Source of the DNA: Flavobacteriales bacterium
GTDB taxonomy: Bacteria; Bacteroidota; Bacteroidia; Flavobacteriales; CAJXXR01
DNA length: 64,000 bases
Direction: 5' to 3'
Assembly: GCA_025210805.1 (NCBI GenBank)
Contig: JAOAQX010000004.1
Coordinates: forward strand, 1 to 64,000
The notes under the pieces were generated by a model. That model did no database searches. It was not told the origin of the DNA and saw only the letters and a program-made list of their open reading frames with translations. Position 1 is the stretch's first letter; each line of letters opens with the position of its first letter. Shown here piece by piece: positions 1-64,000 of this stretch. The position numbers and the translations under genes are program-made.

Positions 1-322
1 CACTTCCCGATGGGTCGGGACAGGCTGAACAGATTGAGATATAAAAATTGTATCGAGTTTGTCAGTTCGAGTAGTTTTTGATGGAATGCAGTGGAATCAA
101 AAATTGTATCGAGAATGCGTATGGTTGTCAAAGTTCTCGATACAATTTCTTTTCCGTTGCTCTCCAAAGAAATCACTCGAACTGACAAAAGTGATACAAT
201 TTCTTTTCCGCTGCTCTCCAAAGAAATCACTTGAACTGACAGAGATATAAAAATTGTATTGAGTATGTCAGTTCGAGTGGTTTTTGATGAAATGCAATGG
301 AATCAAAAATTGTATCGAGAAC
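1..322. repeat. REP-like array, left block
   Basis: Non-coding array of about 55-base units that share their ends, GTCAGTTCGAGT on one side and ATTGTATCGAGAAC on the other, but carry two different cores. Core A (61-115 and 267-322) contains TTTTTGAT...ATCAAAAA and core B contains ATTTCTTT...AAAGAAAT, each able to fold on itself. B is reversed at 133-186 and, truncated, at 191-240. Bases 1-30 hold the GC-rich palindrome TTCCCGATGGGTCGGGA, which also occurs inside a B unit at 13541-13562. The small open frames here repeat the same peptide and are artefacts. The array is cut by the window start. Confidence 0.85.
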
Positions 323-340
323 ACCCACTCATAAGTATCT

Positions 341-1864
341 CTAAGTTTTGTATATCAGTTTTCTAAGCTTTTCAATTGCCATTTTAAGAAGACTATTGAA
401 TTCCTCAGATACATTGAGTTTCCATACTGCAAATACAAATATTGAAATACAAACTAAAGTTTCAAGGATGCTCCAAAAAGTCAATTGCCAAAAATGATCA
501 AGGGGAATATTGGGAAATAATTCTCGGATGAATAAGGTAAGTCCGAAAATGAGAATAAGGTAGAAGTTTTTGATTGAAAATGCATGAATTCTAAAAAGAC
601 TGTACAGTAGAATAGTCATAAAAAGATTCATCAGAAAAACAGTTAGAAGTGTGGCGTAAGCTGCCCCCATAATTCCGAATTGGTAGACCGTAATAAAGTA
701 ATGATTGGAATAAATCCCGATGAATATCAGAACAAAAAGTGCTAAAAGCCCATATCGGTAATATTTTGAGGCATATACGATCTCATAATTAACCCCCATA
801 AACATATCCAACACCGTTGTTGCTCCGATAATTATAGCCACATTTTTCCCTGCAATATAGATGTCTTTATTAGGAATTAGCTCATAGATTAAATCTAAAT
901 TGATTAATAAAAGCAAGAAAAAAAGCAAAGCAACAAGTCCTTGATTAATACTTGATTGCTTATAAATAGTTTGTATCTTTTTTAGATCATTTTTTTCAAA
1001 ATGCGAACTGATGATCGGAGTAGCAATGGAAGACAAAGCTCTTTTGGGCATTTCAATAGCTTTCCCCATAAAAAGAGGAATAGAGTAGAGGGCTACGTAA
1101 GCAAATTCCAGCTGATTACCAATCATAATATTATCTAACATTTTGGTAATTTGACCATTAAGACCTGTTAGAAGCATGAATCCTCCATACATCCAAATTG
1201 TTTTGTGTTCCGTTTTGGTGAGTTTTTCCTTTTGTGGAAATGGTCGGAAATGAAATTTTTTCCATAAGTAGCTTATTACAAAAAATGTAGCTGCTAAATA
1301 GGAAAATACAATCAAAAATACGAAGTGATCAAAGGCAATATAGCAACAAGATAGAACCATAAGCAAGATAAGCCGAACAGACTTTTCCCAAAAATCCTCA
1401 AAGAAAGTCGTAATGGCAATTTTCTTTTGTATAGCTGCATAAGAGTTGTAATAAGATCGAATAACCATTAGGCCTCCATAAAGTAGAATGGGTACGTAAA
1501 ACTTATCTAGCAGTTGAATATCGTCTGCTTTTTTGTAAAAATTAATAACAAAATCTTTTCCTAAATAAGCTAAAGTACCCACCAGTAAAATGGCAAGGAG
1601 CATATACTGAAACAGCTTATTGGAAAAAACAGAAAATCTATTATTATCAGAAAAACCTTGATGAAACTTGACAAATATTTGCGAAATCCCAATTCCTGCA
1701 ATTGCAGAAAAAAGTGTAGCAATGGTGATAAAGGTTTCCATAAAACCAAATTCCTGAGGAGTAAGTGCTTTGGGGAGCAAAAATAATCTATTGACAACGC
1801 CAAAAATGGCTGCCAAATAGAAAATTCCAGAGGATTTTAGAGATTCGGAAATTACTTTATTCAT
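341..1864 (-). CDS. Polysaccharide/oligosaccharide flippase (MOP superfamily, Wzx-like)
   Basis: A 507-residue membrane protein with about 12-14 hydrophobic segments spread over its full length and no signal peptide. It begins with SSGIFYLAAIFGVVNR and has the alternating helix and short-loop pattern of MOP-family lipid-linked glycan flippases. The length is normal for Wzx/RfbX proteins. It likely moves a lipid-linked saccharide across the inner membrane. It lies 2 bases downstream of the aspartate kinase gene and ends the pdxA transcription unit. No glycosyltransferases are nearby, so the substrate cannot be inferred. The family call is fairly secure; the substrate is unknown. Confidence 0.8.
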   Translation of the reverse strand: MNKVISESLKSSGIFYLAAIFGVVNRLFLLPKALTPQEFGFMETFITIATLFSAIAGIGISQIFVKFHQGFSDNNRFSVFSNKLFQYMLLAILLVGTLAYLGKDFVINFYKKADDIQLLDKFYVPILLYGGLMVIRSYYNSYAAIQKKIAITTFFEDFWEKSVRLILLMVLSCCYIAFDHFVFLIVFSYLAATFFVISYLWKKFHFRPFPQKEKLTKTEHKTIWMYGGFMLLTGLNGQITKMLDNIMIGNQLEFAYVALYSIPLFMGKAIEMPKRALSSIATPIISSHFEKNDLKKIQTIYKQSSINQGLVALLFFLLLLINLDLIYELIPNKDIYIAGKNVAIIIGATTVLDMFMGVNYEIVYASKYYRYGLLALFVLIFIGIYSNHYFITVYQFGIMGAAYATLLTVFLMNLFMTILLYSLFRIHAFSIKNFYLILIFGLTLFIRELFPNIPLDHFWQLTFWSILETLVCISIFVFAVWKLNVSEEFNSLLKMAIEKLRKLIYKT

Positions 1865-1866
1865 GA

Positions 1867-3135
1867 TTACTTTTTTAGGAGAATTTGTGCCGTTTTTTTG
1901 TTTCTTTCTTCAAGAATAACACTTCCTTTTTTATAGATCTTTTCTAAATCTTTGTTTTGGTAATTCCTTACGGTGTAAAGCACGACTTCTTGGTTATATT
2001 TAAAATGAAAATCATCATTTAACAGATCAAATAATTGTGGAATTTTTATTTCATCAAAAGGAACTACAAAAGAACAAGAAGTAGCGGCATTCTGAAATAA
2101 AACAACGCTTATTTTTAGTTTGTTGAAATACTCAAAAAGAACAGATAACTGTTTCTCAACAATAAAGCTAAGGTCTGGTGAAGAAATAGTTAATAAAAAC
2201 AATTTCTCTTTAACGATTATCGCAGGTACTTTTGGTGAAAGTTCAGTTTTATTGGAAATCAAAGTTCCTTTTTTTTGGGTATCCAAAAAAGACTTCACAT
2301 ATAAATTGATTCCATTTTTTTTAAGTGGCTGAATCGTCTTAGGATGTACAACGCTTGCTCCATAATAAGCAAGTTCTATGGCTTCTCTAAATGAAATATG
2401 CTCATATTTTACCGCATGTTCATTTTTATTTGGATCTGAGTTATAAAAACCATCTACATCTTTCCAAATAGTTAGAGAATTTGCTGATAAGCAAGAGGCA
2501 AAAATAGCTGCTGAATAATCGGATCCTTCTCTACCCAAAGTGGTGGTGAAGCCTTTTTCATCACTAGCGATAAAGCCTTGGCTGATATAAACTACTCCAT
2601 TTTCTGGGCAGATATTTTGGATATTCTCTTGAGTTTTTTCCCAGTTCACTTGTGCTTTTTGAAAATTGCTATCAGTTTTTATCAAATTTTTTACATTGAC
2701 CAATAGACAATTGATTTGAAATTTTTCAAATAAAGTCTGGGTGAGAATATGAGAACTCATCATCTCTCCAAAACTCACCAATTGATCATACACAAAAGGG
2801 TAGGTTTGCTCTTTTAAGGGCTCTAAAAGTTGAATAAAACTCTCAAAATAAACGGTTAAATCAAGTTGAATCTCCAACTGATTTATCATGCCAATATGAA
2901 AATTTTTAAAGGTTTCCCAATGGGTTTTTTCTAAGGTTTTTGTTTTGTAAAAATGACGAATAATATGTTCTAATTGATTAGTCATTTTGCCCATTGCCGA
3001 AACAATCAAAAAAAGTGGCTGATTTGGGTTTTGATGATCTTTGATGATCTTTCCCACATTCATTACTGCCTCAGGAGACTGTAATGAAGCACCTCCAAAT
3101 TTATATACCTTCGTTTGGTTTTGGGTCTTCGGCAT
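1867..3135 (-). CDS. Aspartate kinase (monofunctional)
   Basis: Phosphorylates aspartate, the first step of the aspartate family pathway (lysine, threonine, methionine, diaminopimelate). The amino-acid kinase fold is clear: KFGGAS at residues 12-17, GREGSDYSAA in the middle, and WKDVDGFYNSDP for the nucleotide site. After about residue 300 there is a shorter, divergent regulatory region where ACT domains are expected. At 422 residues it is not fused to homoserine dehydrogenase. Its ATG lies 35 bases inside the 3' end of pdxA, in another frame, so the two are probably translationally coupled. The flippase follows after 2 bases. Confidence 0.9.
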   Translation of the reverse strand: MPKTQNQTKVYKFGGASLQSPEAVMNVGKIIKDHQNPNQPLFLIVSAMGKMTNQLEHIIRHFYKTKTLEKTHWETFKNFHIGMINQLEIQLDLTVYFESFIQLLEPLKEQTYPFVYDQLVSFGEMMSSHILTQTLFEKFQINCLLVNVKNLIKTDSNFQKAQVNWEKTQENIQNICPENGVVYISQGFIASDEKGFTTTLGREGSDYSAAIFASCLSANSLTIWKDVDGFYNSDPNKNEHAVKYEHISFREAIELAYYGASVVHPKTIQPLKKNGINLYVKSFLDTQKKGTLISNKTELSPKVPAIIVKEKLFLLTISSPDLSFIVEKQLSVLFEYFNKLKISVVLFQNAATSCSFVVPFDEIKIPQLFDLLNDDFHFKYNQEVVLYTVRNYQNKDLEKIYKKGSVILEERNKKTAQILLKK

Positions 3136-4354
3136 TATTCTGTTCTTTGGTCTGTTTTTTCTCTACGGGTTTTGATTTTTCTTGTGTAGCTGAATTTTGT
3201 CTAGGTTTTTGCTCTTTATTCTTCGGATTTCTTTTGTCAGAATTTCTTCTGTCAGAATTTCTTTTGTTTTGATGATTGTTTCTTTGATTTAGAAGGGTTT
3301 TCTTGATTTCCTTTTCATCAATTTTATCAACCTCCAGCTGTTCCTCTGTTAAGCGTGTATGGAAAATATCCACAGCAGTATAAAGGGCTTTTCTAAAAGA
3401 ATCTTCGGCAGCCATTCTTTTTCCTGCAATATCATAACCTGTTCCATGATCTGGCGAGGTTCTCACGATCGAAAGTCCTGCCGTATAATTTACTCCGTTA
3501 TTAAAAGAAAGTGTTTTAAAAGGAATTAGACCTTGATCATGGTACATGGCAAGAACTCCGTCATAATTTTTGTATTCTGATGATCCAAAAAAGCCATCGG
3601 CAGCAAAAGGTCCGTAAGCTAATATATTATGCTCGTCCTGAATTTTCTCTATCGTAGGAATTAAAAAATCTTTCTCTTCTGTTCCAATAACTCCTTGATC
3701 CCCAGCGTGAGGGTTGATGGATAAAAGAGCAATTTTTGGTCTGCGAACTCTAAAGTCTTTTCTTAATGATTGCTCAAAAAGTTTGGTTTTTTTAATCACT
3801 AACTCTTCCGTTACTACAGTTGCCACCTCTTTTAAAGGAATATGACCAGTTACTTGGGCAATTTTGAGATGATCATTTACCATAATCATTAGTGAATCAT
3901 CTGCCTCAAAGCGGTCTTTTAGGTATTCTGTATGTCCAGGAAAAGCAAAATCATCACTTTGTATATTATCCTTGTTGATAGGAGCCGTTAGCATGGCATC
4001 AATCTGTCCATTTTTCAAGGCATTTACACAAGCTTCTAGCGCTTCTAATGCAATTGTACCAGCTTCTTTTGTACTCTTTCCCGTTTGTACCGAAACCTGT
4101 TCTGCCTCAATTGGGTAAATGTAAATGTTTCTATTGCTAATATTAGAAAAATCAGTAGTTTCCTTAAAATGAAAATTACTGATTTTTAAATTTTTACGAT
4201 AAAAACCAATTACATGTAATGGGGCGAAAATTACGGGTGTTACTTCATCTAGAAGTCTATTATCTTTAAGTGTTTTTAGGATTACCTCGGGACCTACTCC
4301 GTTAATATCTCCGATGGTGATTCCTAATTTTACACGTCTTTTTTCTGTTTTCAT
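3101..4354 (-). CDS. pdxA: 4-hydroxythreonine-4-phosphate dehydrogenase PdxA with basic C-terminal tail
   Basis: Oxidises 4-phosphohydroxy-L-threonine in the DXP-independent pyridoxal phosphate pathway. Metal-binding histidines are visible at H171 (TGHIP), H216 (NPHAGD) and H272 (MYHDQG), matching the pattern of E. coli PdxA, with the N-terminal ITIGDINGVGPE. The enzyme fold should end near residue 335. Residues about 336-417 are an added hydrophilic tail rich in Lys, Asn, Gln and Arg, with a short internal repeat (RNSDRRNSDKR). The tail's DNA overlaps the start of the aspartate kinase gene. The catalytic identity is secure; the role of the tail is unknown. Confidence 0.93.
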   Translation of the reverse strand: MKTEKRRVKLGITIGDINGVGPEVILKTLKDNRLLDEVTPVIFAPLHVIGFYRKNLKISNFHFKETTDFSNISNRNIYIYPIEAEQVSVQTGKSTKEAGTIALEALEACVNALKNGQIDAMLTAPINKDNIQSDDFAFPGHTEYLKDRFEADDSLMIMVNDHLKIAQVTGHIPLKEVATVVTEELVIKKTKLFEQSLRKDFRVRRPKIALLSINPHAGDQGVIGTEEKDFLIPTIEKIQDEHNILAYGPFAADGFFGSSEYKNYDGVLAMYHDQGLIPFKTLSFNNGVNYTAGLSIVRTSPDHGTGYDIAGKRMAAEDSFRKALYTAVDIFHTRLTEEQLEVDKIDEKEIKKTLLNQRNNHQNKRNSDRRNSDKRNPKNKEQKPRQNSATQEKSKPVEKKQTKEQNNAEDPKPNEGI

Positions 4355-4412
4355 AAATTTTGATTCAGCATTCCTAGTTTTATGAATAAAAGGAGCGTAT
4401 TTTTATAAGAGA

Positions 4413-4655
4413 ATGGTTTTCAATAAAACACTCTCATTTTTTAAACAAGAATTTGTAAAAAGTATTGTTGCTTTAATAGATGTAAATCAAGTGTTTTCGT
4501 TCTTTATGATACGCACTTTTCCTATTACATTCATAGAAAAATCACATAGATCAAACGATCTTCTTTATTCAAATTCTGGTTATTTAGAATATCGTTCGAA
4601 GTTAGGAAAAAAACTTGTAATACTCCCCAAAAATAAACCAGTTCCTAGTTGGTAG
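4413..4655 (+). CDS. Possible small hypothetical protein (80 aa)
   Basis: An open frame of 80 codons opposite in direction to both neighbours, between pdxA and the HNH nuclease gene. I do not recognise it and see no domain, signal peptide or convincing promoter. Aromatic and basic residues are common, as expected from translating AT-rich DNA. It may be a remnant at the edge of the defence pocket or simply non-coding. Confidence 0.2.
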   Translation: MVFNKTLSFFKQEFVKSIVALIDVNQVFSFFMIRTFPITFIEKSHRSNDLLYSNSGYLEYRSKLGKKLVILPKNKPVPSW

Positions 4656-4698
4656 AAATGCGTAAACTAAATATTCAAATATCCGCTAAATCAATTTG

Positions 4699-5676
4699 TC
4701 ACTTTATTATCCCTAATTCCTTAAGTAGATCATTTTTCATTTTACTTAATGGTCTTCTATCAAATTTGGCTTCTTGATAGTGAACTCCAAAAGCTAATCT
4801 ATAAATATCATCTCTATCTAAAGATTTACCTAAAATTTCTTTTTCGAGAGTATCTAAATATTTTTCAGAATAAGCATCTTTAATTTTTATTAAATCGACT
4901 ATTTCATCTTCATGAGTTTCATAAATCTCTTGTAACTTAAATGCCTCAATTGATTTTTTTGAAAATTCACTTTCCTTATTGGTTTTTATCTTGAACTTAA
5001 ATTTGTCATAGTCTTTGTGGTCGAAACTAAAAGAGTATTTGAAATTTTCATCTGGGTTTATATAATAAGGATGAAAGTGAGTTGATAACTCAAAATTAAT
5101 TTCTCCTTTTACACTACAGTTACAAACTGTACAACTAGGAATTAAATTGTAAAAAGATAATGCTAAAATAGGATATTGACCTTTTGGAAACCAGTGGTCA
5201 AATGTTGGTCTTGTTATTTTTTCTCCCTTTTTAGAAATAACTGTTTTAGTGTACATTCTATTACAATAAACACAAGTAGGGATATCTAAATTTTCAGCTA
5301 AATTGTATGCATTATAGAATCTATAAGTACTTGACGTATGATAATTAATAAAGCTATTATAATTCAGAAGTTTTTTTATAGCCGCTATTTCCTTTTTTTT
5401 AGTGAATCTTAATTTTATGTCATCTAATTCTTCTGGAGTGCCGATTAACACTTTCTCAAAATTTTCTTCATTGTTTAAAAATCTAAAAACCACGGCTGGA
5501 ATCCCATGTTCTTTATTAATGTTATTAACCTTTTTAATAGTATTCATTTTTGATAAAGGTGGGGTATCATCAAAACTTGTCCCATTTAATTTTTTCATAA
5601 TGATAAATCTTAAAAATTTGTAATGATTTTCTTTAGCTGAAACTATGGAAGGATTGTGTAAATCAATATGAATCAT
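4699..5676 (-). CDS. HNH endonuclease, PtuB-like (Septu-type defence)
   Basis: 325 residues with a compact HNH/zinc nuclease centre: CVYC at 135-138, FDHWFPK at 159-165 (the His is the likely catalytic base), Asn177, and CTVC at 182-185. This CxxC...DHxxP...N...CxxC layout is that of HNH nucleases partnered with an SMC/ABC-like ATPase, such as PtuB of Septu and the HNH of Ec78-type retrons. The gene starts 2 bases after the ATPase gene in the same direction, so both share a transcript. No reverse transcriptase is nearby, so this resembles stand-alone Septu rather than a retron. The predicted role is DNA or RNA cleavage on phage infection. The nuclease frame is intact. Confidence 0.75.
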   Translation of the reverse strand: MIHIDLHNPSIVSAKENHYKFLRFIIMKKLNGTSFDDTPPLSKMNTIKKVNNINKEHGIPAVVFRFLNNEENFEKVLIGTPEELDDIKLRFTKKKEIAAIKKLLNYNSFINYHTSSTYRFYNAYNLAENLDIPTCVYCNRMYTKTVISKKGEKITRPTFDHWFPKGQYPILALSFYNLIPSCTVCNCSVKGEINFELSTHFHPYYINPDENFKYSFSFDHKDYDKFKFKIKTNKESEFSKKSIEAFKLQEIYETHEDEIVDLIKIKDAYSEKYLDTLEKEILGKSLDRDDIYRLAFGVHYQEAKFDRRPLSKMKNDLLKELGIIK

Positions 5677-5678
5677 AA

Positions 5679-7484
5679 TTATTTTTTTTTATTCTTTAAA
5701 AACTCAATTTCATCATCGATGACTTTGTTATAAAAATCATCTTTGGAAATTAACTCAGATATCATTTCGGCTAACTTCAATCGTATTATTTTATCATCTA
5801 TTATCTCAATTGTTTTTTGATATTTTTCAAGTTCCGTTTTAAACTTTTCAGATTCCTTTTTGGAATCAGATATTTTCTCATTGTCATTTATCCAGTCAAT
5901 CACCTCCTTAATCTTAGATTTTGCAAAATCTCCGATTAAACCATCATCAATAAAAAAACTATCAGACAGCAAATCATGAATATTTGCTCCAAAAGATTTC
6001 ATATGAACTTTATCTTCCTCAGAAAGTATTTTAGTTAAACCACTATCTTTGTCTTTTCTTAGATAGATAATATTTTGTTTTGGTATGTCAGAAAGAGTTA
6101 ATGGGTCATGTGTTGTAAAAATGATTTGCAATTTTTTTTCTTCGAAAATCTTCGGAAGTCCTCTATTTATTAAAGAAACAAATTTCTTTTTCCATTGGGG
6201 ATGAAATCCTAAATCAGCCTCATCTAATAGAATTACATAATGATCAAAGTGACTATATTCACTTCCCATTCCTTCTGATTCAATTTTTAAATCAATTTTC
6301 CTTTTCAAATCTAAGAAACTAGCAAATAGTTCATACATAGCTCTTTATCCCGTACTTAATTTTCTTGATGGATGAAAACTCAGTAAAGGACTATTTGAAT
6401 ATTTCAGATTTGTTTTAAAACTCATTAGATAATCTTGATAAAGTTTGATAACATTTTGAGTTTCTGAGAATGATATTTTAATTTCTGTTGTAAGTTTCTG
6501 AATTTCAAAACTATCATTAATTAAGTTAATGATATAATCAATAAACGGTTCAATTTTATCAAATTCAAACAACGAACCACTGGCATTTTTTGTAGTGGCA
6601 TTTTTTAGGAAATGTTTTATTTGTTCTAATGCATTTTGCCCCTTAACACCATCATTACTATACTCACCTTCGACAAGTATAGAGTTTCCATTATACTCTA
6701 GAATTTGATTTATTTTCTCTAAAAATGAAATTAGAAAATTGTACCTTAGACGTATTTTATATATAGATATACGGTAATCAAATTTTTCTTTAGAATTATT
6801 GTCTAAAGAATTAATCATAGCGTCTCTTTCTTCTAACAACAATTTACTAATAGATTCAAATAATTGTCTGAATTCATATGGTGTGTTATTATGTACTTCG
6901 TCATGTCCTTTAAATTCTAAAATTATTGAGTCAAAAATTGGCAACTCTAAATCTTTTAAAAAATCATTTTCTGTTAATCTTATTATACGTTCAATTGCAA
7001 AGGAATTATGAAGTTCATTAGCAACTTCAAAACTTACATCACGATTAGAAATATCTTCCTTTATTTGGCAGTATTTTGAAAGATTAAACCTATTATATTG
7101 ACAGTATTCATTTTTGTCTAACGAGTAATGTGGGGAGTAATAGATAAATATACTTTGAGGTTGTCCATCAGTGTTTTTTTTAGTGTATTGCAATAAACTT
7201 TGATCCTTAAGTATGGCTTCTAGGAGCGTAGTTTTTCCTGTGCCATTTCCTCCAACAATTGCTGTGACGGAAATGAGATTATCACTCCAGAATTCATGTA
7301 GATACGGAATATCTTCTTCAGTGCCAAAGTATTGAGTGTATTTATGATTACTTGATTGTGAAACTACTTTGTAAGGATAATCTATTTTTTTCTTTATACC
7401 AAAGTTAATGACAAACTGCTCATGGTTTTCACCGAATATGTGTTTTAAATAGTTATCTGAAATAAATATTCCTGTTATTGGCAT
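5679..7484 (-). pseudogene. AAA/ABC-type ATPase, PtuA-like, interrupted by in-frame TAA
   Basis: One ATPase of about 600 codons read in a single frame but broken by a TAA at 6345-6347. The N-terminal part (379 aa) has Walker A GGNGTGKTT at residues 78-86 and ends ...RKLSTG. The C-terminal part continues in the same frame as RAMYELF and carries Walker B (VILLDEADLGFHP) and the H-loop (IIFTTHDP). The stop replaces the Glu of the LSTGE signature and fits one GAA-to-TAA change. An ATG (6336-6338) follows two codons later, so reinitiation could make a split protein. It heads a two-gene unit with the HNH nuclease. A disabled gene, split protein, readthrough or sequencing error are all possible. Confidence 0.75.
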
Positions 7485-8144
7485 ATTTTTAAGTTGTTTT
7501 ATTAATTTATTTAGCTGTTCTTCAATTAAATTGATTTGCGATAGCTTAAACGAATAGACGTAATGTACGATTTATAAGTAAGATAAAACGATATTTTGTT
7601 CATTTTTTACGTTTGTTTAGAAGTGCGATGTAAAGGTGATTCTATGCTATACGCACGAATTCCCTAAATAATTTCTACCCCAAGCTTCGACGCTGTCGCT
7701 ATGATCCCGAAAGGTCGGGACGGGCTTTTCATTTCTTTTGCTTGCCCAAAAGAAACGAAAAGAGCAATGATCGATTATCATTGTGATTCGAAAAGGGCAC
7801 CTTTTGGAAGGTATTTTTTGATTAAAAATCAAAAACCATATTTGATTTTCTAAATTTCCTCCAAGGCTTATTCACCTATTGTTTATAGATTTTGGTGTTC
7901 ATCTGTTTGGCTACCCGCCTCGGGTCGGAAATTCTTAACGAAAATCAAACATTATACTGACTAAAAAGACATACTCCATTTCTGAATTACTTGAGAAAAA
8001 CATACGGATAAGTATTATGAATTATATTTTTAACTATTGATATTTAATTGTATATATTGTTTTTTTAATCGTAATTACTTTCATTCAAAGAACGTTTTGA
8101 AAGCTAGGTGTTCTCAACACTAAAACAATGCAAATACCAATCAA
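7485..8144. other. Intergenic region with scar-like repeat DNA
   Basis: About 660 bases without a credible gene between the defence ATPase and the porin. The part nearest 7484 is very AT-rich and must hold the ATPase promoter, though I cannot place one with confidence. Around 7675-7765 the DNA is more GC-rich and contains the inverted core CCCGAAAGGTCGGG, then a segment that reads CCCAAAAGAAACGAAA. Near 7911-7926 there is a second core, CCCGCCTCGGG. These resemble the palindromic core in the REP-like arrays at 1 and 13541. A 61-codon frame over this stretch (7647-7832) is judged spurious. Confidence 0.5.
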
Positions 8145-9245
8145 TTAAAAGCGTATTTGTGTTCTTAGCCCTAATAAATGCCCAATAGATTTTCCGTTTT
8201 GAGTAAGGTGAATATAATTGAAGGCAAGTCTTGTTTGAGTATCAATATGCCAATTAAGTGCTAGAGTATGATTGAGTTCTGATAAATTAGTAAGTGTATT
8301 TTTTATATAATTTGAACGAATTCCAATTTCCCAAGCACCTCTTTTTGAGCTAGGTGTTGTTTTTCCTAAAGGCGAAAGCGTATGGGCATAGCTTTTTTTG
8401 TCAGGAGTTAAAAAATAGGATGCTTGGAGATAAACCATATTTAACTGGTCATCGTTTTGCTGTTTTTTTACTGCAATATGTGTGAATTCTGATTGAAAGC
8501 TCCACCTTTTATAGATTCCTAATAATCCAATATTAAAAGTATTTACATGATTTACATCAATGCTTTTAGATGACCTAAAGTGTTTGTTCATAAAAAACTG
8601 CTCAACCCCACCTGTGTATTCCCAAGTGTTTTCGGGCATTTTTCTGTGATTCAGAGCAATATCGGCATGCCAGAGTGCATGCTGTGTACGGTGAAACACA
8701 GAGGAAAGCCTAGCAGTTACATGATAATCTTGATCTAAATTATTGACATATCCTTTTGGATCATCTTTAGAAAAAGAAAAGGCATAATTGAGTTTTTCAT
8801 GTTTTATTAACTCGTCATAAATCATTATTCCAATGGTCCATTTTGGAGAGAGTCTGTCATTAAAAGATCGCTCTATAAAGGTCATATTGAGTGCATTGTT
8901 TAATACATCTAATCGGTAAGGATTTACGATTGATCCAATTTTTATTTTACCAAAGAAAGGAATCTTGGTATTTTCTATATAAACATTTCTATAAATTACT
9001 TTTGATTTAATAAATCCAAACTGAACTACATAGTTCCAATGAGAATGAAGTTTGCCAGAAGCTTTTAGTCTCACTTGCCTAAACCCTAAATTGCTTTGTG
9101 AAGCAACCTTGCTGGTATCAGTACTATATAACCATGCTCCATCTACAATAATTCTTCCACCAAATTTTGCGGTGGGTTGAAAGTTTTGAGCCCAAGAAAA
9201 ATGCGATACCAATAGGATGATCGCAAAAATCAGTTTTTTATTCAT
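8145..9245 (-). CDS. Porin O/P family outer-membrane protein
   Basis: 366 residues beginning with a signal peptide (MNKKLIFAIILLVSHFSWAQ) and otherwise made of alternating amphipathic strands ending in an aromatic residue (RTQIRF), as in outer-membrane beta-barrels. The early FGGRIIVDGAW and FRQVRLKASG segments match the start of phosphate-selective porin O/P proteins. It should form a diffusion channel for anions, possibly phosphate, but specificity cannot be read from the sequence. It stands alone: a repeat-rich gap lies downstream and the divergent rhodanese gene upstream. Confidence 0.78.
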   Translation of the reverse strand: MNKKLIFAIILLVSHFSWAQNFQPTAKFGGRIIVDGAWLYSTDTSKVASQSNLGFRQVRLKASGKLHSHWNYVVQFGFIKSKVIYRNVYIENTKIPFFGKIKIGSIVNPYRLDVLNNALNMTFIERSFNDRLSPKWTIGIMIYDELIKHEKLNYAFSFSKDDPKGYVNNLDQDYHVTARLSSVFHRTQHALWHADIALNHRKMPENTWEYTGGVEQFFMNKHFRSSKSIDVNHVNTFNIGLLGIYKRWSFQSEFTHIAVKKQQNDDQLNMVYLQASYFLTPDKKSYAHTLSPLGKTTPSSKRGAWEIGIRSNYIKNTLTNLSELNHTLALNWHIDTQTRLAFNYIHLTQNGKSIGHLLGLRTQIRF

Positions 9246-9318
9246 ATTCTTATTTGTGGTTTGTCTTTACGGCAAACTTAGAAATTGAGAATTAGGGTGC
9301 TCGTGCTTTTTGTCACTA

Positions 9319-9346
9319 TTGATTTTTAATCACTTGAATATTTTTG
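9319..9346 (+). promoter_or_regulatory. Predicted Bacteroidota promoter of the rhodanese gene
   Basis: TTG at 9319-9321, 17 bases, then TATTTTTG at 9339-9346, matching the -33 TTG and -7 TAnnTTTG pattern. It lies 21 bases upstream of the ATG. Confidence 0.5.
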
Positions 9347-9367
9347 CACTAAGAAAACCATAAAAAG

Positions 9368-9721
9368 ATGAAAAAATTGGGAATATTAGCCACTTTTCTT
9401 TCCATGATTTCTGGCGGAATGGCACAAACCGCTGAAAATGTAGAAAACATAGGGAAGTCTCAACTCGAAACCGTTTTAGACACAAAGAATATTGTAGTCC
9501 TTGATATCAGAACACCGCAAGAATTTCATGCTGGGCATCTGCCCAAAGCAAAAAATATCAACTATTTTGATAGAGATTTTGCCCAGAAAATTCAAAAACT
9601 GGATAAAAATGTTCCTTATCTTTTGTATTGTAGATCGGGTAATAGATCTGGAAGTGCTTTAAGGTATTTTAAAGAATTTAAAAAAATCTATCATCTTAAT
9701 AGAGGATATGGTGCTTTGTAA
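9368..9721 (+). CDS. Periplasmic single-domain rhodanese-like protein
   Basis: 117 residues with a short signal peptide (cleavage likely after GGMAQ) and one rhodanese domain: VVLDIRTPQEFHAGHLPKA, then the active-site loop YCRSGNRSGSA with the catalytic Cys. The CRSGNRS loop fits sulfurtransferases and phosphatase-like rhodaneses. The likely role is sulfur transfer or thiol chemistry in the periplasm; the acceptor is unknown. The gene is monocistronic, with its own predicted promoter upstream and a bidirectional terminator about 115 bases downstream. Confidence 0.85.
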   Translation: MKKLGILATFLSMISGGMAQTAENVENIGKSQLETVLDTKNIVVLDIRTPQEFHAGHLPKAKNINYFDRDFAQKIQKLDKNVPYLLYCRSGNRSGSALRYFKEFKKIYHLNRGYGAL

Positions 9722-9826
9722 GAAACGTGAGTTTGATGTAGGAAATTGATCCCGACTTTTCGGTATCAAAGTGATAGCTTCGAAGTGTAGCTTGCGTCTT
9801 ACGTAGAGATTACGTTAAGAACTAAT

Positions 9827-9867
9827 AAAAAAAAAGGCAATTTTCATCTAGAAAATTGCCTTTTTTT
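9827..9867. terminator. Bidirectional terminator
   Basis: Perfect 10-bp stem GGCAATTTTC / GAAAATTGCC (9836-9860) with a 5-base loop, A9 on the left and T7 on the right. It lies between two convergent genes, the rhodanese gene (+) and the Omp28-like gene (-). Confidence 0.9.
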
Positions 9868-9889
9868 ATTGAGTATCGAGGATGTGATA

Positions 9890-11641
9890 TTATTGAATAA
9901 TCACTCGCTTAGATGTTTTTAAAGTTTCGTTCATCACTTCCAATGTATAGATACCATTGGCAAGATTTTCTTTATTGATAGAAATTAATCCATTATCAGT
10001 ATGATGATTTCCTTGATAAACGATACGTCCAATATTATCCATCATTCTAATAGAAACAGTTTCAGAAATACTATTTTGTAGTTTGATATTAATCAGCCCA
10101 TTTGAAGGATTTGGAAAAACGTCAAACGCTAGAGTATTTGTTTCTTCAAGACCTATACTATTTGTGTTGATATTAAAGAAGATATCTTTACTAGCTCCAA
10201 AATTTCCATTTTCTTCAATAAGGATATTTCCAGCTCCATCAATAAGCTTAATATATCCGGGGTTAAAGTCTCTATCACCGAGAATACCACCGCTTAATCC
10301 GTTACCTTTTTCATCTTCTATAATGAAGCGGTAACAAAGATCTTTGTCTAGTTTGTAGTTTTCTCTAATAAGTTCAGTAGAATTTGAAGTATATCCGTTT
10401 CCAGAAGCGTGAATATCACCATATTGGTCAATAAGTTTCCAAGATATATGGTGTCCAAACCCGTCTAATTTTAATTCAATTGTATGGAAAGAGTGAATAT
10501 CCAATAAAGGCTCTTCAAACTCCAATGTATAAGAATCATCTGCCAATTTCTCATCGAGTCCTTGGTCATTTACATCTATAATTTTTACTTCAAGTTTATT
10601 GTTGGCTTGCGTAGTGTAAGCAAATGTAGGCATAGGAATATCTACAGTACCGAAGGTAGCTAAATTCCCTGTCCAAGTATATTCTTGAACTTGACTATTT
10701 GCTTTAGCTTGAAATTTCACTTTTGTGAGTGGGCTATTACCCATGTTTTCCAAAGTAATTACGGTGCTAATTTTTTCGTCACAAATAGCTGAACGTTTAT
10801 CTTTAGCAACGGCATTTCTTGCATAGTGAACAAATGGTTCAGGGTTAGCTGTAACTACATTTTCAACATTACTAGATCCAGAACTTACAAAAGCAACTAT
10901 TTGAAGATCTTCAGGAATTACTTGCGTTTTTCCAATTAAATCTGGAATATCCCAAGTATATGTTTTTGTAATAAGGTCTCCAACGGTAGGATTTCCTAAT
11001 GATTCACCGAACACTCCGTTTGTAATATAGCCTTTAAAGATATGCTTGTGATTATAATCATCACCTTTTCCTGCTTGTTTTCCAATAACATCATTTTGAA
11101 CAACTGCTATGGATAATTTCTGATCATTTGCTGGAGTACCAGTGTAATAAAGCTCTACATCAACTAAGAATTTTTTGTATTCTACATCATAACGAATCTT
11201 TGCACCTATATTTACATAGGCAAATTGAGTAAGTAAAGTATCTACAGCTTTCACCCAACTAGATTTTCCTATCATGTAATCACCCGCATCTTCTGCATAA
11301 TCTGGAAATAAATTTCTACTAATATTCGCAGAGGGAGTTCCATAAGATGAAGTCGTTTTGCTAAAGCCAACAATTGCGTTATTTTCGTCTTCCATATTGA
11401 AATCATCATCAGGACCGTCAGCTTTTCCATAAAAGTAATAAGCAGAAACCCTGTCGGCTCCTTTTGCTTGAATAATACTTTCTATTTCGGCAGATCCTCC
11501 AGGACATGCTCCACATGTAATGGAAGTAAATTTCTCAATAAGTACATTTTTCTTCTGTACTGTGGTTGAGACTAGGGTTTGAGCGTTTGATGCACTGATT
11601 CCCAGTGATAAAACAGTAAAAGATAATAAAAGATTCTTCAT
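9890..11641 (-). CDS. Omp28-like secreted protein with T9SS type A sorting domain
   Basis: 583 residues: signal peptide (ends ASNAQ), an Omp28/thioredoxin-like region starting KNVLIEKFTSITCGACPGG (about 31-50) with a CxxC motif, beta-rich middle domains, and a C-terminal sorting domain of about 75 residues opening with FDVFPNPSNG and ending RVIIQ. The sorting domain implies export through T9SS and surface attachment or release. The CxxC could be redox-active, but no function is proven. The gene is monocistronic and convergent with the rhodanese gene, sharing its terminator. Confidence 0.85.
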   Translation of the reverse strand: MKNLLLSFTVLSLGISASNAQTLVSTTVQKKNVLIEKFTSITCGACPGGSAEIESIIQAKGADRVSAYYFYGKADGPDDDFNMEDENNAIVGFSKTTSSYGTPSANISRNLFPDYAEDAGDYMIGKSSWVKAVDTLLTQFAYVNIGAKIRYDVEYKKFLVDVELYYTGTPANDQKLSIAVVQNDVIGKQAGKGDDYNHKHIFKGYITNGVFGESLGNPTVGDLITKTYTWDIPDLIGKTQVIPEDLQIVAFVSSGSSNVENVVTANPEPFVHYARNAVAKDKRSAICDEKISTVITLENMGNSPLTKVKFQAKANSQVQEYTWTGNLATFGTVDIPMPTFAYTTQANNKLEVKIIDVNDQGLDEKLADDSYTLEFEEPLLDIHSFHTIELKLDGFGHHISWKLIDQYGDIHASGNGYTSNSTELIRENYKLDKDLCYRFIIEDEKGNGLSGGILGDRDFNPGYIKLIDGAGNILIEENGNFGASKDIFFNINTNSIGLEETNTLAFDVFPNPSNGLINIKLQNSISETVSIRMMDNIGRIVYQGNHHTDNGLISINKENLANGIYTLEVMNETLKTSKRVIIQ

Positions 11642-11712
11642 AAGTGAAAAGTTTAAAATAGGTAAAGATGCACTAAAGTAATGATAATCTTTTATTTAAG
11701 AAAGCTTTGGGT

Positions 11713-11762
11713 AAAAAAAACACTTTGGTATTTCTTAATATAAGTTAAAAAATATCAAAGTG
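11713..11762 (-). terminator. Terminator downstream of hemN
   Basis: Stem 11721-11733 with 11750-11762 (CACTTTGGTATTT / AAATATCAAAGTG, one imperfect pair). On the minus strand it is followed by a run of eight U from the A8 at 11713-11720. It sits 70 bases past the hemN stop. Confidence 0.65.
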
Positions 11763-11831
11763 CTGTTTTAATTTTTCGTCAATTTATTTAGAATTCACAT
11801 CTCTTTTTTGTGAATTTTTGGATTTAATTCT

Positions 11832-13190
11832 CTAAATAGTTTGAGAGAATATTTTGACTTCAGGGTTCATTTTATGTAGGTATTCATCCATAGTCATTGC
11901 TACATTTCTGATAAAGGGTGAACCTTTTTGTGTAATGGTGATTTTGTTCTTTTCAAAACATACTAAACCGTCTTTTTCCATTTCTTCGAGGTCAGTTTCC
12001 ACTTGCTTCCAATCAATAAGATGTCCATCTGTTTTTTCGGTTTCTAGAAAACACATGAGGTTTAGAATATGTTTTCTGATGGCTAAATCATTTTCTGTAA
12101 GTAAATGTCCTTTTACCACTGGAATTTTTCCTTCATCTATTAATTGGTAATATTTGTCAATTTTCTTTTCATTTTGAGCAAATGCTGTCCAAGAATCAGA
12201 AATTGAGGAAACTCCAAGACCAATCATTACATCCGTTTTGGAATCTGAATATCCCATAAAATTTCGATGCATTTTACCATTTACCACAGCTTTATAGAGT
12301 TCATCATGAGGGAGGGAGAAATGATCAATTCCAATTTCTAAATAACCAGCGGCTAATAATTGCTCTTTTGCGTACTCATAAAGTGCTCTTTTTTCGTTGT
12401 CTCTTGGAATATCTTCTTCTTTAAATCCTCTTTGCCCATTTCCTTTTATCCAGGGAACGTGTGCATAGGAGTAGAGAGCAATTCTATCAGGTCTTAGATT
12501 TAAAGTGTTTTCAATAGTCAATATTATAGAAGACATTTTTTGAAAGGGTAGTCCATAAACAAGATCATGACAAATAGATTTAAAGCCTAATTTTCTAGAT
12601 TCTTCTGTAACCCTCACCACATTTTCTAGAGGTTGTATTCTATTGATGGCTTTTTGGACGATAGGATCATAATCTTGAATTCCAAAACTTATTCTGGAGA
12701 ATCCAAAATCGGCTAACACTTGAAGATGTTCTAAGGTTGTATTGTTTGGGTGTCCTTCTAAACTCCATTTTGCATTTGTAGGAACAGTGGCAGTTTCGAT
12801 GATTTTACTCACCAGTTTTTTAAGATTTTTGGGAGCAAAAAAAGTAGGGGTTCCACCACCAAAATGAAATTCCTGAATCACAGGTTTTTCTGGTAAGAAA
12901 TCCAAATACATTTGCCACTCTTTAAGAAGGTATTTAATGTATTTATCTTCAACACTATGATTTTTTGTAATTCTTTTATGACATCCACAAAAAGTACAAA
13001 GACTTTCACAAAAAGGCATGTGAATGTATAAACTAATTCCTTCATCAGAATTGGTAAGTTCAAAAGTCTTTTTTAAGCGATCTTTCCATCCTTCTCTACT
13101 AAAATGATCCATATCCCAAAAGGGAACAGTAGGGTAGCTGGTATATCTAGGACCTTGTACATTGTACTTTTTGATTAAATCTTCCGCCAT
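11832..13190 (-). CDS. hemN: Oxygen-independent coproporphyrinogen III dehydrogenase HemN
   Basis: Radical-SAM enzyme of haem biosynthesis that converts coproporphyrinogen III to protoporphyrinogen IX without oxygen. 452 residues, normal for true HemN. It begins with KYNVQGPRYTSYPT, the HemN-specific N-terminal motif, and carries the 4Fe-4S signature CESLCTFCGC (CxxxCxxC) followed by GGGTPTF. This motif combination separates it from the haem chaperone HemW. The gene is monocistronic with a terminator downstream; its upstream side faces the second REP-like block. hemH (ferrochelatase) is elsewhere in the window. Confidence 0.95.
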   Translation of the reverse strand: MAEDLIKKYNVQGPRYTSYPTVPFWDMDHFSREGWKDRLKKTFELTNSDEGISLYIHMPFCESLCTFCGCHKRITKNHSVEDKYIKYLLKEWQMYLDFLPEKPVIQEFHFGGGTPTFFAPKNLKKLVSKIIETATVPTNAKWSLEGHPNNTTLEHLQVLADFGFSRISFGIQDYDPIVQKAINRIQPLENVVRVTEESRKLGFKSICHDLVYGLPFQKMSSIILTIENTLNLRPDRIALYSYAHVPWIKGNGQRGFKEEDIPRDNEKRALYEYAKEQLLAAGYLEIGIDHFSLPHDELYKAVVNGKMHRNFMGYSDSKTDVMIGLGVSSISDSWTAFAQNEKKIDKYYQLIDEGKIPVVKGHLLTENDLAIRKHILNLMCFLETEKTDGHLIDWKQVETDLEEMEKDGLVCFEKNKITITQKGSPFIRNVAMTMDEYLHKMNPEVKIFSQTI

Positions 13191-13330
13191 ATTGTTTCTT
13201 GTTGTTGCTACAAATTTATGGTGTTTTATGGAGATAGCATTAAATAAGTGTAAGCTACTTTAAGTAATTTAACTCTTTATTCGCTTCCTTAGCTTTTTTT
13301 GATCCGCTTAGAAAGGGGATTGTAAAGGAA

Positions 13331-13607
13331 TTCTCGATACAATTTTTGATTCCATTGCATTTCATCAAAAACCACTCGAATTGACAAAAGTGATACAATT
13401 TTTATATATCTGTCAGTTCGAGTGATTTCTTTGGAGAGCAACGGAAAAGAGTTCTCGATACAATTTTTGATTCCATTGCATTTCATCAAAAACCACTCGA
13501 ACTGACAAAAGTGATACAATTTTTATATATCTGTCAGTTCAGCCTGTCCCGACCCATCGGGAAGTGATTTCTTTGGAGAGCAACGGAAAAGAAATTGTAT
13601 CGAGAAC
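13331..13607. repeat. REP-like array, right block
   Basis: Same unit family as at 1-322. Reversed A units at 13331-13385 and 13451-13506, a truncated B unit at 13412-13450, and a B unit at 13533-13607 interrupted by AGCCTGTCCCGACCCATCGG plus GA. Spacers AAAAGTGATACAATTTTTAT recur. The block is largely the reverse complement of the left block, and both end in GAGAACACC. Confidence 0.85.
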
Positions 13608-13741
13608 ACCATCTAATAGAAAAAAGTCTTTAAGAAGCTAGTTTGAAAAGGGATATGGTGTTTTTGTTTTGGGTGAGACAAATAGAAGGCTTACAATAGA
13701 AACAAATTTGACTATATTTACGAGTTCTAATAAGAAACAAA

Positions 13742-15481
13742 ATGGATTTACACTTGATTGATTGGGCAATTATTATTGCGTTATTATTATTAAGCCTTTT
13801 GATTGGTTTTGCATTTAAAAAACGTGCTTCAAAGGGATTTGAAAGTTTTATCCTTGGGGGGCGTAAATTCCCTTGGTTTTTGGCGGGAATTTCTATGGTG
13901 GCAACTACTTTTGCAGCCGATACTCCATTGGTTGTTGTAGAATTAGTTGCTCAAAATGGAATTTCAGGAAACTGGATTTGGTGGGCAGGACTTATTGGAG
14001 GAATGTTTACTACTTTTTTCTTTGCCTCGCTTTGGAGACGTTCGGGTGTACTTACAGAAGTAGAACTTATCGAGTTAAGGTATGGAGGTAGAAATGCTTC
14101 TATTTTACGAGGAGTAAAAGCTGTTTATCTGGGATTAATAATGAATGTGGCAGTTATTGCATGGGTCAATAATGCGATGGTTACCATTCTGCAAGTATTT
14201 TTTGAGGTAGATACCACGCAAATTTGGTGGATTTTAATGGCGTTAATGCTGTTTGCTTCATTTTATTCTTCTTTAGGAGGATTATGGGGAATTGCTGTAA
14301 CAGATGCTGTTCAGTTTGTATTTGCCATGGTTGCCTCGGTGGTTTTAGCCTATTTTGTATTAGATACCGAGCAAGTGGGAGGTTTATCTGGTTTAGTAAA
14401 TCAATTGCCAAGTCAGCATCTTTCATTTTTTCCAAAGGTGAGTTCAGTCTCCGATGTAGGATTTAGTATTTCTCTGGGAGCCTTTATTGCCTTTGTAGGT
14501 GTGCAGTGGTGGAGTTCTTGGTATCCAGGAGCCGAACCAGGTGGTGGAGGATACGTTGCCCAAAGAATGATGAGTACTAAAACCGAAAAAGATTCTGTTT
14601 TGGCTACTTTATTGTTTCAAGTGGCACATTATGCTCTAAGACCTTGGCCTTGGATTCTTGTAGCTCTATCAGGTTTTGTGCTCTATCCAGAACTGATGGA
14701 AACAGCTCCAAAAAAAGTATATGTTTTGGCAATGAAAAATTATCTACCAGTAGGTTTTAAAGGATTGCTTTTAGCTTCTTTCTTAGCCGCTTATTTAAGC
14801 ACCATTTCTACACAGTTGAATTGGGGAGCTAGTTTTTTATCCAATGATTTTTATAAACGATTCATTCGTCCAGCAGCTTCTTCAAAAGATCTTGTAAAAA
14901 ATGCTCGTATTATGACCGTGCTTTTGGCAGTTTTAGGAGGCATTATTAGTATGTATATCACGACCATTAGTGATGTTTGGGTATTTGTTTTAGAGTGCGG
15001 TGCAGGACTTGGTTTTATTTTAATTCTTAGATGGTACTGGTGGAGAATATCTGCAACTACAGAAATTATTGCCACAGTAGCACCATTTTTATTCTATTCG
15101 ATTTCAAGATTTTGGCTAGAGCCAATGAACACCACTTTTTTTGTAGATCAAAAAGGAACATTTTTCATCACTGTTCTCGGAACTGTTTTAGTCTCCCTTA
15201 TTTCTATTTTGTTTACAAAGCCAGAGAAAAGAGGAGTTTTAGAAAATTTTTATCATAAAGTACAACCCAGTGGATTTTGGGGAGAAATAGGAGGGAATTC
15301 TTTTCAAGGATTAGGATTTAATGTTTTAGCTTGGATTTCAGGAGTGTTATTTGTGTATTCTAGTCTGTTTTCTGTAGGATATTTTCTTTTTAATGATATG
15401 GATGCCTTTAAAGTTAGTATCGCAATACTCATTGGTTCTTTGATAATCTTTAGCTTTGCTTTCAAAAGAATCAAATTATAA
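13742..15481 (+). CDS. Sodium:solute symporter family (SSS) transporter
   Basis: 579 residues with about 13 membrane helices. The N-terminus has the SSS pattern GFAFKKRASKGFESFILGGRKFPWF, followed by helix 2 with MVATTFAADTP. An internal SSLGGLWGIAVTDAVQF matches the helix-5/6 region that is conserved in this family. It should couple Na+ entry to uptake of an organic solute; the substrate cannot be deduced. A TauE/SafE-type permease starts at the very next base after its TAA, so the two are co-translated. Confidence 0.88.
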   Translation: MDLHLIDWAIIIALLLLSLLIGFAFKKRASKGFESFILGGRKFPWFLAGISMVATTFAADTPLVVVELVAQNGISGNWIWWAGLIGGMFTTFFFASLWRRSGVLTEVELIELRYGGRNASILRGVKAVYLGLIMNVAVIAWVNNAMVTILQVFFEVDTTQIWWILMALMLFASFYSSLGGLWGIAVTDAVQFVFAMVASVVLAYFVLDTEQVGGLSGLVNQLPSQHLSFFPKVSSVSDVGFSISLGAFIAFVGVQWWSSWYPGAEPGGGGYVAQRMMSTKTEKDSVLATLLFQVAHYALRPWPWILVALSGFVLYPELMETAPKKVYVLAMKNYLPVGFKGLLLASFLAAYLSTISTQLNWGASFLSNDFYKRFIRPAASSKDLVKNARIMTVLLAVLGGIISMYITTISDVWVFVLECGAGLGFILILRWYWWRISATTEIIATVAPFLFYSISRFWLEPMNTTFFVDQKGTFFITVLGTVLVSLISILFTKPEKRGVLENFYHKVQPSGFWGEIGGNSFQGLGFNVLAWISGVLFVYSSLFSVGYFLFNDMDAFKVSIAILIGSLIIFSFAFKRIKL

Positions 15482-16240
15482 ATGGAAATAGAAATCATCT
15501 TATTACTCTTAGTGGCAGGTTTGCTTTCTGGAGTAGTAAATACCTTAGCAGGAAGCGGATCTGTATTTACATTAAGTGCCTTGCTTTTTATAGATATGCC
15601 CGTGCATATTGCCAATGGAACAAACAGATTAGGAGCTATTGCTACCTCAATTACGTCTTTACTAACATTTAGGAAACACGATAAGCTACCACAAGTAAAA
15701 CAAGATGCCAAATGGTATATTTTCCCCACTGTGCTAGGGTCTATAATAGGAGCTGTGATTTCCAAGTTTGTTGAAGCAAAGACTTTTGAAAATATTATAT
15801 TGGTTCTTATGGTTTTTATGTTCTTTCTAGTGGTTTTAAAACCTAAAAGATGGTTACAAGAAACTCAAGAAAAATTGGAAAGAAAAACCCTTTTGAATTT
15901 CTTCGTTCTTTTAGCCATATCCATTTATGCCGGTTTTATCCAGATGGGAATGGGCGTTTTGTATCTGTCAGCATTTGTTCTTTTGTTTAAATATTCTGTA
16001 GTAGAAGGAAATATGCTTAAAATCCTTCTTACACTTTTTATGGTTGTTCCTGCTTTTTTCGTATTTCTATATTATGATATGGTACTATGGAAAGAAGGAC
16101 TTATTTTAGCTGGAGGACAGGCAGTGGGGGCGTTTTTTGCAACCAAATTCTTATTGGAAAATAAAAAAGCTGCTGTAATTGTTCGATATCTATTGATGAT
16201 CATGATTCTTTTAGCTATTGGAAAACTATTGATGTTTTAG
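15482..16240 (+). CDS. TauE/SafE family permease
   Basis: 252 residues with about 7-8 helices. The opening LLLLVAGLLSGVVNTLAGSGS is the glycine-rich first helix typical of TauE/SafE (formerly DUF81) anion permeases, and a second similar repeat follows IQMGMGVLYL. Family members export sulfite, sulfoacetate or related organic anions; the substrate here is unknown. It starts immediately after the stop codon of the SSS symporter with no gap, so it depends on that gene for expression. Confidence 0.82.
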   Translation: MEIEIILLLLVAGLLSGVVNTLAGSGSVFTLSALLFIDMPVHIANGTNRLGAIATSITSLLTFRKHDKLPQVKQDAKWYIFPTVLGSIIGAVISKFVEAKTFENIILVLMVFMFFLVVLKPKRWLQETQEKLERKTLLNFFVLLAISIYAGFIQMGMGVLYLSAFVLLFKYSVVEGNMLKILLTLFMVVPAFFVFLYYDMVLWKEGLILAGGQAVGAFFATKFLLENKKAAVIVRYLLMIMILLAIGKLLMF

Positions 16241-16461
16241 AATATCAGAATCATAAAAGCAAAGTATCGGAAAGTAATGCCCTTAATGGTGTTAATTTAC
16301 ATGCTGAATAAGCCTCCTTTGAATAGTTTGTCCCGATTTTCGCTAGGAGAAGTGGGATGTTTTACAACGAAATATCTCAAAAAAGAAACTAAAACCTATG
16401 GATAAATTTATACCGTAAATGGTATAAAAGAGAATACTTCTCTGTTTAATTTATTAAAACA
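16241..16461. other. Intergenic region before pyrD
   Basis: No gene seen. It holds TGGTGTTAATTTAC (about 16287-16300), which recurs near 33858, a CCCGATTTTCG stretch near 16333, and the short palindrome TATACCGTAAATGGTATA (about 16409-16426). These look like worn copies of short dispersed repeats. Confidence 0.4.
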
Positions 16462-16493
16462 TTTGGTGAAAAGAAGCGGAATAAATAATTTCG
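16462..16493 (+). promoter_or_regulatory. Predicted pyrD promoter
   Basis: TTTG at 16462-16465, 20 bases, then TAATTTCG at 16486-16493 (one mismatch to TAnnTTTG), 22 bases upstream of the pyrD ATG. Confidence 0.4.
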
Positions 16494-16515
16494 CCATAAC
16501 TAAAATCCTATTCTT

Positions 16516-17547
16516 ATGTATCAGTCCTTGGTTAAGCCATTTTTATTTAAAAAAGATGCCGAAGAAGCCCATCATCAAATATGTAATTTGATGAAAAATG
16601 GTCTTAAAGTTCCTTTTGTAAAACCTATTCTTAGAGCACAATATCAGTTTGATCATCCAAAATTGGAAAGAGAAGTTTTTGGAATAAAATTTCCAAACCC
16701 TGTTGGTATGGCTGCTGGTTTTGATAAAGATGCTAAGATGATTACAGAACTAGATTGTTTAGGATTTGGATTTGTAGAAATAGGAACCTTAACCCCCAAG
16801 CCACAAGAAGGAAATCCTAAACCTCGTTTGTTTAGACTTCCAAAAGACAAGGGATTGATCAACCGAATGGGCTTTAATAATGGTGGAGTGGATGATGCTA
16901 TAGATCGTTTAAAGAAAAAAGGAAACGTAATTGTGGGAGGAAATATTGGGAAAAATAAAGTGACACCCAATGAAAATGCCATTGACGATTACCTTTATAG
17001 CTTTGATAAACTTTATGATCATGTAGATTATTTTGTGGTGAATGTAAGCTCGCCAAATACACCAAATCTGAGAGATCTTCAAGATAAAGAACCCCTCACA
17101 AAGCTATTAGTAACCTTGCAAGAAAGAAGGAAAAACTATGAGGTTCGCAAACCTATTTTACTAAAAATAGCTCCCGACCTAACAAATGGTCAGTTAGATG
17201 ATATTGTTCAAATTGTATCAGAAATAAAACTAGACGGATTAATAGCGACTAATACCACGATATCTAGAGAAGGATTAGTAAGTACCGAAAAGGAAATAAG
17301 CGAAATAGGAATGGGAGGTTTGAGTGGTGCACCATTAAGAGCTCGTAGTACCGAAGTCATACGTTATTTAGCCGATAGACTTCAAGGGCAAGTGCCCATT
17401 ATTGGTGTAGGGGGAATTCATACTCCCGAAGATGCTTTGGAAAAATTACAAGCTGGAGCAAGCTTGATACAAGTGTATAGCGGATTTATCTACGAAGGAC
17501 CAAAATTCATCAAAAAAATAAATCAATATTTGGCAGAGAAGCTTTAA
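16516..17547 (+). CDS. pyrD: Dihydroorotate dehydrogenase (quinone), class 2
   Basis: Oxidises dihydroorotate to orotate in pyrimidine synthesis, passing electrons to the quinone pool. 343 residues, the class 2 length, with an N-terminal extension carrying two short amphipathic helices for membrane contact ([19 protein letters not shown]). The FMN barrel shows [22 protein letters not shown] and the catalytic-base loop [11 protein letters not shown], with Ser as the base as expected for class 2. It has a predicted promoter and a strong terminator, so it is probably monocistronic. Confidence 0.96.
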
Positions 17548-17580
17548 GCTGTCTTAAAAAATTGCTATATATGAGATACA

Positions 17581-17625
17581 ACCACCAACTATTTTCTTTG
17601 GTTAAGAATAATTGGTGGTTTTTTT
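17581..17625 (+). terminator. Terminator of pyrD
   Basis: Perfect 13-bp stem ACCACCAACTATT / AATAATTGGTGGT (17581-17593 and 17607-17619) followed by T6 or more. Confidence 0.92.
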
Positions 17626-17675
17626 GATTTTTAGAAATCATGACAATCATCAATATTATAAAATAAAGAAATTAC

Positions 17676-17683
17676 TAATTTTG
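17676..17683 (+). promoter_or_regulatory. Predicted -7 box
   Basis: TAATTTTG matches TAnnTTTG, 15 bases before the chosen ATG at 17699. No clear -33 element is seen. Confidence 0.35.
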
Positions 17684-17698
17684 ACAAACTTTATCTCT

Positions 17699-18580
17699 AT
17701 GAATCCAAAAATCCGAATTGGAGGAGTGCCAGAGCACTTCAATTTACCTTGGCATTTGGCAGAAGAAGAAAACTTGTTTGATATCCGTGATTTGGATCTC
17801 GATTGGAAAGACTTTCCAGGAGGAACAGGAGCAATGACCAAAGCTTTGAGAAATAATGAAATAGATGTAGCAATATTGCTTACAGAAGGAATTGTTAAAG
17901 ATATTATTCACGGAAACCCATCTACAATTGTGGGGATTTATATTCAAAGTCCTTTGCAGTGGGGAATTCACGTAGGTGCAAAATCGTCTTTTTATGAACT
18001 TAATGACCTAGAAGGTAGGAGTGCAGCGATTAGTCGTTTTGGATCAGGATCTCACCTTATGGCTTATGTAAATGCGGATAATCAAGGATGGAATATCGAT
18101 CAATTAAAATTCGAAAAAGTAGGAAACCTAGAAGGAGGTCATCAAGCCTTGGTAGAAGGAACAGCAGATTATTTTCTATGGGAAAAATATACCACAAAAC
18201 CTTTTGTAGATCAGGGCAATTTTAGAAGAATAGGCGTGTGTCCCACACCTTGGCCAAGTTTTGTAATTGCTATAAGAAATGAGTTTTTGGAACAAGAATA
18301 TGCATTGGTAGAAAAGCTCCTAAAAACAATCTACCAGTCCAATTTTGCCTTTGTGAATAACCCCGACTCTTGTGCGCAAATATCAGAAAGATATCAACTT
18401 GATTTTAAGGATATAAAACAATGGTATGCTGAAACAGAATGGGCGATAGACTGTACTGTGAATACCCAAATGCTTGATAAAGTACAGGAGAAATTATTAC
18501 AGTTAGGACACATTGAGGAAACCGTTGTTTCTAAGGGACTCATTTGGGAAAAGTCTTTAGCTGACTCTAGATTTTTATAG
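17699..18580 (+). CDS. NMT1/ThiY-like substrate-binding-fold protein, apparently cytoplasmic
   Basis: 293 residues from the ATG at 17699. A longer frame from 17612 starts inside the pyrD terminator and is rejected. It begins KIRIGGVPEHFNLPWHLAEEE, then WKDFPGGTGAMTKALRNNEIDVAI and AAISRFGSGSHLMAY, the layout of periplasmic binding protein type II folds related to NMT1/SsuA. There is no signal peptide or lipobox and no transporter genes adjoin it, so it may bind a metabolite in the cytoplasm or act as an enzyme, as MqnA/MqnD do with this fold. The ligand is unknown. Confidence 0.72.
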   Translation: MNPKIRIGGVPEHFNLPWHLAEEENLFDIRDLDLDWKDFPGGTGAMTKALRNNEIDVAILLTEGIVKDIIHGNPSTIVGIYIQSPLQWGIHVGAKSSFYELNDLEGRSAAISRFGSGSHLMAYVNADNQGWNIDQLKFEKVGNLEGGHQALVEGTADYFLWEKYTTKPFVDQGNFRRIGVCPTPWPSFVIAIRNEFLEQEYALVEKLLKTIYQSNFAFVNNPDSCAQISERYQLDFKDIKQWYAETEWAIDCTVNTQMLDKVQEKLLQLGHIEETVVSKGLIWEKSLADSRFL

Positions 18581-18642
18581 AGTGAACACTTTGAATAAGG
18601 AAACTAATCCTAAAATGAATCCCAAAAAAGTTAAAAAACGAT

Positions 18643-18650
18643 TACTTTTG
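18643..18650 (+). promoter_or_regulatory. Predicted -7 box upstream of the LysM gene
   Basis: TACTTTTG matches TAnnTTTG, 51 bases before the ATG. The -33 element is not clear. Confidence 0.3.
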
Positions 18651-18701
18651 CCTATATTAGTGCCTACACACATATAAGAATTTAAAAACGACACCTAGGA
18701 T

Positions 18702-20423
18702 ATGAATCGAATTTTTGGATTATTATTCTTTTTTATTACAGCAATATTTTGTTTTGAATCAAATGCACAGTTGATTCATAAAGTGAAGATTGGTGATACA
18801 TTCTATTCACTTTCAAAGAAATATGATATTCCCATTGAGAGCTTAATAAAAGCGAACCCTCATGCAGAGTATGGACTCCGAAATGGAATGAGTATTTCTG
18901 TTCCCTCAAAAGAAGAAGCCGAAAAACTGGTAGATAAGTCTAAGAAAGAAACAAAATCAGAATTTGCTTATATAGAGCATAAAATTCGTCCTTTCGAGAC
19001 TTTTTATTCTCTAAAAAATAAATACAATCTTGATCGAGAAGATATCTTAAAGTTGAATCCTGAACTTGCTACAAGTTTTAGAGCTGGGAAAATTATTAAA
19101 ATCCCTGTGATAGAAGGAAAAACAAAGATAAAGAAAACAGCTTATGTCATAAAAAAGGATCATGCTTTGAATGCAGACAAAATCATTACTCAAGAAAAAG
19201 CGTATGATGGGAGAGTAGAAGCAGAAGAAAGAATGATTCTTAAAGACCAAAAAATGGCAGAAATAGCTGCCGAGGATGGAAAGAAAAGAGGGCGAAAAGA
19301 TGAAGTGGAGAAATATGCTGGAGATTTGCATCTTTCTTATGTACTACCGCTCTATTTAGACGATAATGACCAAAGAATGTTGAGGTCTAAAAAGATTAAT
19401 GAAAAATCTGAATACGGAATCCATTATATTCACGCTGCAAAACTAGCCCTTAAAGAATGGGAGAAATCGGGTATGAATATCGGTTATTCTATCTATGATT
19501 CAAAAAACAGCAAGGCGGAAGTTATTAAGATAGCCAATAAAGCCTCTGTTAAAAAATCGGATATCGTTATTGGTCCTTTTTATACAGAAAACGTGATTGC
19601 GATGAGTCAAGTATTGCCAAACCAAGCAACTATTTTGGCACCTCTTTCAGGAAGTAGAAAATTAACAAAGGAGCACAAAAATGTTTTTCAGGCTGTGCCT
19701 TCTGAGTTAGACATGATGCGTTTCCAAAGCGAATATATTGAACGCAAATATGCCGATTTACCCGTTGTTTTAATTAAGCAAGAAACAGAATCATCTAAGA
19801 TTATTACCAATTTTGTTAAAGGCGGATTAAACAACGAAGAAAACGAAGGTATCTATTATAAAGAACTCAGTTTTGCAGACGAAAAAATGTTCTATGCTTC
19901 TAAAAATACTTTTGAAGCTGGGCAAAAATATGTGGTAATCATTGCCTCAAAAGATCGTGCATTTGTATCAAGTGCTTTATCTGGTTTAAACAAAATGAGA
20001 AACACAAACCTGATCACTTTTGTTCACCCAGTGATTTCAAAGATGAATTTAATCGATAGAGAATATCTTACAAATTTAAATGTGCACTATCCATCACTTG
20101 GAGAAGTAAATTACGACGATGAAAAAGTGATGTCATTTGTAGAAAAATTTAGAGCCGAATACGGTTATGAACCAAATGCACGTTTTGCATTTTTAGGTTA
20201 TGATATTACTAATTTTGCCTTGACACAACTTTCAAAAGATGGGAATATCAAATCAGATTCTTATTTGGATTCATATAAAGGACTGAAGTATTCATACCTT
20301 TTTAAAGATAAAGACGGATTAGATTTGCTACGCAAACATGGTTATATCAATAAGTCTATAAAGATTTACCAGTTTGAGGAATTTAAAGAACGCATAGTTT
20401 ATCCATTTAATTTAAAGAACTAA
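18702..20423 (+). CDS. Secreted LysM protein with periplasmic-binding-protein-like domain
   Basis: 573 residues: signal peptide (ends ESNAQ), LysM 1 at about 24-68 (HKVKIGDTFYSLSKKYDIP), LysM 2 at about 88-135 (HKIRPFETFYSLKNKYNL), a charged linker, and from about 205 a type I periplasmic-binding fold (LSYVLPLYLDDND, then KSDIVIGPFYTENVIAMSQ). It should bind peptidoglycan while the second domain senses or holds a ligand or partner. Its relation to LpoA-like regulators is only by analogy. xrtF follows after 4 bases, but a terminator-like hairpin stands inside the start of that gene. Confidence 0.82.
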   Translation: MNRIFGLLFFFITAIFCFESNAQLIHKVKIGDTFYSLSKKYDIPIESLIKANPHAEYGLRNGMSISVPSKEEAEKLVDKSKKETKSEFAYIEHKIRPFETFYSLKNKYNLDREDILKLNPELATSFRAGKIIKIPVIEGKTKIKKTAYVIKKDHALNADKIITQEKAYDGRVEAEERMILKDQKMAEIAAEDGKKRGRKDEVEKYAGDLHLSYVLPLYLDDNDQRMLRSKKINEKSEYGIHYIHAAKLALKEWEKSGMNIGYSIYDSKNSKAEVIKIANKASVKKSDIVIGPFYTENVIAMSQVLPNQATILAPLSGSRKLTKEHKNVFQAVPSELDMMRFQSEYIERKYADLPVVLIKQETESSKIITNFVKGGLNNEENEGIYYKELSFADEKMFYASKNTFEAGQKYVVIIASKDRAFVSSALSGLNKMRNTNLITFVHPVISKMNLIDREYLTNLNVHYPSLGEVNYDDEKVMSFVEKFRAEYGYEPNARFAFLGYDITNFALTQLSKDGNIKSDSYLDSYKGLKYSYLFKDKDGLDLLRKHGYINKSIKIYQFEEFKERIVYPFNLKN

Positions 20424-20427
20424 GTAG

Positions 20428-20979
20428 ATGCTTTCATTGTACCGAAAATTTAAAAACACAAATCCGTATATTTTTTACGGATTTGTGTTTTTTTTGACCT
20501 TTTGGTTGGTATATGCCACATTTCATACGCTTAATAATTTTTTTCCCGAATTGCTCAAGCTTTATTTAGATTTTATGGGAGCATCTACCCAATGGGTGCT
20601 TTGGTATCTAGTTGCATTAAAAATTGAAGCTCATCAGATATTTAGCGGATCGGGAATTTGGTATAAAAATAACCTGATTGTGGTAATTAATGAATCTTGT
20701 AGTGGAATCAATCTCTACATTATTTTTACCACTTTAGTTTTCGCTTTTATTAAAGGGTGGGGAAGAAAGCTACTCGTAAGTGTTATTGGAATCATTTACT
20801 TACTTCTCTTAAATGATTTCCGTGCTATTATCTCCGTTTGGGTAAAAATAAAATCTCCTACTTATTATTATTTTACCCACGAAGTGTTGTTTTTATATTT
20901 ATTGTATGGATTTTTAGTATATTACTGGTATATAAATTTTAAAAAACACGGAATAAAGCTCAAGACCAATAATGAATAG
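20428..20979 (+). CDS. Exosortase family protein XrtF
   Basis: 183 residues with several transmembrane helices and the exosortase/archaeosortase catalytic triad: Cys in NESCSGINLY, Arg in LLNDFRAIISV and His in YYFTHEVLF. Exosortases process proteins carrying a C-terminal tripartite signal and attach or release them. The XrtF call rests on the small size, the Bacteroidota setting and the companion membrane gene that overlaps its 3' end by 8 bases. It begins 4 bases after the LysM gene. A strong terminator-like stem-loop lies within codons 9-23. The target protein is not evident in this window. Confidence 0.85.
   Translation: MLSLYRKFKNTNPYIFYGFVFFLTFWLVYATFHTLNNFFPELLKLYLDFMGASTQWVLWYLVALKIEAHQIFSGSGIWYKNNLIVVINESCSGINLYIIFTTLVFAFIKGWGRKLLVSVIGIIYLLLLNDFRAIISVWVKIKSPTYYYFTHEVLFLYLLYGFLVYYWYINFKKHGIKLKTNNE
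20452..20495 (+). terminator. Terminator-like hairpin inside the 5' coding region of xrtF
   Basis: Perfect 17-bp inverted repeat, 20452-20468 with 20476-20492, core ACACAAATCCGTA / TACGGATTTGTGT, 7-base loop, with U's running to 20495. It has the form of an intrinsic terminator but lies within translated codons KNTNPYIFYGFVFF. It may end most LysM transcripts and reduce xrtF expression. Confidence 0.75.
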
Positions 20980-21334
20980 ATGGAAGTATATCGTACTATT
21001 TTCAATGATTGTTTTTATCCAAATGTATGTACTAAACTTTTTTTTGGATGAATATAAGGTCATGGCGCGTATGTTCCAAAATTTATGTCAAGCAATTCTC
21101 TTATTTATTTTAATGACTTTTTTTGAGAAAAAGATGAGCAAATTTGTATGGACTTCCAGCTTACTTTTTTTCCTTTTGTTAATGTTTTTTTCCCTTTTCC
21201 GATGGCTGATTAATCATTATGATTTTTATGCCGATTGGGTTTTAACAGTTACCAAATTTTATCATTTTACGAGAACACCAGCCGTTTTTGTTCTATTTGT
21301 GCCTTTTTTATTATTGAAAAAACAAATGAAATGA
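20972..21334 (+). CDS. Exosortase F system-associated membrane protein
   Basis: 120 residues with about four hydrophobic segments. It begins NRWKYIVLFSMIVFIQMYVLN and contains a central RWLINHYDFYADW, a pattern I associate with the short membrane protein found next to XrtF (TIGR04127-type). Its ATG lies inside the last codons of xrtF, so the two are translationally coupled. It presumably helps XrtF assembly or substrate handling. The gene ends only 25 bases from the convergent dinB. Confidence 0.72.
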   Translation: MNRWKYIVLFSMIVFIQMYVLNFFLDEYKVMARMFQNLCQAILLFILMTFFEKKMSKFVWTSSLLFFLLLMFFSLFRWLINHYDFYADWVLTVTKFYHFTRTPAVFVLFVPFLLLKKQMK

Positions 21335-21358
21335 TTCCATTTTTGGTAGAACTTCACC

Positions 21359-22564
21359 CTAATGTGTCAAAAGTATAGGAGGATCTCCATTAAAGGGATT
21401 AGACATTCTCCCGATAGACCTCGCACCCATTGCTGAAGCTCTTTTAATAGCCTGATGCCCGTAGCGGTTTCGTATTTCATCCATGGCAGTATATAGATCT
21501 ATTGCTTTTGCAGGATTATCAAAAAGTGAAATTTGATAATTTCCATTAGTAATACCACTAAAGCGGACACCAACCAATCTAATCAATGGGCGTTTATCAT
21601 ACAGTTTTTGAAATAATTCCCACGTTTTTTGAAGAAGAATATGATCAGCGGCAGTGTAAGGAATCTTCATTTGTTTACTGTAAGTGTCAAAATTAGAGTA
21701 TCTAATTTTTACCGAAACACAAGAACATATTTTACCTCCTTTTCTAAGTTGATAAGCTAAGTTCTCTACCATAGCCGTAATTGTGGCTTTAAGTTTTTCT
21801 ATATCCGAGGTATCTTTTTCAAAAGTTCGTTCCTTAGAAATCGATTTTCGTTCATGATACTCAATTATAGGATTGTTATCTATTCCATGGGCACGCAACC
21901 ACATCTTGCTTCCATTTTTTCCAAATATTTGCTTCATAGCCTCCATAGACATTTTCTGTATATCGCTCACTTTGTGCAATCCTATACTGAGACAGCGTTG
22001 GAAGGTTTTGTCACCTATCATCGGTATTTTTTTGAGAGATAAAGGTGCCAAGAACGCTTTTTCAAATCCATATTCTATTTGAATTTGATTATCGGGCTTT
22101 GCTTCATTAGCCGCTATCTTAGAAACTGTTTTATTCTCTGAAAGTCCAAAAGAGATGGGAAGCCCTGTTTCTGTCGTAATTTTTTTTCTGAGTTCACTAG
22201 CATATTTATAAGTGCCAAAAAAGCGATCCATTCCAGAAAGGTCTGCATAAAATTCATCAATACTCGATTTTTCAAGTACAGGAACAGATTCTTTTAGGAT
22301 CTCGGTAACCATTTTGGAATATTGTGTGTAGATATCAGAATTTCCCTGGATAACAATTGCTTCTGGGCATAAAAGCCTTGCCATTTTCATGGGTATTCCA
22401 GAACGGGCACCAAATGTACGAGCTTCATAACTGGCTGCTGAAACCACCCCACGATTTCCTGAACCACCTACTAGAATGGGTTTTCCCACCAAGTCGCTGT
22501 CCAAAAGTCTTTCGCAAGAGACAAAAAAAGTATCTAAATCCATGTGTAAAATAGCTCGTTTCAT
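21359..22564 (-). CDS. dinB: DNA polymerase IV (Y-family, DinB)
   Basis: Error-prone translesion polymerase. From the ATG at 22564 it has 401 residues, starting KRAILHMDLDTFFVSCE with the first metal-binding Asp, followed by SIDEFYADLSG carrying the Asp-Glu pair. The little finger domain follows about residue 240. The longer frame to 22663 runs through the operator palindrome and is rejected. A -7 box TACCTTTG at 22577-22570 puts transcription start within a few bases of the ATG, so the mRNA may be nearly leaderless. It is divergent from a LexA-like repressor, whose likely operator lies between them. Confidence 0.93.
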   Translation of the reverse strand: MKRAILHMDLDTFFVSCERLLDSDLVGKPILVGGSGNRGVVSAASYEARTFGARSGIPMKMARLLCPEAIVIQGNSDIYTQYSKMVTEILKESVPVLEKSSIDEFYADLSGMDRFFGTYKYASELRKKITTETGLPISFGLSENKTVSKIAANEAKPDNQIQIEYGFEKAFLAPLSLKKIPMIGDKTFQRCLSIGLHKVSDIQKMSMEAMKQIFGKNGSKMWLRAHGIDNNPIIEYHERKSISKERTFEKDTSDIEKLKATITAMVENLAYQLRKGGKICSCVSVKIRYSNFDTYSKQMKIPYTAADHILLQKTWELFQKLYDKRPLIRLVGVRFSGITNGNYQISLFDNPAKAIDLYTAMDEIRNRYGHQAIKRASAMGARSIGRMSNPFNGDPPILLTH

Positions 22565-22569
22565 AAAAG

Positions 22570-22577
22570 CAAAGGTA
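22570..22577 (-). promoter_or_regulatory. Predicted dinB -7 box
   Basis: On the minus strand TACCTTTG matches TAnnTTTG, 5 bases from the dinB ATG. The region where -33 should lie is covered by the palindrome at 22584-22625. Confidence 0.55.
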
Positions 22578-22583
22578 AAATGA

Positions 22584-22625
22584 AATATTGGATTATTTCC
22601 ATCTTTATGGAAATAATCCAATATT
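22584..22625. promoter_or_regulatory. Long palindrome, probable operator between dinB and the LexA-like gene
   Basis: Perfect inverted repeat with 19-base arms, right arm ATGGAAATAATCCAATATT, separated by CTTT. It covers the expected -33 region of dinB and ends just before the predicted repressor promoter. Its position suits a site where the S24 repressor controls both genes, though as RNA it could also form a hairpin. Confidence 0.7.
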
Positions 22626-22629
22626 GATA

Positions 22630-22658
22630 TTGTTTTGAAATAAAAAGGAATAAACTTG
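22630..22658 (+). promoter_or_regulatory. Predicted promoter of the LexA-like repressor gene
   Basis: TTG at 22630-22632, 18 bases, then TAAACTTG at 22651-22658 (one mismatch to TAnnTTTG). It overlaps a rejected TTG start at 22656, which supports the ATG at 22716. Confidence 0.4.
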
Positions 22659-22715
22659 TACAATCAAAAGAAAATTGAAACTCATCAAGATTCAGGATAT
22701 TTTATAAGGCTGAAA

Positions 22716-23495
22716 ATGGATGAACAATTAAACAAAAGGAGGATGAAAGACTCAACAGCGTATCAAAGGTTTAAAAAAGTGAGAGAGGAGTTAAAAATGA
22801 CCCAAAATCAGTTTGCAGAAAAGCTGGATTGGTCTGCTTCTATTGCTGATATTGAAAGAGGAAAAACAAGAATATCAGGGAAACTTACAATGCGTTTGTT
22901 ACAGCAGTTTCATATCAATCCTTTATGGCTTTTTGGCGAAAGCGAAACCCAATATTTGAATCCAGATCCTACAGATGTACTTCCCAAGGCAATAACAATA
23001 AATGAGAGTGGAAAGGAAAATATTTTATTAGTAAATTCCAAAGCTTCTGCTGGGTATGGGAATAACCTTGAAGATCCCGAATATTTACATCAGTTACCTG
23101 CTTTTGGGATGCCGTTGGCAGATTTTCAACATGCCAGTTTTAGAGGTTTTCAGATACAGGGAGACAGTATGTTTCCTTTGGTAGATTCAGGGGATTGGGT
23201 ATTGGCGAAAGCCGTAGAATCTGTGGAGGATATTCATAAAGACCGTGTGTATATTATTGTAGAAAAAGAGGGGATAAGACTTAAAAAAGTATATAGAATT
23301 CCTGAAAAAGATCGTTTAGAACTCATTTCACTAAATCCTGAATATACGCCTGTAGAAATTCCGCTGTCTCAAGTACAAGAAATATGGGAATACCATAGTA
23401 AAATAAGCATTGGAACAGAACATTTAAACCGCCTCACACTAGAAGATGTTTATAAGGAAATACAAGATCTGAAAAAGCAGATGAAATCATATTAA
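22716..23495 (+). CDS. LexA-like repressor: HTH (XRE) plus S24 peptidase
   Basis: 259 residues from ATG 22716 (ATG 22743 is possible). The N-terminal helix-turn-helix reads LKMTQNQFAEKLDWSASIADIE. The C-terminal S24 domain has a likely Ala-Gly self-cleavage site in KASAGYG, nucleophile Ser in QGDSMFPLVDSGDW, and Lys in IRLKKVYR. This is the plan of LexA, CI and UmuD-type regulators that cleave themselves with RecA. Divergence from dinB and the 19-base-arm palindrome between them suggest an SOS-like switch that represses itself and dinB. A terminator follows 14 bases after the stop. Confidence 0.88.
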   Translation: MDEQLNKRRMKDSTAYQRFKKVREELKMTQNQFAEKLDWSASIADIERGKTRISGKLTMRLLQQFHINPLWLFGESETQYLNPDPTDVLPKAITINESGKENILLVNSKASAGYGNNLEDPEYLHQLPAFGMPLADFQHASFRGFQIQGDSMFPLVDSGDWVLAKAVESVEDIHKDRVYIIVEKEGIRLKKVYRIPEKDRLELISLNPEYTPVEIPLSQVQEIWEYHSKISIGTEHLNRLTLEDVYKEIQDLKKQMKSY

Positions 23496-23509
23496 GAGCA
23501 CTAAAAAAA

Positions 23510-23545
23510 GGTGATAAAAAATCGAAGACTTTTATCACCTTTTTT
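23510..23545 (+). terminator. Terminator of the LexA-like gene
   Basis: 10-bp stem GGTGATAAAA / TTTTATCACC (23510-23519 and 23530-23539) followed by T6, flanked on the left by A7. Confidence 0.93.
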
Positions 23546-23596
23546 GTCATTCAATAGGTATTCACGCTTAGTAGGCAAGTGAATATTGAAATAGTT

Positions 23597-24322
23597 TTAT
23601 TTATGTTTTAAGTTATAGGTTCGTATAGCAGATACAGCCTTTTTGTTCTCGCTTTTAGACATAAAATGAGCCACCCAAAATGTAATACCACCTCCAATTA
23701 TCACAGCAATTTCTGAGGCGGGAAGTTTTTCCTCTCTTTTAATAAGAATAGAAGCTATACCACCAGCAATTGCAGCACCTCCTACGATATATATAATTGT
23801 TCTGGTATTTCTACTTTTTTTAATAGGAGCCAATTCTTGAAGCATAATAGGATCATCTTTAAACTCTTTAGAAAGGTTAGAGTAATTCAACTTTTTGGTT
23901 CTTTTAAAGCCTGAATTATAATAATACCTAACTGTTGTGGTCCCAAATCCGCCTCCCGTCATCATGCCATTGGCTCCAAAAGTAGGAGCAGAATTATTTA
24001 CCGTTACTAGTTCAAAAACGTTTATTTTTCCTTTTTCTATTTTTTCAGCAAAGAATCTCGATCCTGTAGGGTTATGAGACCAATGTGTGTTCACAAAAAG
24101 CGTATTATCCTTGTTATAAAACCTCACTTGGTTCATCATAAATTTATTTTTAGATGTTTGGATATAATTTTTCTTGAAGGTAGGCGTTTTCAGCTCTAAT
24201 TTATTTGAGTAAACTAATTTTCCACTAGAAAGGAGAACGAAATTTCTGGTTTGGTCAATTTCTTGTGCGTTTACAAATGAGAAGAAGAAAAAAGCAAGAA
24301 TAAGAGAGAATAATTTTTTCAT
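23597..24322 (-). CDS. Secreted/membrane hypothetical protein, paralogue of its neighbour
   Basis: 241 residues: signal peptide (ends FVNAQ), an N-terminal region that reads QTRNFVLLSSGKLVYSNKLEL, a central YYYNSGF-KKLNYSNL block, then two hydrophobic segments near 180-200 and 205-220. The same blocks occur in the same order in the gene just upstream (QNFILLRSDKIIYPSKIVL; YYYNSGF-KKLKYKNL; C-terminal IRVFNLKNK versus IRTYNLKHK). The two are tandem paralogues separated by 11 bases. I do not recognise a family and propose no function. Confidence 0.7.
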   Translation of the reverse strand: MKKLFSLILAFFFFSFVNAQEIDQTRNFVLLSSGKLVYSNKLELKTPTFKKNYIQTSKNKFMMNQVRFYNKDNTLFVNTHWSHNPTGSRFFAEKIEKGKINVFELVTVNNSAPTFGANGMMTGGGFGTTTVRYYYNSGFKRTKKLNYSNLSKEFKDDPIMLQELAPIKKSRNTRTIIYIVGGAAIAGGIASILIKREEKLPASEIAVIIGGGITFWVAHFMSKSENKKAVSAIRTYNLKHK

Positions 24323-24333
24323 AATTAACTATG

Positions 24334-25074
24334 TTATTGTTTATTTTTTAGGTTAAAAACTCGAATGGATTTAAGCATTTTTTCTTCTTCTTTTTTGAGG
24401 AGGAAATTTGCTACGATTAATGAACCGAAACCTGAGCCTAGATAAGTGAGTGCTTCACTAAAGTCTCCAAGTCCTTTAATTTCGTCATTTTCAGATTTTC
24501 TTACCCGATCAACACCTTTGTAGATCCCGAATAGGCAGAGCGCATATCCTACATAATCAAAAGTGCGAGAGGTAATACGAGACCTTTTCACTGAGTTGAA
24601 ATATTTCATACTCTCCTCATACCCTTGTAGGTCGATTTTTAGGTTTTTGTATTTCAATTTTTTAATCTTTCCAAAGCCTGAATTATAATAATAGTTTATG
24701 TTTTTGCTCACAGTTTCTGTTTGGTGGCGGCTATGCATATTATATTTTGTTTTTGTAATAACCGTTTCTTGGAAGATATTGAGCCTTCCTGATTCAATTT
24801 GGGGAAAATAATCATGCTTGCTTCCTGGTTTTTCTGCCCAAGAAGCATTGACAAATACTTGTCCATGCTCTCTAAAGAATTTTATATTTTTGTTGAGATA
24901 TTCAATCCCATCTCCCAATACATATCCTTTAAAAATAGATCTATTTAGCACTATTTTACTCGGATAAATTATTTTGTCGCTTCTCAGTAAAATAAAATTT
25001 TGAGAAGTATTAATGCTTTGTGAAAAACTTAGTAATGGGAGTATTCCCAAGAAGATAATTAGTATATTTTTCAT
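24334..25074 (-). CDS. Secreted/membrane hypothetical protein, paralogue of its neighbour
   Basis: 246 residues from ATG 25074, which gives a clean signal peptide (MKNILIIFLGILPLLSFSQ). A longer frame to 25134 would start upstream of the predicted promoter and is rejected. It shares conserved blocks with the following gene (NFILL/NFVLL, YYYNSGF, terminal R-x-x-NLK) and also has two hydrophobic segments near the C-terminus. It probably arose by tandem duplication and divergence. Function unknown. Confidence 0.7.
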   Translation of the reverse strand: MKNILIIFLGILPLLSFSQSINTSQNFILLRSDKIIYPSKIVLNRSIFKGYVLGDGIEYLNKNIKFFREHGQVFVNASWAEKPGSKHDYFPQIESGRLNIFQETVITKTKYNMHSRHQTETVSKNINYYYNSGFGKIKKLKYKNLKIDLQGYEESMKYFNSVKRSRITSRTFDYVGYALCLFGIYKGVDRVRKSENDEIKGLGDFSEALTYLGSGFGSLIVANFLLKKEEEKMLKSIRVFNLKNKQ

Positions 25075-25089
25075 TAGATAATTTTGCCT

Positions 25090-25122
25090 CAAATATAAAA
25101 GAAAGATTTTTTTTAGACAAAA
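25090..25122 (-). promoter_or_regulatory. Predicted promoter of the paralogue pair
   Basis: On the minus strand TTTTG (25122-25118), 20 bases, then TATATTTG (25097-25090), a full match to TAnnTTTG. It lies 15 bases before the ATG at 25074. Confidence 0.6.
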
Positions 25123-25146
25123 GAATCTGTTCAAAAAGACAGTTAT

Positions 25147-25177
25147 AAAAAAAGCTACCCCAAAAAATGAGGTAGCT
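25147..25177 (-). terminator. Terminator of the SulP/carbonic anhydrase operon
   Basis: 7-bp stem AGCTACC / GGTAGCT (25153-25159 and 25171-25177) with a run of seven U on the minus strand, 27 bases past the carbonic anhydrase stop. Confidence 0.8.
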
Positions 25178-25203
25178 AAAAAAAAAATAAGATCTAGAAG
25201 AAA

Positions 25204-25827
25204 TTATACTAATTCTACTTTTCCTGTTTCAATATCATAAACAGCAGAGACAATTTCAATTTCTTTATTGGTAACCATTTCATTAAGAATTGGGCTTTTT
25301 TCAAGAATTCTTTCAGCAGTTAAATGACTATTTTTGGCAATCACATCTTTTACATAAGATTTGTTAGATGAATTTCTGTCACCATCAGTAGAAGTACCTT
25401 CTATAGCAGGTTTTACTTTACTTAATAAAGCAGTGATATTTCCAAGTTCTACACCATCGCAAGCAGCTTTTACGGCTCCACAATGACTGTGTCCAAGTAC
25501 CATGATTAGTTTACTACCAGCTACTTTACAGGCGTATTCCATACTGGCAATTACGTCAGTGCTTTCTACATTTCCAGCTACTCTAGCTACAAAAACATCT
25601 CCGATACTTTGGTCAAAAACTACTTCTGTAGGAACACGAGAATCTATACAAGAAAGTACAATTGCTTGAGGCCATTGACCACCTGCTGTTTGTTCTCTTT
25701 GGGCAGAGAAATCTACACTAGTGGTATTTCCAGAAACATATCTTTTGTTTCCTTCCATCAAGTCTGTTAATATTTTTTGTGAATCTAATCCGTTTTGGAT
25801 ATCTTGGTTAATGATATTTGTTCTCAT
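25204..25827 (-). CDS. Beta-carbonic anhydrase
   Basis: Interconverts CO2 and bicarbonate. 207 residues with zinc ligands Cys60 (SCIDSR), His113 and Cys116 (GHSHCGA) and the catalytic Asp62-Arg64 pair, all in beta-class positions. No signal peptide, so cytoplasmic. The gene starts 22 bases after the SulP transporter stop, and the pair ends at a terminator. The context suggests hydration or dehydration of bicarbonate brought in by the transporter. A degenerate relative without the zinc ligands lies at 56371-56928. Confidence 0.95.
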   Translation of the reverse strand: MRTNIINQDIQNGLDSQKILTDLMEGNKRYVSGNTTSVDFSAQREQTAGGQWPQAIVLSCIDSRVPTEVVFDQSIGDVFVARVAGNVESTDVIASMEYACKVAGSKLIMVLGHSHCGAVKAACDGVELGNITALLSKVKPAIEGTSTDGDRNSSNKSYVKDVIAKNSHLTAERILEKSPILNEMVTNKEIEIVSAVYDIETGKVELV

Positions 25828-25849
25828 AATTATTTTGCTTGTTTTTTTG

Positions 25850-27373
25850 TTAATGTTTTACCTCAAAATGGGTGAGGGTTTCAGATGACTTATTGTAGAG
25901 GTCAATAAGTTCTACTTCTATATTTCTATAAGAAGCATTTACTTCAAAATCTTCAATGATTTCTATTACGTCATGATGAATAAAGAGCGATTTGCTACCA
26001 TCGATAATTACTTTACTACTATCAGGGATATTTGTTAAAGACTTTAAGATAGAAGCTTTGTTCAAGAAAGTAACATCTTCAGCTAGAGTAATGGTAATTG
26101 TTTCACCTTTTTCACAATTTGTAATTGTGTAAGGTACTTTATAGTTGTTTCTTAATAAAATAAGAATTGAAACAGCAACACCCATTCCTATTCCCATTAA
26201 TAAGTCTGTTAAAACAATTCCAAGAATGGTGATAATAAATGGTAAAAATTGCTCAAAACCTTCTTTCCATAGCTTGATAAACAGTTGTGGTTTAGCTAAT
26301 TTATATCCTACGACTAATAGGATAGCAGCCAAAGCACTTAGTGGAATTTTATTGAGTAAATTTGGAATAGCAATTACACTTATTGCTAAGAAAACACCAT
26401 GAAGAATAGCCGAAAGTTTTGTTTTACCACCAGCTTGTTGGTTCGTAGATGATCTTACAATTACCTGTGTCACAGGAAGACCTCCAATAAGACCTGCTGT
26501 AACGTTTCCAATTCCTTGCGCAATCAATTCTCGATTCGTAGGAGTAATACGTTTTTGAGGATCTTGTTTGTCTGATGCTTCCACACACAATAAAGTTTCG
26601 ATACTCGCAACAATTGCAATTACAAAGGCGGTGAAAATTACATTATAATTAAAAATCTGAGAAAAATCAGGTGTTGTAAAATTACTTTTAAAAGCTTCAA
26701 AACTTTCTGGTACAGGTACTTCTACCATGTGTTTTCCTGGGATTGATGCAGCATCTTGCCCTAGAAAATACATCGCTAAAATAATTCCTGCAATAACCGC
26801 CATTAGAGGCCCTTGGATAATTTTGGTAAACTTCATTCCTTTCATAAACTTTGTTTCCCAAAGAAGAAGTAAAACCAAACCTACCACAGAAATAGTAAGA
26901 ATTGTAGGGTTAAGGTGATCAAACATCGTTATAAGCGGTTCAAAAATCCCTTCTCCTTTTCCTGGTTTGTAACCGAATGCCAAAGGAACTTGTTTCAAGA
27001 AAATAAGAATTCCAATTCCTGCAAGCATCCCATGAATAACAGAAGATGGAAAGAAATAGGCAATGATTCCAGCTTTGGCTACTCCAAGGATTATTTGAAT
27101 GATTCCTGCAAGAACCACAGCTACTAAGAAAATTTCGAATCCTCCTAAATCATTGATAGCAGTAAGTACAATAACCGCTAATCCTGCTGCTGGACCACTT
27201 ACTCCAAGTGGTGAGCCGCTAAAAGCTCCAACGACGATACCTCCAATGATTCCACTAATAAGTCCTGCAAAAAGAGGCGCTCCAGACGCCAAGGCAATCC
27301 CTAAACACAAGGGCATTGCTACTAGAAATACCACTATACTAGCTGGTAAATCTGATTGAATATGTTTAAACAA
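25850..27373 (-). CDS. SulP family anion transporter with STAS domain
   Basis: 507 residues: about 12-14 helices beginning with LPASIVVFLVAMPLCLGIALASGAP, the SulP opening motif, and a STAS domain from about residue 420 to the end (including SSKVIIDGSKSLFIHHD). Next to beta-carbonic anhydrase it is most likely a bicarbonate transporter of BicA type; sulfate is the alternative. The frame begins with TTG at 27373, with no ATG near the expected N-terminus (the first is at the MPLCLG codon), so TTG is the probable start. Confidence 0.88.
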   Translation of the reverse strand: MFKHIQSDLPASIVVFLVAMPLCLGIALASGAPLFAGLISGIIGGIVVGAFSGSPLGVSGPAAGLAVIVLTAINDLGGFEIFLVAVVLAGIIQIILGVAKAGIIAYFFPSSVIHGMLAGIGILIFLKQVPLAFGYKPGKGEGIFEPLITMFDHLNPTILTISVVGLVLLLLWETKFMKGMKFTKIIQGPLMAVIAGIILAMYFLGQDAASIPGKHMVEVPVPESFEAFKSNFTTPDFSQIFNYNVIFTAFVIAIVASIETLLCVEASDKQDPQKRITPTNRELIAQGIGNVTAGLIGGLPVTQVIVRSSTNQQAGGKTKLSAILHGVFLAISVIAIPNLLNKIPLSALAAILLVVGYKLAKPQLFIKLWKEGFEQFLPFIITILGIVLTDLLMGIGMGVAVSILILLRNNYKVPYTITNCEKGETITITLAEDVTFLNKASILKSLTNIPDSSKVIIDGSKSLFIHHDVIEIIEDFEVNASYRNIEVELIDLYNKSSETLTHFEVKH

Positions 27374-27528
27374 TTTGTTTTAGTTTTTTTAGTTAAGATT
27401 TTCGTCAACAATCATGTAATAATTAATGTACATCATTGATCGGAATAAAAATTTGGGATAGAGCATTGTCTATCAGTAAAAAGAGTATTTTGATTTTATC
27501 TTAGTGATCCAATCAAAAAAAAATAAAA

Positions 27529-27855
27529 CTATATAAAGTCTGGTGGGGGAATCACTATTTGATAAAATAGTTGAGAGTCGTTTTCTTTGTGCTTGGGGAA
27601 TTTTCTTTCTGAAAAAAAAGATTCAGTAAAAGAATACCCAAAAGGCTCTAAGATTTTGTCTAATTCCTTTTCTAACTCATCACCGTCTTCATGTTCTCCA
27701 GATTCTTCAACAGGTTCAGATGTACTGGTGGAATCATCAACGATTTCACAAAACTCTTCCGAAAACTCTAGAATAGGTTTTAACCCTTGTGTTGCTATGG
27801 CTAGCAAACAAAGAAGTGTTAACAGTTTTGCGGTATGTGAAAGGAGTTTGTTCAA
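27529..27855 (-). CDS. Small secreted or membrane-anchored acidic hypothetical protein
   Basis: About 108 residues if it starts at the TTG at 27855. An upstream TTG at 27882 falls inside a predicted -7 box and is unlikely to be in the transcript. A hydrophobic N-terminal segment (LLTLLCLLAIATQG) is followed by an acidic Ser/Glu-rich stretch (EEFCEIVDDSTSTSEPVEES) and a C-terminal IPPPDFI. It looks like a small exported protein; I do not recognise a family. An opposing frame on the plus strand over the same bases is taken as its shadow. Confidence 0.5.
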   Translation of the reverse strand: MNKLLSHTAKLLTLLCLLAIATQGLKPILEFSEEFCEIVDDSTSTSEPVEESGEHEDGDELEKELDKILEPFGYSFTESFFSERKFPKHKENDSQLFYQIVIPPPDFI

Positions 27856-27879
27856 AAAATATTTAATTTTCTTAGCTAA

Positions 27880-27910
27880 CAAAAATAATGAATATTTTCT
27901 GGAAAACGAA
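27880..27910 (-). promoter_or_regulatory. Predicted promoter of the small acidic protein
   Basis: Minus strand TTCG (27910-27907), 19 bases, TATTTTTG (27887-27880). The -7 box is a full match, the -33 has one mismatch. Confidence 0.4.
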
Positions 27911-28257
27911 CTGATGGCTTTCTTGGAAAGAAAGATTAAGCTATTTTAACATGAGTATTTTTCTAAGGGGATGAGTAAAATTTCGCTGTGATTTTATAAT
28001 CAAGGTTTAATGATGTATAAGCAGGACGCAATCCATAAGAGAACACCTGAAACGCCGTCCTTTATAAATATCAAAGTAAATTTAAGAATGATAATGAATA
28101 GCAAACAAAATATGAAATTTAAAAACATATAAACATCTGAATTTTAATCACTTGTTTGTTTTCATGAAGTTAAGGTTAAAAAACATCTAAAGCATCACAA
28201 TCTACAAGAAATGAAAAATGATTATATTCGTTTCCAATTTTGAAATAAAAAACTTTC
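27911..28257. other. Divergent intergenic region
   Basis: No gene seen. It contains AGGACG (about 28022) and CGTCCT (about 28056), which could pair as a 6-bp stem around a less AT-rich 28-base loop. A TATATTCG near 28222 may be the -7 box of the DUF349 gene. The remainder is AT-rich and featureless to me. Confidence 0.35.
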
Positions 28258-30075
28258 ATGGAAGAGCAAAATATTCCTGTCGGGCAGATGTCTGAAGATA
28301 ACAACAATAAAGTTGTGTTGACAAAAGAAGAGAAATTCAACAATTTTGTTGAATCAAACTGGAAAACTCCAGAAGAATTTTCGAATCGAGAAATCCTTGA
28401 AGCACTTAGAAAAATGAATTCTGAAGTGGCTTTGTCTTTTCAAAAGCCTATTTATGAAAAGGCTAATAATATTTTATCCGAAAGGATGAACAAGGCTAAA
28501 GAAGAAGCTTTTGAAAAATTTGTAGAAGATGGTGGGAAACCTGAGGAATTTAGGTTTCAGGATTTAGATTATCTTTCATACAGAGATCTTTATAAAAACT
28601 ACAAAAAGCAAAGAGAAACAGAAAGAGCTGCTTTTGAAAAAAATCTTCAAGATAACTTGGCTAAAAAGGAAGCTTTAATTGAGGAACTAAAAACTATTGT
28701 AGATAGCGGAGAAAATATCGCTTATGATACTTTTAAAAGAATCAACGAAGACTGGAAAGCTGCAGGTTGGGTTCCCCAAGAAAAATCTGAATATATCTTT
28801 AACACTTTTCATCATCATGCAAATCGTTTTTTCGATTTAATGAGTGTAAACAAAGACCTGCGAGATATTGAATTTAAGAGAAATTTGGAGATAAAAACAG
28901 CACTTTGTGAAAAAGCCGAAGCTCTTTTAGGAAAAGAAGATATCATTTCTGCAATAAATGAATTGCAAACCCTTCACCAAGAGTGGAAACAGAACAATGG
29001 TCCACTAGCAAGAGAGAGTAGAGAAGATATTTGGAATCGTTTTAGTGAAGCTACAAATAAGTTACACGATAAAAGAACAGCATATTACGAGCAACAAAAA
29101 GAGCAGTTTGATCTTAATTTCCAAAAGAAATTAGCCATTGTAGAAAAAGTGAAAAATATGGATTATGATGCCATTAGTTCACACCAAAAATGGCAAGATG
29201 CTATTAAAGTTTTAAACAGTTTTAGAGAAGAATATAAAACTACAGGAAGGGTTACTCAAGCTCAAAATGACGAAGCATGGGGACTTTTTAAAGAAGCTGT
29301 TCAAGAGTTTAATCGCAAGAAAAACAACTACTACAAGGACTTTAAGCAAAAACAAAAAGAGGCACTTGATATTAAATATGATTTACTCAAGAAAGCTGAA
29401 GAAATAAAAGATAGCCAAGATTGGCGAGCAACTTCCGAGAAGCTAAAATCTCTTCAAGTTCAATGGAAAAAAACACCAAGGCCACTATTGAAAGAAGCCG
29501 ATGATGTATGGGGGAAATTCCGTGCCGCTTGTAATCATTTCTTTAATAATATGACCGCTCACTATGATGCCCTAAAAGGAGACATGGTAGAGAATCTTAA
29601 AAACAAGGAAACGATTTTAGGAGAATTAGAAAACTTTAGCCTCAATACAGAAAACCCGTCTCAAGAGAATTTCACACTTTTAAAAGACTTCAATAAAAGG
29701 TGGAAAGATGCAGGGATGGTTTCAAGAGAAGATCATAAAAGAGTAGAAGGAGTTTTTAGATCTAAAATGGATACACTTTTTAGCCAATTAAGAATGGAAG
29801 AAAGTGAGAAGAGAGACATGATGTTTAAAATGAAAATAGACGCTTGGATTCAAGAAGATGATCAAAGAGCTATTTCAAAAGAGCGTCAATTCATCCGTAA
29901 AAAAATAGATGGTCTTAATAATGATATTAACAATTTTGAGAGAAATATGGAATGGTTCTCTGGAAAGTCATCTGAAAAGATGAAAAACGATATCCAAAAA
30001 AAGATTGATAAAGCCCGCGGGCAAATCAAACAGTACAGACAAAATCTTAAAATGCTCAACGAAATCGCTGAGTAA
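28258..30075 (+). CDS. DUF349 repeat protein
   Basis: 605 residues, almost wholly helical and charged, with at least five DUF349 repeats recognisable by W-K-x-x-G/R followed by an aromatic helix: NEDWKAAGWVPQ (about 165), HQEWKQNNGPLAR (about 242), REEYKTTGRVTQ (about 325), QVQWKKTPRPLLK (about 403) and NKRWKDAGMVSRE (about 482). The C-terminus is a predicted coiled coil (IDGLNNDINNFERNMEWF). Cytoplasmic, no signal peptide. Family members occur widely in Bacteroidota and Actinobacteria without an agreed function. A strong terminator follows. Confidence 0.88.
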   Translation: MEEQNIPVGQMSEDNNNKVVLTKEEKFNNFVESNWKTPEEFSNREILEALRKMNSEVALSFQKPIYEKANNILSERMNKAKEEAFEKFVEDGGKPEEFRFQDLDYLSYRDLYKNYKKQRETERAAFEKNLQDNLAKKEALIEELKTIVDSGENIAYDTFKRINEDWKAAGWVPQEKSEYIFNTFHHHANRFFDLMSVNKDLRDIEFKRNLEIKTALCEKAEALLGKEDIISAINELQTLHQEWKQNNGPLARESREDIWNRFSEATNKLHDKRTAYYEQQKEQFDLNFQKKLAIVEKVKNMDYDAISSHQKWQDAIKVLNSFREEYKTTGRVTQAQNDEAWGLFKEAVQEFNRKKNNYYKDFKQKQKEALDIKYDLLKKAEEIKDSQDWRATSEKLKSLQVQWKKTPRPLLKEADDVWGKFRAACNHFFNNMTAHYDALKGDMVENLKNKETILGELENFSLNTENPSQENFTLLKDFNKRWKDAGMVSREDHKRVEGVFRSKMDTLFSQLRMEESEKRDMMFKMKIDAWIQEDDQRAISKERQFIRKKIDGLNNDINNFERNMEWFSGKSSEKMKNDIQKKIDKARGQIKQYRQNLKMLNEIAE

Positions 30076-30097
30076 TTCCAAGAGATTATAAGAATGG

Positions 30098-30120
30098 AAA
30101 GGGCATTTTGCCCTTTTTTT
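30098..30120 (+). terminator. Terminator of the DUF349 gene
   Basis: 8-bp stem AAAGGGCA / TGCCCTTT (30098-30105 and 30109-30116) with a TTT loop and following T run. It rules out a start at 30108 for the next gene. Confidence 0.9.
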
Positions 30121-30131
30121 TGCAAAGCAAT

Positions 30132-30827
30132 ATGAACAAAGACACACAATTTTTTAAAACTACCATTGCTTGTGTACCGATGTATTCGGATCCCAATCAT
30201 AGAAGTGAAATGACTAATCAGTTAATATTTAATGAAATTGGTCATGTTCTAGAAGAGAAAGACGAATGGGCAAAAGTAAAATCACAGATAGATAAATATG
30301 TAGGATGGGTGCTAAAAGAGCAACTACAAATTATCGATCATAAGGACTTTATGAAAATTCAAAGCTTTACAGCGGTAAAAAGAACACATGATTTTCTTAC
30401 GCCTTTTGGTGCTTTTATTGAAGGGGACACACCTCCTGTGAAGAACCCGAATAAGCTGATTGATAAAGCATTTAGTTTTTTAAATGCTCCTTATCTTTGG
30501 GGTGGAAAAACGGTTTTTGGAATCGATTGTTCTGGTTTTGTGCAAATTGTGTATCGTATAGCAGGTTATAGTTTACCAAGAGATGCTTATCAACAGGAAG
30601 AGTTTGGAGAAATTATTACCTTTGGAGATCACAAAAAAGGAGATCTTGCTTACTTTGAAAATGAAGAAGGGAAAGTAACCCATGTAGGAATTCTTATTAG
30701 TGAAGACCGTATCCTTCATGCTTCTGGAAAAGTGAAGATTGATGCATTTTCTGAAGAAGGAATTTGGAGTGATAATCTCCAAAAACAAACGCATAAACTC
30801 AAGTCTATAAAGAGAATTATGCACTAA
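30132..30827 (+). CDS. NlpC/P60 (C40) peptidase with N-terminal SH3-like region
   Basis: 231 residues from ATG 30132. The N-terminal half (about 10-75) reads like bacterial SH3 repeats (IACVPMYSDPNHRSEM; EWAKVKSQIDKYVGWV). The C-terminal half is the NlpC/P60 fold with catalytic Cys in FGIDCSGFVQIVYR, His in VTHVGILIS and a third polar residue near HASG. Such enzymes cleave D-Glu/meso-DAP bonds in cell-wall peptides. No signal peptide is apparent, so it may work on recycled muropeptides in the cytoplasm, as YkfC does. gcvT follows after 24 bases. Confidence 0.85.
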   Translation: MNKDTQFFKTTIACVPMYSDPNHRSEMTNQLIFNEIGHVLEEKDEWAKVKSQIDKYVGWVLKEQLQIIDHKDFMKIQSFTAVKRTHDFLTPFGAFIEGDTPPVKNPNKLIDKAFSFLNAPYLWGGKTVFGIDCSGFVQIVYRIAGYSLPRDAYQQEEFGEIITFGDHKKGDLAYFENEEGKVTHVGILISEDRILHASGKVKIDAFSEEGIWSDNLQKQTHKLKSIKRIMH

Positions 30828-30851
30828 AAAAATAAGCCTTAAAAAAACAAC

Positions 30852-31937
30852 ATGAAAAATACAGCACTTAAAACAACACATGAGGCACTTGGTGCAAAAA
30901 TGGTGGATTTTGCAGGATATTATATGCCTGTTCAATACCAAGATGGAGTGAAAATAGAGCACGAAACAGTGAGAACGAAAGTAGGAGTTTTTGATGTTTC
31001 TCACATGGGTGAATTCCTCCTGAAAGGTGAAAATGCATTGGATTTAATCCAAAAAGTAACCACAAATGATGCTTCTAAGATAGCCATAGGACAAGCTCAG
31101 TATACTTGTATGCCTAACGAAGATGGAGGTATTGTGGATGACCTATTGGTTTACCGCCTAGAGGAAAATGAATATATGCTCGTGGTGAATGCCTCAAATA
31201 TAGAAAAAGATTGGAACTGGATTAGTAAATTCAATGATTTCAATGTGGAAATGACTGATATGTCTGAGGAAATGTCTCTTCTTGCAGTTCAAGGACCATT
31301 GGCAACTCAGGTGCTACAAAAACTTACCGAAGCAGATTTAGTTTCTATTAAATATTATCGTTTTTCTACCCAAAAATTTGCGGGGAAAGAAAATGTAATT
31401 CTTTCAGCTACAGGATACACAGGTGCAGGAGGTTTTGAAGTATATTTTAGAAACGAAGATGCCGAGGATATTTGGAATGCCATTTTTGAGGCGGGGAAAG
31501 AAGAAGGAATTAAGCCTATCGGACTGGCAGCTAGAGATACTTTGAGACTCGAAATGGGATTTTGTCTTTACGGAAATGATATAGATGATACAACTTCTCC
31601 TTTGGAAGCAGGACTAGGATGGATTACGAAGTTTACAAAGGATTTCGTGAATTCAGAGAATATAAAAAGACAAAAAGAAGAAGGAATTACGAAGAAATTA
31701 GTAGGATTTGAATTACTAGATCGAGGAATTCCAAGAAAAGATTACGAAATTGTGGATGCAGAAGGAAACTCAATAGGACGTGTAACATCTGGTACGATGT
31801 CGCCTTCGTTAAACAAAGCCATCGGACTAGGATATGTTACAAAAGAATTTTCGAAAGTAGATTCTGAAATCTTTATCCAAGTAAGAAAAAAAGCGCTTAA
31901 AGCGGTTGTTCGTAAACTTCCTTTTTACTCAAAATAA
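30852..31937 (+). CDS. gcvT: Glycine cleavage system T protein (aminomethyltransferase)
   Basis: Transfers the methylene group from the lipoyl-H protein to tetrahydrofolate and releases ammonia. 361 residues, normal length. The start [23 protein letters not shown] and the [11 protein letters not shown] and [14 protein letters not shown] blocks are characteristic; the Asp in the latter is the folate-site acid. No other gcv genes or glycine riboswitch are near, as is usual in this phylum where gcvT, gcvH and gcvP are dispersed. The ComB-like gene starts 4 bases after its stop. Confidence 0.96.
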
Positions 31938-31941
31938 ATTT

Positions 31942-32664
31942 ATGACAAACATTCAAATTTGTTTCTCGCCCGAATTATTTCCATTATTCTCAGATAGAAA
32001 AAGCATTGTAGTAGTGGTAGATGTTTTAAGGGCAACTACCACCATGTGTCATGCATTAGATGGCTGCGTAGAAAAACTTTTTCCTGTAGCTACCGTTGCC
32101 GAAGCAATGAACAAAAAAGACGAACTCAATGGTTCTGCTATTTATGCCGCTGAAAGAGATGGGAAAATTGTAAAAGGATTTGACTACGGAAATTCTCCTC
32201 AACCCTTTTTAGGTAAGGAGTTTAAGACCCAAAACATGGTGCTTACTACCACCAATGGTACGCGTATGATTAATATGGCAAAAAATGATCATGAAGTCAT
32301 CATAGGTTCATTTAGTAATATAACGGCAATAACTAATTACCTGAAAGATAGAAAGGAAGATGTGATCATCTGCTGTTCTGGTTGGAAAGGTAAATTTTGT
32401 ATAGAAGACACACTTTTTGCAGGTGCATTGGCAAAAAACTTATTAGAATCAAAAGAATTTGAACATAATTGTGACAGTGTTTTATCTTCTGTTGCTTTGT
32501 ATAACGATGCTGAAAGTGATTTGTATGGATACCTGGAAACTTCTTCACATAGAAAAAGATTAAAAGACCTTTCAATAGAAGAAGATGTGAAAATATGCGT
32601 TTCAAAAGATTTAACAAATGTAGTTCCAGTACTTAAAGGAGCTTATTTGGTGAATGGGAATTAG
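31942..32664 (+). CDS. 2-phosphosulfolactate phosphatase family (ComB-like)
   Basis: 240 residues from ATG 31942; the longer frame overlapping gcvT is rejected. Motifs VVVVDVLRATTTMCHALD (about 20-37), YAAERDGK, DYGNSPQPF, TTNGTRMI and CSGWKGKFCIEDTLFAG match the ComB fold. The named reaction is phosphate removal from 2-phosphosulfolactate in coenzyme M synthesis. Bacteria without coenzyme M also carry homologues, so the physiological substrate here is uncertain. It lies 4 bases after gcvT and ends before a terminator. Confidence 0.85.
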   Translation: MTNIQICFSPELFPLFSDRKSIVVVVDVLRATTTMCHALDGCVEKLFPVATVAEAMNKKDELNGSAIYAAERDGKIVKGFDYGNSPQPFLGKEFKTQNMVLTTTNGTRMINMAKNDHEVIIGSFSNITAITNYLKDRKEDVIICCSGWKGKFCIEDTLFAGALAKNLLESKEFEHNCDSVLSSVALYNDAESDLYGYLETSSHRKRLKDLSIEEDVKICVSKDLTNVVPVLKGAYLVNGN

Positions 32665-32700
32665 AACAATTATTTTCATTAAAAAATGAGCATAAAATAG

Positions 32701-32730
32701 AACCTTTTCTTGTTTAAGAAAGGGTTTTTT
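32701..32730 (+). terminator. Terminator after the gcvT/ComB-like unit
   Basis: 11-bp stem with one G-U pair, AACCTTTTCTT / AAGAAAGGGTT, loop GTTT, then T4 or more. Confidence 0.85.
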
Positions 32731-32777
32731 ATTCCCCCAATATTTCCGTAAATTAGACACAATCAAAAGAAAAAAAG

Positions 32778-33161
32778 ATGGCAAAAATAACTGGAATAGG
32801 AGGGGTGTTTTTTGTAGCTGAAGATCAAGCTAAATTAAAGGCTTGGTATAGAGATATTTTAGGAATACCTGTGAATGATTTTGGACATATGTTTCGTTGC
32901 GAAGATTCAGATGAATTTTGTATGCTACAATGGAGCATCTTTGAAAAAGAGACCAATTATTTAGAACCTTCTACAAAGAAAATGATGATCAATTATCGAG
33001 TAGATAATTTAGAAGAATTTATTGAAGAAATTAAGGCAAAAGGAGTAGAGCCCGTAGATGATATGTCTGTTTATCCTTATGGGAAATTTGTTCATTATAT
33101 GGATCCTGAAGGAAATAAGATAGAACTATGGGAGCCAAAAAATCCTGAGACTTTAGACTAA
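32778..33161 (+). CDS. VOC (glyoxalase/bleomycin-resistance) family protein
   Basis: 127 residues with two babbab halves: TGIGGVFFVAEDQAKLKAWYRDILGIP at the start and MINYRVDNLEEFIEEIKAKG in the second half, ending in YMDPEGNKIELWEP, a typical VOC closing strand with a metal-site Glu. The reaction is not predictable from sequence. It shares one base with the mnmD start (TAATG), indicating coupling. Confidence 0.85.
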   Translation: MAKITGIGGVFFVAEDQAKLKAWYRDILGIPVNDFGHMFRCEDSDEFCMLQWSIFEKETNYLEPSTKKMMINYRVDNLEEFIEEIKAKGVEPVDDMSVYPYGKFVHYMDPEGNKIELWEPKNPETLD

Positions 33162-33832
33162 TGAAAATAGAAACGATAACCACAGAGGATGGCTCTAGTT
33201 CATTTTTTGTTCCAGCCTTGGATGAAACCTATCATTCTGTACATGGAGCATGGAATGAAAGCTACCATGTTTTTATTAAAAATGGTTTTCACATAGTGCA
33301 AGAAACCACTCTGTCTATATTAGAAATAGGTTTTGGGACAGGGCTTAATGCTTTGCAGACTTCTTTAGAAGCACAGAAAAATCAAATTCCAGTGTCTTTT
33401 ACAACTTTAGAAAACTTTCCGATTCCAAAAGAATGGGTTGCTCAACTAAATTATGACCAAAAAGCCCAAGAATTTTACCAGTCAGAAAAGACCTATTTCC
33501 AAGAACTACATAATGCAAAATGGAATGAAACAGAAAATATTCATTCATTTTTTAAGCTTCAGAAAATAGAAGAAACAGTTCAAAATTGGCAAGTAATAGA
33601 AAAACATTTCAACTTGATTTATTTTGATGCTTTTGCGCCTAATAAACAAGAAGAAATGTGGACAGAGGAAATCTTTCAAAAAATGTTTGACAGCCTAAAA
33701 AATGGAGGTTTACTCACTACCTATTGTGCAAAAGGAAGCGTAAAAAGGATGCTCAAGTCTGTAGGTTTTCGTATCAAAAATGTACCAGGTCCTCCAGGAA
33801 AAAGAGAAATGACTTTGGCTTTTAAGGACTGA
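33161..33832 (+). CDS. mnmD: tRNA (5-methylaminomethyl-2-thiouridine)(34)-methyltransferase MnmD
   Basis: Methylates the wobble-uridine modification nm5s2U to mnm5s2U. 223 residues corresponding to the methyltransferase half of MnmC, without the FAD oxidase half. SAM motif LSILEIGFGTGLNAL, N-terminal DETYHSVHGAWNESYHVF, and the hallmark IYFDAFAPNKQEEMW with the C-terminal PGPPGKREM. Bacteroidota commonly have this stand-alone form. Overlaps the VOC gene by one base. Confidence 0.93.
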   Translation: MKIETITTEDGSSSFFVPALDETYHSVHGAWNESYHVFIKNGFHIVQETTLSILEIGFGTGLNALQTSLEAQKNQIPVSFTTLENFPIPKEWVAQLNYDQKAQEFYQSEKTYFQELHNAKWNETENIHSFFKLQKIEETVQNWQVIEKHFNLIYFDAFAPNKQEEMWTEEIFQKMFDSLKNGGLLTTYCAKGSVKRMLKSVGFRIKNVPGPPGKREMTLAFKD

Positions 33833-33962
33833 ATTGGAAACAGATATTATAGACCATTTATGGTGTTAATTTACTCACTGGTATAATGCCCGATACATTG
33901 CTGAAATTCATTTATGAATGTAGTGATATTGTGAGTGTTTTTAGTAAGTAACAAGTATTTAT

Positions 33963-34024
33963 CAAATAAACTTCAAAAGAATGTTGAATCCAATTGTTTG
34001 AATCCTTCTTTTGAAGTTTATTTG
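33963..34024. repeat. Perfect 19-bp inverted repeat between convergent genes
   Basis: Arms 33963-33981 and 34006-34024 (right arm TTCTTTTGAAGTTTATTTG) around a 24-base loop. It lies between mnmD (+) and the AAA ATPase (-). There is no clear T run, so it is either an unusual bidirectional terminator or a palindromic repeat element. Confidence 0.8.
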
Positions 34025-34102
34025 GTTAACATACAATATCTAGTGTGAATTTTCACACAAATGTGAAGATTGAATTCCAATTAGAAGAAACAGGATGTTT
34101 TA

Positions 34103-35191
34103 TTATTTATTGAAACCAACTAAGTTTTTTTTCTCACCAGTAAAATCCTTCTCTTGCGTATAAAATATTTCTGCAAGGGTCATTGCTTTACCTTGTTTTT
34201 TACTCCCAATATTATTTAAAAGTGCATCAGTTTTTTCAATAGATAATTTTTGAAAATCGTAATAAGCAATCATTCTTCCTTTTCTAAGAAGTGCTTTGTC
34301 TATTTTATCTATATCTGTATTAAAAGTACAAATAATCTTAAGACTAAGATAATCACTGAATAGCCCATCAGTAAGTTGAAGAATAGTAGAAACTACAGAG
34401 TTTTCGGGATTATTTTCCCTAGACATAATCACTTTTTCTGCATCTTCAATTATTAAAATAGAATCTTTTTGACTAATCAAGAAATTTATAAAGCTTGGGT
34501 TAAGGAGGTCTTTCACAAATTCATTTTGAACAAAAATGAATTTTTTTGTATCAAATTGATTCACCAAATTTTTTATATAAGATGTTTTACCTGTTCCAGG
34601 AAGTCCATGTAAAAGAATTAACCCAGCTTTTTCTTCATCGATAGATTTAGAGATTATTTGGTCTATCTCACTAAAATTATCATTAAACATTGTGTTTATA
34701 TCTAGAGATAGGGGCTGAGTTTCTATTTCTTCTGTAAAGAAACCATGTTCATTTTTAGAAAGCACTTTAAAACTGGCTTGTTTCATTTCATGGAATTCTT
34801 TTTGAATAGTAGTGATTTTTTCTAAAAACCACTTTTCTGAGGCTATATTTTGGGCATCATACCACATTTCTGTCGTTAATCTAGAATTATCATGATTGAT
34901 ATAAATGACTTCTGATTTTATTTCATTTACAAAAAGATAGTGATCTTTTGGTTTTTCAGATGAAAAATCTTCTATTTTCCATTCTTTTGATACCAGCTTA
35001 TATTCTTCAGAAAGGTTGAGTATTTCTAATGTTCGTTCTATATTTTCTTTTTTACATTTTAAATTGATACTAAAACGCATTCTAGAAGATACTTTGTTGA
35101 AAATATAAGGATAATACATTCCTTTTTCTAATTCTGAATATCCTTGAAAACATGCTAAAAGGTTTTCTTTTTGATTAGATTTCAATGTCAT
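34103..35191 (-). CDS. AAA+ ATPase (BCS1/spastin-like ATPase core)
   Basis: 362 residues. About 170 N-terminal residues are of unknown fold, followed by an AAA+ module: Walker A HGLPGTGKTSY, Walker B ILIIEDAEKVI, sensor 1 CTFNTDIDKID and arginine finger ALLRKGRM. The substrate or partner is unknown; AAA proteins of this kind remodel protein complexes. It lies apart from the Bat genes upstream (39 bases after DUF2752 it begins in the same direction), so it may be read from the same transcript. No signal peptide or membrane segment. Confidence 0.75.
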   Translation of the reverse strand: MTLKSNQKENLLACFQGYSELEKGMYYPYIFNKVSSRMRFSINLKCKKENIERTLEILNLSEEYKLVSKEWKIEDFSSEKPKDHYLFVNEIKSEVIYINHDNSRLTTEMWYDAQNIASEKWFLEKITTIQKEFHEMKQASFKVLSKNEHGFFTEEIETQPLSLDINTMFNDNFSEIDQIISKSIDEEKAGLILLHGLPGTGKTSYIKNLVNQFDTKKFIFVQNEFVKDLLNPSFINFLISQKDSILIIEDAEKVIMSRENNPENSVVSTILQLTDGLFSDYLSLKIICTFNTDIDKIDKALLRKGRMIAYYDFQKLSIEKTDALLNNIGSKKQGKAMTLAEIFYTQEKDFTGEKKNLVGFNK

Positions 35192-35229
35192 TTTTGTGGT
35201 TTTGTATATTAAAGTGATGAAAAAAAGAT

Positions 35230-35529
35230 TTATTCAATCACAAATTTTCGAAAATCTCGAATGATAAAATAGCTAATGGAAGGTAGAACGATAAAAATGA
35301 AGGGATTGATTTCCCATGCATTTTGAAAATTACCCTGCAAAAGCTCTAAAAAAGCAGAGGTCATACCACAACCCATGCATTTTTGATCCCAAAGAGACGT
35401 CCAGATACAGGGCGGGAAAATGTCAAAATCAAAGAAAAAATAGCATATAATAGCCGAAAATAAATAGAAAAATGCCAAGCTAAAAATCCAGTTTTTCTTT
35501 GCATATTGGTAGGCAAATAAAGTTACCAA
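35230..35529 (-). CDS. DUF2752 membrane protein
   Basis: 99 residues with two or three hydrophobic segments and the family motif KCMGCGMTSAFLELLQGNFQNAW. The start appears to be TTG at 35529, since no ATG precedes the conserved part. It begins 5 bases after the TM2 gene stop and therefore belongs to the tail of the Bat operon. Function of the family is not established. Confidence 0.8.
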   Translation of the reverse strand: MVTLFAYQYAKKNWIFSLAFFYLFSAIICYFFFDFDIFPPCIWTSLWDQKCMGCGMTSAFLELLQGNFQNAWEINPFIFIVLPSISYFIIRDFRKFVIE

Positions 35530-35534
35530 ACGAA

Positions 35535-35879
35535 CTAGTTGTATTTAATTGGGTTCCCTTTTGAATCGGTATAGCCTCCTGTTGCAATAATAATTAAATC
35601 AACCAGAGTCCAAATACCGCATCCTCCTAATGTAAGAAGTTGTAGAACACCTATTCCTGTGTGTCCAGAATAGAATCTATGTACACCAAAAGAGCCTAGA
35701 AAAAAGCAGAGTAAGAGCGTGGTGAGCCAGCGAGAATCATCTCCTTGCTGAGGACGACTTTCTTTTTGAAAACTGCGTTTTTTTTCCTCTGTACTATATG
35801 AGGCACCACAAGAAGTGCAAAATTGCTCATTTGGCATTTTAAGCTTTCCGCATTTTGGACAATAATTGGTATTTTGCAT
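35535..35879 (-). CDS. TM2 domain protein with N-terminal zinc ribbon
   Basis: 114 residues from ATG 35879; a TTG at 35924 is possible but weaker. Residues about 6-26 form a zinc ribbon (YCPKCGK...FCTSCGASY). The C-terminal part has the TM2 pair of helices: WLTTLLLCFFLGSFGVHRFY, then GVLQLLTLGGCGIWTLVDL. TM2 proteins are small membrane proteins of unknown role. It sits between batE and DUF2752, in the same direction. Confidence 0.85.
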   Translation of the reverse strand: MQNTNYCPKCGKLKMPNEQFCTSCGASYSTEEKKRSFQKESRPQQGDDSRWLTTLLLCFFLGSFGVHRFYSGHTGIGVLQLLTLGGCGIWTLVDLIIIATGGYTDSKGNPIKYN

Positions 35880-35927
35880 ATTTACTTTTTGTGTTTTTTG
35901 ATCCCCATTTTTGGATGCGATCAAATA

Positions 35928-36674
35928 TTATATCTTTCGGTACTTTTTCTTTTCTGCCCAGCCTGTTACCCCATCTTTTAGTTTTATTTGGATATAATCA
36001 GTATTTTCATCCACTTTTTGAATTTTGATTCCTTCATGTAGAATAAAAAGGTCTTTTCCTGTACTTTGTGGTGCGGTCTTTATATAAGAATTTGGTTCTA
36101 CAAGAACCCATTCCTCCTTATTGTAGTGGTTTGATAAGAGTGTGAAAATAAGAAATATAACAGAGGATAATAAGCTCAAAGTTCCTAAACCAAAAAGTCG
36201 TTTTCTTGTTTTAGAATCTTGAGAAATTTGGAAAAAAATCACAGAAAGAAGAAAAACAAAACCGAAAACAATCAATTGAATAGACCAATTTCGAAGAGAT
36301 TGAACATTCGAAATTCCTTTTAAGAATCTCACAATCCCTATTTCTGGAATCGCCTCTATTTTATCTACGGTAGATTTTTGAGTAATTTTAAGGTTTTGAA
36401 TAGCATCATCAAAATTGGGGTTTAATTTCAATGCTTTCTCGTAATACAAAATGGCATATCCTACATTTTGATTTTGATAGAAGCAATTTCCCAAATTATA
36501 ATATAGTTCTGGTGATTCAACTCCCAAAGACTCTATTTTTTGATAAGCTTCTAATGCCTCCAAATACTTTTCTGCTTGGTAGGCTTTGTTTGCTTGGGAA
36601 AACAATTCTTCTGGCGAATTTGCCATCATAAATTGACCAAGCGTAAGGATGAATAGAAAGATTATTTTTTTCAT
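35928..36674 (-). CDS. batE: BatE: TPR and SH3-like protein of the Bat operon
   Basis: 248 residues: signal peptide (ends MMANS), two TPR repeats (about 24-95; LFSQANKAYQAEKYLEALEAY, YYNLGNCFYQNQNVGYAILYYEKAL), two membrane segments at about 130-180, and a C-terminal SH3-like domain (VLVEPNSYIKTAPQ...GWAEKKKYRK). Its ATG overlaps the batD stop (ATGA). Bat (Bacteroides aerotolerance) proteins form envelope complexes implicated in oxygen and stress tolerance. Confidence 0.87.
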   Translation of the reverse strand: MKKIIFLFILTLGQFMMANSPEELFSQANKAYQAEKYLEALEAYQKIESLGVESPELYYNLGNCFYQNQNVGYAILYYEKALKLNPNFDDAIQNLKITQKSTVDKIEAIPEIGIVRFLKGISNVQSLRNWSIQLIVFGFVFLLSVIFFQISQDSKTRKRLFGLGTLSLLSSVIFLIFTLLSNHYNKEEWVLVEPNSYIKTAPQSTGKDLFILHEGIKIQKVDENTDYIQIKLKDGVTGWAEKKKYRKI

Positions 36675-38449
36675 AGTTGATCCTCAATTTTTTCTATAAT
36701 ACTTGTTGCTTTTTCCAGTAGTGGTGCTTTCTCTTGTTCGTTAAGCATCCCGTAGTTTGCCATTAAGCAAGTTTCTATCACTTTATGAACGTCTTCAATC
36801 ACCATAGATTCTATTCCAGATTCTTTTAGTTTTTCCTGAATTGTATCATTATTGGTTTCTGAGGCATTTAGGTTAAATTTATCTTGAAAATATCCATAAA
36901 CAGAATCTAAAAGAACTTGATAATAAGTTGCAGAATCGTTGTTTTTTAAAGCTTCTTGAGCTTTTGATAACCGTTTCTTTGCCACAGATTTTGCTTTTTT
37001 ATTTCTTTGTCCTACTTCGTCAATGGTTCTATTTTTTATTTTTTTATACAAAATATAGAAAATCAAAGCCAAAATAAACGGAAGATCTAATAGGATCCAA
37101 AATAAAGTAGTCCCAAAAAACTTGCTTTTAGGTGTTTCGAAAGAAGTATTTTCTTTGATGTATAAAATTCCTTCACCCAAGATATTTACTTCTTGTTTGT
37201 TTACAGAATTGAGTCCACCATTAGACTTGTTTTGATGAGAAACATTTCCTGACGATGTAGCAGAGGCTTGTCCGCCCACTTTGATATTAAATATTTGTTC
37301 TCCAATAGAAATATACTGCTTCTTTTTTGGACTGAAATAACTAAAGCCTTCTACTTTGAGTTTGTAAGTCCCTGGGTTGTGAGGAATCAAGATATATTGG
37401 TTTTCTTTCTGTCCTTTCATTCCCCCCATATTTACAGATATTTTGTCATTGTTTTTGGGATCAAAGGCTTCTATATCAGATGGAAAACTGATCTTAGGAA
37501 GTTTAAAGAGCTTCATATTCCCTTTTCCTTTAAGGGTTTGTACAAAGCTGATTGTCTCATTGGTGTTTACACTATCTTTAGAAAGCGAATGATTGATTTT
37601 AAATTCCCCCACGGCACCCGAGAAATTTTTCGGCTGACCCATAGGAAGTGCTTGTACATTGATATTTAATCTCCCACTAGAGCATTTATAATTATGAGGT
37701 GTTTCTTCTGTATTTCCAAAAAAATCTCTTCTACCAGTTGGAATCCCGATCTGTAAATCAGTTGTAAAAGGTTCAACAGTAAGATTTCCCACTTCTTGTG
37801 GAACCACCAAGTATTGTCCTAAGGTCACTACATAATATTTTACTCCGTCTAAAGTTTCTACTTTTCTAGAGAGTTTTTTTATGAAATTTTGTGTCCAAAA
37901 TCCTTTAAATGTCGGTCTTTGAGAAAAGTCATTCAAGGATAAATTATAACGACTGTATAATTTATAGGTTACCTGAAAACTTTCACCAAGGTAAGGTTTT
38001 CGGTTGCTGATAAGCGTTTTTATAAATACACGCTCTTTTATTTGTTGGTTTAGGCTCTTGGTTTCCTCAGAAATACCTCCAACGTTTACGATTATTCTCT
38101 CACTTTTTACGAGTTTTCCATCAATTTTTGCACTAGCAGTAGGAATTTGTATTTTTCCTTTTTTTTGAGCCTGTACAACGTATTGAAGTGTGGTTTTAGA
38201 GGAGTAAGCACCGTTAATGATACTCATATTGGTTCCTCTCATTGGGCCTTGAATGGCTCTAAAGTGATGAAAATTATCTATTTTTAAGTCAGAAGTCTTA
38301 CCTTCCACTTCGTAGGTGACTGAAATTCTTTCATCTATTCCAAAATTTTTCTTAGAAACAGAGGTCTGAATTTTTTGTGCCATTAACCAAAAAGGTAAAA
38401 GCATCATCATTCCTAAAAGAGTATATTTTTTATTCAAAAATCTCATCAT
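36671..38449 (-). CDS. batD: BatD family envelope protein
   Basis: 592 residues: signal peptide (ends WLMAQ), a long beta-rich periplasmic region with IDERISVTYEVEG and PYLGESFQVTYKLYSR blocks characteristic of BatD, one membrane helix at about 445-465 (FGTTLFWILLDLPFILALIFYI), and a helical cytoplasmic C-terminus. Overlaps batE by 4 bases and follows batC after 10 bases. It likely anchors the Bat complex in the inner membrane with the domain outside. Confidence 0.9.
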   Translation of the reverse strand: MMRFLNKKYTLLGMMMLLPFWLMAQKIQTSVSKKNFGIDERISVTYEVEGKTSDLKIDNFHHFRAIQGPMRGTNMSIINGAYSSKTTLQYVVQAQKKGKIQIPTASAKIDGKLVKSERIIVNVGGISEETKSLNQQIKERVFIKTLISNRKPYLGESFQVTYKLYSRYNLSLNDFSQRPTFKGFWTQNFIKKLSRKVETLDGVKYYVVTLGQYLVVPQEVGNLTVEPFTTDLQIGIPTGRRDFFGNTEETPHNYKCSSGRLNINVQALPMGQPKNFSGAVGEFKINHSLSKDSVNTNETISFVQTLKGKGNMKLFKLPKISFPSDIEAFDPKNNDKISVNMGGMKGQKENQYILIPHNPGTYKLKVEGFSYFSPKKKQYISIGEQIFNIKVGGQASATSSGNVSHQNKSNGGLNSVNKQEVNILGEGILYIKENTSFETPKSKFFGTTLFWILLDLPFILALIFYILYKKIKNRTIDEVGQRNKKAKSVAKKRLSKAQEALKNNDSATYYQVLLDSVYGYFQDKFNLNASETNNDTIQEKLKESGIESMVIEDVHKVIETCLMANYGMLNEQEKAPLLEKATSIIEKIEDQL

Positions 38450-38459
38450 AACTGTAAAA

Positions 38460-39476
38460 CTACCAATCTTTTTCCGTTTGTTTCTTTTTTCCTTTAAGCA
38501 GTTTCGCTTTTATTTTCTTTTGTGTCTTTTCTTCTTCTCTATCGATAGACTCTAATAAGCGTAAAGCGGTATTTTCAGACATTCCTTCTTCCATTTCTTG
38601 TGGGTCTCCAGCGTCTTGAGCACCCTCTTGATTCTCTTCGGGAGCATCTGCGTCATTATCTCCTTCGTTTTCGGGTTTCTCTTTTTCTTCATCGCCCTCA
38701 TCATTTCCTTTTTCTGAGTCTTTGTTTTTTTCATCTGAATCTTCACCTTGTTCAGGTTTTTCCTCTTTTTCAGAAGGTTTTTCTTGTTCGTCAGATTTTT
38801 GATCATCTTCCTTTTCAGAATCTCCTTTTTGATCTTCAGATTGGTCTTTATCGTCCTTATTTTGGTCGGAGTTTCCTTCTTGATCCTTTTTTTCGTCTTT
38901 ATTTTTGTTATCTCCTTCTTGTTTTCCGTCTTTGTTTTGTTGGTCTTTGTTATTTCCGTCTCCTTGATCTTCTTTGTTTTCTTGATTTTTATTTTGATCC
39001 TTATTGTTTTGATCTTGGTTATCTTGATCTTGTTGAGGAGGTTGGTTTTTCATCATCATTTTTAAAAACCAATAGTTATGTCTTGCCAATTCGTTTTTAG
39101 GATGATGTCTTAAAGCTTGTTTAAAATGTTCTAAGGCTTGTTTTTGATCTTCTTTTACCACGCAAATACCAGAATTTAATTCACAAAGTGATTTCAAAGC
39201 TTTGTTTTCTGATTTTTTTGCAATCACTTGAAATTCTTTTTTGGCTTCCTTTGTTTTTTCTTGTAAAAGTAATGAAAGAGCCATATTATATCGGTTTGTA
39301 TCAAAGTCCAGTAAGGCAATAGACTGGCGAAATTTGAGTTCTGCTTCCACAAAATTGGAATCTATAAAAGCTTCGTTTCCTGCTCTTGCCAAAATCCGTT
39401 CTTGGTGAGGTCTTTCTTGTGCCCAAGTGGTTGTTATGGACAGCAAAACGAATAATATTTTTAGTATTTTATTCAT
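38460..39476 (-). CDS. batC: BatC: TPR protein with long low-complexity acidic tail
   Basis: 338 residues from ATG 39476 (ATGA overlap with batB). The longer frame to 39563 is inside batB and rejected. Signal peptide (ends TTTWAQ), TPR repeats (about 30-135; EAFIDSNFVEAELKFRQSI, ALEHFKQALRHHPKNELARHNYWFLK), then about 150 residues made almost only of Q, D, N, K, E, S and G, ending in a short helix (NTALRLLESIDREEEK). Such a tail is common in BatC but here very long. The tail is probably disordered and acts as a flexible binding segment. Confidence 0.87.
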   Translation of the reverse strand: MNKILKILFVLLSITTTWAQERPHQERILARAGNEAFIDSNFVEAELKFRQSIALLDFDTNRYNMALSLLLQEKTKEAKKEFQVIAKKSENKALKSLCELNSGICVVKEDQKQALEHFKQALRHHPKNELARHNYWFLKMMMKNQPPQQDQDNQDQNNKDQNKNQENKEDQGDGNNKDQQNKDGKQEGDNKNKDEKKDQEGNSDQNKDDKDQSEDQKGDSEKEDDQKSDEQEKPSEKEEKPEQGEDSDEKNKDSEKGNDEGDEEKEKPENEGDNDADAPEENQEGAQDAGDPQEMEEGMSENTALRLLESIDREEEKTQKKIKAKLLKGKKKQTEKDW

Positions 39477-40501
39477 ATTTTTAAGTTTCGAATCCATTGA
39501 GTTTTTCCGTTTCCGATAAACATTTGTAAAAACAAGAAGATGAGGGCAAAAATAATAAACCATTGAAATTGGTCTTCATAATCTTCAAACATTTCTATTT
39601 CTGCTTCTCCTTTTTCCATAACTAAAAGAGCTTCTTTTATCTGCTCAATTGTTTGCTTGGTTTGGTTTCCATCTTGATAAATTCCACCTGTTTTATCGGC
39701 AATATCCTTTAGGAAATTTGTGTTAAGTTTTGTAATAACAATTTCATCATCTTGATCTTTTTTATAAGAACTCACTTCGCCATTGTTATTCCTTAGCGGT
39801 ATAGGAGCCCCATTAACAGTCCCAAGTCCTATGGTGTGAATAATAATTCCTTTTTCTTGTGCTTTTTTTGCAAAAGAAGTGGAACTATTTTCATGGTCTT
39901 CACCATCTGAAAGCATAATGATGCAGCGATTCTTTTTATCTTCTGCATTTTCAAAATACCCATAAGCCATTTCTAGTGCCGATTTTACATCGGTTCCATA
40001 AGAAGGGACAATGTCTGTATTGACATTTTTTAAGAACATTTTAGCAGCCGAATAGTCTGTAGTAAGTGGTAATTGAGGATAAGATCGACCTGCATAAACA
40101 ACAATTCCCGTTCTATCCGATACAAATTCATCAAAGAATTTTGAGACTAGAGATTTCGATTTTTCTATTCTACTAGGTTTTGTATCCTCTGCAAGCATAG
40201 ATTTGGAAACATCCATCACAAATACAATATCAACTCCTTCTCTGGTGATTTTTTTGAGTTTAGATCCAATTTTTAGATTGACCAAAGAGAAGGTTAAGGC
40301 GATAAATACCAGGGAGAAAAGGATAAAATGTATCCAAGGTTTTCTATTTGAAATCCCTAGATTGAGTTTTTCCCATAATCGAGGCTCAGCAATTTTGCTG
40401 ATAGTCTTTTTTCGCCACCAATTAAAATAAATAAATAGGATAATGAGTGGGATGATGGCAAGAATTAGCCAAAAGTATTTTTCTTCTTCAAAGTTTAACA
40501 T
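39473..40501 (-). CDS. batB: BatB: von Willebrand factor A domain membrane protein
   Basis: 342 residues with two N-terminal helices (about 8-25 and 57-77), a VWA domain carrying the MIDAS motif VFVMDVSKSM (DxSxS) with PLTTDYSAAK and MLSDGEDHEN, and a C-terminal helix (WFIIFALIFLFLQMFI). The large domain faces the periplasm. It overlaps batA by 7 bases and batC by 4. BatA and BatB form a pair of VWA proteins thought to work with MoxR. Confidence 0.9.
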   Translation of the reverse strand: MLNFEEEKYFWLILAIIPLIILFIYFNWWRKKTISKIAEPRLWEKLNLGISNRKPWIHFILFSLVFIALTFSLVNLKIGSKLKKITREGVDIVFVMDVSKSMLAEDTKPSRIEKSKSLVSKFFDEFVSDRTGIVVYAGRSYPQLPLTTDYSAAKMFLKNVNTDIVPSYGTDVKSALEMAYGYFENAEDKKNRCIIMLSDGEDHENSSTSFAKKAQEKGIIIHTIGLGTVNGAPIPLRNNNGEVSSYKKDQDDEIVITKLNTNFLKDIADKTGGIYQDGNQTKQTIEQIKEALLVMEKGEAEIEMFEDYEDQFQWFIIFALIFLFLQMFIGNGKTQWIRNLKI

Positions 40502-41502
40502 TTGGCAATAGATTTTAAAAATACATAGGTCAATAATCTATCGAATACAAGAAGGAATAAGGCTATTGTCACATATTTTCTATAGAATTCTGTGTAGTTT
40601 TTATATTTCAATTCTTGTACTTCTGTTTTTTCAAGTTTTTCTATCTCTTTGTAAATTTCTTTGAGTTTTTTATTGTTTTTGGCTCTAAAAAACTTCCCAG
40701 AGGTAGTAGTTGCAATGTTTTTTAAAAGTTTTACATCTACTTTTGAGTTGATTTTTTGAATTTGTCTTCCCAAAAACGGATGATTATATGGGTAGGGAAC
40801 TTCTCCTTTTCTTCCCACGGCAATGGTGTATACTTTGATGCCGAATTTTGCGGCCATTTCGGCGGCAGTCATAGGTGAAATAAGTCCAGCAGTATTCTCT
40901 CCATCGGTTAAAAGGATGATTACCTTAGATTCTGCCTTGCTGTCTTTGAGTCTAGATACGGCAGTAGCTAATCCCATTCCTATAGCTGTTCCATCTTCTA
41001 GTAAACCAAAATCAATGTCCTTAATGAGGTTTTTTACAATTTTATAATCTGTTGTAATAGGACATTGTGTAAAACTCTCTGCTGCGTAAATGACCAAGCC
41101 AATTCGGTCATTTTTTCTACCATCTACAAAATCAATAGCAATTTCTTTAGAGGCTTCTAATCTATTTGGCTTAAAATCTAATGCTTTCATGGAGGTAGAA
41201 ACGTCCATTGTGAGTACAATATCTATTCCTTCTTTGCTAATAGTTTCCACACTTTCGTCCACTCCACGAGGTCTTGCTAAGGCTATAACTAGTAAAGCAA
41301 AAGCACTCATTTTTAGAAGAGGAGAGAGGTAAGGTAAAAAGTTTAATAAATGACCTTTGGAACCCATAAAAGTGGTGGCAGAATGCTTTACTTTTGGTTG
41401 CTTTTTTCTTTGAATAAAAACGAGATATAGAATATAAAGCGGTAACAAAAGTAAGAGGTAAAAAGCCTCGGGATTTTCAAAAAAATAATTGCTATTATTC
41501 AT
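40495..41502 (-). CDS. batA: BatA: von Willebrand factor A domain membrane protein
   Basis: 335 residues, two N-terminal helices (about 15-28, 56-76), VWA domain with MIDAS VLTMDVSTSM, TDYKIVK and LLTDGENTAG, and a C-terminal helix (VTIALFLLVFDRLLTY). Similar in plan to BatB but diverged. It overlaps the gene upstream by 8 bases and batB by 7, the tight packing typical of this operon. Confidence 0.9.
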   Translation of the reverse strand: MNNSNYFFENPEAFYLLLLLPLYILYLVFIQRKKQPKVKHSATTFMGSKGHLLNFLPYLSPLLKMSAFALLVIALARPRGVDESVETISKEGIDIVLTMDVSTSMKALDFKPNRLEASKEIAIDFVDGRKNDRIGLVIYAAESFTQCPITTDYKIVKNLIKDIDFGLLEDGTAIGMGLATAVSRLKDSKAESKVIILLTDGENTAGLISPMTAAEMAAKFGIKVYTIAVGRKGEVPYPYNHPFLGRQIQKINSKVDVKLLKNIATTTSGKFFRAKNNKKLKEIYKEIEKLEKTEVQELKYKNYTEFYRKYVTIALFLLVFDRLLTYVFLKSIAKC

Positions 41503-42427
41503 TTTCAGACTCCTCCTTTATATGTTCTTCTTGTTTTGTAATGGCAATAAAGTCTTTAAGTTCTTTAAAAAATTTCTCATGTAAATGTTCTTCAGGAATC
41601 GCTTTCGCAAATTTTACCAAGTCTGAGGTTCTTAAAAATTGTTCTAATTCTTTGAGTGAGTCAGATTGGTAAACTAAAGATTTTAAATCATCCATTATTT
41701 CATCGGTGGTAGATTCCAAAGCAAGAATATTATATCTATTTTCAAGGTATCTACGGATAATTTCAGATAATTCTGAATAATATTTTTTGTAAGCACCTTT
41801 GTCAATGAATCTTTTGGATCTGAACTCTTCCAGTTCTCCATAGGCAATAATATGGGCTGGTGTAATAATTTTAATAGCTTTTTGCTTTTTTCTATACCTT
41901 GTAACAATCCATAAAAATAAAAGTGTTAGAAGTATAACCGCAATTACAATTCCTAATCCCCAATAGAAATAGAACATCCATTCGGCATGTAGATAAGGAA
42001 TTTTTATGGGACTGAGATCTGCATACAGTTGTGCATTCGTAGAATCTATTTTTACACCCAAAACTTGTAAATGATGTTGTTGAGTAAGAATACTATCTGT
42101 ATGCAAAGTGAAAATAGCAGAAGGAATTTCTACTAGTCCTGTATCAAAATAACTTAAGATATAGGTTTTTTCAACTGAAAGTGGGGCTAGTTTTGTGGTA
42201 TCAAGAGGTAAGCTTTCGATAATTTCTAAAGCACCAATACTATCCTTGAAATTTGGCCACTTCAAAGATTTTATTTCACCAACAGCACCTATTTTATAAG
42301 CAATTTGATCACCCACTAACATGGTATCGGCGGAAATCACTGAACCAATCTTAAATGATTGAGCAAAAATTTTATTGGGTATCAAGAATGATAATAAACC
42401 CATAAAAAGAAACCATTTTTTACTCAT
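41495..42427 (-). CDS. Bat operon membrane protein with BatD-like N-terminus (DUF4381-like)
   Basis: 310 residues: signal peptide (ends KIFAQ), a beta-rich periplasmic region (SVISADTMLVGDQIAYKIG...), one membrane helix at about 152-175, then a helical cytoplasmic part (YSELSEIIRRYLENRYNILALESTTDEI). The place between DUF58 and batA and this layout fit the DUF4381/BatD-like component of MoxR operons. It may link the cytoplasmic MoxR ATPase to the periplasmic VWA proteins; that is inference. Confidence 0.75.
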   Translation of the reverse strand: MSKKWFLFMGLLSFLIPNKIFAQSFKIGSVISADTMLVGDQIAYKIGAVGEIKSLKWPNFKDSIGALEIIESLPLDTTKLAPLSVEKTYILSYFDTGLVEIPSAIFTLHTDSILTQQHHLQVLGVKIDSTNAQLYADLSPIKIPYLHAEWMFYFYWGLGIVIAVILLTLLFLWIVTRYRKKQKAIKIITPAHIIAYGELEEFRSKRFIDKGAYKKYYSELSEIIRRYLENRYNILALESTTDEIMDDLKSLVYQSDSLKELEQFLRTSDLVKFAKAIPEEHLHEKFFKELKDFIAITKQEEHIKEESENE

Positions 42428-42429
42428 TA

Positions 42430-43299
42430 TTATCTATTTTTAAAAAACATTAATAATTTTTTCACGTAAGAATCTTGGGTAGAAACATCAAGGAAAGATG
42501 CACCACTTTTTGTAAAAACTTCTTCAAAATAGGCTTTGTTTTTTTGGAACTGAGCTTCGTATTTTATCCGATTTTTTTTAGAACTGGTGTTCATCCATTT
42601 TCCTTTTTTGGTTTCGAGATCAAACCATTCTATAAAACCTAAATTGGGCATTTTTTCCTCCAAAGTATCCCAAACTCTCACCCCTGTGAAATCATATTTT
42701 TTAGAGGCAATTTGTACTTCTTTTTGATAATTAGTGTCAATAAAATCTGAAATCAAAAAAGTGATATTTTGCTTTTTCATTACTCCAAAAAGAAAGGAAA
42801 GTGCCTGAGAAATATTGGTTTTTTCCTGTTTTGGTTCAAATTCTATCAATTCTCGGATGATTCTTAAAATATGACTTCTTCCTTTTTTGGGTGGAATAAA
42901 TTTTTCAATTTGGTCACTAAAAAGAAGTAAGCCCACTTTGTCATTGTTTTGCATAGCAGAAAATGCCAAAACAGCACAAAACTCGGTAATAAGTTCTCTT
43001 TTTTCTAAATTTCTACTTCCAAAATGTCCTGAAGAAGAAATATCAACCACTAACATCATGGTAAGCTCTCGCTCTTCCTCAAAAACTTTGAGATAGGGCT
43101 CGTTGAGCTTCGCCGTAACATTCCAGTCAATATCCCGAACGTCATCACCAGGTTCATATTTTCTTACTTCAGAAAAAGACATTCCTTTTCCTTTAAAAGA
43201 ACTATGATATTCTCCCGAAAATAACTGATTTGTCAGACGGCGGGTTTTGATTTCTACTCTACGTACTTTTTTAAGAATTTCCGTTGTATCCATTCCCAT
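42430..43299 (-). CDS. DUF58 protein of the MoxR/Bat operon
   Basis: 289 residues from ATG 43299 (ATG 43293 equally possible; a TTG at 43314 would overlap moxR). It contains the DUF58 signature GKGMSFSEVRKYEPGDDVRDIDW (about residues 37-59) and a VWA-like part with LVVDISSSGHF. Soluble and cytoplasmic. It starts one base after the moxR stop. DUF58 proteins are constant partners of MoxR ATPases and are probably the link between the ATPase and the membrane VWA proteins. Confidence 0.9.
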   Translation of the reverse strand: MGMDTTEILKKVRRVEIKTRRLTNQLFSGEYHSSFKGKGMSFSEVRKYEPGDDVRDIDWNVTAKLNEPYLKVFEEERELTMMLVVDISSSGHFGSRNLEKRELITEFCAVLAFSAMQNNDKVGLLLFSDQIEKFIPPKKGRSHILRIIRELIEFEPKQEKTNISQALSFLFGVMKKQNITFLISDFIDTNYQKEVQIASKKYDFTGVRVWDTLEEKMPNLGFIEWFDLETKKGKWMNTSSKKNRIKYEAQFQKNKAYFEEVFTKSGASFLDVSTQDSYVKKLLMFFKNR

Positions 43300-43300
43300 A

Positions 43301-44296
43301 CTATGGCACTTCAACTGCGTTCAGGATTTCCAAAATAATGTCCTCGCTAGTGATATTTTCGGCTTCAGCCTCATAAGTCACCCCAATTCTATGACGAAGA
43401 ACATCTTTACAAACGGCTCTCACATCCTCTGGAATTACAAATCCTCTTCGCTTGATAAAAGCATAAACTCTGGCTGCCATCATCAAATTGATCGAACCCC
43501 TTGGAGAAGCTCCAAAACTAATTAAAGGCTTAAATTTCTCAAGTTTATATTTCTCTGGATAACGAGTTGCAAAGATGATATCGAGCACATATTTCTCAAT
43601 TTTTTCATCTACATATACTTGTTTTACAGATTCACGAGCTCTAAGAATGTCTTCAATACTTACTACAGGTTGTACTTGATAGTTCATGGCTCCACTAATG
43701 GAGTTTCTCATGATCACTCTTTCATCCTCTAGTGAAGGATAATCTATGACTGTTTTAAGCATAAAACGATCCATTTGTGCTTCGGGTAAAGGATAAGTAC
43801 CTTCTTGTTCTACGGGGTTTTGTGTTGCTAAAACTAGGAAAGGTTCTTCGAGTTTAAAACTTTCATCTCCAATAGTTACCTGTTTTTCTGCCATGGCTTC
43901 TAGCAAAGCTGATTGAACTTTTGCTGGGGCACGGTTAATTTCGTCAGCAAGGACAAAGTTTGAGAAAATGGGTCCTTTTTTGATATTAAAATCCCCTTCT
44001 TTGATATTGTAAATCAAAGTACCGATAACATCAGAAGGAAGTAAATCTGGAGTAAACTGAACTCTTTGGAAATCCGCCTTTATTGCTTGTGAAAGCGTTT
44101 TAATTGCCAAAGTTTTTGCTAAACCTGGAACTCCTTCTAAGAGAATATGGCCAGAACCTAAAAGACCAATCAGAAGTCTTTCTACCATATCTTTTTGACC
44201 AACTATTACCTTGTTGACCTCCATTGTTAGTACATCAATAAATGCACTATCTTCTTTTATTTTTTCGTTGATTGCTTGAATATCTACTGAATTCAT
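43301..44296 (-). CDS. MoxR family AAA+ ATPase
   Basis: 331 residues with Walker A LLEGVPGLAKT, Walker B FVLADEINRAPAK, sensor 1 LATQNPVEQEGTYPLPEAQ and the arginine-finger region MDRFMLK. This is the first gene of a tightly packed eight-gene series running to batE and beyond. MoxR ATPases are thought to act as chaperones that insert metals or assemble VWA-containing complexes; here the clients would be BatA and BatB. Confidence 0.94.
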   Translation of the reverse strand: MNSVDIQAINEKIKEDSAFIDVLTMEVNKVIVGQKDMVERLLIGLLGSGHILLEGVPGLAKTLAIKTLSQAIKADFQRVQFTPDLLPSDVIGTLIYNIKEGDFNIKKGPIFSNFVLADEINRAPAKVQSALLEAMAEKQVTIGDESFKLEEPFLVLATQNPVEQEGTYPLPEAQMDRFMLKTVIDYPSLEDERVIMRNSISGAMNYQVQPVVSIEDILRARESVKQVYVDEKIEKYVLDIIFATRYPEKYKLEKFKPLISFGASPRGSINLMMAARVYAFIKRRGFVIPEDVRAVCKDVLRHRIGVTYEAEAENITSEDIILEILNAVEVP

Positions 44297-44502
44297 AAAG
44301 CCAAATTAATTAATCAAATTTTGAGTAACACAAACTTAAAAAAAAGTATTTTTTTTAGAAATCCTTTCGAATTAATAATTGTTAATAGAATGTGAATTTA
44401 TCTAGGAATTTATCTATTTGAGTCCTGAATAGCTTTTGAGGTGCGTTAAATTGGTGTTTTTTATGAAAAGGTTTTACTTTTTTTTATAAAATGATCTATG
44501 GA

Positions 44503-45366
44503 TTACGATGATTTCTTTTTCCAATACCCAAATCCGAAAGTGGTAAAGAATGAAAAAAGCGCAAAAACCAAAGCCGGTTTAGTCATTTCAGCACTTTTTA
44601 GCAACGTTCCTGCAATCAGGATGGCAAGTGCCGTGTTTTGTAAGCCAACTTCAATCGAAATGGTTATTCTATTCACTTTTCCTACACGAAACCATTTTCC
44701 AAAAATATCACTTACAAACATTGAAACCACATTGAGTGCTAGAGCATAGGGGAGAATTTGTAAAATATCCTCCGTACTGATGTCTGTACCGCCATGTTCT
44801 TTTCCTGCTAAAAATTTAATTAGAAAAACAGCGGCTAATAGTGCTGTGTTGACCCATTTTAGAGATTTTTCAATTCTTTTTGCAAAATAACTTTTATAAT
44901 GTCGAACGGTCATCCCAAGGATGGATGGCAAAACAACGATGAGCAATACTTGAATTACGTTTTGGAGAATAGAAAAATCATGGTAAGTCTCATTGGGATA
45001 AAAAATATCATAACCCAAAGCCGTAAACAAGGGAATGGTGATTAAAATCAGAAAACTATTGATAGAAGTAAGAGCGACAGAAAGAGCCGTATTCGCATGA
45101 AGAATATAGGAAATAAAATTTGACGTAGTACCTCCTGGGCATATTGAAACCAAAACAATTCCTAGTTTAAAAGCAGGCGAAATGGGAGCAAACCAAGCGA
45201 TAGTGAAGGCGAAAATGGGAAGAAAAATCATTTGTAAACTCAAACCCAAATACAATGACTTCCGATGTTCAAAGAGTTTTTTAAATTCCACAAATCGAAT
45301 ACTCATCCCTATGCCGAACATCATGAGAGCAAGAACTAGTGAAATAAAAAAATCTATTGTTGTCAT
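44503..45366 (-). CDS. Bile acid:sodium symporter (BASS) family protein
   Basis: 287 residues with about nine or ten membrane helices. Motifs VSICPGGTTSNFISYILHANTALSVALTS and SIEVGLQNTALAILIAGTL match the two Na+/substrate crossing regions of the BASS fold (ASBT-like). The substrate may be an organic anion or keto acid; bile acid is only the family name. Its ATG overlaps the stop of the upstream esterase gene (ATGA), so it is the last gene of an nth-esterase-BASS unit. Confidence 0.88.
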   Translation of the reverse strand: MTTIDFFISLVLALMMFGIGMSIRFVEFKKLFEHRKSLYLGLSLQMIFLPIFAFTIAWFAPISPAFKLGIVLVSICPGGTTSNFISYILHANTALSVALTSINSFLILITIPLFTALGYDIFYPNETYHDFSILQNVIQVLLIVVLPSILGMTVRHYKSYFAKRIEKSLKWVNTALLAAVFLIKFLAGKEHGGTDISTEDILQILPYALALNVVSMFVSDIFGKWFRVGKVNRITISIEVGLQNTALAILIAGTLLKSAEMTKPALVFALFSFFTTFGFGYWKKKSS

Positions 45367-46007
45367 AAATTCATAATTTGTTTGGCATATTCTGCCAAAG
45401 CCTTTGGTTCTAGCTTATGTACACCTTCATATTTGTGGAATTGATAAGCAAAACGGTGTTCTTTCAACTCCTCCAACCAATTTGCCACTTTTTGGTCTGG
45501 ATAAAATTCATCTTGATCTCCAAACCAAAGGTTTATTGCGCTATTTTTAGTGAGTTTTTCATAAGTTTTCCAAGAAATATCTTCGGCTTGTCTGCCTCCC
45601 CAAAGCGTGAGGGAGCTTGCTTGAATTCTTTCCTGAGCTACCCATCGACTAATAGTTTGCGCACCTTGTGAAAACCCCAGTAAATGTAATTCAATTCCTT
45701 GAGTTTTTATCTCAATTTCTTGAAGAATTTTATTGAGAAATTCATGATTTTCTTTTATATCAGTTTCTCTTTTTTCTTTAGTCATCCAACTTGCCCCAAC
45801 ACGACCTCCAAACCCTTTTAGATAAAAACGGTGAAGTGCTTCTGGACAAAGAATACAAATGTCCTTATGAGCGATTACTTCAAGCCATTTTCCAAAATAT
45901 TCGACAAGTTGACCATAGCCATGACATACAAGAAGAACTTTTTTCGTTTTTTGGTCTAAAGTCCCGATTTGTTTCACAAATCCTTTTTTCTGAAGGGAAA
46001 TATCCAA
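45363..46007 (-). CDS. Alpha/beta hydrolase, phospholipase/carboxylesterase type
   Basis: About 214 residues if started at TTG 46007, 10 bases past the nth stop; a GTG at 46085 would overlap nth by 68 bases and a GTG at 45977 is also possible. Motifs: oxyanion loop VLLVCHGYGQLVEYFGKWL, nucleophile elbow LLGFSQGAQT (GxSxG), Asp in GDQDEFYP, His in YEGVHKLEP. The catalytic triad is complete. It may hydrolyse small esters or lysophospholipids; the substrate is not known. Confidence 0.8.
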   Translation of the reverse strand: MDISLQKKGFVKQIGTLDQKTKKVLLVCHGYGQLVEYFGKWLEVIAHKDICILCPEALHRFYLKGFGGRVGASWMTKEKRETDIKENHEFLNKILQEIEIKTQGIELHLLGFSQGAQTISRWVAQERIQASSLTLWGGRQAEDISWKTYEKLTKNSAINLWFGDQDEFYPDQKVANWLEELKEHRFAYQFHKYEGVHKLEPKALAEYAKQIMNL

Positions 46008-46017
46008 TACTTTTTTT

Positions 46018-46656
46018 TTAGTCTTTAAACAATGATTTTCTTCCGTATTTAGAACAAATAGGGCACTCTGTAGGTTGATGTCCACGGGCTTTGCAATATT
46101 CTCTTCCGAAAAAAATGATTTGTAAATGCAGTTTATTCCAATATTCTTTAGAGAATAACGCTTTGAGGTCTTTCTCTGTTTTTTCCACAGATTTCCCTGT
46201 ACTCAATTTCCAACGATAAGCAAGTCTATGAATATGTGTATCAACTGGAAAAGCAGGTTCTCCAAAAGCTTGACTCACCACAACCGAAGCTGTTTTATGT
46301 CCCACACCTGGTAGTTCTTCCAATAATTCCATAGATTCAGGATCGTCTCCTTGGTATTTATCAATAAGAATTTCAGAAAGCTGATAAATTGCCTTAGATT
46401 TTCTTGGCGAAAGCCCACACGGACGTATTATTTCCTTTATTCTCTCTACGTCCATTTTTACCATATCAAACGGGTTATCAGCCTCAGCAAAAAGCAGTGG
46501 AGTTATTTTGTTGACCCTTTCATCGGTACATTGAGCAGAAAGTAAAACGGCAATCAATAAAGTGTATTCGTCTTTATGATCTAGCGGAACTGGAGTTTCA
46601 GGATATAAATCTTCCAATATCAATCGGATATCCTCTGCAATTTCTTTTTTGGTCAT
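46018..46656 (-). CDS. nth: Endonuclease III (DNA glycosylase/AP lyase)
   Basis: Removes oxidised pyrimidines in base-excision repair. 212 residues with the HhH-GPD core: LPGVGHKTASVV (catalytic Lys) and PVDTHIHRLAYRW (catalytic Asp). The C-terminal iron-sulfur loop shows CKARGHQPTECPICS, only three cysteines, with no fourth in the remaining residues, so the 4Fe-4S cluster may be altered or missing a Cys ligand. Family identity is not in doubt. Confidence 0.94.
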   Translation of the reverse strand: MTKKEIAEDIRLILEDLYPETPVPLDHKDEYTLLIAVLLSAQCTDERVNKITPLLFAEADNPFDMVKMDVERIKEIIRPCGLSPRKSKAIYQLSEILIDKYQGDDPESMELLEELPGVGHKTASVVVSQAFGEPAFPVDTHIHRLAYRWKLSTGKSVEKTEKDLKALFSKEYWNKLHLQIIFFGREYCKARGHQPTECPICSKYGRKSLFKD

Positions 46657-46703
46657 TTTTTTAAAAAATTAGTGTGAAGGTTTAGTTAGTTAATAACGAT
46701 CCA

Positions 46704-47720
46704 CTAAGCCTCAAGCCATTCATTAGACCATTTAGACAGGAGTTTTGCCCAGTCATCGTCATCATTCAAACAGGGGATGGTGTGAAAACTTTCCCCACCA
46801 GCATGAAGAAACTCTTCTTTTCCTTCCATTCCTATTTCTTCAATAGTTTCTAGACAATCGGCTACAAAAGCAGGAGTAACTACGGCTAATTTTTTCACTT
46901 TTTCGTGAGGAAGGTCTTCAAATCTATCTGCCGTATAGGGTTGTAACCAAGGATCTCTACCAAGTCTAGACTGGAAAGAATCGCTATAAAAATCTTTATC
47001 GAAATTGAGGTTTTTTGCCACTAGTTTTGTCGTTTCAAAACACTGGTGACGATAGCAGGTTTTATGTGCTTCGGATGGCGTATTACAACACGATCCATCT
47101 ATTTTACAATGACTTTCTGTAGGGTCAGTTTTGTAAATATGTCTTTCTGGAATACCATGATAAGAGAATAATAAGTGTTCTGCATCTGTTTTTTCTAAAG
47201 CTTTTTGAATACTTTCTGACAAAACATTAATATATTCCGTATTGTTATAAAAAGGAGGAACGAAATCCATTCGTATCTCTGGAAAATGCATTTTTTGAAT
47301 TTCTTGAGCCTTAACAATAACCGTTTCTGTTGTTGCCATGGCATACTGTGGATAGAGCGGTATTGCTAATATTTCTGAAACACCTTGATCTTTGAGTTTT
47401 TGGATTCCATTTTTAATGGATGGGTTTCCATATCGCATAGCCATTTCCACAGGTGCTTTTACCTGATTTTGGATCTTGTTCTTTAAGTTTTCAGTATGAA
47501 TAATGAGTGGTGAACCATCATTTGTCCATACTTTTTGATAGGCTTCTGCCGATTTTTTTGGTCGGGTATTAAGGATAATTCCTCTAACTAAAATTGTTCT
47601 CCAAAATTTGGAAATATCAATCACTCTTTCGTCCATCAAAAATTCATCGAGATAACGTTTTACGTCTTTTTTGTTGGGACTATCAGGCGATCCTAAGTTG
47701 ATAATGAGTATTCCTTTCAT
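46704..47720 (-). CDS. hemH: Ferrochelatase (coproporphyrin or protoporphyrin)
   Basis: Inserts iron into the porphyrin in the last steps of haem synthesis. 338 residues. N-terminal LIINLGSPDSPNKKDVKRYL, active-site His in FSYHGIPERH and Glu in DCLETIEEIG. A Cys-rich insertion (HCKIDGSCC ... CYRHQC) is usual in Bacteroidota enzymes. The upstream TIGR01777 gene is 6 bases away in the same direction. Confidence 0.95.
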   Translation of the reverse strand: MKGILIINLGSPDSPNKKDVKRYLDEFLMDERVIDISKFWRTILVRGIILNTRPKKSAEAYQKVWTNDGSPLIIHTENLKNKIQNQVKAPVEMAMRYGNPSIKNGIQKLKDQGVSEILAIPLYPQYAMATTETVIVKAQEIQKMHFPEIRMDFVPPFYNNTEYINVLSESIQKALEKTDAEHLLFSYHGIPERHIYKTDPTESHCKIDGSCCNTPSEAHKTCYRHQCFETTKLVAKNLNFDKDFYSDSFQSRLGRDPWLQPYTADRFEDLPHEKVKKLAVVTPAFVADCLETIEEIGMEGKEEFLHAGGESFHTIPCLNDDDDWAKLLSKWSNEWLEA

Positions 47721-47726
47721 CTGTTG

Positions 47727-48623
47727 TTATAAAATATCTTTTAATGCTTGAGTGATTTCTGGAAATTGAAATTCAAATCCAGCATCCATCAAAGCTTTTG
47801 GTTGTGCATTAATGCTATCGGTGAGTAATTGGCTTTTTTCTCCCATGGTCCATCTAATTATTTGGGTGGGAATAGCAGGCATGATCTGTTTTTTCTTTAC
47901 GGCTTTCTCAAAAGCATGGATAAGGTCTTGTTGGGAATTCGAATTCGGACTACAAATATTATAAGTTGTTCCTTCCTCAGACTCTAAATTGATTAAAAAT
48001 CTGACAATTCTGACAAAGTCTTTATAATGAACCCAAGGGACATATTGATTTCCAGATCCTACTGGAGAAAGTAAATTAAAACGAGCCATTTTGTATTGCA
48101 TTCTTACAAATTCATTATCAGGATGCAGTACTGGGCTGATTCTTAGTATATCAGTTTTGATTCCCAAATTGGTAATTTTTTGAGCTTCTTTTTCCCAAGA
48201 GACACAAAGTTTTTCTAAAAAACCTTCACCCGCAGGATATTCTTCAGCAATCAAGGTATCTCCTTGATTTCCGTAGATACTTATACCGGCTGCTTGAATA
48301 AAATGTTTTACTTGATGATTGGGATGATCTTTGAGTCTTTGGAATAACAATCGGGTAGGGGCAATTCTACTTTTTAGCAGTTCTTTTTTGTATTCCTTTG
48401 TCCATTTTTTGTTGAGATTGGCACCCGATAGATTGATGATAATATCTGTTTTTTCCAAAATCTCATCGGGAAATTTATTCAGATAAGGATCCCAAGCAAT
48501 ATCAGATTCTAGTTGAGGGTTTCTAGTAAGAATATTTACTTGATATCTTTTGGCTTTTAGGTGGGTAGCGATCAATCCACCCAGTAAACCACTTCCTCCG
48601 GCTATTAAAACTGATTTTGTCAT
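47727..48623 (-). CDS. TIGR01777 family NAD(P)-dependent epimerase-like protein
   Basis: 298 residues from ATG 48623, which overlaps the upstream stop (ATGA). Rossmann motif VLIAGGSGLLGGLIATHL at the start, then INLSGANLNKKWTKEYKKELLKSR, the hallmark of the YfcH/TIGR01777 family, and a C-terminal DUF1731 region ending ITQALKDIL. The substrate is unknown. Lies within a co-directional run with hemH. Confidence 0.9.
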   Translation of the reverse strand: MTKSVLIAGGSGLLGGLIATHLKAKRYQVNILTRNPQLESDIAWDPYLNKFPDEILEKTDIIINLSGANLNKKWTKEYKKELLKSRIAPTRLLFQRLKDHPNHQVKHFIQAAGISIYGNQGDTLIAEEYPAGEGFLEKLCVSWEKEAQKITNLGIKTDILRISPVLHPDNEFVRMQYKMARFNLLSPVGSGNQYVPWVHYKDFVRIVRFLINLESEEGTTYNICSPNSNSQQDLIHAFEKAVKKKQIMPAIPTQIIRWTMGEKSQLLTDSINAQPKALMDAGFEFQFPEITQALKDIL

Positions 48624-49633
48624 AGTTGAATACAAGAAAAATAAGGTTCAAAAAGTGATTTTATATCACTATCTTCAGCCTTTTGAGTTAAGTTTTTACT
48701 AAGGTGAAATTCGAATTTATTTCCACCAAAAGAGAGAAGAATTTTACTCCATTTTTTGTCAAATAGTGTTTTTTTAGAGGTTTTTGAATCAATCAAAAAT
48801 CTCGCAATGAGCTTTTGGTTTTCACCAGAATAATCTACTGCTGCTGTTTGTGGAATTCCATAAAAAGGAAACTGAAAAGTTTTTTTCTTCTTATTGACAA
48901 TCATTAAGTTTGCGTCATTTTTCACAATCAAAGGTTGATTTTTTCCAGAGAGAATTAAATGCAAATCAATTTCAAAAAAATACTGATTTGCTTCTCTAAT
49001 TAACCTGAGTTTGATTGTTCCTTTTTGATCGTTCTTTTCTTTTTCGTTCCAATAAATTGTATGATTTTTTGATGCCAAAATAGTGTCTCTTTCCACTGGG
49101 TCTATATGGTGAATTTTCCAATTACAACCACTCATTATATCCTTTGCCCATGGGTAATTATGGCGTTTTGGCGGAACGATATTATTAGGATTCCAAGCTT
49201 CTTTTTGACTGGGTAGTTCTTCTGTGATCAAGGTATCCACCTCTGAAGCTTTTTTATCAAAGACTTTGTCTAGTTTTTTGGCATGAAGAATATCACTTCC
49301 AATAGATTCTGTGAAACTTGTGTCTGCATCTGTACTAGACTGCATTCCCATTCTTATGGCATATTCTTGTTCTTTTCTTTTTTTATAAACTTCTTTATTG
49401 TAAGACTTTAGTTCTTTTTTTATGTTCTTTTTCTGCTCTTTTATATTCTTTTTTAAGGCTTTAAGTTCTGTTTTTGTCAGATCCATTTTATCGATATCTT
49501 TTGATAATTTTTTCTTATCAATTACTTTGATACCGATATCATTTATCAAGACATATTCCTTCAGGTCTATGCTTTGTTGGGCATAAGAAAAGTAAGAAAA
49601 AAGTAAGCTGAAAAGGAGTAGTTTAATGCGCAT
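48620..49633 (-). CDS. Secreted hypothetical protein with lysine-rich coiled coil
   Basis: 337 residues from ATG 49633 with a signal peptide (ends SYAQQ). After a short conserved start comes a Lys/Glu-rich predicted coiled coil (about 40-95; KTELKALKKNIKEQKK...), then a globular beta region (about 165-330). I do not recognise a family. It overlaps both neighbours by a few bases, and so belongs to the co-transcribed set down to hemH. Confidence 0.65.
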   Translation of the reverse strand: MRIKLLLFSLLFSYFSYAQQSIDLKEYVLINDIGIKVIDKKKLSKDIDKMDLTKTELKALKKNIKEQKKNIKKELKSYNKEVYKKRKEQEYAIRMGMQSSTDADTSFTESIGSDILHAKKLDKVFDKKASEVDTLITEELPSQKEAWNPNNIVPPKRHNYPWAKDIMSGCNWKIHHIDPVERDTILASKNHTIYWNEKEKNDQKGTIKLRLIREANQYFFEIDLHLILSGKNQPLIVKNDANLMIVNKKKKTFQFPFYGIPQTAAVDYSGENQKLIARFLIDSKTSKKTLFDKKWSKILLSFGGNKFEFHLSKNLTQKAEDSDIKSLFEPYFSCIQL

Positions 49634-49862
49634 CAATCAAGGATTTTCTGTTGAGAAACATTTCATTAAAGAGATCATGAGCTTTATCATAAAAAGTCTC
49701 ATTGAGTGCAGACTTCATATCGCCACTATTTTCAAATAAATCTTTAGAGAATTTATAAGATTGAGCCATGGGACCAGCCTCAAGTTGAATAACCCAATTC
49801 ATTTCGGTACTAAAAAGGGTTACTGTAAAAACAGGATGAGGAATAATTTCTACAACACGCAT
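49623..49862 (-). CDS. Small conserved-looking hypothetical protein (79 aa)
   Basis: 79 residues from ATG 49862. The open frame continues upstream through the tRNA gene and is not used. It starts MRVVEIIPHPVFTVTLFSTEMN and ends RKSLIDAH. Mixed alpha/beta composition, soluble, no signal peptide. It overlaps the start of the next gene by 11 bases, which supports translation. No family recognised. Confidence 0.6.
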   Translation of the reverse strand: MRVVEIIPHPVFTVTLFSTEMNWVIQLEAGPMAQSYKFSKDLFENSGDMKSALNETFYDKAHDLFNEMFLNRKSLIDAH

Positions 49863-49931
49863 ATTTTGCTTTTTACACAAAGATAATAAGATGCAATTAA
49901 TTATTGATTTCTTTTGCTTGATTTCGGGCAC

Positions 49932-49964
49932 AAAAAAACCATCCTCAGTTTCCTGAGAATGGTT
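49932..49964 (-). terminator. Terminator after tRNA-His
   Basis: 12-bp stem on the minus strand, AACCATTCTCAG / CTGAGGATGGTT (one G-U), loop GAAA, followed by U7. Confidence 0.92.
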
Positions 49965-49973
49965 CAACTTTTG

Positions 49974-50047
49974 GGAGGAAGACGGGGCTCGAACCCGCGA
50001 CATTCGGAACCACAATCCGATGCTCTACCAGCTGAGCTACAACCTCC
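49974..50047 (-). tRNA. tRNA-His (anticodon GTG)
   Basis: Cloverleaf on the minus strand: D arm GCTC...GAGC, anticodon stem TCGGA/TCCGA with loop TTGTGGT, T arm GCGGG/CCCGT with TTCGAGC. Position -1 is G opposite C73, the identity element for histidine. CCA is not encoded. The acceptor stem GAGGTTG / CTTCCTC has two adjacent T-T mismatches at 5:68 and 6:67. Confidence 0.93.
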
Positions 50048-50167
50048 ATTTGTCTTTGCGTGGGCAAATATACAGCATTTTATTTGTAATAAATAAATGT
50101 TTTATGAAATAAAATTACTGTGATGATTTAACGCAAAGAAAATGAGTGAAAAAGATTCTATTTTTTT

Positions 50168-50797
50168 TTATTCTATTAGTTGAGCACCTTTATTTTGCTC
50201 CTTCAATAGGTCTGCAGAAGCGTACACAAGCTGTTCAGCTTCCTTATGCATGGTATAAAAAATACTTACTTTTCCTTCTTCTTGTAAAATACGATGCTTT
50301 TGATTAATAAAGCACTCTTTGTTTTTAGGCGTATTTAGTTCTTTATAAAGTCTGATAAATTTGGCTGCATCTGCTTTATTCTTAAAATCAATTTGATGGT
50401 AGCTAAGAAAAGTATATCTAGGTGCCCCATCTACAATACCCTTTTCTTTTGCAGCACTAAATTCAATATGGTCTTCACCATGTAGATAAATCATACTGTT
50501 ATTTACACAATTATAAAAGCTTAGATTATTATCCCTTTCATACCTGAAAATTTTTGCCTTAAAGTCATTTTTCTTGAGCAATTCTTTCCATTTTTTGACA
50601 AAAGCTTGATCCATTTTTGAAGGAACCAATGTAAAATCATACGATTTTGTTTGTTCAGTTGGCATCTCCTCCATATTTAAAAGAGTAGTCTCTTTTTTTG
50701 TTTCTGTTTTAATCTGTTCTGCTTTTGATGTTTTGGAGTCTGAACAAGAACTGAAAAATATCACATTGATCAAACTTAATAAAATCAATTTTTTCAT
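50168..50797 (-). CDS. Hypothetical lipoprotein
   Basis: 209 residues from ATG 50797, beginning with a lipoprotein signal and lipobox (VIFFSSCSDS). The mature part is soluble and shows YDFTLVPSKMDQAFVKKWKELLKKNDF, then a run of alternating strands and helices. No recognised domain. No neighbour gives a functional clue: it lies between the tRNA and a divergent MbnP-like gene. Confidence 0.65.
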   Translation of the reverse strand: MKKLILLSLINVIFFSSCSDSKTSKAEQIKTETKKETTLLNMEEMPTEQTKSYDFTLVPSKMDQAFVKKWKELLKKNDFKAKIFRYERDNNLSFYNCVNNSMIYLHGEDHIEFSAAKEKGIVDGAPRYTFLSYHQIDFKNKADAAKFIRLYKELNTPKNKECFINQKHRILQEEGKVSIFYTMHKEAEQLVYASADLLKEQNKGAQLIE

Positions 50798-51122
50798 AAA
50801 AATACGTTTTAAATTTTGCCCCAAAGTTAAATGGAAAATATCATTGAGCTACATTTAGCAATATGAATTCGTTTAGTTTTAATAATTGTCAGATTGATCG
50901 TTTGTGTTTATAGGTTAATGTAAGGGGAAAAAAGAGAACTCCTTCTATAGAATAGCTTTCTAAAATCTCAGTTTTCCCGAGAAGTATGCGGCTTAATTGT
51001 GTTAATTTTTGTAAATTATCTGGTTTAAGAAAGAATTTGATTTGGGAATGTAGTTTAAATTAACCATTTTTGATTATCTAACTTTTTTGATGTCAGAAAA
51101 CTATCTTTAAATTATCCTTATT

Positions 51123-52073
51123 ATGAAGAAATTATTATTATTTGCCTTACTTTCTAATTTTGCTTTTGCCCAAAAAAGCGTCAAGCTTCACTTAAGATCT
51201 TTTATTGATAATCAAGAGTTTGCGTATCAGGTTGGTAGTCAAAACAATCTGAATCATTTATTTAAAATTAAGAGACTTCATTATTATTTAGGAGATGTTG
51301 AAATAACTTATGACGGTGGACAGAAAAAGCATTTTTCTAAATCGATTTTCTTGCTAAAAGCAGATGAAACTCCAGGAAATGTAATTTTAGACCTAGGAAC
51401 GCATGATGTAAATAATGTAGAACAAGTTCGATTTGCAATAGGAGTAAAGGAATCACTGAATCACGACGATCCAACACAGTATGACGCAAGTCATCCACTT
51501 GCCCCACAAATGCCTGCTATGCATTGGGGATGGGCAGCGGGCTATCGATTCATTATTCTAGAAGGAAAAACAGGACCTGCATTTAAGCATAATATGGAAA
51601 TACATGCTTTGGGCGATACCAATTATTTTCATCAAACTATAGCTGTTACAAGTTTATCTAGTGAGAATGAAATTCATATTCCAATTAAGGCAGATTTTGG
51701 AAAAATATTAGATGATGTGTCTATAAATAGCTCCATTATTCATCATGGAGAAACTTTTCAATCTTGTATGCAAGTGATGCAAAATCTTAAAAATAAAGTT
51801 TTTAGTTATGATTCTGATTATCAAATTGGCGTTGAAGAAGAATTGGCATCAATTATCAAGGTATTCCCAAATCCTTCAAATGGTGTTTTAAGAATCAATA
51901 ATCCAGTAGATGAAGTTTTAACCATTAAGGTATTTAATGTTTTTGGACAGGAAGTTTTTCAAAAGAAATCTCAAGAAGAAATTTTGGATTTAAGCCATCT
52001 TTCAAAAGGAAATTATTTTCTCGAATTAGAATCGTCAACAGGAAAAGCCCGTAAAAAAATCATTTTACTATAA
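51123..52073 (+). CDS. MbnP-like protein with T9SS type A sorting domain
   Basis: 316 residues: signal peptide (ends FAFAQ), an MbnP-type beta domain (about 17-230) with DDPTQYDASHPLAPQMPAMHWGWAAGYRF, whose His/Met/Trp-rich block is the hallmark of the family, and a C-terminal sorting domain starting VFPNPSNG (about 245-316). MbnP proteins bind copper and are modified by a partner diheme enzyme, MbnH, which oxidises a tryptophan. Two MbnH/MauG-type peroxidases follow 11 bases downstream, so this is a three-gene module. T9SS export of MbnP is unusual in my knowledge. Confidence 0.85.
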   Translation: MKKLLLFALLSNFAFAQKSVKLHLRSFIDNQEFAYQVGSQNNLNHLFKIKRLHYYLGDVEITYDGGQKKHFSKSIFLLKADETPGNVILDLGTHDVNNVEQVRFAIGVKESLNHDDPTQYDASHPLAPQMPAMHWGWAAGYRFIILEGKTGPAFKHNMEIHALGDTNYFHQTIAVTSLSSENEIHIPIKADFGKILDDVSINSSIIHHGETFQSCMQVMQNLKNKVFSYDSDYQIGVEEELASIIKVFPNPSNGVLRINNPVDEVLTIKVFNVFGQEVFQKKSQEEILDLSHLSKGNYFLELESSTGKARKKIILL

Positions 52074-52084
52074 AGTTTACATAT

Positions 52085-53167
52085 ATGAGATATATAAGTT
52101 ATTTCCTTATCACAGTTTTTCTTGTTTCTTGTTCCAAAGATACCTTTAATACAGATTTTGTAGAATGGGATAAAACACCTTATGTTTTCCCGAAACTCCC
52201 AAATTTTCCACCTCCAAAATTATCTGCTGAAAATCCACTTACCTTATCAAAAGTGGCTTTGGGAAAGAGGTTGTTTTATGAGAAAAAACTTTCTTTAGAT
52301 AATACAATAAGTTGTTCTTCTTGTCATCAACCAGAACATGGTTTTAGCGACCCAAGAAAATTATCTTTGGGAGTAGATGATAGCGAAGGTAAAAGACAAT
52401 CTATGGCGACTTTTAATTTGGCATTTGCAGGGGAAGAAGGCTTTTTTTGGGATGGTAGAGCAAGAACGCTCAAAGAACAAGTATTAATGCCTATCCAAGA
52501 TCATTTAGAAATGAAGGAAACCTTAGAAGGTGTTATAAAAAAGCTTTCGGAAGATGAAAACTATAAAAATGATTTTATTCGTGCTTTTGGTGACCATAAA
52601 ATAAGTTCAGAAAGAATAGCTTTGGCATTGGAGAGCTTTTTGTTGACCATAGTTTCTGCAAATTCTAAATATGATAAATATCTGGAAGGAACAGCAACTC
52701 TGTCAGAATCTGAAGAAAGAGGGCGGGTTTTGTTTTTTAAAGAATACAATCCACATTTTCCAACAGAATCAGGAGCAGATTGTGCACATTGTCATTCAGG
52801 ACCAAATTTTGAAGGAAGAAGACATTCAAATAATGGATTGACTCAAGGAAATAACGGAGCAGGGGATTTAGGTTTGGAGTCTTTTACCAAAAACGCTGGG
52901 GATAGACGAAAGTTTAAAATTACGAGTTTAAGAAATATAGCACTCACGGCTCCTTATATGCATGATGGACGTTTTGAGACTTTAAAAGAAGCAATTGAGC
53001 ATTATAATACGGGAATAAAAGGTTCTCCAACACTTGATCCTGCTTTAAGACAAGTACACCAAAATGGTGGATTAAAATTAAGTGATCAAAATATAGAAGA
53101 TTTGGTAAACTTTTTAAAAACCCTTACTGATGAAAGTTTGGCTAAAAACCCTGAGTATTTGCCCTAA
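52085..53167 (+). CDS. Diheme cytochrome c peroxidase family lipoprotein (MbnH/MauG-like), first copy
   Basis: 360 residues with a lipoprotein signal (FLVSCSKD). Two c-type haem sites: CSSCHQPEHGF (about 79-89) and CAHCHSGPNF (about 234-243). Conserved LGKRLFYEKKLS, FWDGRARTLKEQ and the C-terminal TAPYMHDGRFETLKE are the cytochrome c peroxidase/MauG pattern. It probably acts on the MbnP-like product 11 bases upstream, or reduces H2O2. It overlaps the next gene by 38 bases. Confidence 0.9.
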   Translation: MRYISYFLITVFLVSCSKDTFNTDFVEWDKTPYVFPKLPNFPPPKLSAENPLTLSKVALGKRLFYEKKLSLDNTISCSSCHQPEHGFSDPRKLSLGVDDSEGKRQSMATFNLAFAGEEGFFWDGRARTLKEQVLMPIQDHLEMKETLEGVIKKLSEDENYKNDFIRAFGDHKISSERIALALESFLLTIVSANSKYDKYLEGTATLSESEERGRVLFFKEYNPHFPTESGADCAHCHSGPNFEGRRHSNNGLTQGNNGAGDLGLESFTKNAGDRRKFKITSLRNIALTAPYMHDGRFETLKEAIEHYNTGIKGSPTLDPALRQVHQNGGLKLSDQNIEDLVNFLKTLTDESLAKNPEYLP

Positions 53168-54188
53168 GAATTGGTTGATTTCAATCGTGTTAATTGTATT
53201 TGTTTTTCATTCTTGTGAACATGAAACTTTTGTGTCTTCAAATGAGCAAAAGGTTGAAAAATTGTTTCAAATTCCCAGTCATTTTGATCCTATTCCTTTC
53301 CCAGATGATAATCATTTTACTCTAGAAAGGTGGCAGCTAGGGAAAAAACTTTTTCATGATAAAAGACTCTCTAGAACTCAGGAAATTTCTTGTTCTTCTT
53401 GTCATGATTCTCGTTTAGCTTTTACAAAGCATGAAGCAGTAAGTCCTGGAATTTTAGGAAGAAAAGGAAGGCGTAATGCACCCACTCTTACGAATATCGC
53501 TTATCATCCTCATTTGCTGTTTGAAGCTTCTGTACCTAGTATAGAAATGCAGGTTTTGGTTCCTATTCAGGATACTAATGAGTTTGATCACAATATGGTA
53601 GCTGTTTATAAAGCATTAGGAGATGATCCTGAATACAAAAAGTTGAGTGAGAAAGCTTATGGTAGAGATTTCGATGCTTTTGTATTGGTTCGTTCTATTG
53701 CCAATTATGAAAGAAGTATGATTTCTGCAAATTCAAAATGGGATCAAGTACAGGAAGGTAAGGCAGTTTTTACTGAATCAGAAAGAAGGGGAGAAGCTCT
53801 TTTTAATAGTGAAAAGACTAAATGTTTTACCTGTCATGGTGGCTTTACTTTTACAAATTTTGAATTAAAGAATAATGGTTTGACTCAGGAATACGAAGAT
53901 GAAGGGTTGTATCATTTTACACACAAACCAGAAGATTTTGGTCTTTTTAAGGTACCTACTTTAAGAAATATTGCACTAACAGCTCCTTATATGCATGATG
54001 GTTCTTTATGGACTCTCGATGAAGTGATTACTCATTATAGTGAAGGAGTAAAACCATTTAAAAATAAATCTCCAGAAGTGAAAAATGCAGCTCTTTCTTC
54101 TCAAGAGAAAAAAGATTTGAAAGCCTTTTTATTGACTCTTACTGATTCTTCTTTTGTCAATAATTCTTTGTTTCAAATTACTCAGTGA
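53130..54188 (+). CDS. Diheme cytochrome c peroxidase family lipoprotein, second copy
   Basis: 352 residues, paralogous to the preceding gene. Lipoprotein signal (VFVFHSCEHE), haem sites CSSCHDSRLAF and CFTCHGGFTF, and TAPYMHDGSLWTLDE near the C-terminus. Its ATG lies 38 bases inside the preceding gene in another frame; a shorter start near the TTG at about 53174 is possible but would weaken the signal peptide. The tandem pair may act on different sites or proteins. Confidence 0.9.
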   Translation: MKVWLKTLSICPKNWLISIVLIVFVFHSCEHETFVSSNEQKVEKLFQIPSHFDPIPFPDDNHFTLERWQLGKKLFHDKRLSRTQEISCSSCHDSRLAFTKHEAVSPGILGRKGRRNAPTLTNIAYHPHLLFEASVPSIEMQVLVPIQDTNEFDHNMVAVYKALGDDPEYKKLSEKAYGRDFDAFVLVRSIANYERSMISANSKWDQVQEGKAVFTESERRGEALFNSEKTKCFTCHGGFTFTNFELKNNGLTQEYEDEGLYHFTHKPEDFGLFKVPTLRNIALTAPYMHDGSLWTLDEVITHYSEGVKPFKNKSPEVKNAALSSQEKKDLKAFLLTLTDSSFVNNSLFQITQ

Positions 54189-54207
54189 TTTATTTCCTCA
54201 GATAGAA

Positions 54208-55461
54208 TTAAACGTGTCTAAGCGCATCAACAGGTTGGTAAGCAGAAGCTTTTTGTGCTGGGTAAAAACCAGAAATCACACCAACAATTATACAAACCAA
54301 AACAGCCAGTAGCATCCAAATCCATGGAATTACAAATGGTGATTTTAAGAAAATAGCGACAATATTTCCTATCATAATTCCGAAAACAATTCCTAAAATC
54401 CCTCCCAAAACAGAAATAACAACAGCTTCAGTAAGAAACTGAACAAGAATGTGCTGTGAAGAAGCACCTAAAGATTTACGAATACCAATTTCTTTGGTTC
54501 TTTCTGTTACAGAAACCAGCATGATGTTCATGAGAGCCACTGCTGCACCCAGTAAGGTAAGAATTCCGATGCTTGAAGTAGCAAGTCCTACTTTATCCAG
54601 AATTCCTGTTATAGTTTCTAAAAGAGCTTTGGAGTTGCTAATGGTAAAATTATTGAGATCTTTTGGGCGTAATTTTCTCACTTTTCTCATAGCCACAATT
54701 GCTTCATTTTTTACTTGAGGAATCGTAAAACCTTTTTTTACTTTAGATTCTATTCTTAGTTGAGAATCTCTATAGGAGTAGTTTTTCTTGGCAACTCTAA
54801 AAGGGATATAAGCATCTTGATTGACCGAAAATCCATTTCCTTCTGCTTGAGGTTCTATAATTCCTATGACAATATACTTATGAGCGCCTAATTTGATACT
54901 TTTTCCAACACCTTTAGCTTTTCCTTTCGGGAAGAGCTTTTTAGCTAAGTCTGATGCAATAATTACATAGGGTTTTGCAGCAATATTATCTTCTTTGCTA
55001 AAATTCCTTCCGAACTCAATATTTCTACTTTTTACATTAAAGAAATTCTCATCTGCCCCAAAGAGTGACACATTATTTGCTTCCTCTTCTTTATATTCAA
55101 TTTTTTGACCACCAGATGCAAAAAAGTACAAAGAGGTTGTGGCAAATGTTGAAATAGATTGTTGGTATTTTTCACCTTCTTGATTGCTAATAGTGGGAAA
55201 TGACTTTCTTCTTTGTCTTCCCATCCTAATACCTTGTTCTCTATAGCTCACTTGAAAAGTGTCTGAACCAGCTTTAGAGAAATTGGAGTTTACAGAACCT
55301 TTTAATGCTTCTGTGGCGGTAAAGATACTTACCAAAGCCGTGATTCCCATAGCAATAATGAGCATGGTGACAATGCTTCGGGTCATATTTCCCTTGATGC
55401 TTCTAAAGGCAATTCCTAAATTTTCTCTGTGAACTCTCATTGAATCATAAAATCTATCCAA
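54208..55461 (-). CDS. ABC transporter permease (MacB/FtsX type)
   Basis: 417 residues with the MacB plan: N-terminal helix (SIVTMLIIAMGITALVSIF), a periplasmic MacB-PCD domain (about 45-265), and three C-terminal helices with MNIMLVSVTERTKEIGIRKSLGAS in between, the EExxR-like coupling segment. The start may be TTG 55461 (giving MDRFYDSMRVHREN, which fits relatives) or ATG 55440. The ATPase partner is not next to it. The gene is convergent with the second peroxidase, only 19 bases away. Confidence 0.87.
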   Translation of the reverse strand: MDRFYDSMRVHRENLGIAFRSIKGNMTRSIVTMLIIAMGITALVSIFTATEALKGSVNSNFSKAGSDTFQVSYREQGIRMGRQRRKSFPTISNQEGEKYQQSISTFATTSLYFFASGGQKIEYKEEEANNVSLFGADENFFNVKSRNIEFGRNFSKEDNIAAKPYVIIASDLAKKLFPKGKAKGVGKSIKLGAHKYIVIGIIEPQAEGNGFSVNQDAYIPFRVAKKNYSYRDSQLRIESKVKKGFTIPQVKNEAIVAMRKVRKLRPKDLNNFTISNSKALLETITGILDKVGLATSSIGILTLLGAAVALMNIMLVSVTERTKEIGIRKSLGASSQHILVQFLTEAVVISVLGGILGIVFGIMIGNIVAIFLKSPFVIPWIWMLLAVLVCIIVGVISGFYPAQKASAYQPVDALRHV

Positions 55462-55593
55462 TTTTAAAACAAAATTATTGATTGGGAAAAAAAATTAGTG
55501 TTCTTTAACCCAAATTATAGAGTGATTCCGTATTCTTCTATAAATTCAGTTGAATTAAACCTGTAATGGGTATAGGTTTATTGGCATTTCGAA

Positions 55594-56132
55594 TTACTTT
55601 TTTCGTTTATAGCGACTTTGTGTTATTTGATTCAGAAAGGTTTTGTTTTCTATCAGTTCAAATTTCACTTCACTTGGCAATTCTCCGAAAAGTGGAGAAC
55701 CACCGCCTAATAAAATCGGAAGCGTTGTTAGAATCATTTCATCAATCAAATTTTCTTTTAGAAAATTCCTGATTGTCGTTCCTCCATCAATATAAAGTCT
55801 GCTATATCCTTTATCGTGAATTGCTCTAAAACCTCCGATAAAGTTCCATGGATTAAAAAAGCTTTGTCTTTGTGGGATTTAGGTATTTCTTTTAACTTAT
55901 TGCTTAACACAAAAACAGGCTTGTTATAGGGCCAGGGAACATCAAATCCAATAACAGTTTCGAAGGTTGTTCGCCCCATGATAAGTGCATCAATTCGGTT
56001 GGTGAATTCCACATATCCCATATCATCATGATTAGGGTTGGGTACGGAATTTAGCCAATCGATTTTACCATTTTTGTCTGCTATATAGCCATCTAAACTT
56101 GTTGCGATAAATACGCTATTCGTTTTAGTCAT
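55594..56132 (-). pseudogene. RibD-C/dihydrofolate-reductase-like gene with frameshift
   Basis: Frame one begins at ATG 56132 (TKTNSVFIATSLDGYIADKNG; RIDALIMGRTTFETV; KPVFVLSNK). Near 55818-55823 the frame shifts: one base appears lost from a CAAATT-like run. In the other frame the same family continues as IHDKGYSRLYIDGGTTI, LLGGGSPLFGEL and SRYKRKK, ending at the TAA at 55594-55596. Restoring one base gives about 179 residues, normal for the YyaP/RibD-C group. Either a pseudogene or a sequencing error. An N-terminal extension to 56228 is not needed. Confidence 0.85.
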
Positions 56133-56370
56133 TTCTCTTTTGTTTTTTTTAACTGGAATACTAATCGGTAGAGAACCTATTTGGTAGTAGCCGTTATCAA
56201 AAGTATGTGAAATTACAAAACTCCCCAATAGTTATGCTTAATTAGCCATGGTCTTTTCGCTAATTCTAATATTTTGCACATGTTGTTAGATTCACACTTT
56301 GTTATGTGTGTAATCTAAAAAAACCAGTTATTTTATAGACGCTATTTCAGTAAAAAAAGTAAGAAATTTT

Positions 56371-56928
56371 TTATCTCAATATTTCAACCATTCCCGTTGT
56401 AGATCTGTAAACAGCGGATACCACTTCTGCGTGAACATTGTCTAACGATGAGATCATTTTTTTGTTAGAAACGGCTAATTCTTTTGCCATTTCCATAGTG
56501 GTATTTCCTTTAGGTAGGTATTTTCTTAGTGTTGGGAATTTATCTGTATGGTTTTGTATATTTTGAAGAAAGGTAGAGTTATCATTTGCCAATGCTATAA
56601 CGAGTTTTACACCGCTGAGGGCTACTGTAGCTTCAATGGCTTCTATGTCTGTTTCTGTAAGAATTCCACCTGGAGTTCTCATAACAATTAAATCACCGAA
56701 ACCTTGATCAAGAATCGTTTCTACCGAAATTTTGGTATCAATATCTGCAAGTATTAATGCTTTTGGGTTTTCTTCGTTTTCTAACTCATACAATTGTTGT
56801 TTATAGTCGATTGTATTTCCCATTTGAGCCACAAAACGTACATTACCAGTCATTAAATCCCTGAGGATGTCCTCTGATGTTAGTGAATTTCTTTCAGATT
56901 GACTCAGGATATGATTTATTTGGTTCAT
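56371..56928 (-). CDS. Beta-carbonic-anhydrase-like pseudoenzyme lacking zinc ligands
   Basis: 185 residues aligning to the carbonic anhydrase at 25204-25827 along its length (ILRDLMTGNVRFV; ILDQGFGDLIV; EVVSAVYRSTTGMVEI). The zinc ligands are gone: Cys60 is Asp62, His113 is Asn115, Cys116 is Ser118, and catalytic Arg64 is Lys66; Asp62 remains as Asp64. The frame is intact and the core hydrophobic pattern kept, so it is more like a selected non-catalytic protein than a decaying gene. Function unknown. It is separated from other genes by about 140-180 bases on either side. Confidence 0.83.
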   Translation of the reverse strand: MNQINHILSQSERNSLTSEDILRDLMTGNVRFVAQMGNTIDYKQQLYELENEENPKALILADIDTKISVETILDQGFGDLIVMRTPGGILTETDIEAIEATVALSGVKLVIALANDNSTFLQNIQNHTDKFPTLRKYLPKGNTTMEMAKELAVSNKKMISSLDNVHAEVVSAVYRSTTGMVEILR

Positions 56929-57105
56929 AAGATATTTTTTAACAGTTTCTCAAATTTATACATTATAAAACGATAATTAAATTAGATAATAACATTTTGT
57001 TAAATATATTACTTAATATGGAGGAATTGTTAGTCTTTTAAAAATTATTCAAAAAGACCTTCTATGAACATATTTGAGAGTGAATAGAATTATTGTTAGC
57101 AGTAC

Positions 57106-59304
57106 TTAGAGAAGCATAACAAATCCTGATGTTTCTAGGATTTCTCCATTAATGGTGGTGTATTTACATTGATAATTAAACAATGCTTCTTGAAGGAGTT
57201 CTCCATCTTGGTCACGTCCATCCCATTGGTGTTTTTCTTGATATTGAGAGCCATCATAGACTTTTCTTCCCCAGCGGTCAAAAATCTCTAAAGTATAAGC
57301 TTTTATATTGTATGTTTCGGGGAAAAAATATTCATTCAAATTATCTCCAGAAGGAGTGAATGCATTTGGGAAATGAATGGAATAATTTACCCGCACTTTT
57401 ACATGAATAATCTTTTTATCGGGGCATTTTCCATTTACATTAACGTTTTGGGCAATAAAATAATCACCAGGAACAGTAAATTGATGGGTAAAGCTTTCTT
57501 CATTGGAAATAGTCCCATCAGAAATAAAGAATTCCATAAATGTAAAGCTGTTACTTAAATTGGTGATTTCAAAATCTTCATAAATTTCAATATCTGTATT
57601 AGAAATTGTAAAATCAGCTTCGGCATTTTGAAAAATGGTAATCCAGCTTTTTTCCTCAATACTATCCGTGCATCCCCATTGATCTGTGTAAATAAGTTTT
57701 AGGTCTAATACGGTGTCGTGATCGGTATATATTGTAAAGGAAGGGTCGTTTGTGTGGAAAACACTATCTAAATACCACTCGTAATGAAGGGGATGATTTA
57801 GATCTTGTAATTGAATAAGCACTTCGCTGGAATTACATTGAGCAATTTTATTAGGGAATTTAAACTCAATAGAATCACTGATGAAAATCGGTATTTTTCT
57901 ACTCAATTTACAGTTATTATCCTCTATTGTTACTTGTACAAAATGATTTCCAGGTGTGGTGAAGTCGATATCGTTTAACTGTGTTGGACCAACCGTATCG
58001 AGATCACTTTGTGAAAAATTCCATTGGATTTTGGCTCCGCCAGAGAATTCTTGATTGACTATTTCAAAACTCATTAGGTCTTTGTCTTTCCAGCAAAGGA
58101 TAGAATCTCCAGTTAAATCAAAATTTATTTCATTTTTAATAGTTATTTCTTTTATAATAGTATCAATACAAGCCGCTCCTCTTGAACTGATTAATCGAAC
58201 GTCATAATCTCCATCTGCGGGGTAATTATAGGTAACTTGATATCCACTTGCCGTATCTGCTGTTGTGTTTTGATCTCCAAAATCCCAAAGTAGTGTTAAA
58301 GAATCATCTACTATGGCTTCAAAATTAACAGTTTGATTTCCCGTGCAATAATTATCAAAGGCTTCAAAATCGGCGATATGACTTTTACAATCAAAAACAA
58401 GCATTCTGAAATCTCTTATGGTTTTAGAAAGTAAGACACCATTGCGGTATTCTTCTACCATAACAGCGATAATATAAGAACCGATTTGTGTGGGAGTCCC
58501 CGTGATAATCCCTGTTTCTGGGTCTATCCACATAGGAGGACTTGCATCTAAGGGATGTGTGGGTGCATAAGGAACATTATAGACAATTAATGGATAAGGA
58601 GTTGCATCAATATTTCCTGCGGTATTTGAAGATGTGGCTTGTGGAGTTGTTAGGTAATAATGTAAGCTATCACCATCAATATCTATAGCTGAGCAATTAT
58701 AATTTAGTGATTGGTTAATGCAAACTTCTAAAGGGGGAAGTTCTGAGAATTTCGGATTTGAATTACCTAAAGTGAAGTTATTTGGGGGAATTTCTGTAGA
58801 AAAAATTGAACCTGTTTGAAAAGGGTTTGCAACAATATTATTTACAGAAGGATTCCGACAGCATCTCTGATACGAAACAAAGTATCCATTTGAAGATGAA
58901 GGTAGTGGAATAGTGACTTTATAGGTTCCTTTTTGAATACAAAAATCACCAACTAATTCAATACAAGAGTCTGGACTTTCTATATTTACATTTTCAATGG
59001 TTAATGAAGTGAAATTAACTTCTTGGTAAAGGCTGTTGTCGTCATTAAGGACATTGAGTTTTGCAAAAGGAGCGCCAGGTGTTACGAGTGGTTTTCCATA
59101 GATATTATCAAAACCTGCTGGAGTAATCGTTGTTCCATTGGAATCAAGAAAAGGCTGACAGTCTTTATACACAATCAATTCGAACTCGTAAAGCCCATTT
59201 GCAAGTACTTTATAACTAAGTTCACCACCAACAATGTGTGTCGCGTAGCTCCCTTGGAGCATAAAAGAGAAAAATAAAAAAACAAAAATTCTTAAAAAAC
59301 GCAT
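57106..59304 (-). CDS. Large surface protein with PKD-like domains and T9SS type B C-terminus
   Basis: 732 residues: signal peptide (ends GSYAT), an N-terminal beta region with THIVGGELSYKVLANGLYEFEL and several Cys (YQRCCRNP), a PKD-like domain at about 315-395 (LLWDFGDQNTTADT...), further Ig/PKD-like segments, and the gliding-motility-associated C-terminal domain (IHFPNAFTPSGDNLN, FDRWGRKVYDG, WDGRDQDGELL) at about 645-732. This type B domain directs T9SS export. Probably an adhesin or structural surface protein. It stands alone. Confidence 0.87.
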   Translation of the reverse strand: MRFLRIFVFLFFSFMLQGSYATHIVGGELSYKVLANGLYEFELIVYKDCQPFLDSNGTTITPAGFDNIYGKPLVTPGAPFAKLNVLNDDNSLYQEVNFTSLTIENVNIESPDSCIELVGDFCIQKGTYKVTIPLPSSSNGYFVSYQRCCRNPSVNNIVANPFQTGSIFSTEIPPNNFTLGNSNPKFSELPPLEVCINQSLNYNCSAIDIDGDSLHYYLTTPQATSSNTAGNIDATPYPLIVYNVPYAPTHPLDASPPMWIDPETGIITGTPTQIGSYIIAVMVEEYRNGVLLSKTIRDFRMLVFDCKSHIADFEAFDNYCTGNQTVNFEAIVDDSLTLLWDFGDQNTTADTASGYQVTYNYPADGDYDVRLISSRGAACIDTIIKEITIKNEINFDLTGDSILCWKDKDLMSFEIVNQEFSGGAKIQWNFSQSDLDTVGPTQLNDIDFTTPGNHFVQVTIEDNNCKLSRKIPIFISDSIEFKFPNKIAQCNSSEVLIQLQDLNHPLHYEWYLDSVFHTNDPSFTIYTDHDTVLDLKLIYTDQWGCTDSIEEKSWITIFQNAEADFTISNTDIEIYEDFEITNLSNSFTFMEFFISDGTISNEESFTHQFTVPGDYFIAQNVNVNGKCPDKKIIHVKVRVNYSIHFPNAFTPSGDNLNEYFFPETYNIKAYTLEIFDRWGRKVYDGSQYQEKHQWDGRDQDGELLQEALFNYQCKYTTINGEILETSGFVMLL

Positions 59305-59315
59305 AAAATATAGTT

Positions 59316-59370
59316 GAAAAAAATAGAGTCGTAAATTAAGATTATATTTCTTTATCTTATTTACGACTCT
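59316..59370 (-). terminator. Terminator of kdsA
   Basis: Stem from 59325 to 59370 (AGAGTCGTAAAT pairs with ATTTACGACTCT and continues after a one-base bulge), then a U run on the minus strand from the A7 at about 59317-59323. Confidence 0.8.
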
Positions 59371-59418
59371 AATTTAGTAAAAAAAAATGTATTGCCCAAG
59401 TATAGAATAGTTTCAATT

Positions 59419-60225
59419 CTAAAACTGACCGACAGTTTCTTTTAATAATACAAGTTTTTTTAACAAGTTTTCTACGTGATCAAGGTGCAACATATTGGCA
59501 CCATCAGATAAAGCATTTTTAGGGTCTGGGTGTGTTTCAAGAAATATCCCATCAGCTCCTACGGCTATTCCAGCTTTTGCTATTGTTTCTATCAATTCAG
59601 GTTTACCTCCTGTAACTCCCGAAGTTTGATTGGGTTGTTGAAGCGAATGAGTGATATCTAAAACCACAGGACTTCCAGTAGATTTCATTGTAGGAATTCC
59701 TCGATAGTCAACTACTAAATCTTGATATCCAAACATCGATCCTCTTTCTGTTAGGAGTATTTGATTATTTCCACTTTCAATTACTTTCTGCCTTGCAAAT
59801 TGCATGCTTTCTGGAGCTAAAAATTGACCTTTCTTGATATTAACCCATTTATTTGTTTTGGCTGCGGCAACTAATAAATCCGTCTGACGACACAAAAAAG
59901 CAGGAATCTGAAGGATATCAACAAACTCGGCAGCCATTTCGGCCTCCTCTGCAGTGTGAATATCCGTAACGGTGGGTACATTAAAAGTTTGGTGAACTTT
60001 TTCGAGTATTTTTAAAGCTTTTTCATCTCCAATTCCTGTAAACGAATCTAAACGTGAGCGATTAGCTTTTCTATAGGATCCTTTAAAAACAAAAGGGATC
60101 TTAAGATCGGTTGTTATTTCAACAAGCTTTTCAGCAATATATAAACTGGTTTTTTCGTTTTCAATAGCACAAGGTCCTGCGAGTAAAAAAAAGCGATCCT
60201 TTTTTGAAAAAAATTCTTGATTCAT
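59419..60225 (-). CDS. kdsA: 3-deoxy-8-phosphooctulonate synthase (KDO-8-P synthase)
   Basis: Condenses PEP and arabinose-5-phosphate in Kdo synthesis for LPS. 268 residues from ATG 60225; ATG 60243 sits only 8 bases past a predicted -7 box, so 60225 gives a more normal leader. Motifs: LLAGPCAIEN, VFKGSYRKANRSRLDSFTG, LQIPAFLCRQTDLL, KGQFLAPESM, DITHSLQQPN, FLETHPDPKNA. Shows the organism makes Kdo-containing LPS. A terminator follows. Confidence 0.96.
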   Translation of the reverse strand: MNQEFFSKKDRFFLLAGPCAIENEKTSLYIAEKLVEITTDLKIPFVFKGSYRKANRSRLDSFTGIGDEKALKILEKVHQTFNVPTVTDIHTAEEAEMAAEFVDILQIPAFLCRQTDLLVAAAKTNKWVNIKKGQFLAPESMQFARQKVIESGNNQILLTERGSMFGYQDLVVDYRGIPTMKSTGSPVVLDITHSLQQPNQTSGVTGGKPELIETIAKAGIAVGADGIFLETHPDPKNALSDGANMLHLDHVENLLKKLVLLKETVGQF

Positions 60226-60251
60226 CAGCGGTTGTATAATCATTTTGCTAT

Positions 60252-60259
60252 CAAAAGTA
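60252..60259 (-). promoter_or_regulatory. Predicted kdsA -7 box
   Basis: On the minus strand TACTTTTG matches TAnnTTTG. It is 26 bases before the ATG at 60225. Confidence 0.45.
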
Positions 60260-60284
60260 AACTTTTTCGTAAGACTATTTTACT

Positions 60285-60292
60285 TATCTTTG
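60285..60292 (+). promoter_or_regulatory. Predicted -7 box of the surface lipoprotein gene
   Basis: TATCTTTG matches TAnnTTTG, 23 bases upstream of the ATG at 60316. The -33 element is weak. Confidence 0.45.
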
Positions 60293-60315
60293 GTTGATTT
60301 TAAAAATTATTAAAT

Positions 60316-62433
60316 ATGCTTTTGAGAAATACTCTAAGGTTATTCTCGGTTTTGGTTGTATCTGTTGTGTTCTCATCTTGTCTTAAAGATTTGGAAGATG
60401 ATCTCAATGATTTGAAGGCTAATGAACAGGTTTCAAAATGGGGAGCAACTATTATTGATACCAAAATATATCCGAATAATATCGATACCTCAAATTTACT
60501 TGTGGATAAGGATGGAAATATTTATTTTAGAACGATTATAGATTCTGTTGCACATTTTAACTCAGAAGATATATTTACTTCTACTAAGCAACAAGTTCAA
60601 GAATCTGTAAAAATTGATTACTCTACAGCAAGGATTCAAGATTTCTCTGTGAGTTACATAGGATCTATGCTTGGTTTAATGCAAAAATCTACGGAAGTAG
60701 CCTCAGCTAAGATTCAAAATTTTATTGCTCTAAACGGGACAAACGCTACTTTTTCTACCTTTTCTACCAATTTGAACTCTATTAATTGGGGAACGGCAAA
60801 CTCCATATCAACTGTAACGTACGAATCTGGAGATTTTGAAATCAAACTTACCAATAATACTGATTTCGATATTTCAAATCTTGCTATAGAGGTAAGAAGC
60901 CAGTCAACGAATTTAGGAACCTATAATTTTACATCGATAAATGCAGGAGAAACAGCTGCTCAGTTAATCGATATGGCAGGCAAGCAAGTGTTTAGTGATT
61001 TTTCTTTTAAAATAACATCATTAACGGTAAATGGTATAAATCAAGCTCAACTTATAGATCTTTCTAAATCTATTGTGCTAAAACTAAAGCCACAAGAGAA
61101 TTTAAGAATCAGTACTTCGGTTGCTAAATATACCGATCCTGTTTTTTCTTATGAATACCCTTATACAATTACAGATAATGGTTCGAACTTTAATGAAGAA
61201 TTGAGCCTAGTGAAATGGAAAAAAGGGAAATTAAATATTAGAATTGATGAGTTTGTTTCTAAAGCACATCAGTTGAAAATTTCTATTGTTGGAGCTGTTG
61301 ATTCTATGAATAATCCAGTAGAAGAGATCATCTCTATCAGTGGTGGTTTTAATACCTATAATCAAGAATTTGATTTAACTAAGATGACATTAAGACTTGA
61401 TCAATATAGTGGACAACCATATAATACTATTCTTTTAAAATTTGAACCAAGATTTTATAATACAGCTCACGCACCGCTTAATAGACTAGAAAATTATCAA
61501 GTGAATGTAAAAGTAAATGATGCTGAATTTGCATATTTTGAAGGAGACTTTAAGAGTAAAAAAGTAACATTAGACAAAATGACTAATGATTGGGAGGAGG
61601 AATACCTAAATAAAATTTCAGGTGATTTTAGTCTAAAGTCTGCATATATTCATTTCCGTATGAGAAATGAAATGGGTGTGGCAGCTTCTGTTGATCTAAA
61701 TGGAAAAGCCTATAATAAAGCAAATGTTGAAAAAAACATGACTTTTAACACTCCCGTTTTGATGAGTGCCGCAGTAAATACAGCAGAAGATAAAGTGAGT
61801 ATTGGAAAATACGATGGAACAAATTCTAATATTCCTGAGATTATATCATTTTTACCCAGAAAATTTGAAACTTGGGGAGAAGCAACAGCGGTTCTTGAAC
61901 CAGGGCAAACGAAATCTTTCTTGGAAGTAGGTTCAAAAGCTTATATTGATATGGAGGCATTTCTTCCACTTGATTTACGTGCAGATTCTTTGTTTTACCA
62001 AGACACAGTTTCTTATGAAAAAAGCGATTTAAGTGATTTAAATGACCTCGAAGAGGATGAAACTTTGGATTTAAAAGATGTAATCGTGCATTTGGAAATA
62101 GAAAATATGTATCCTTTAAATATTGGAGCAAGTATTATTATTCATGATTCTATCAATAACTTAAACTTAGAAACTATTGATATTCCTGCAGTAATCAAGT
62201 CTGCAAAAGTTAACGATATAGGAGAAGTGCAAAGCACTACAATTTATAAAACGGAAATTACTTTAAACAAGGCTCAAAGAAAAGCCTTAATAAATGGGGG
62301 TAAATTAATACCAACAGTTCATCTGTTTACGCCTAAAAATTTAGGAGCAAATGAATCTGTGGCTATTAGTAAAGATCATTATGTGCATATAGTAGCAGGA
62401 GCAGAAGTAGTAGCAGGAGTGACCATAGAATAG
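60316..62433 (+). CDS. Large hypothetical surface lipoprotein
   Basis: 705 residues with a lipoprotein signal (VVFSSCLKDLEDDLNDL). The acidic residues just after the Cys fit the lipoprotein export signal that directs some Bacteroidota proteins to the cell surface. The remainder is rich in beta strands and has no recognisable catalytic motif. It is followed after 21 bases by a DUF5723 outer-membrane protein, a pairing I associate with Bacteroidota. It may be its partner at the surface. Function unknown. Confidence 0.75.
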   Translation: MLLRNTLRLFSVLVVSVVFSSCLKDLEDDLNDLKANEQVSKWGATIIDTKIYPNNIDTSNLLVDKDGNIYFRTIIDSVAHFNSEDIFTSTKQQVQESVKIDYSTARIQDFSVSYIGSMLGLMQKSTEVASAKIQNFIALNGTNATFSTFSTNLNSINWGTANSISTVTYESGDFEIKLTNNTDFDISNLAIEVRSQSTNLGTYNFTSINAGETAAQLIDMAGKQVFSDFSFKITSLTVNGINQAQLIDLSKSIVLKLKPQENLRISTSVAKYTDPVFSYEYPYTITDNGSNFNEELSLVKWKKGKLNIRIDEFVSKAHQLKISIVGAVDSMNNPVEEIISISGGFNTYNQEFDLTKMTLRLDQYSGQPYNTILLKFEPRFYNTAHAPLNRLENYQVNVKVNDAEFAYFEGDFKSKKVTLDKMTNDWEEEYLNKISGDFSLKSAYIHFRMRNEMGVAASVDLNGKAYNKANVEKNMTFNTPVLMSAAVNTAEDKVSIGKYDGTNSNIPEIISFLPRKFETWGEATAVLEPGQTKSFLEVGSKAYIDMEAFLPLDLRADSLFYQDTVSYEKSDLSDLNDLEEDETLDLKDVIVHLEIENMYPLNIGASIIIHDSINNLNLETIDIPAVIKSAKVNDIGEVQSTTIYKTEITLNKAQRKALINGGKLIPTVHLFTPKNLGANESVAISKDHYVHIVAGAEVVAGVTIE

Positions 62434-62454
62434 AAAAAGAAAGGAATAAAAGAA

Positions 62455-64000
62455 ATGAAGAAGAATATATTAGCACTTGTTTTATTATTGGCAGTTGTAC
62501 AAATTTCCTTTGCGCAACATCACAAACCTTTGATTCAATACAATGTGGATTTCTTGCCAGGATCGGCAAAACAAAATCCAGCGCATGGACTTAGAAATAG
62601 CTATTTCTTTGGTGTCCCAGTTTTGGGTAGTGTTGAGCTAAACGCTTATTCAAATACGTTGACCTTTAGCGACGTTATTAGAAGAGTAAGTGAAATTAAA
62701 ACCATTATTGATCTTGAGCACATTAATGATAAAATAGATGATCAGACCTTTGTTAACACAGAATTTAGTACAGAAGTACTCTATGGTGGATTAAGGGCTT
62801 ATGATGGCGGTTATTGGAGTTTTGGATTAGATCTATCGACTAAAGTAGATTTTAATTTCTCTGATGGACTATTTGATCTACTTATTTACGGAAATGTTCA
62901 TGAGAAAAATATTGATCGAACACTTGATTTTTCAGCGTTTAAGCCAGAAGTTATGGCTTATTCTGATTTGCATGTAGGGTATTCCCGAGACTTAAATAAA
63001 AGTTGGAGAGTAGGTGCTCGATTGCATATTTTGAGTGGTTTGGCTTTTGTAGGGGTTTCCGAAAACTCTATGACATTTAAAACCAATAGTGAAAATAAAT
63101 TTGGATCTATTGACGCAAATGGAAGAATGGCATTTAGCATGGCAGGATTAGATTTAGATGCAGACATACCAATAGGACTTTCGCCAATCAATTTTAGAAA
63201 TCTAGGACTTGGTTTGGATCTTGGAGTAGATTATATGCTCAATAAGAAAATTTACCTGTCTGCTGTGATGACAGAACTCGGTTTTATTTCTTGGGGAGAC
63301 AATGCAAAGACGCATAGTATCAATTTTCCTGAAAACTTTAAGTATGATGGATTTAAAATTCAGCTTAATACCGATGATGATTTAGACGAAATTATTGATC
63401 AATGGAGAGAAGAAAATAGAGAATCTACCCAACTAGATACCAATGAGGCTTCTTTTAGTTCTACTTTTGCCCCTAGAGTAACAGTAGGTGCGAAATACAG
63501 AATTAACAGAAAGAACTTTGTAAATCTTCAATTGAGTACTAAAATACAAGAAAACAGAACTTTTCCAAGTGCAAGTTTAATCTACCAGTCAAGTGTGTTT
63601 TCTTTCCTAGATGTTATTGGTGGCGTAAATTACTTCAATAATGACGCTGGAATAAGTGCTGGGGTGAACTTCAATGTGAAATCCGTGAATTTATATTTAA
63701 TGACGGATAATGTTCTGGCTTTTTCGAATCCTAGAGAAACCAAAGGGACAAATTTTGCTTTCGGAGTCAATGTTCAGATTGTGGAAAAACGAAGAAAAGC
63801 AGCGCATTCTAGAACTCGTTGGATGAGTAGAGATGTAAAGCGTAAAAAAGATCCTGAGGAAGAAAAGAAAAAGAAAAAACGCAAAGAAAAAGAGAAAAAG
63901 AAAAAGGCGAAAGAAGAAGCTAAGAATAAGAAAGAAGCCGAAAAAGAAGATAAGGCGGACTCGAAAAAGGAGAAAAAACGTAAAAGATATAAGAAAAAAC
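62455..64000 (+). CDS. DUF5723 family outer-membrane protein (partial, runs off the window)
   Basis: Open from ATG 62455 to the last base, at least 515 codons with no stop. Signal peptide (ends VQISFAQ), then PGSAKQNPAHGLRNSYFFGVPVLGS, the DUF5723 opening, and barrel-like strands to about residue 445. The last visible residues (from about 455) are an extremely Lys/Glu-rich tail (KKDPEEEKKKKKRKEK...). The barrel probably sits in the outer membrane; the tail is unusual for a porin-like protein. The gene end is beyond the window. Confidence 0.8.
   Translation, partial: MKKNILALVLLLAVVQISFAQHHKPLIQYNVDFLPGSAKQNPAHGLRNSYFFGVPVLGSVELNAYSNTLTFSDVIRRVSEIKTIIDLEHINDKIDDQTFVNTEFSTEVLYGGLRAYDGGYWSFGLDLSTKVDFNFSDGLFDLLIYGNVHEKNIDRTLDFSAFKPEVMAYSDLHVGYSRDLNKSWRVGARLHILSGLAFVGVSENSMTFKTNSENKFGSIDANGRMAFSMAGLDLDADIPIGLSPINFRNLGLGLDLGVDYMLNKKIYLSAVMTELGFISWGDNAKTHSINFPENFKYDGFKIQLNTDDDLDEIIDQWREENRESTQLDTNEASFSSTFAPRVTVGAKYRINRKNFVNLQLSTKIQENRTFPSASLIYQSSVFSFLDVIGGVNYFNNDAGISAGVNFNVKSVNLYLMTDNVLAFSNPRETKGTNFAFGVNVQIVEKRRKAAHSRTRWMSRDVKRKKDPEEEKKKKKRKEKEKKKKAKEEAKNKKEAEKEDKADSKKEKKRKRYKKK

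What the first reader, a model, noticed from the sequence alone, without database searches (positions are those of the whole stretch)
6336..6356. In-frame stop exactly at the Glu of the ABC signature in a defence ATPase
The minus-strand frame from 7484 reads ...RKLSTG, TAA (6345-6347), RAMYELF... and continues in the same frame to 5679 with Walker B and H-loop. LSTGE would be expected, so one GAA-to-TAA change explains it. A stop in the signature would separate Walker A from Walker B. An ATG two codons later allows reinitiation, so a split but still associating ATPase is conceivable. The partner nuclease is intact. Options are inactivation of a costly defence system, a two-piece ATPase, readthrough, or a base-call error.
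Basis: partly seen in the sequence, partly recalled or inferred. Interest (0 to 1): 0.75.

Follow-up and report, generated by a model that had tools for sequence, protein, structure and literature searches.

The report
Antiphage ATPase gene inactivated by stop
A two-gene antiphage system in a flavobacterium-like bacterium has a single in-frame stop codon in its ATPase, which most likely switches that copy off; this kind of gene loss turns up repeatedly in relatives, and the same genome still carries an intact second copy.

Summary
The minus-strand frame 7484->5679 is open apart from one TAA at 6347-6345 (codon 380), immediately after RKLSTG. The gene and its intact neighbour (5676-4699) match PADLOC's PDC-M62A/PDC-M62B, a PtuAB/Septu-like ATPase plus HNH nuclease pair. 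Across 75 intact homologues the interrupted position is Glu in 70, Gln in 4 and Leu in 1; in the predicted fold it lies in the first turn of the signature helix. No homologue among roughly 240 loci from about 1,960 searched genomes has the same stop or a natural split there. Instead, about 6-7% of loci have an ATPase broken in other ways: four other single nonsense codons, five frameshifts with the nuclease intact, IS or 5' losses. The window's genome has an intact PDC-M62 pair elsewhere, an intact Septu pair, and no ochre-suppressor tRNA among the tRNAs found. Best explanation: recent single-step inactivation of a PtuAB-like defence ATPase. Two-piece ATPase, readthrough and assembly error are minor alternatives; only reads could exclude the last. 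One oddity, weak and noticed after the fact: three of five nonsense codons fall inside ATP-binding motifs.

The parts
6345..7484 (-). 5' part of the ATPase gene (PDC-M62A-like), 379 codons, contains Walker A, ends RKLSTG then TAA
6345..6347 (-). in-frame TAA at the position that is Glu in 70 of 75 homologues (ABC signature)
5679..6338 (-). 3' part of the ATPase gene in the same frame, 219 codons from an ATG that is the third codon after the stop; Walker B, H-loop, C-terminal helices
4699..5676 (-). HNH-type nuclease partner (PDC-M62B-like, PtuB-like), 325 aa, open frame, starts 2 bases after the ATPase stop

Best explanation
This is a PtuAB/Septu-like antiphage pair (PADLOC PDC-M62) whose ATPase has been inactivated by one recent nonsense mutation. 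Translation of the ATPase stops after the LSTG of the signature motif. The product has the nucleotide-binding P-loop but lacks the signature helix, Walker B, H-loop and C-terminal region, so no complete ATP site can form and the nuclease is not activated. The nuclease reading frame remains, probably translated less well or harmlessly. Shown: the stop, the family, the intact partner, the absence of the stop in relatives, recurrent independent breaks in relatives. Inferred: loss of activity, harmlessness of the nuclease alone, and that the loss was tolerated or favoured because the system is costly or redundant with the intact second copy.
For: Whole-length homology across the stop. Signature Glu conserved in 70/75. 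Of 40 columns invariant in 14 intact relatives the window gene keeps all but the stop and one Glu-to-Asp; over near-invariant columns it departs in 3 of 58, within the range of intact relatives (0-8), so the lesion looks recent. No second lesion in the frame. Relatives show the same kind of loss independently: TAA in Walker B of Chryseobacterium mucoviscidosis, TAA inside Walker A in G1453, TAA at about codons 277 and 289 of the open frames in G439 and G1449, frameshifts in G491, G417, G492, G475 and G1609 with the nuclease intact. 222 distinct intact A genes against roughly 15-17 broken or 5'-truncated ones. Same genome: intact PDC-M62 pair on contig C18 (46% and 50% identity over the aligned regions) and intact Septu pair on C34. 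In studied PtuAB systems, Walker A/B substitutions in PtuA abolish defence (PMC13096335), and PtuB alone does not arrest growth while PtuA+PtuB does (PMC11555353), so losing the ATPase should disarm the system safely.
Against: No expression, phage-challenge or read data. An ATG closely follows the stop, so a C-terminal piece could be made. Mechanistic facts come from other PtuAB systems, not from PDC-M62.
Confidence: 0.84

Rival explanations
1. Sequencing or assembly error: the gene is really intact.
For: Only one draft assembly (34 contigs) is available and one base explains the stop. No reads could be checked.
Against: A substitution outside a homopolymer is an unusual assembly error. Nonsense alleles occur at about 2% in this family (5 of about 240 loci), more than expected from ordinary assembly error rates (inference; assumed 1e-5 per base or better), although some of those could be errors too.
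Confidence: 0.09
2. Two-piece ATPase: the N-terminal part and a reinitiated C-terminal part associate and work.
For: ATG is the third codon after the stop in the same frame; the C-terminal part keeps all conserved motifs.
Against: No relative is split here among about 240 loci. The cut is at the start of helix 385-407 in the model of the intact paralogue, separating LSTG from its own helix, which should damage the ATP site. Conserved motifs in a recent pseudogene are expected anyway.
Confidence: 0.03
3. Programmed or phage-induced readthrough: the stop is a conditional switch and full-length ATPase is made only when TAA is read through, for example by a phage suppressor tRNA.
For: Three of five single nonsense codons found in this family lie in ATP motifs, more than a uniform expectation (post hoc P about 0.0001-0.002 including the window case, which was selected for this).
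Against: No suppressor tRNA with anticodon UUA found in the host. Stops are at different places in different species and absent from more than 220 relatives. No conserved readthrough context was seen.
Confidence: 0.02
4. Reversible contingency: the ATPase is switched on and off by frequent mutation.
For: Several relatives have frameshifts at or near A-rich runs (G491 after Walker B, G475, G357).
Against: The window lesion is a substitution, not a repeat-length change, and no repeat lies at the site.
Confidence: 0.02

Closest known systems
PADLOC PDC-M62 (PDC-M62A ATPase + PDC-M62B HNH protein), candidate system reported as overlapping with Septu
   Same: Both proteins match end to end in the expected order; PMC11811056 treats many PDC-M62 calls as Septu.
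   Different: ATPase interrupted by TAA at codon 380.
Septu PtuAB (8ee4, 8eea) and retron-Eco7/Ec78/Ec83 PtuAB (9n69, 9kjx, 9e8z)
   Same: Best PDB sequence matches and the top Foldseek matches for the model of the intact paralogue (E=2.7e-8) are PtuA chains; HNH partner.
   Different: Far below the NCBIfam PtuA cut-off (58.5 against 500 bits); TM-scores to PtuA chains are low (0.13-0.30); no reverse transcriptase next to the window pair.
Nonsense-broken PDC-M62A homologue of Chryseobacterium mucoviscidosis VT16-26 (L008)
   Same: One TAA in an ATPase motif, intact nuclease downstream.
   Different: Stop is at the Walker B Glu, not the signature.

Membership tests
PDC-M62 (PtuAB/Septu-like pair) | ATPase matching PDC-M62A over its length | tested here: met
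   E=4.6e-67, residues 3-600 read across the stop
PDC-M62 (PtuAB/Septu-like pair) | adjacent HNH-type partner matching PDC-M62B | tested here: met
   E=1.6e-59, residues 1-323; CxxC..DHWFP..CxxCN kept
PDC-M62 (PtuAB/Septu-like pair) | complete ATPase reading frame with Walker A, signature, Walker B, H-loop in one protein | tested here: not met
   TAA at codon 380; so it is an interrupted member, a pseudogene of the family rather than a working one
Canonical PtuA/PtuB (NCBIfam equivalogs NF041760/NF041761) | score above curated cut-off | tested here: not met
   58.5 of 500 bits and 18.8 of 150 bits
Retron type I-A / Septu type II | reverse transcriptase and msr/msd next to ptuAB | tested here: not met
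   no RT-like ORF seen beside 4699-7484 by inspection; neighbours look like a PdxA-like gene and a porin-like gene; msr/msd not searched
PDC-M62 (PtuAB/Septu-like pair) | antiphage activity | not testable with these tools
   needs a phage challenge

The most novel reading that the evidence does not exclude
Nonsense codons in this ATPase family are not random losses but are concentrated in the ATP-site motifs, because some selected or conditional mechanism (for instance readthrough during infection by phages with suppressor tRNAs) makes an active-site stop useful.
Probability: 0.03. Interest if true: 0.7.

Novelty: new member of a known kind. Interest (0 to 1): 0.22.

Why it matters
It is a clean natural example of a defence system switched off by one base while everything else is preserved, with an intact paralogue in the same genome. 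The survey gives a rough frequency of ATPase loss (about 6-7%) in PDC-M62/PtuA-like pairs of Bacteroidota and hints, without statistical significance, that the ATPase is lost more often than the nuclease, which fits the report that PtuB alone is harmless. If the concentration of stops in ATP motifs held up in a larger sample it would need explaining.

Tried and rejected
Same stop in relatives: searched about 1,960 whole genomes, genome contigs, plasmids, phages and viral contigs; none has it, and phages and viral contigs gave no relative at all. Natural split at the signature: none found. Ochre suppressor tRNA: not among the tRNAs found; a few weak tRNA-like hits were not resolved. Folding the intact paralogue without an alignment failed (pLDDT 36); with 75 sequences it worked (pLDDT 86, pTM 0.87). 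Is loss biased to the ATPase? About 10 single-gene breaks in A against 2 in B; at the 65:35 length ratio this is not significant (binomial about 0.08 for 9 or more of 10, computed before the second B case was found). Is loss biased to ATP motifs? 3 of 5 nonsense codons; leaving out the window case 2 of 4; suggestive but post hoc, and further searching added no new nonsense allele, so it stays unresolved. Homology to solved structures rests on sequence and Foldseek E-values; global TM-scores are low and were not used as proof of fold identity.

Full report
Check of the observation. The sequence and frames are as described. The minus-strand ORF from ATG 7484 ends at TAA 6347-6345 after 379 codons; the same frame continues without another stop to 5681-5679. 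An ATG lies at 6338, third codon after the stop. The nuclease ORF 5676-4699 begins two bases after the ATPase stop.

What it is. Read across the stop, the ATPase matches PADLOC PDC-M62A (PDLC04733) from residue 3 to 600 (E=4.6e-67), and each piece matches its own part of the model; the partner matches PDC-M62B (E=1.6e-59). Pfam gives AAA_21 for the ATPase; canonical NCBIfam PtuA/PtuB models match only weakly, far under their cut-offs. The nearest solved structures by sequence are PtuA proteins of Septu and of retrons Ec78/Ec83. A model of the intact paralogue from the same genome, built with 75 homologues, is confident (pLDDT 86, pTM 0.87); its PDB matches with E<=0.001 are PtuA or PtuAB chains, with low global TM-scores. 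In that model the signature helix is residues 385-407 and the residue equivalent to the stop is 387, in the first turn.

Conservation. In 75 intact relatives the serine and glycine of the signature are invariant and the next position is Glu in 70, Gln in 4, Leu in 1. In 14 distinct intact relatives, 40 columns are invariant; the window gene departs in two, the stop and a Glu-to-Asp at 564. Counted over near-invariant columns it departs in 3 of 58, against 0-8 in the intact relatives. There is no second lesion. So apart from the stop this looks like a gene that was under constraint until recently (inference).

Own genome. G000 (3.12 Mb, 34 contigs) has a second PDC-M62 pair on contig C18 with an intact ATPase reading KLSTGE and its own nuclease, close to a Drt2-type reverse transcriptase and phage-like genes, and a canonical PtuA/PtuB pair on C34. 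ARAGORN on the tRNA loci found no tRNA with anticodon UUA.

Relatives. The family was searched in about 1,960 genomes of the window's class, chiefly Chryseobacterium-like and Flavobacterium-like genera of its own order and the family of G566. Stretches around the hits were taken and translated stop to stop, with A and B profiles used to place the pieces. 222 distinct intact A genes were counted. None has a stop or a split at the window position. Broken A genes: nonsense in C. mucoviscidosis (Walker B Glu; L008, apparently the same contig as G446), G1453 (Walker A, AIVG*NGSGKS), G439 and G1449 (middle region); frameshifts in G491, G417, G492, G475, G1609 and, with a damaged B, G357; one heavily decayed copy (G480) and one with a transposase-like ORF in place of its 5' part and a frameshifted B (G382); a few with no 5' part found or at contig ends (G556, G1567, G1181, G400). 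B broken with A intact: G1070 (TGA next to the CxxCN motif) and G1573 (5'-shortened). Numbers are approximate because several loci touch contig ends and because stops in the first ~70 codons cannot be recognised.

Mechanism. In studied PtuAB systems both ATPase and nuclease motifs are needed for defence (PMC13096335), and PtuA or PtuB alone does not arrest growth (PMC11555353). A protein ending at LSTG has a P-loop but no signature helix, Walker B or H-loop, so it should not form an ATP site. The pair should therefore be inactive and harmless. This is an inference by homology; I found no experimental study of PDC-M62 itself, and PMC11811056 only equates many PDC-M62 calls with Septu.

An unresolved oddity. 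Three of five single nonsense codons lie in ATP motifs. Against a uniform expectation over one-step codons the motif share is 2.4% (narrow) or 5.6% (broad), giving P of 0.0001 or 0.0016 for three of five. The window case was chosen because it lies in a motif, the motif borders were set afterwards, and only two of the other four cases count; I regard this as a lead, not a result.

Verdict. Ordinary in kind: a recent single-step loss of a defence ATPase, with an intact copy elsewhere in the genome. Interest is low to moderate.

Noticed in passing
L071 (G000:C18:15000-34000), 2986-13247: The intact PDC-M62 pair lies near a Drt2-type reverse transcriptase (E=4.6e-133), a 1263-aa protein with no PADLOC match directly upstream of the ATPase, and terminase/recombinase-like genes, so probably a mobile or prophage-borne defence cluster.
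   Followed up: partly
L072 (G000:C34:94000-106000), 3855-5749: A canonical Septu PtuA/PtuB pair (E=4.3e-170, 2.4e-71) in the same genome; three PtuAB-like systems in all.
   Followed up: partly
L112 2-4762, L247 2947-6943, L248 1-3672, L250 1-3642, L251 1-3642: Overlapping A-B-A arrays: two PDC-M62A-like ATPases around one nuclease, without a detected second nuclease. In L112 and L248 they are followed by genes that look like a condensin/SMC-type system by inspection; in L247 by a 978-aa protein.
   Followed up: partly
window 1-321 and 13324-13607: A family of about 90-120 nt repeats in inverted orientation 13 kb apart, 88-93% complementary, flanking the stretch that holds the defence pair.
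   Followed up: no
L064 about 2370, L107 about 3890, L234 about 6290: Frameshifts in ATPase genes of relatives at or near A-rich runs, one right after Walker B; could be slippage, contingency switching or sequencing error.
   Followed up: partly
L147 2937-2939: The opposite case: nuclease with an in-frame TGA just after its CxxCN motif while the ATPase is intact (G1070).
   Followed up: partly
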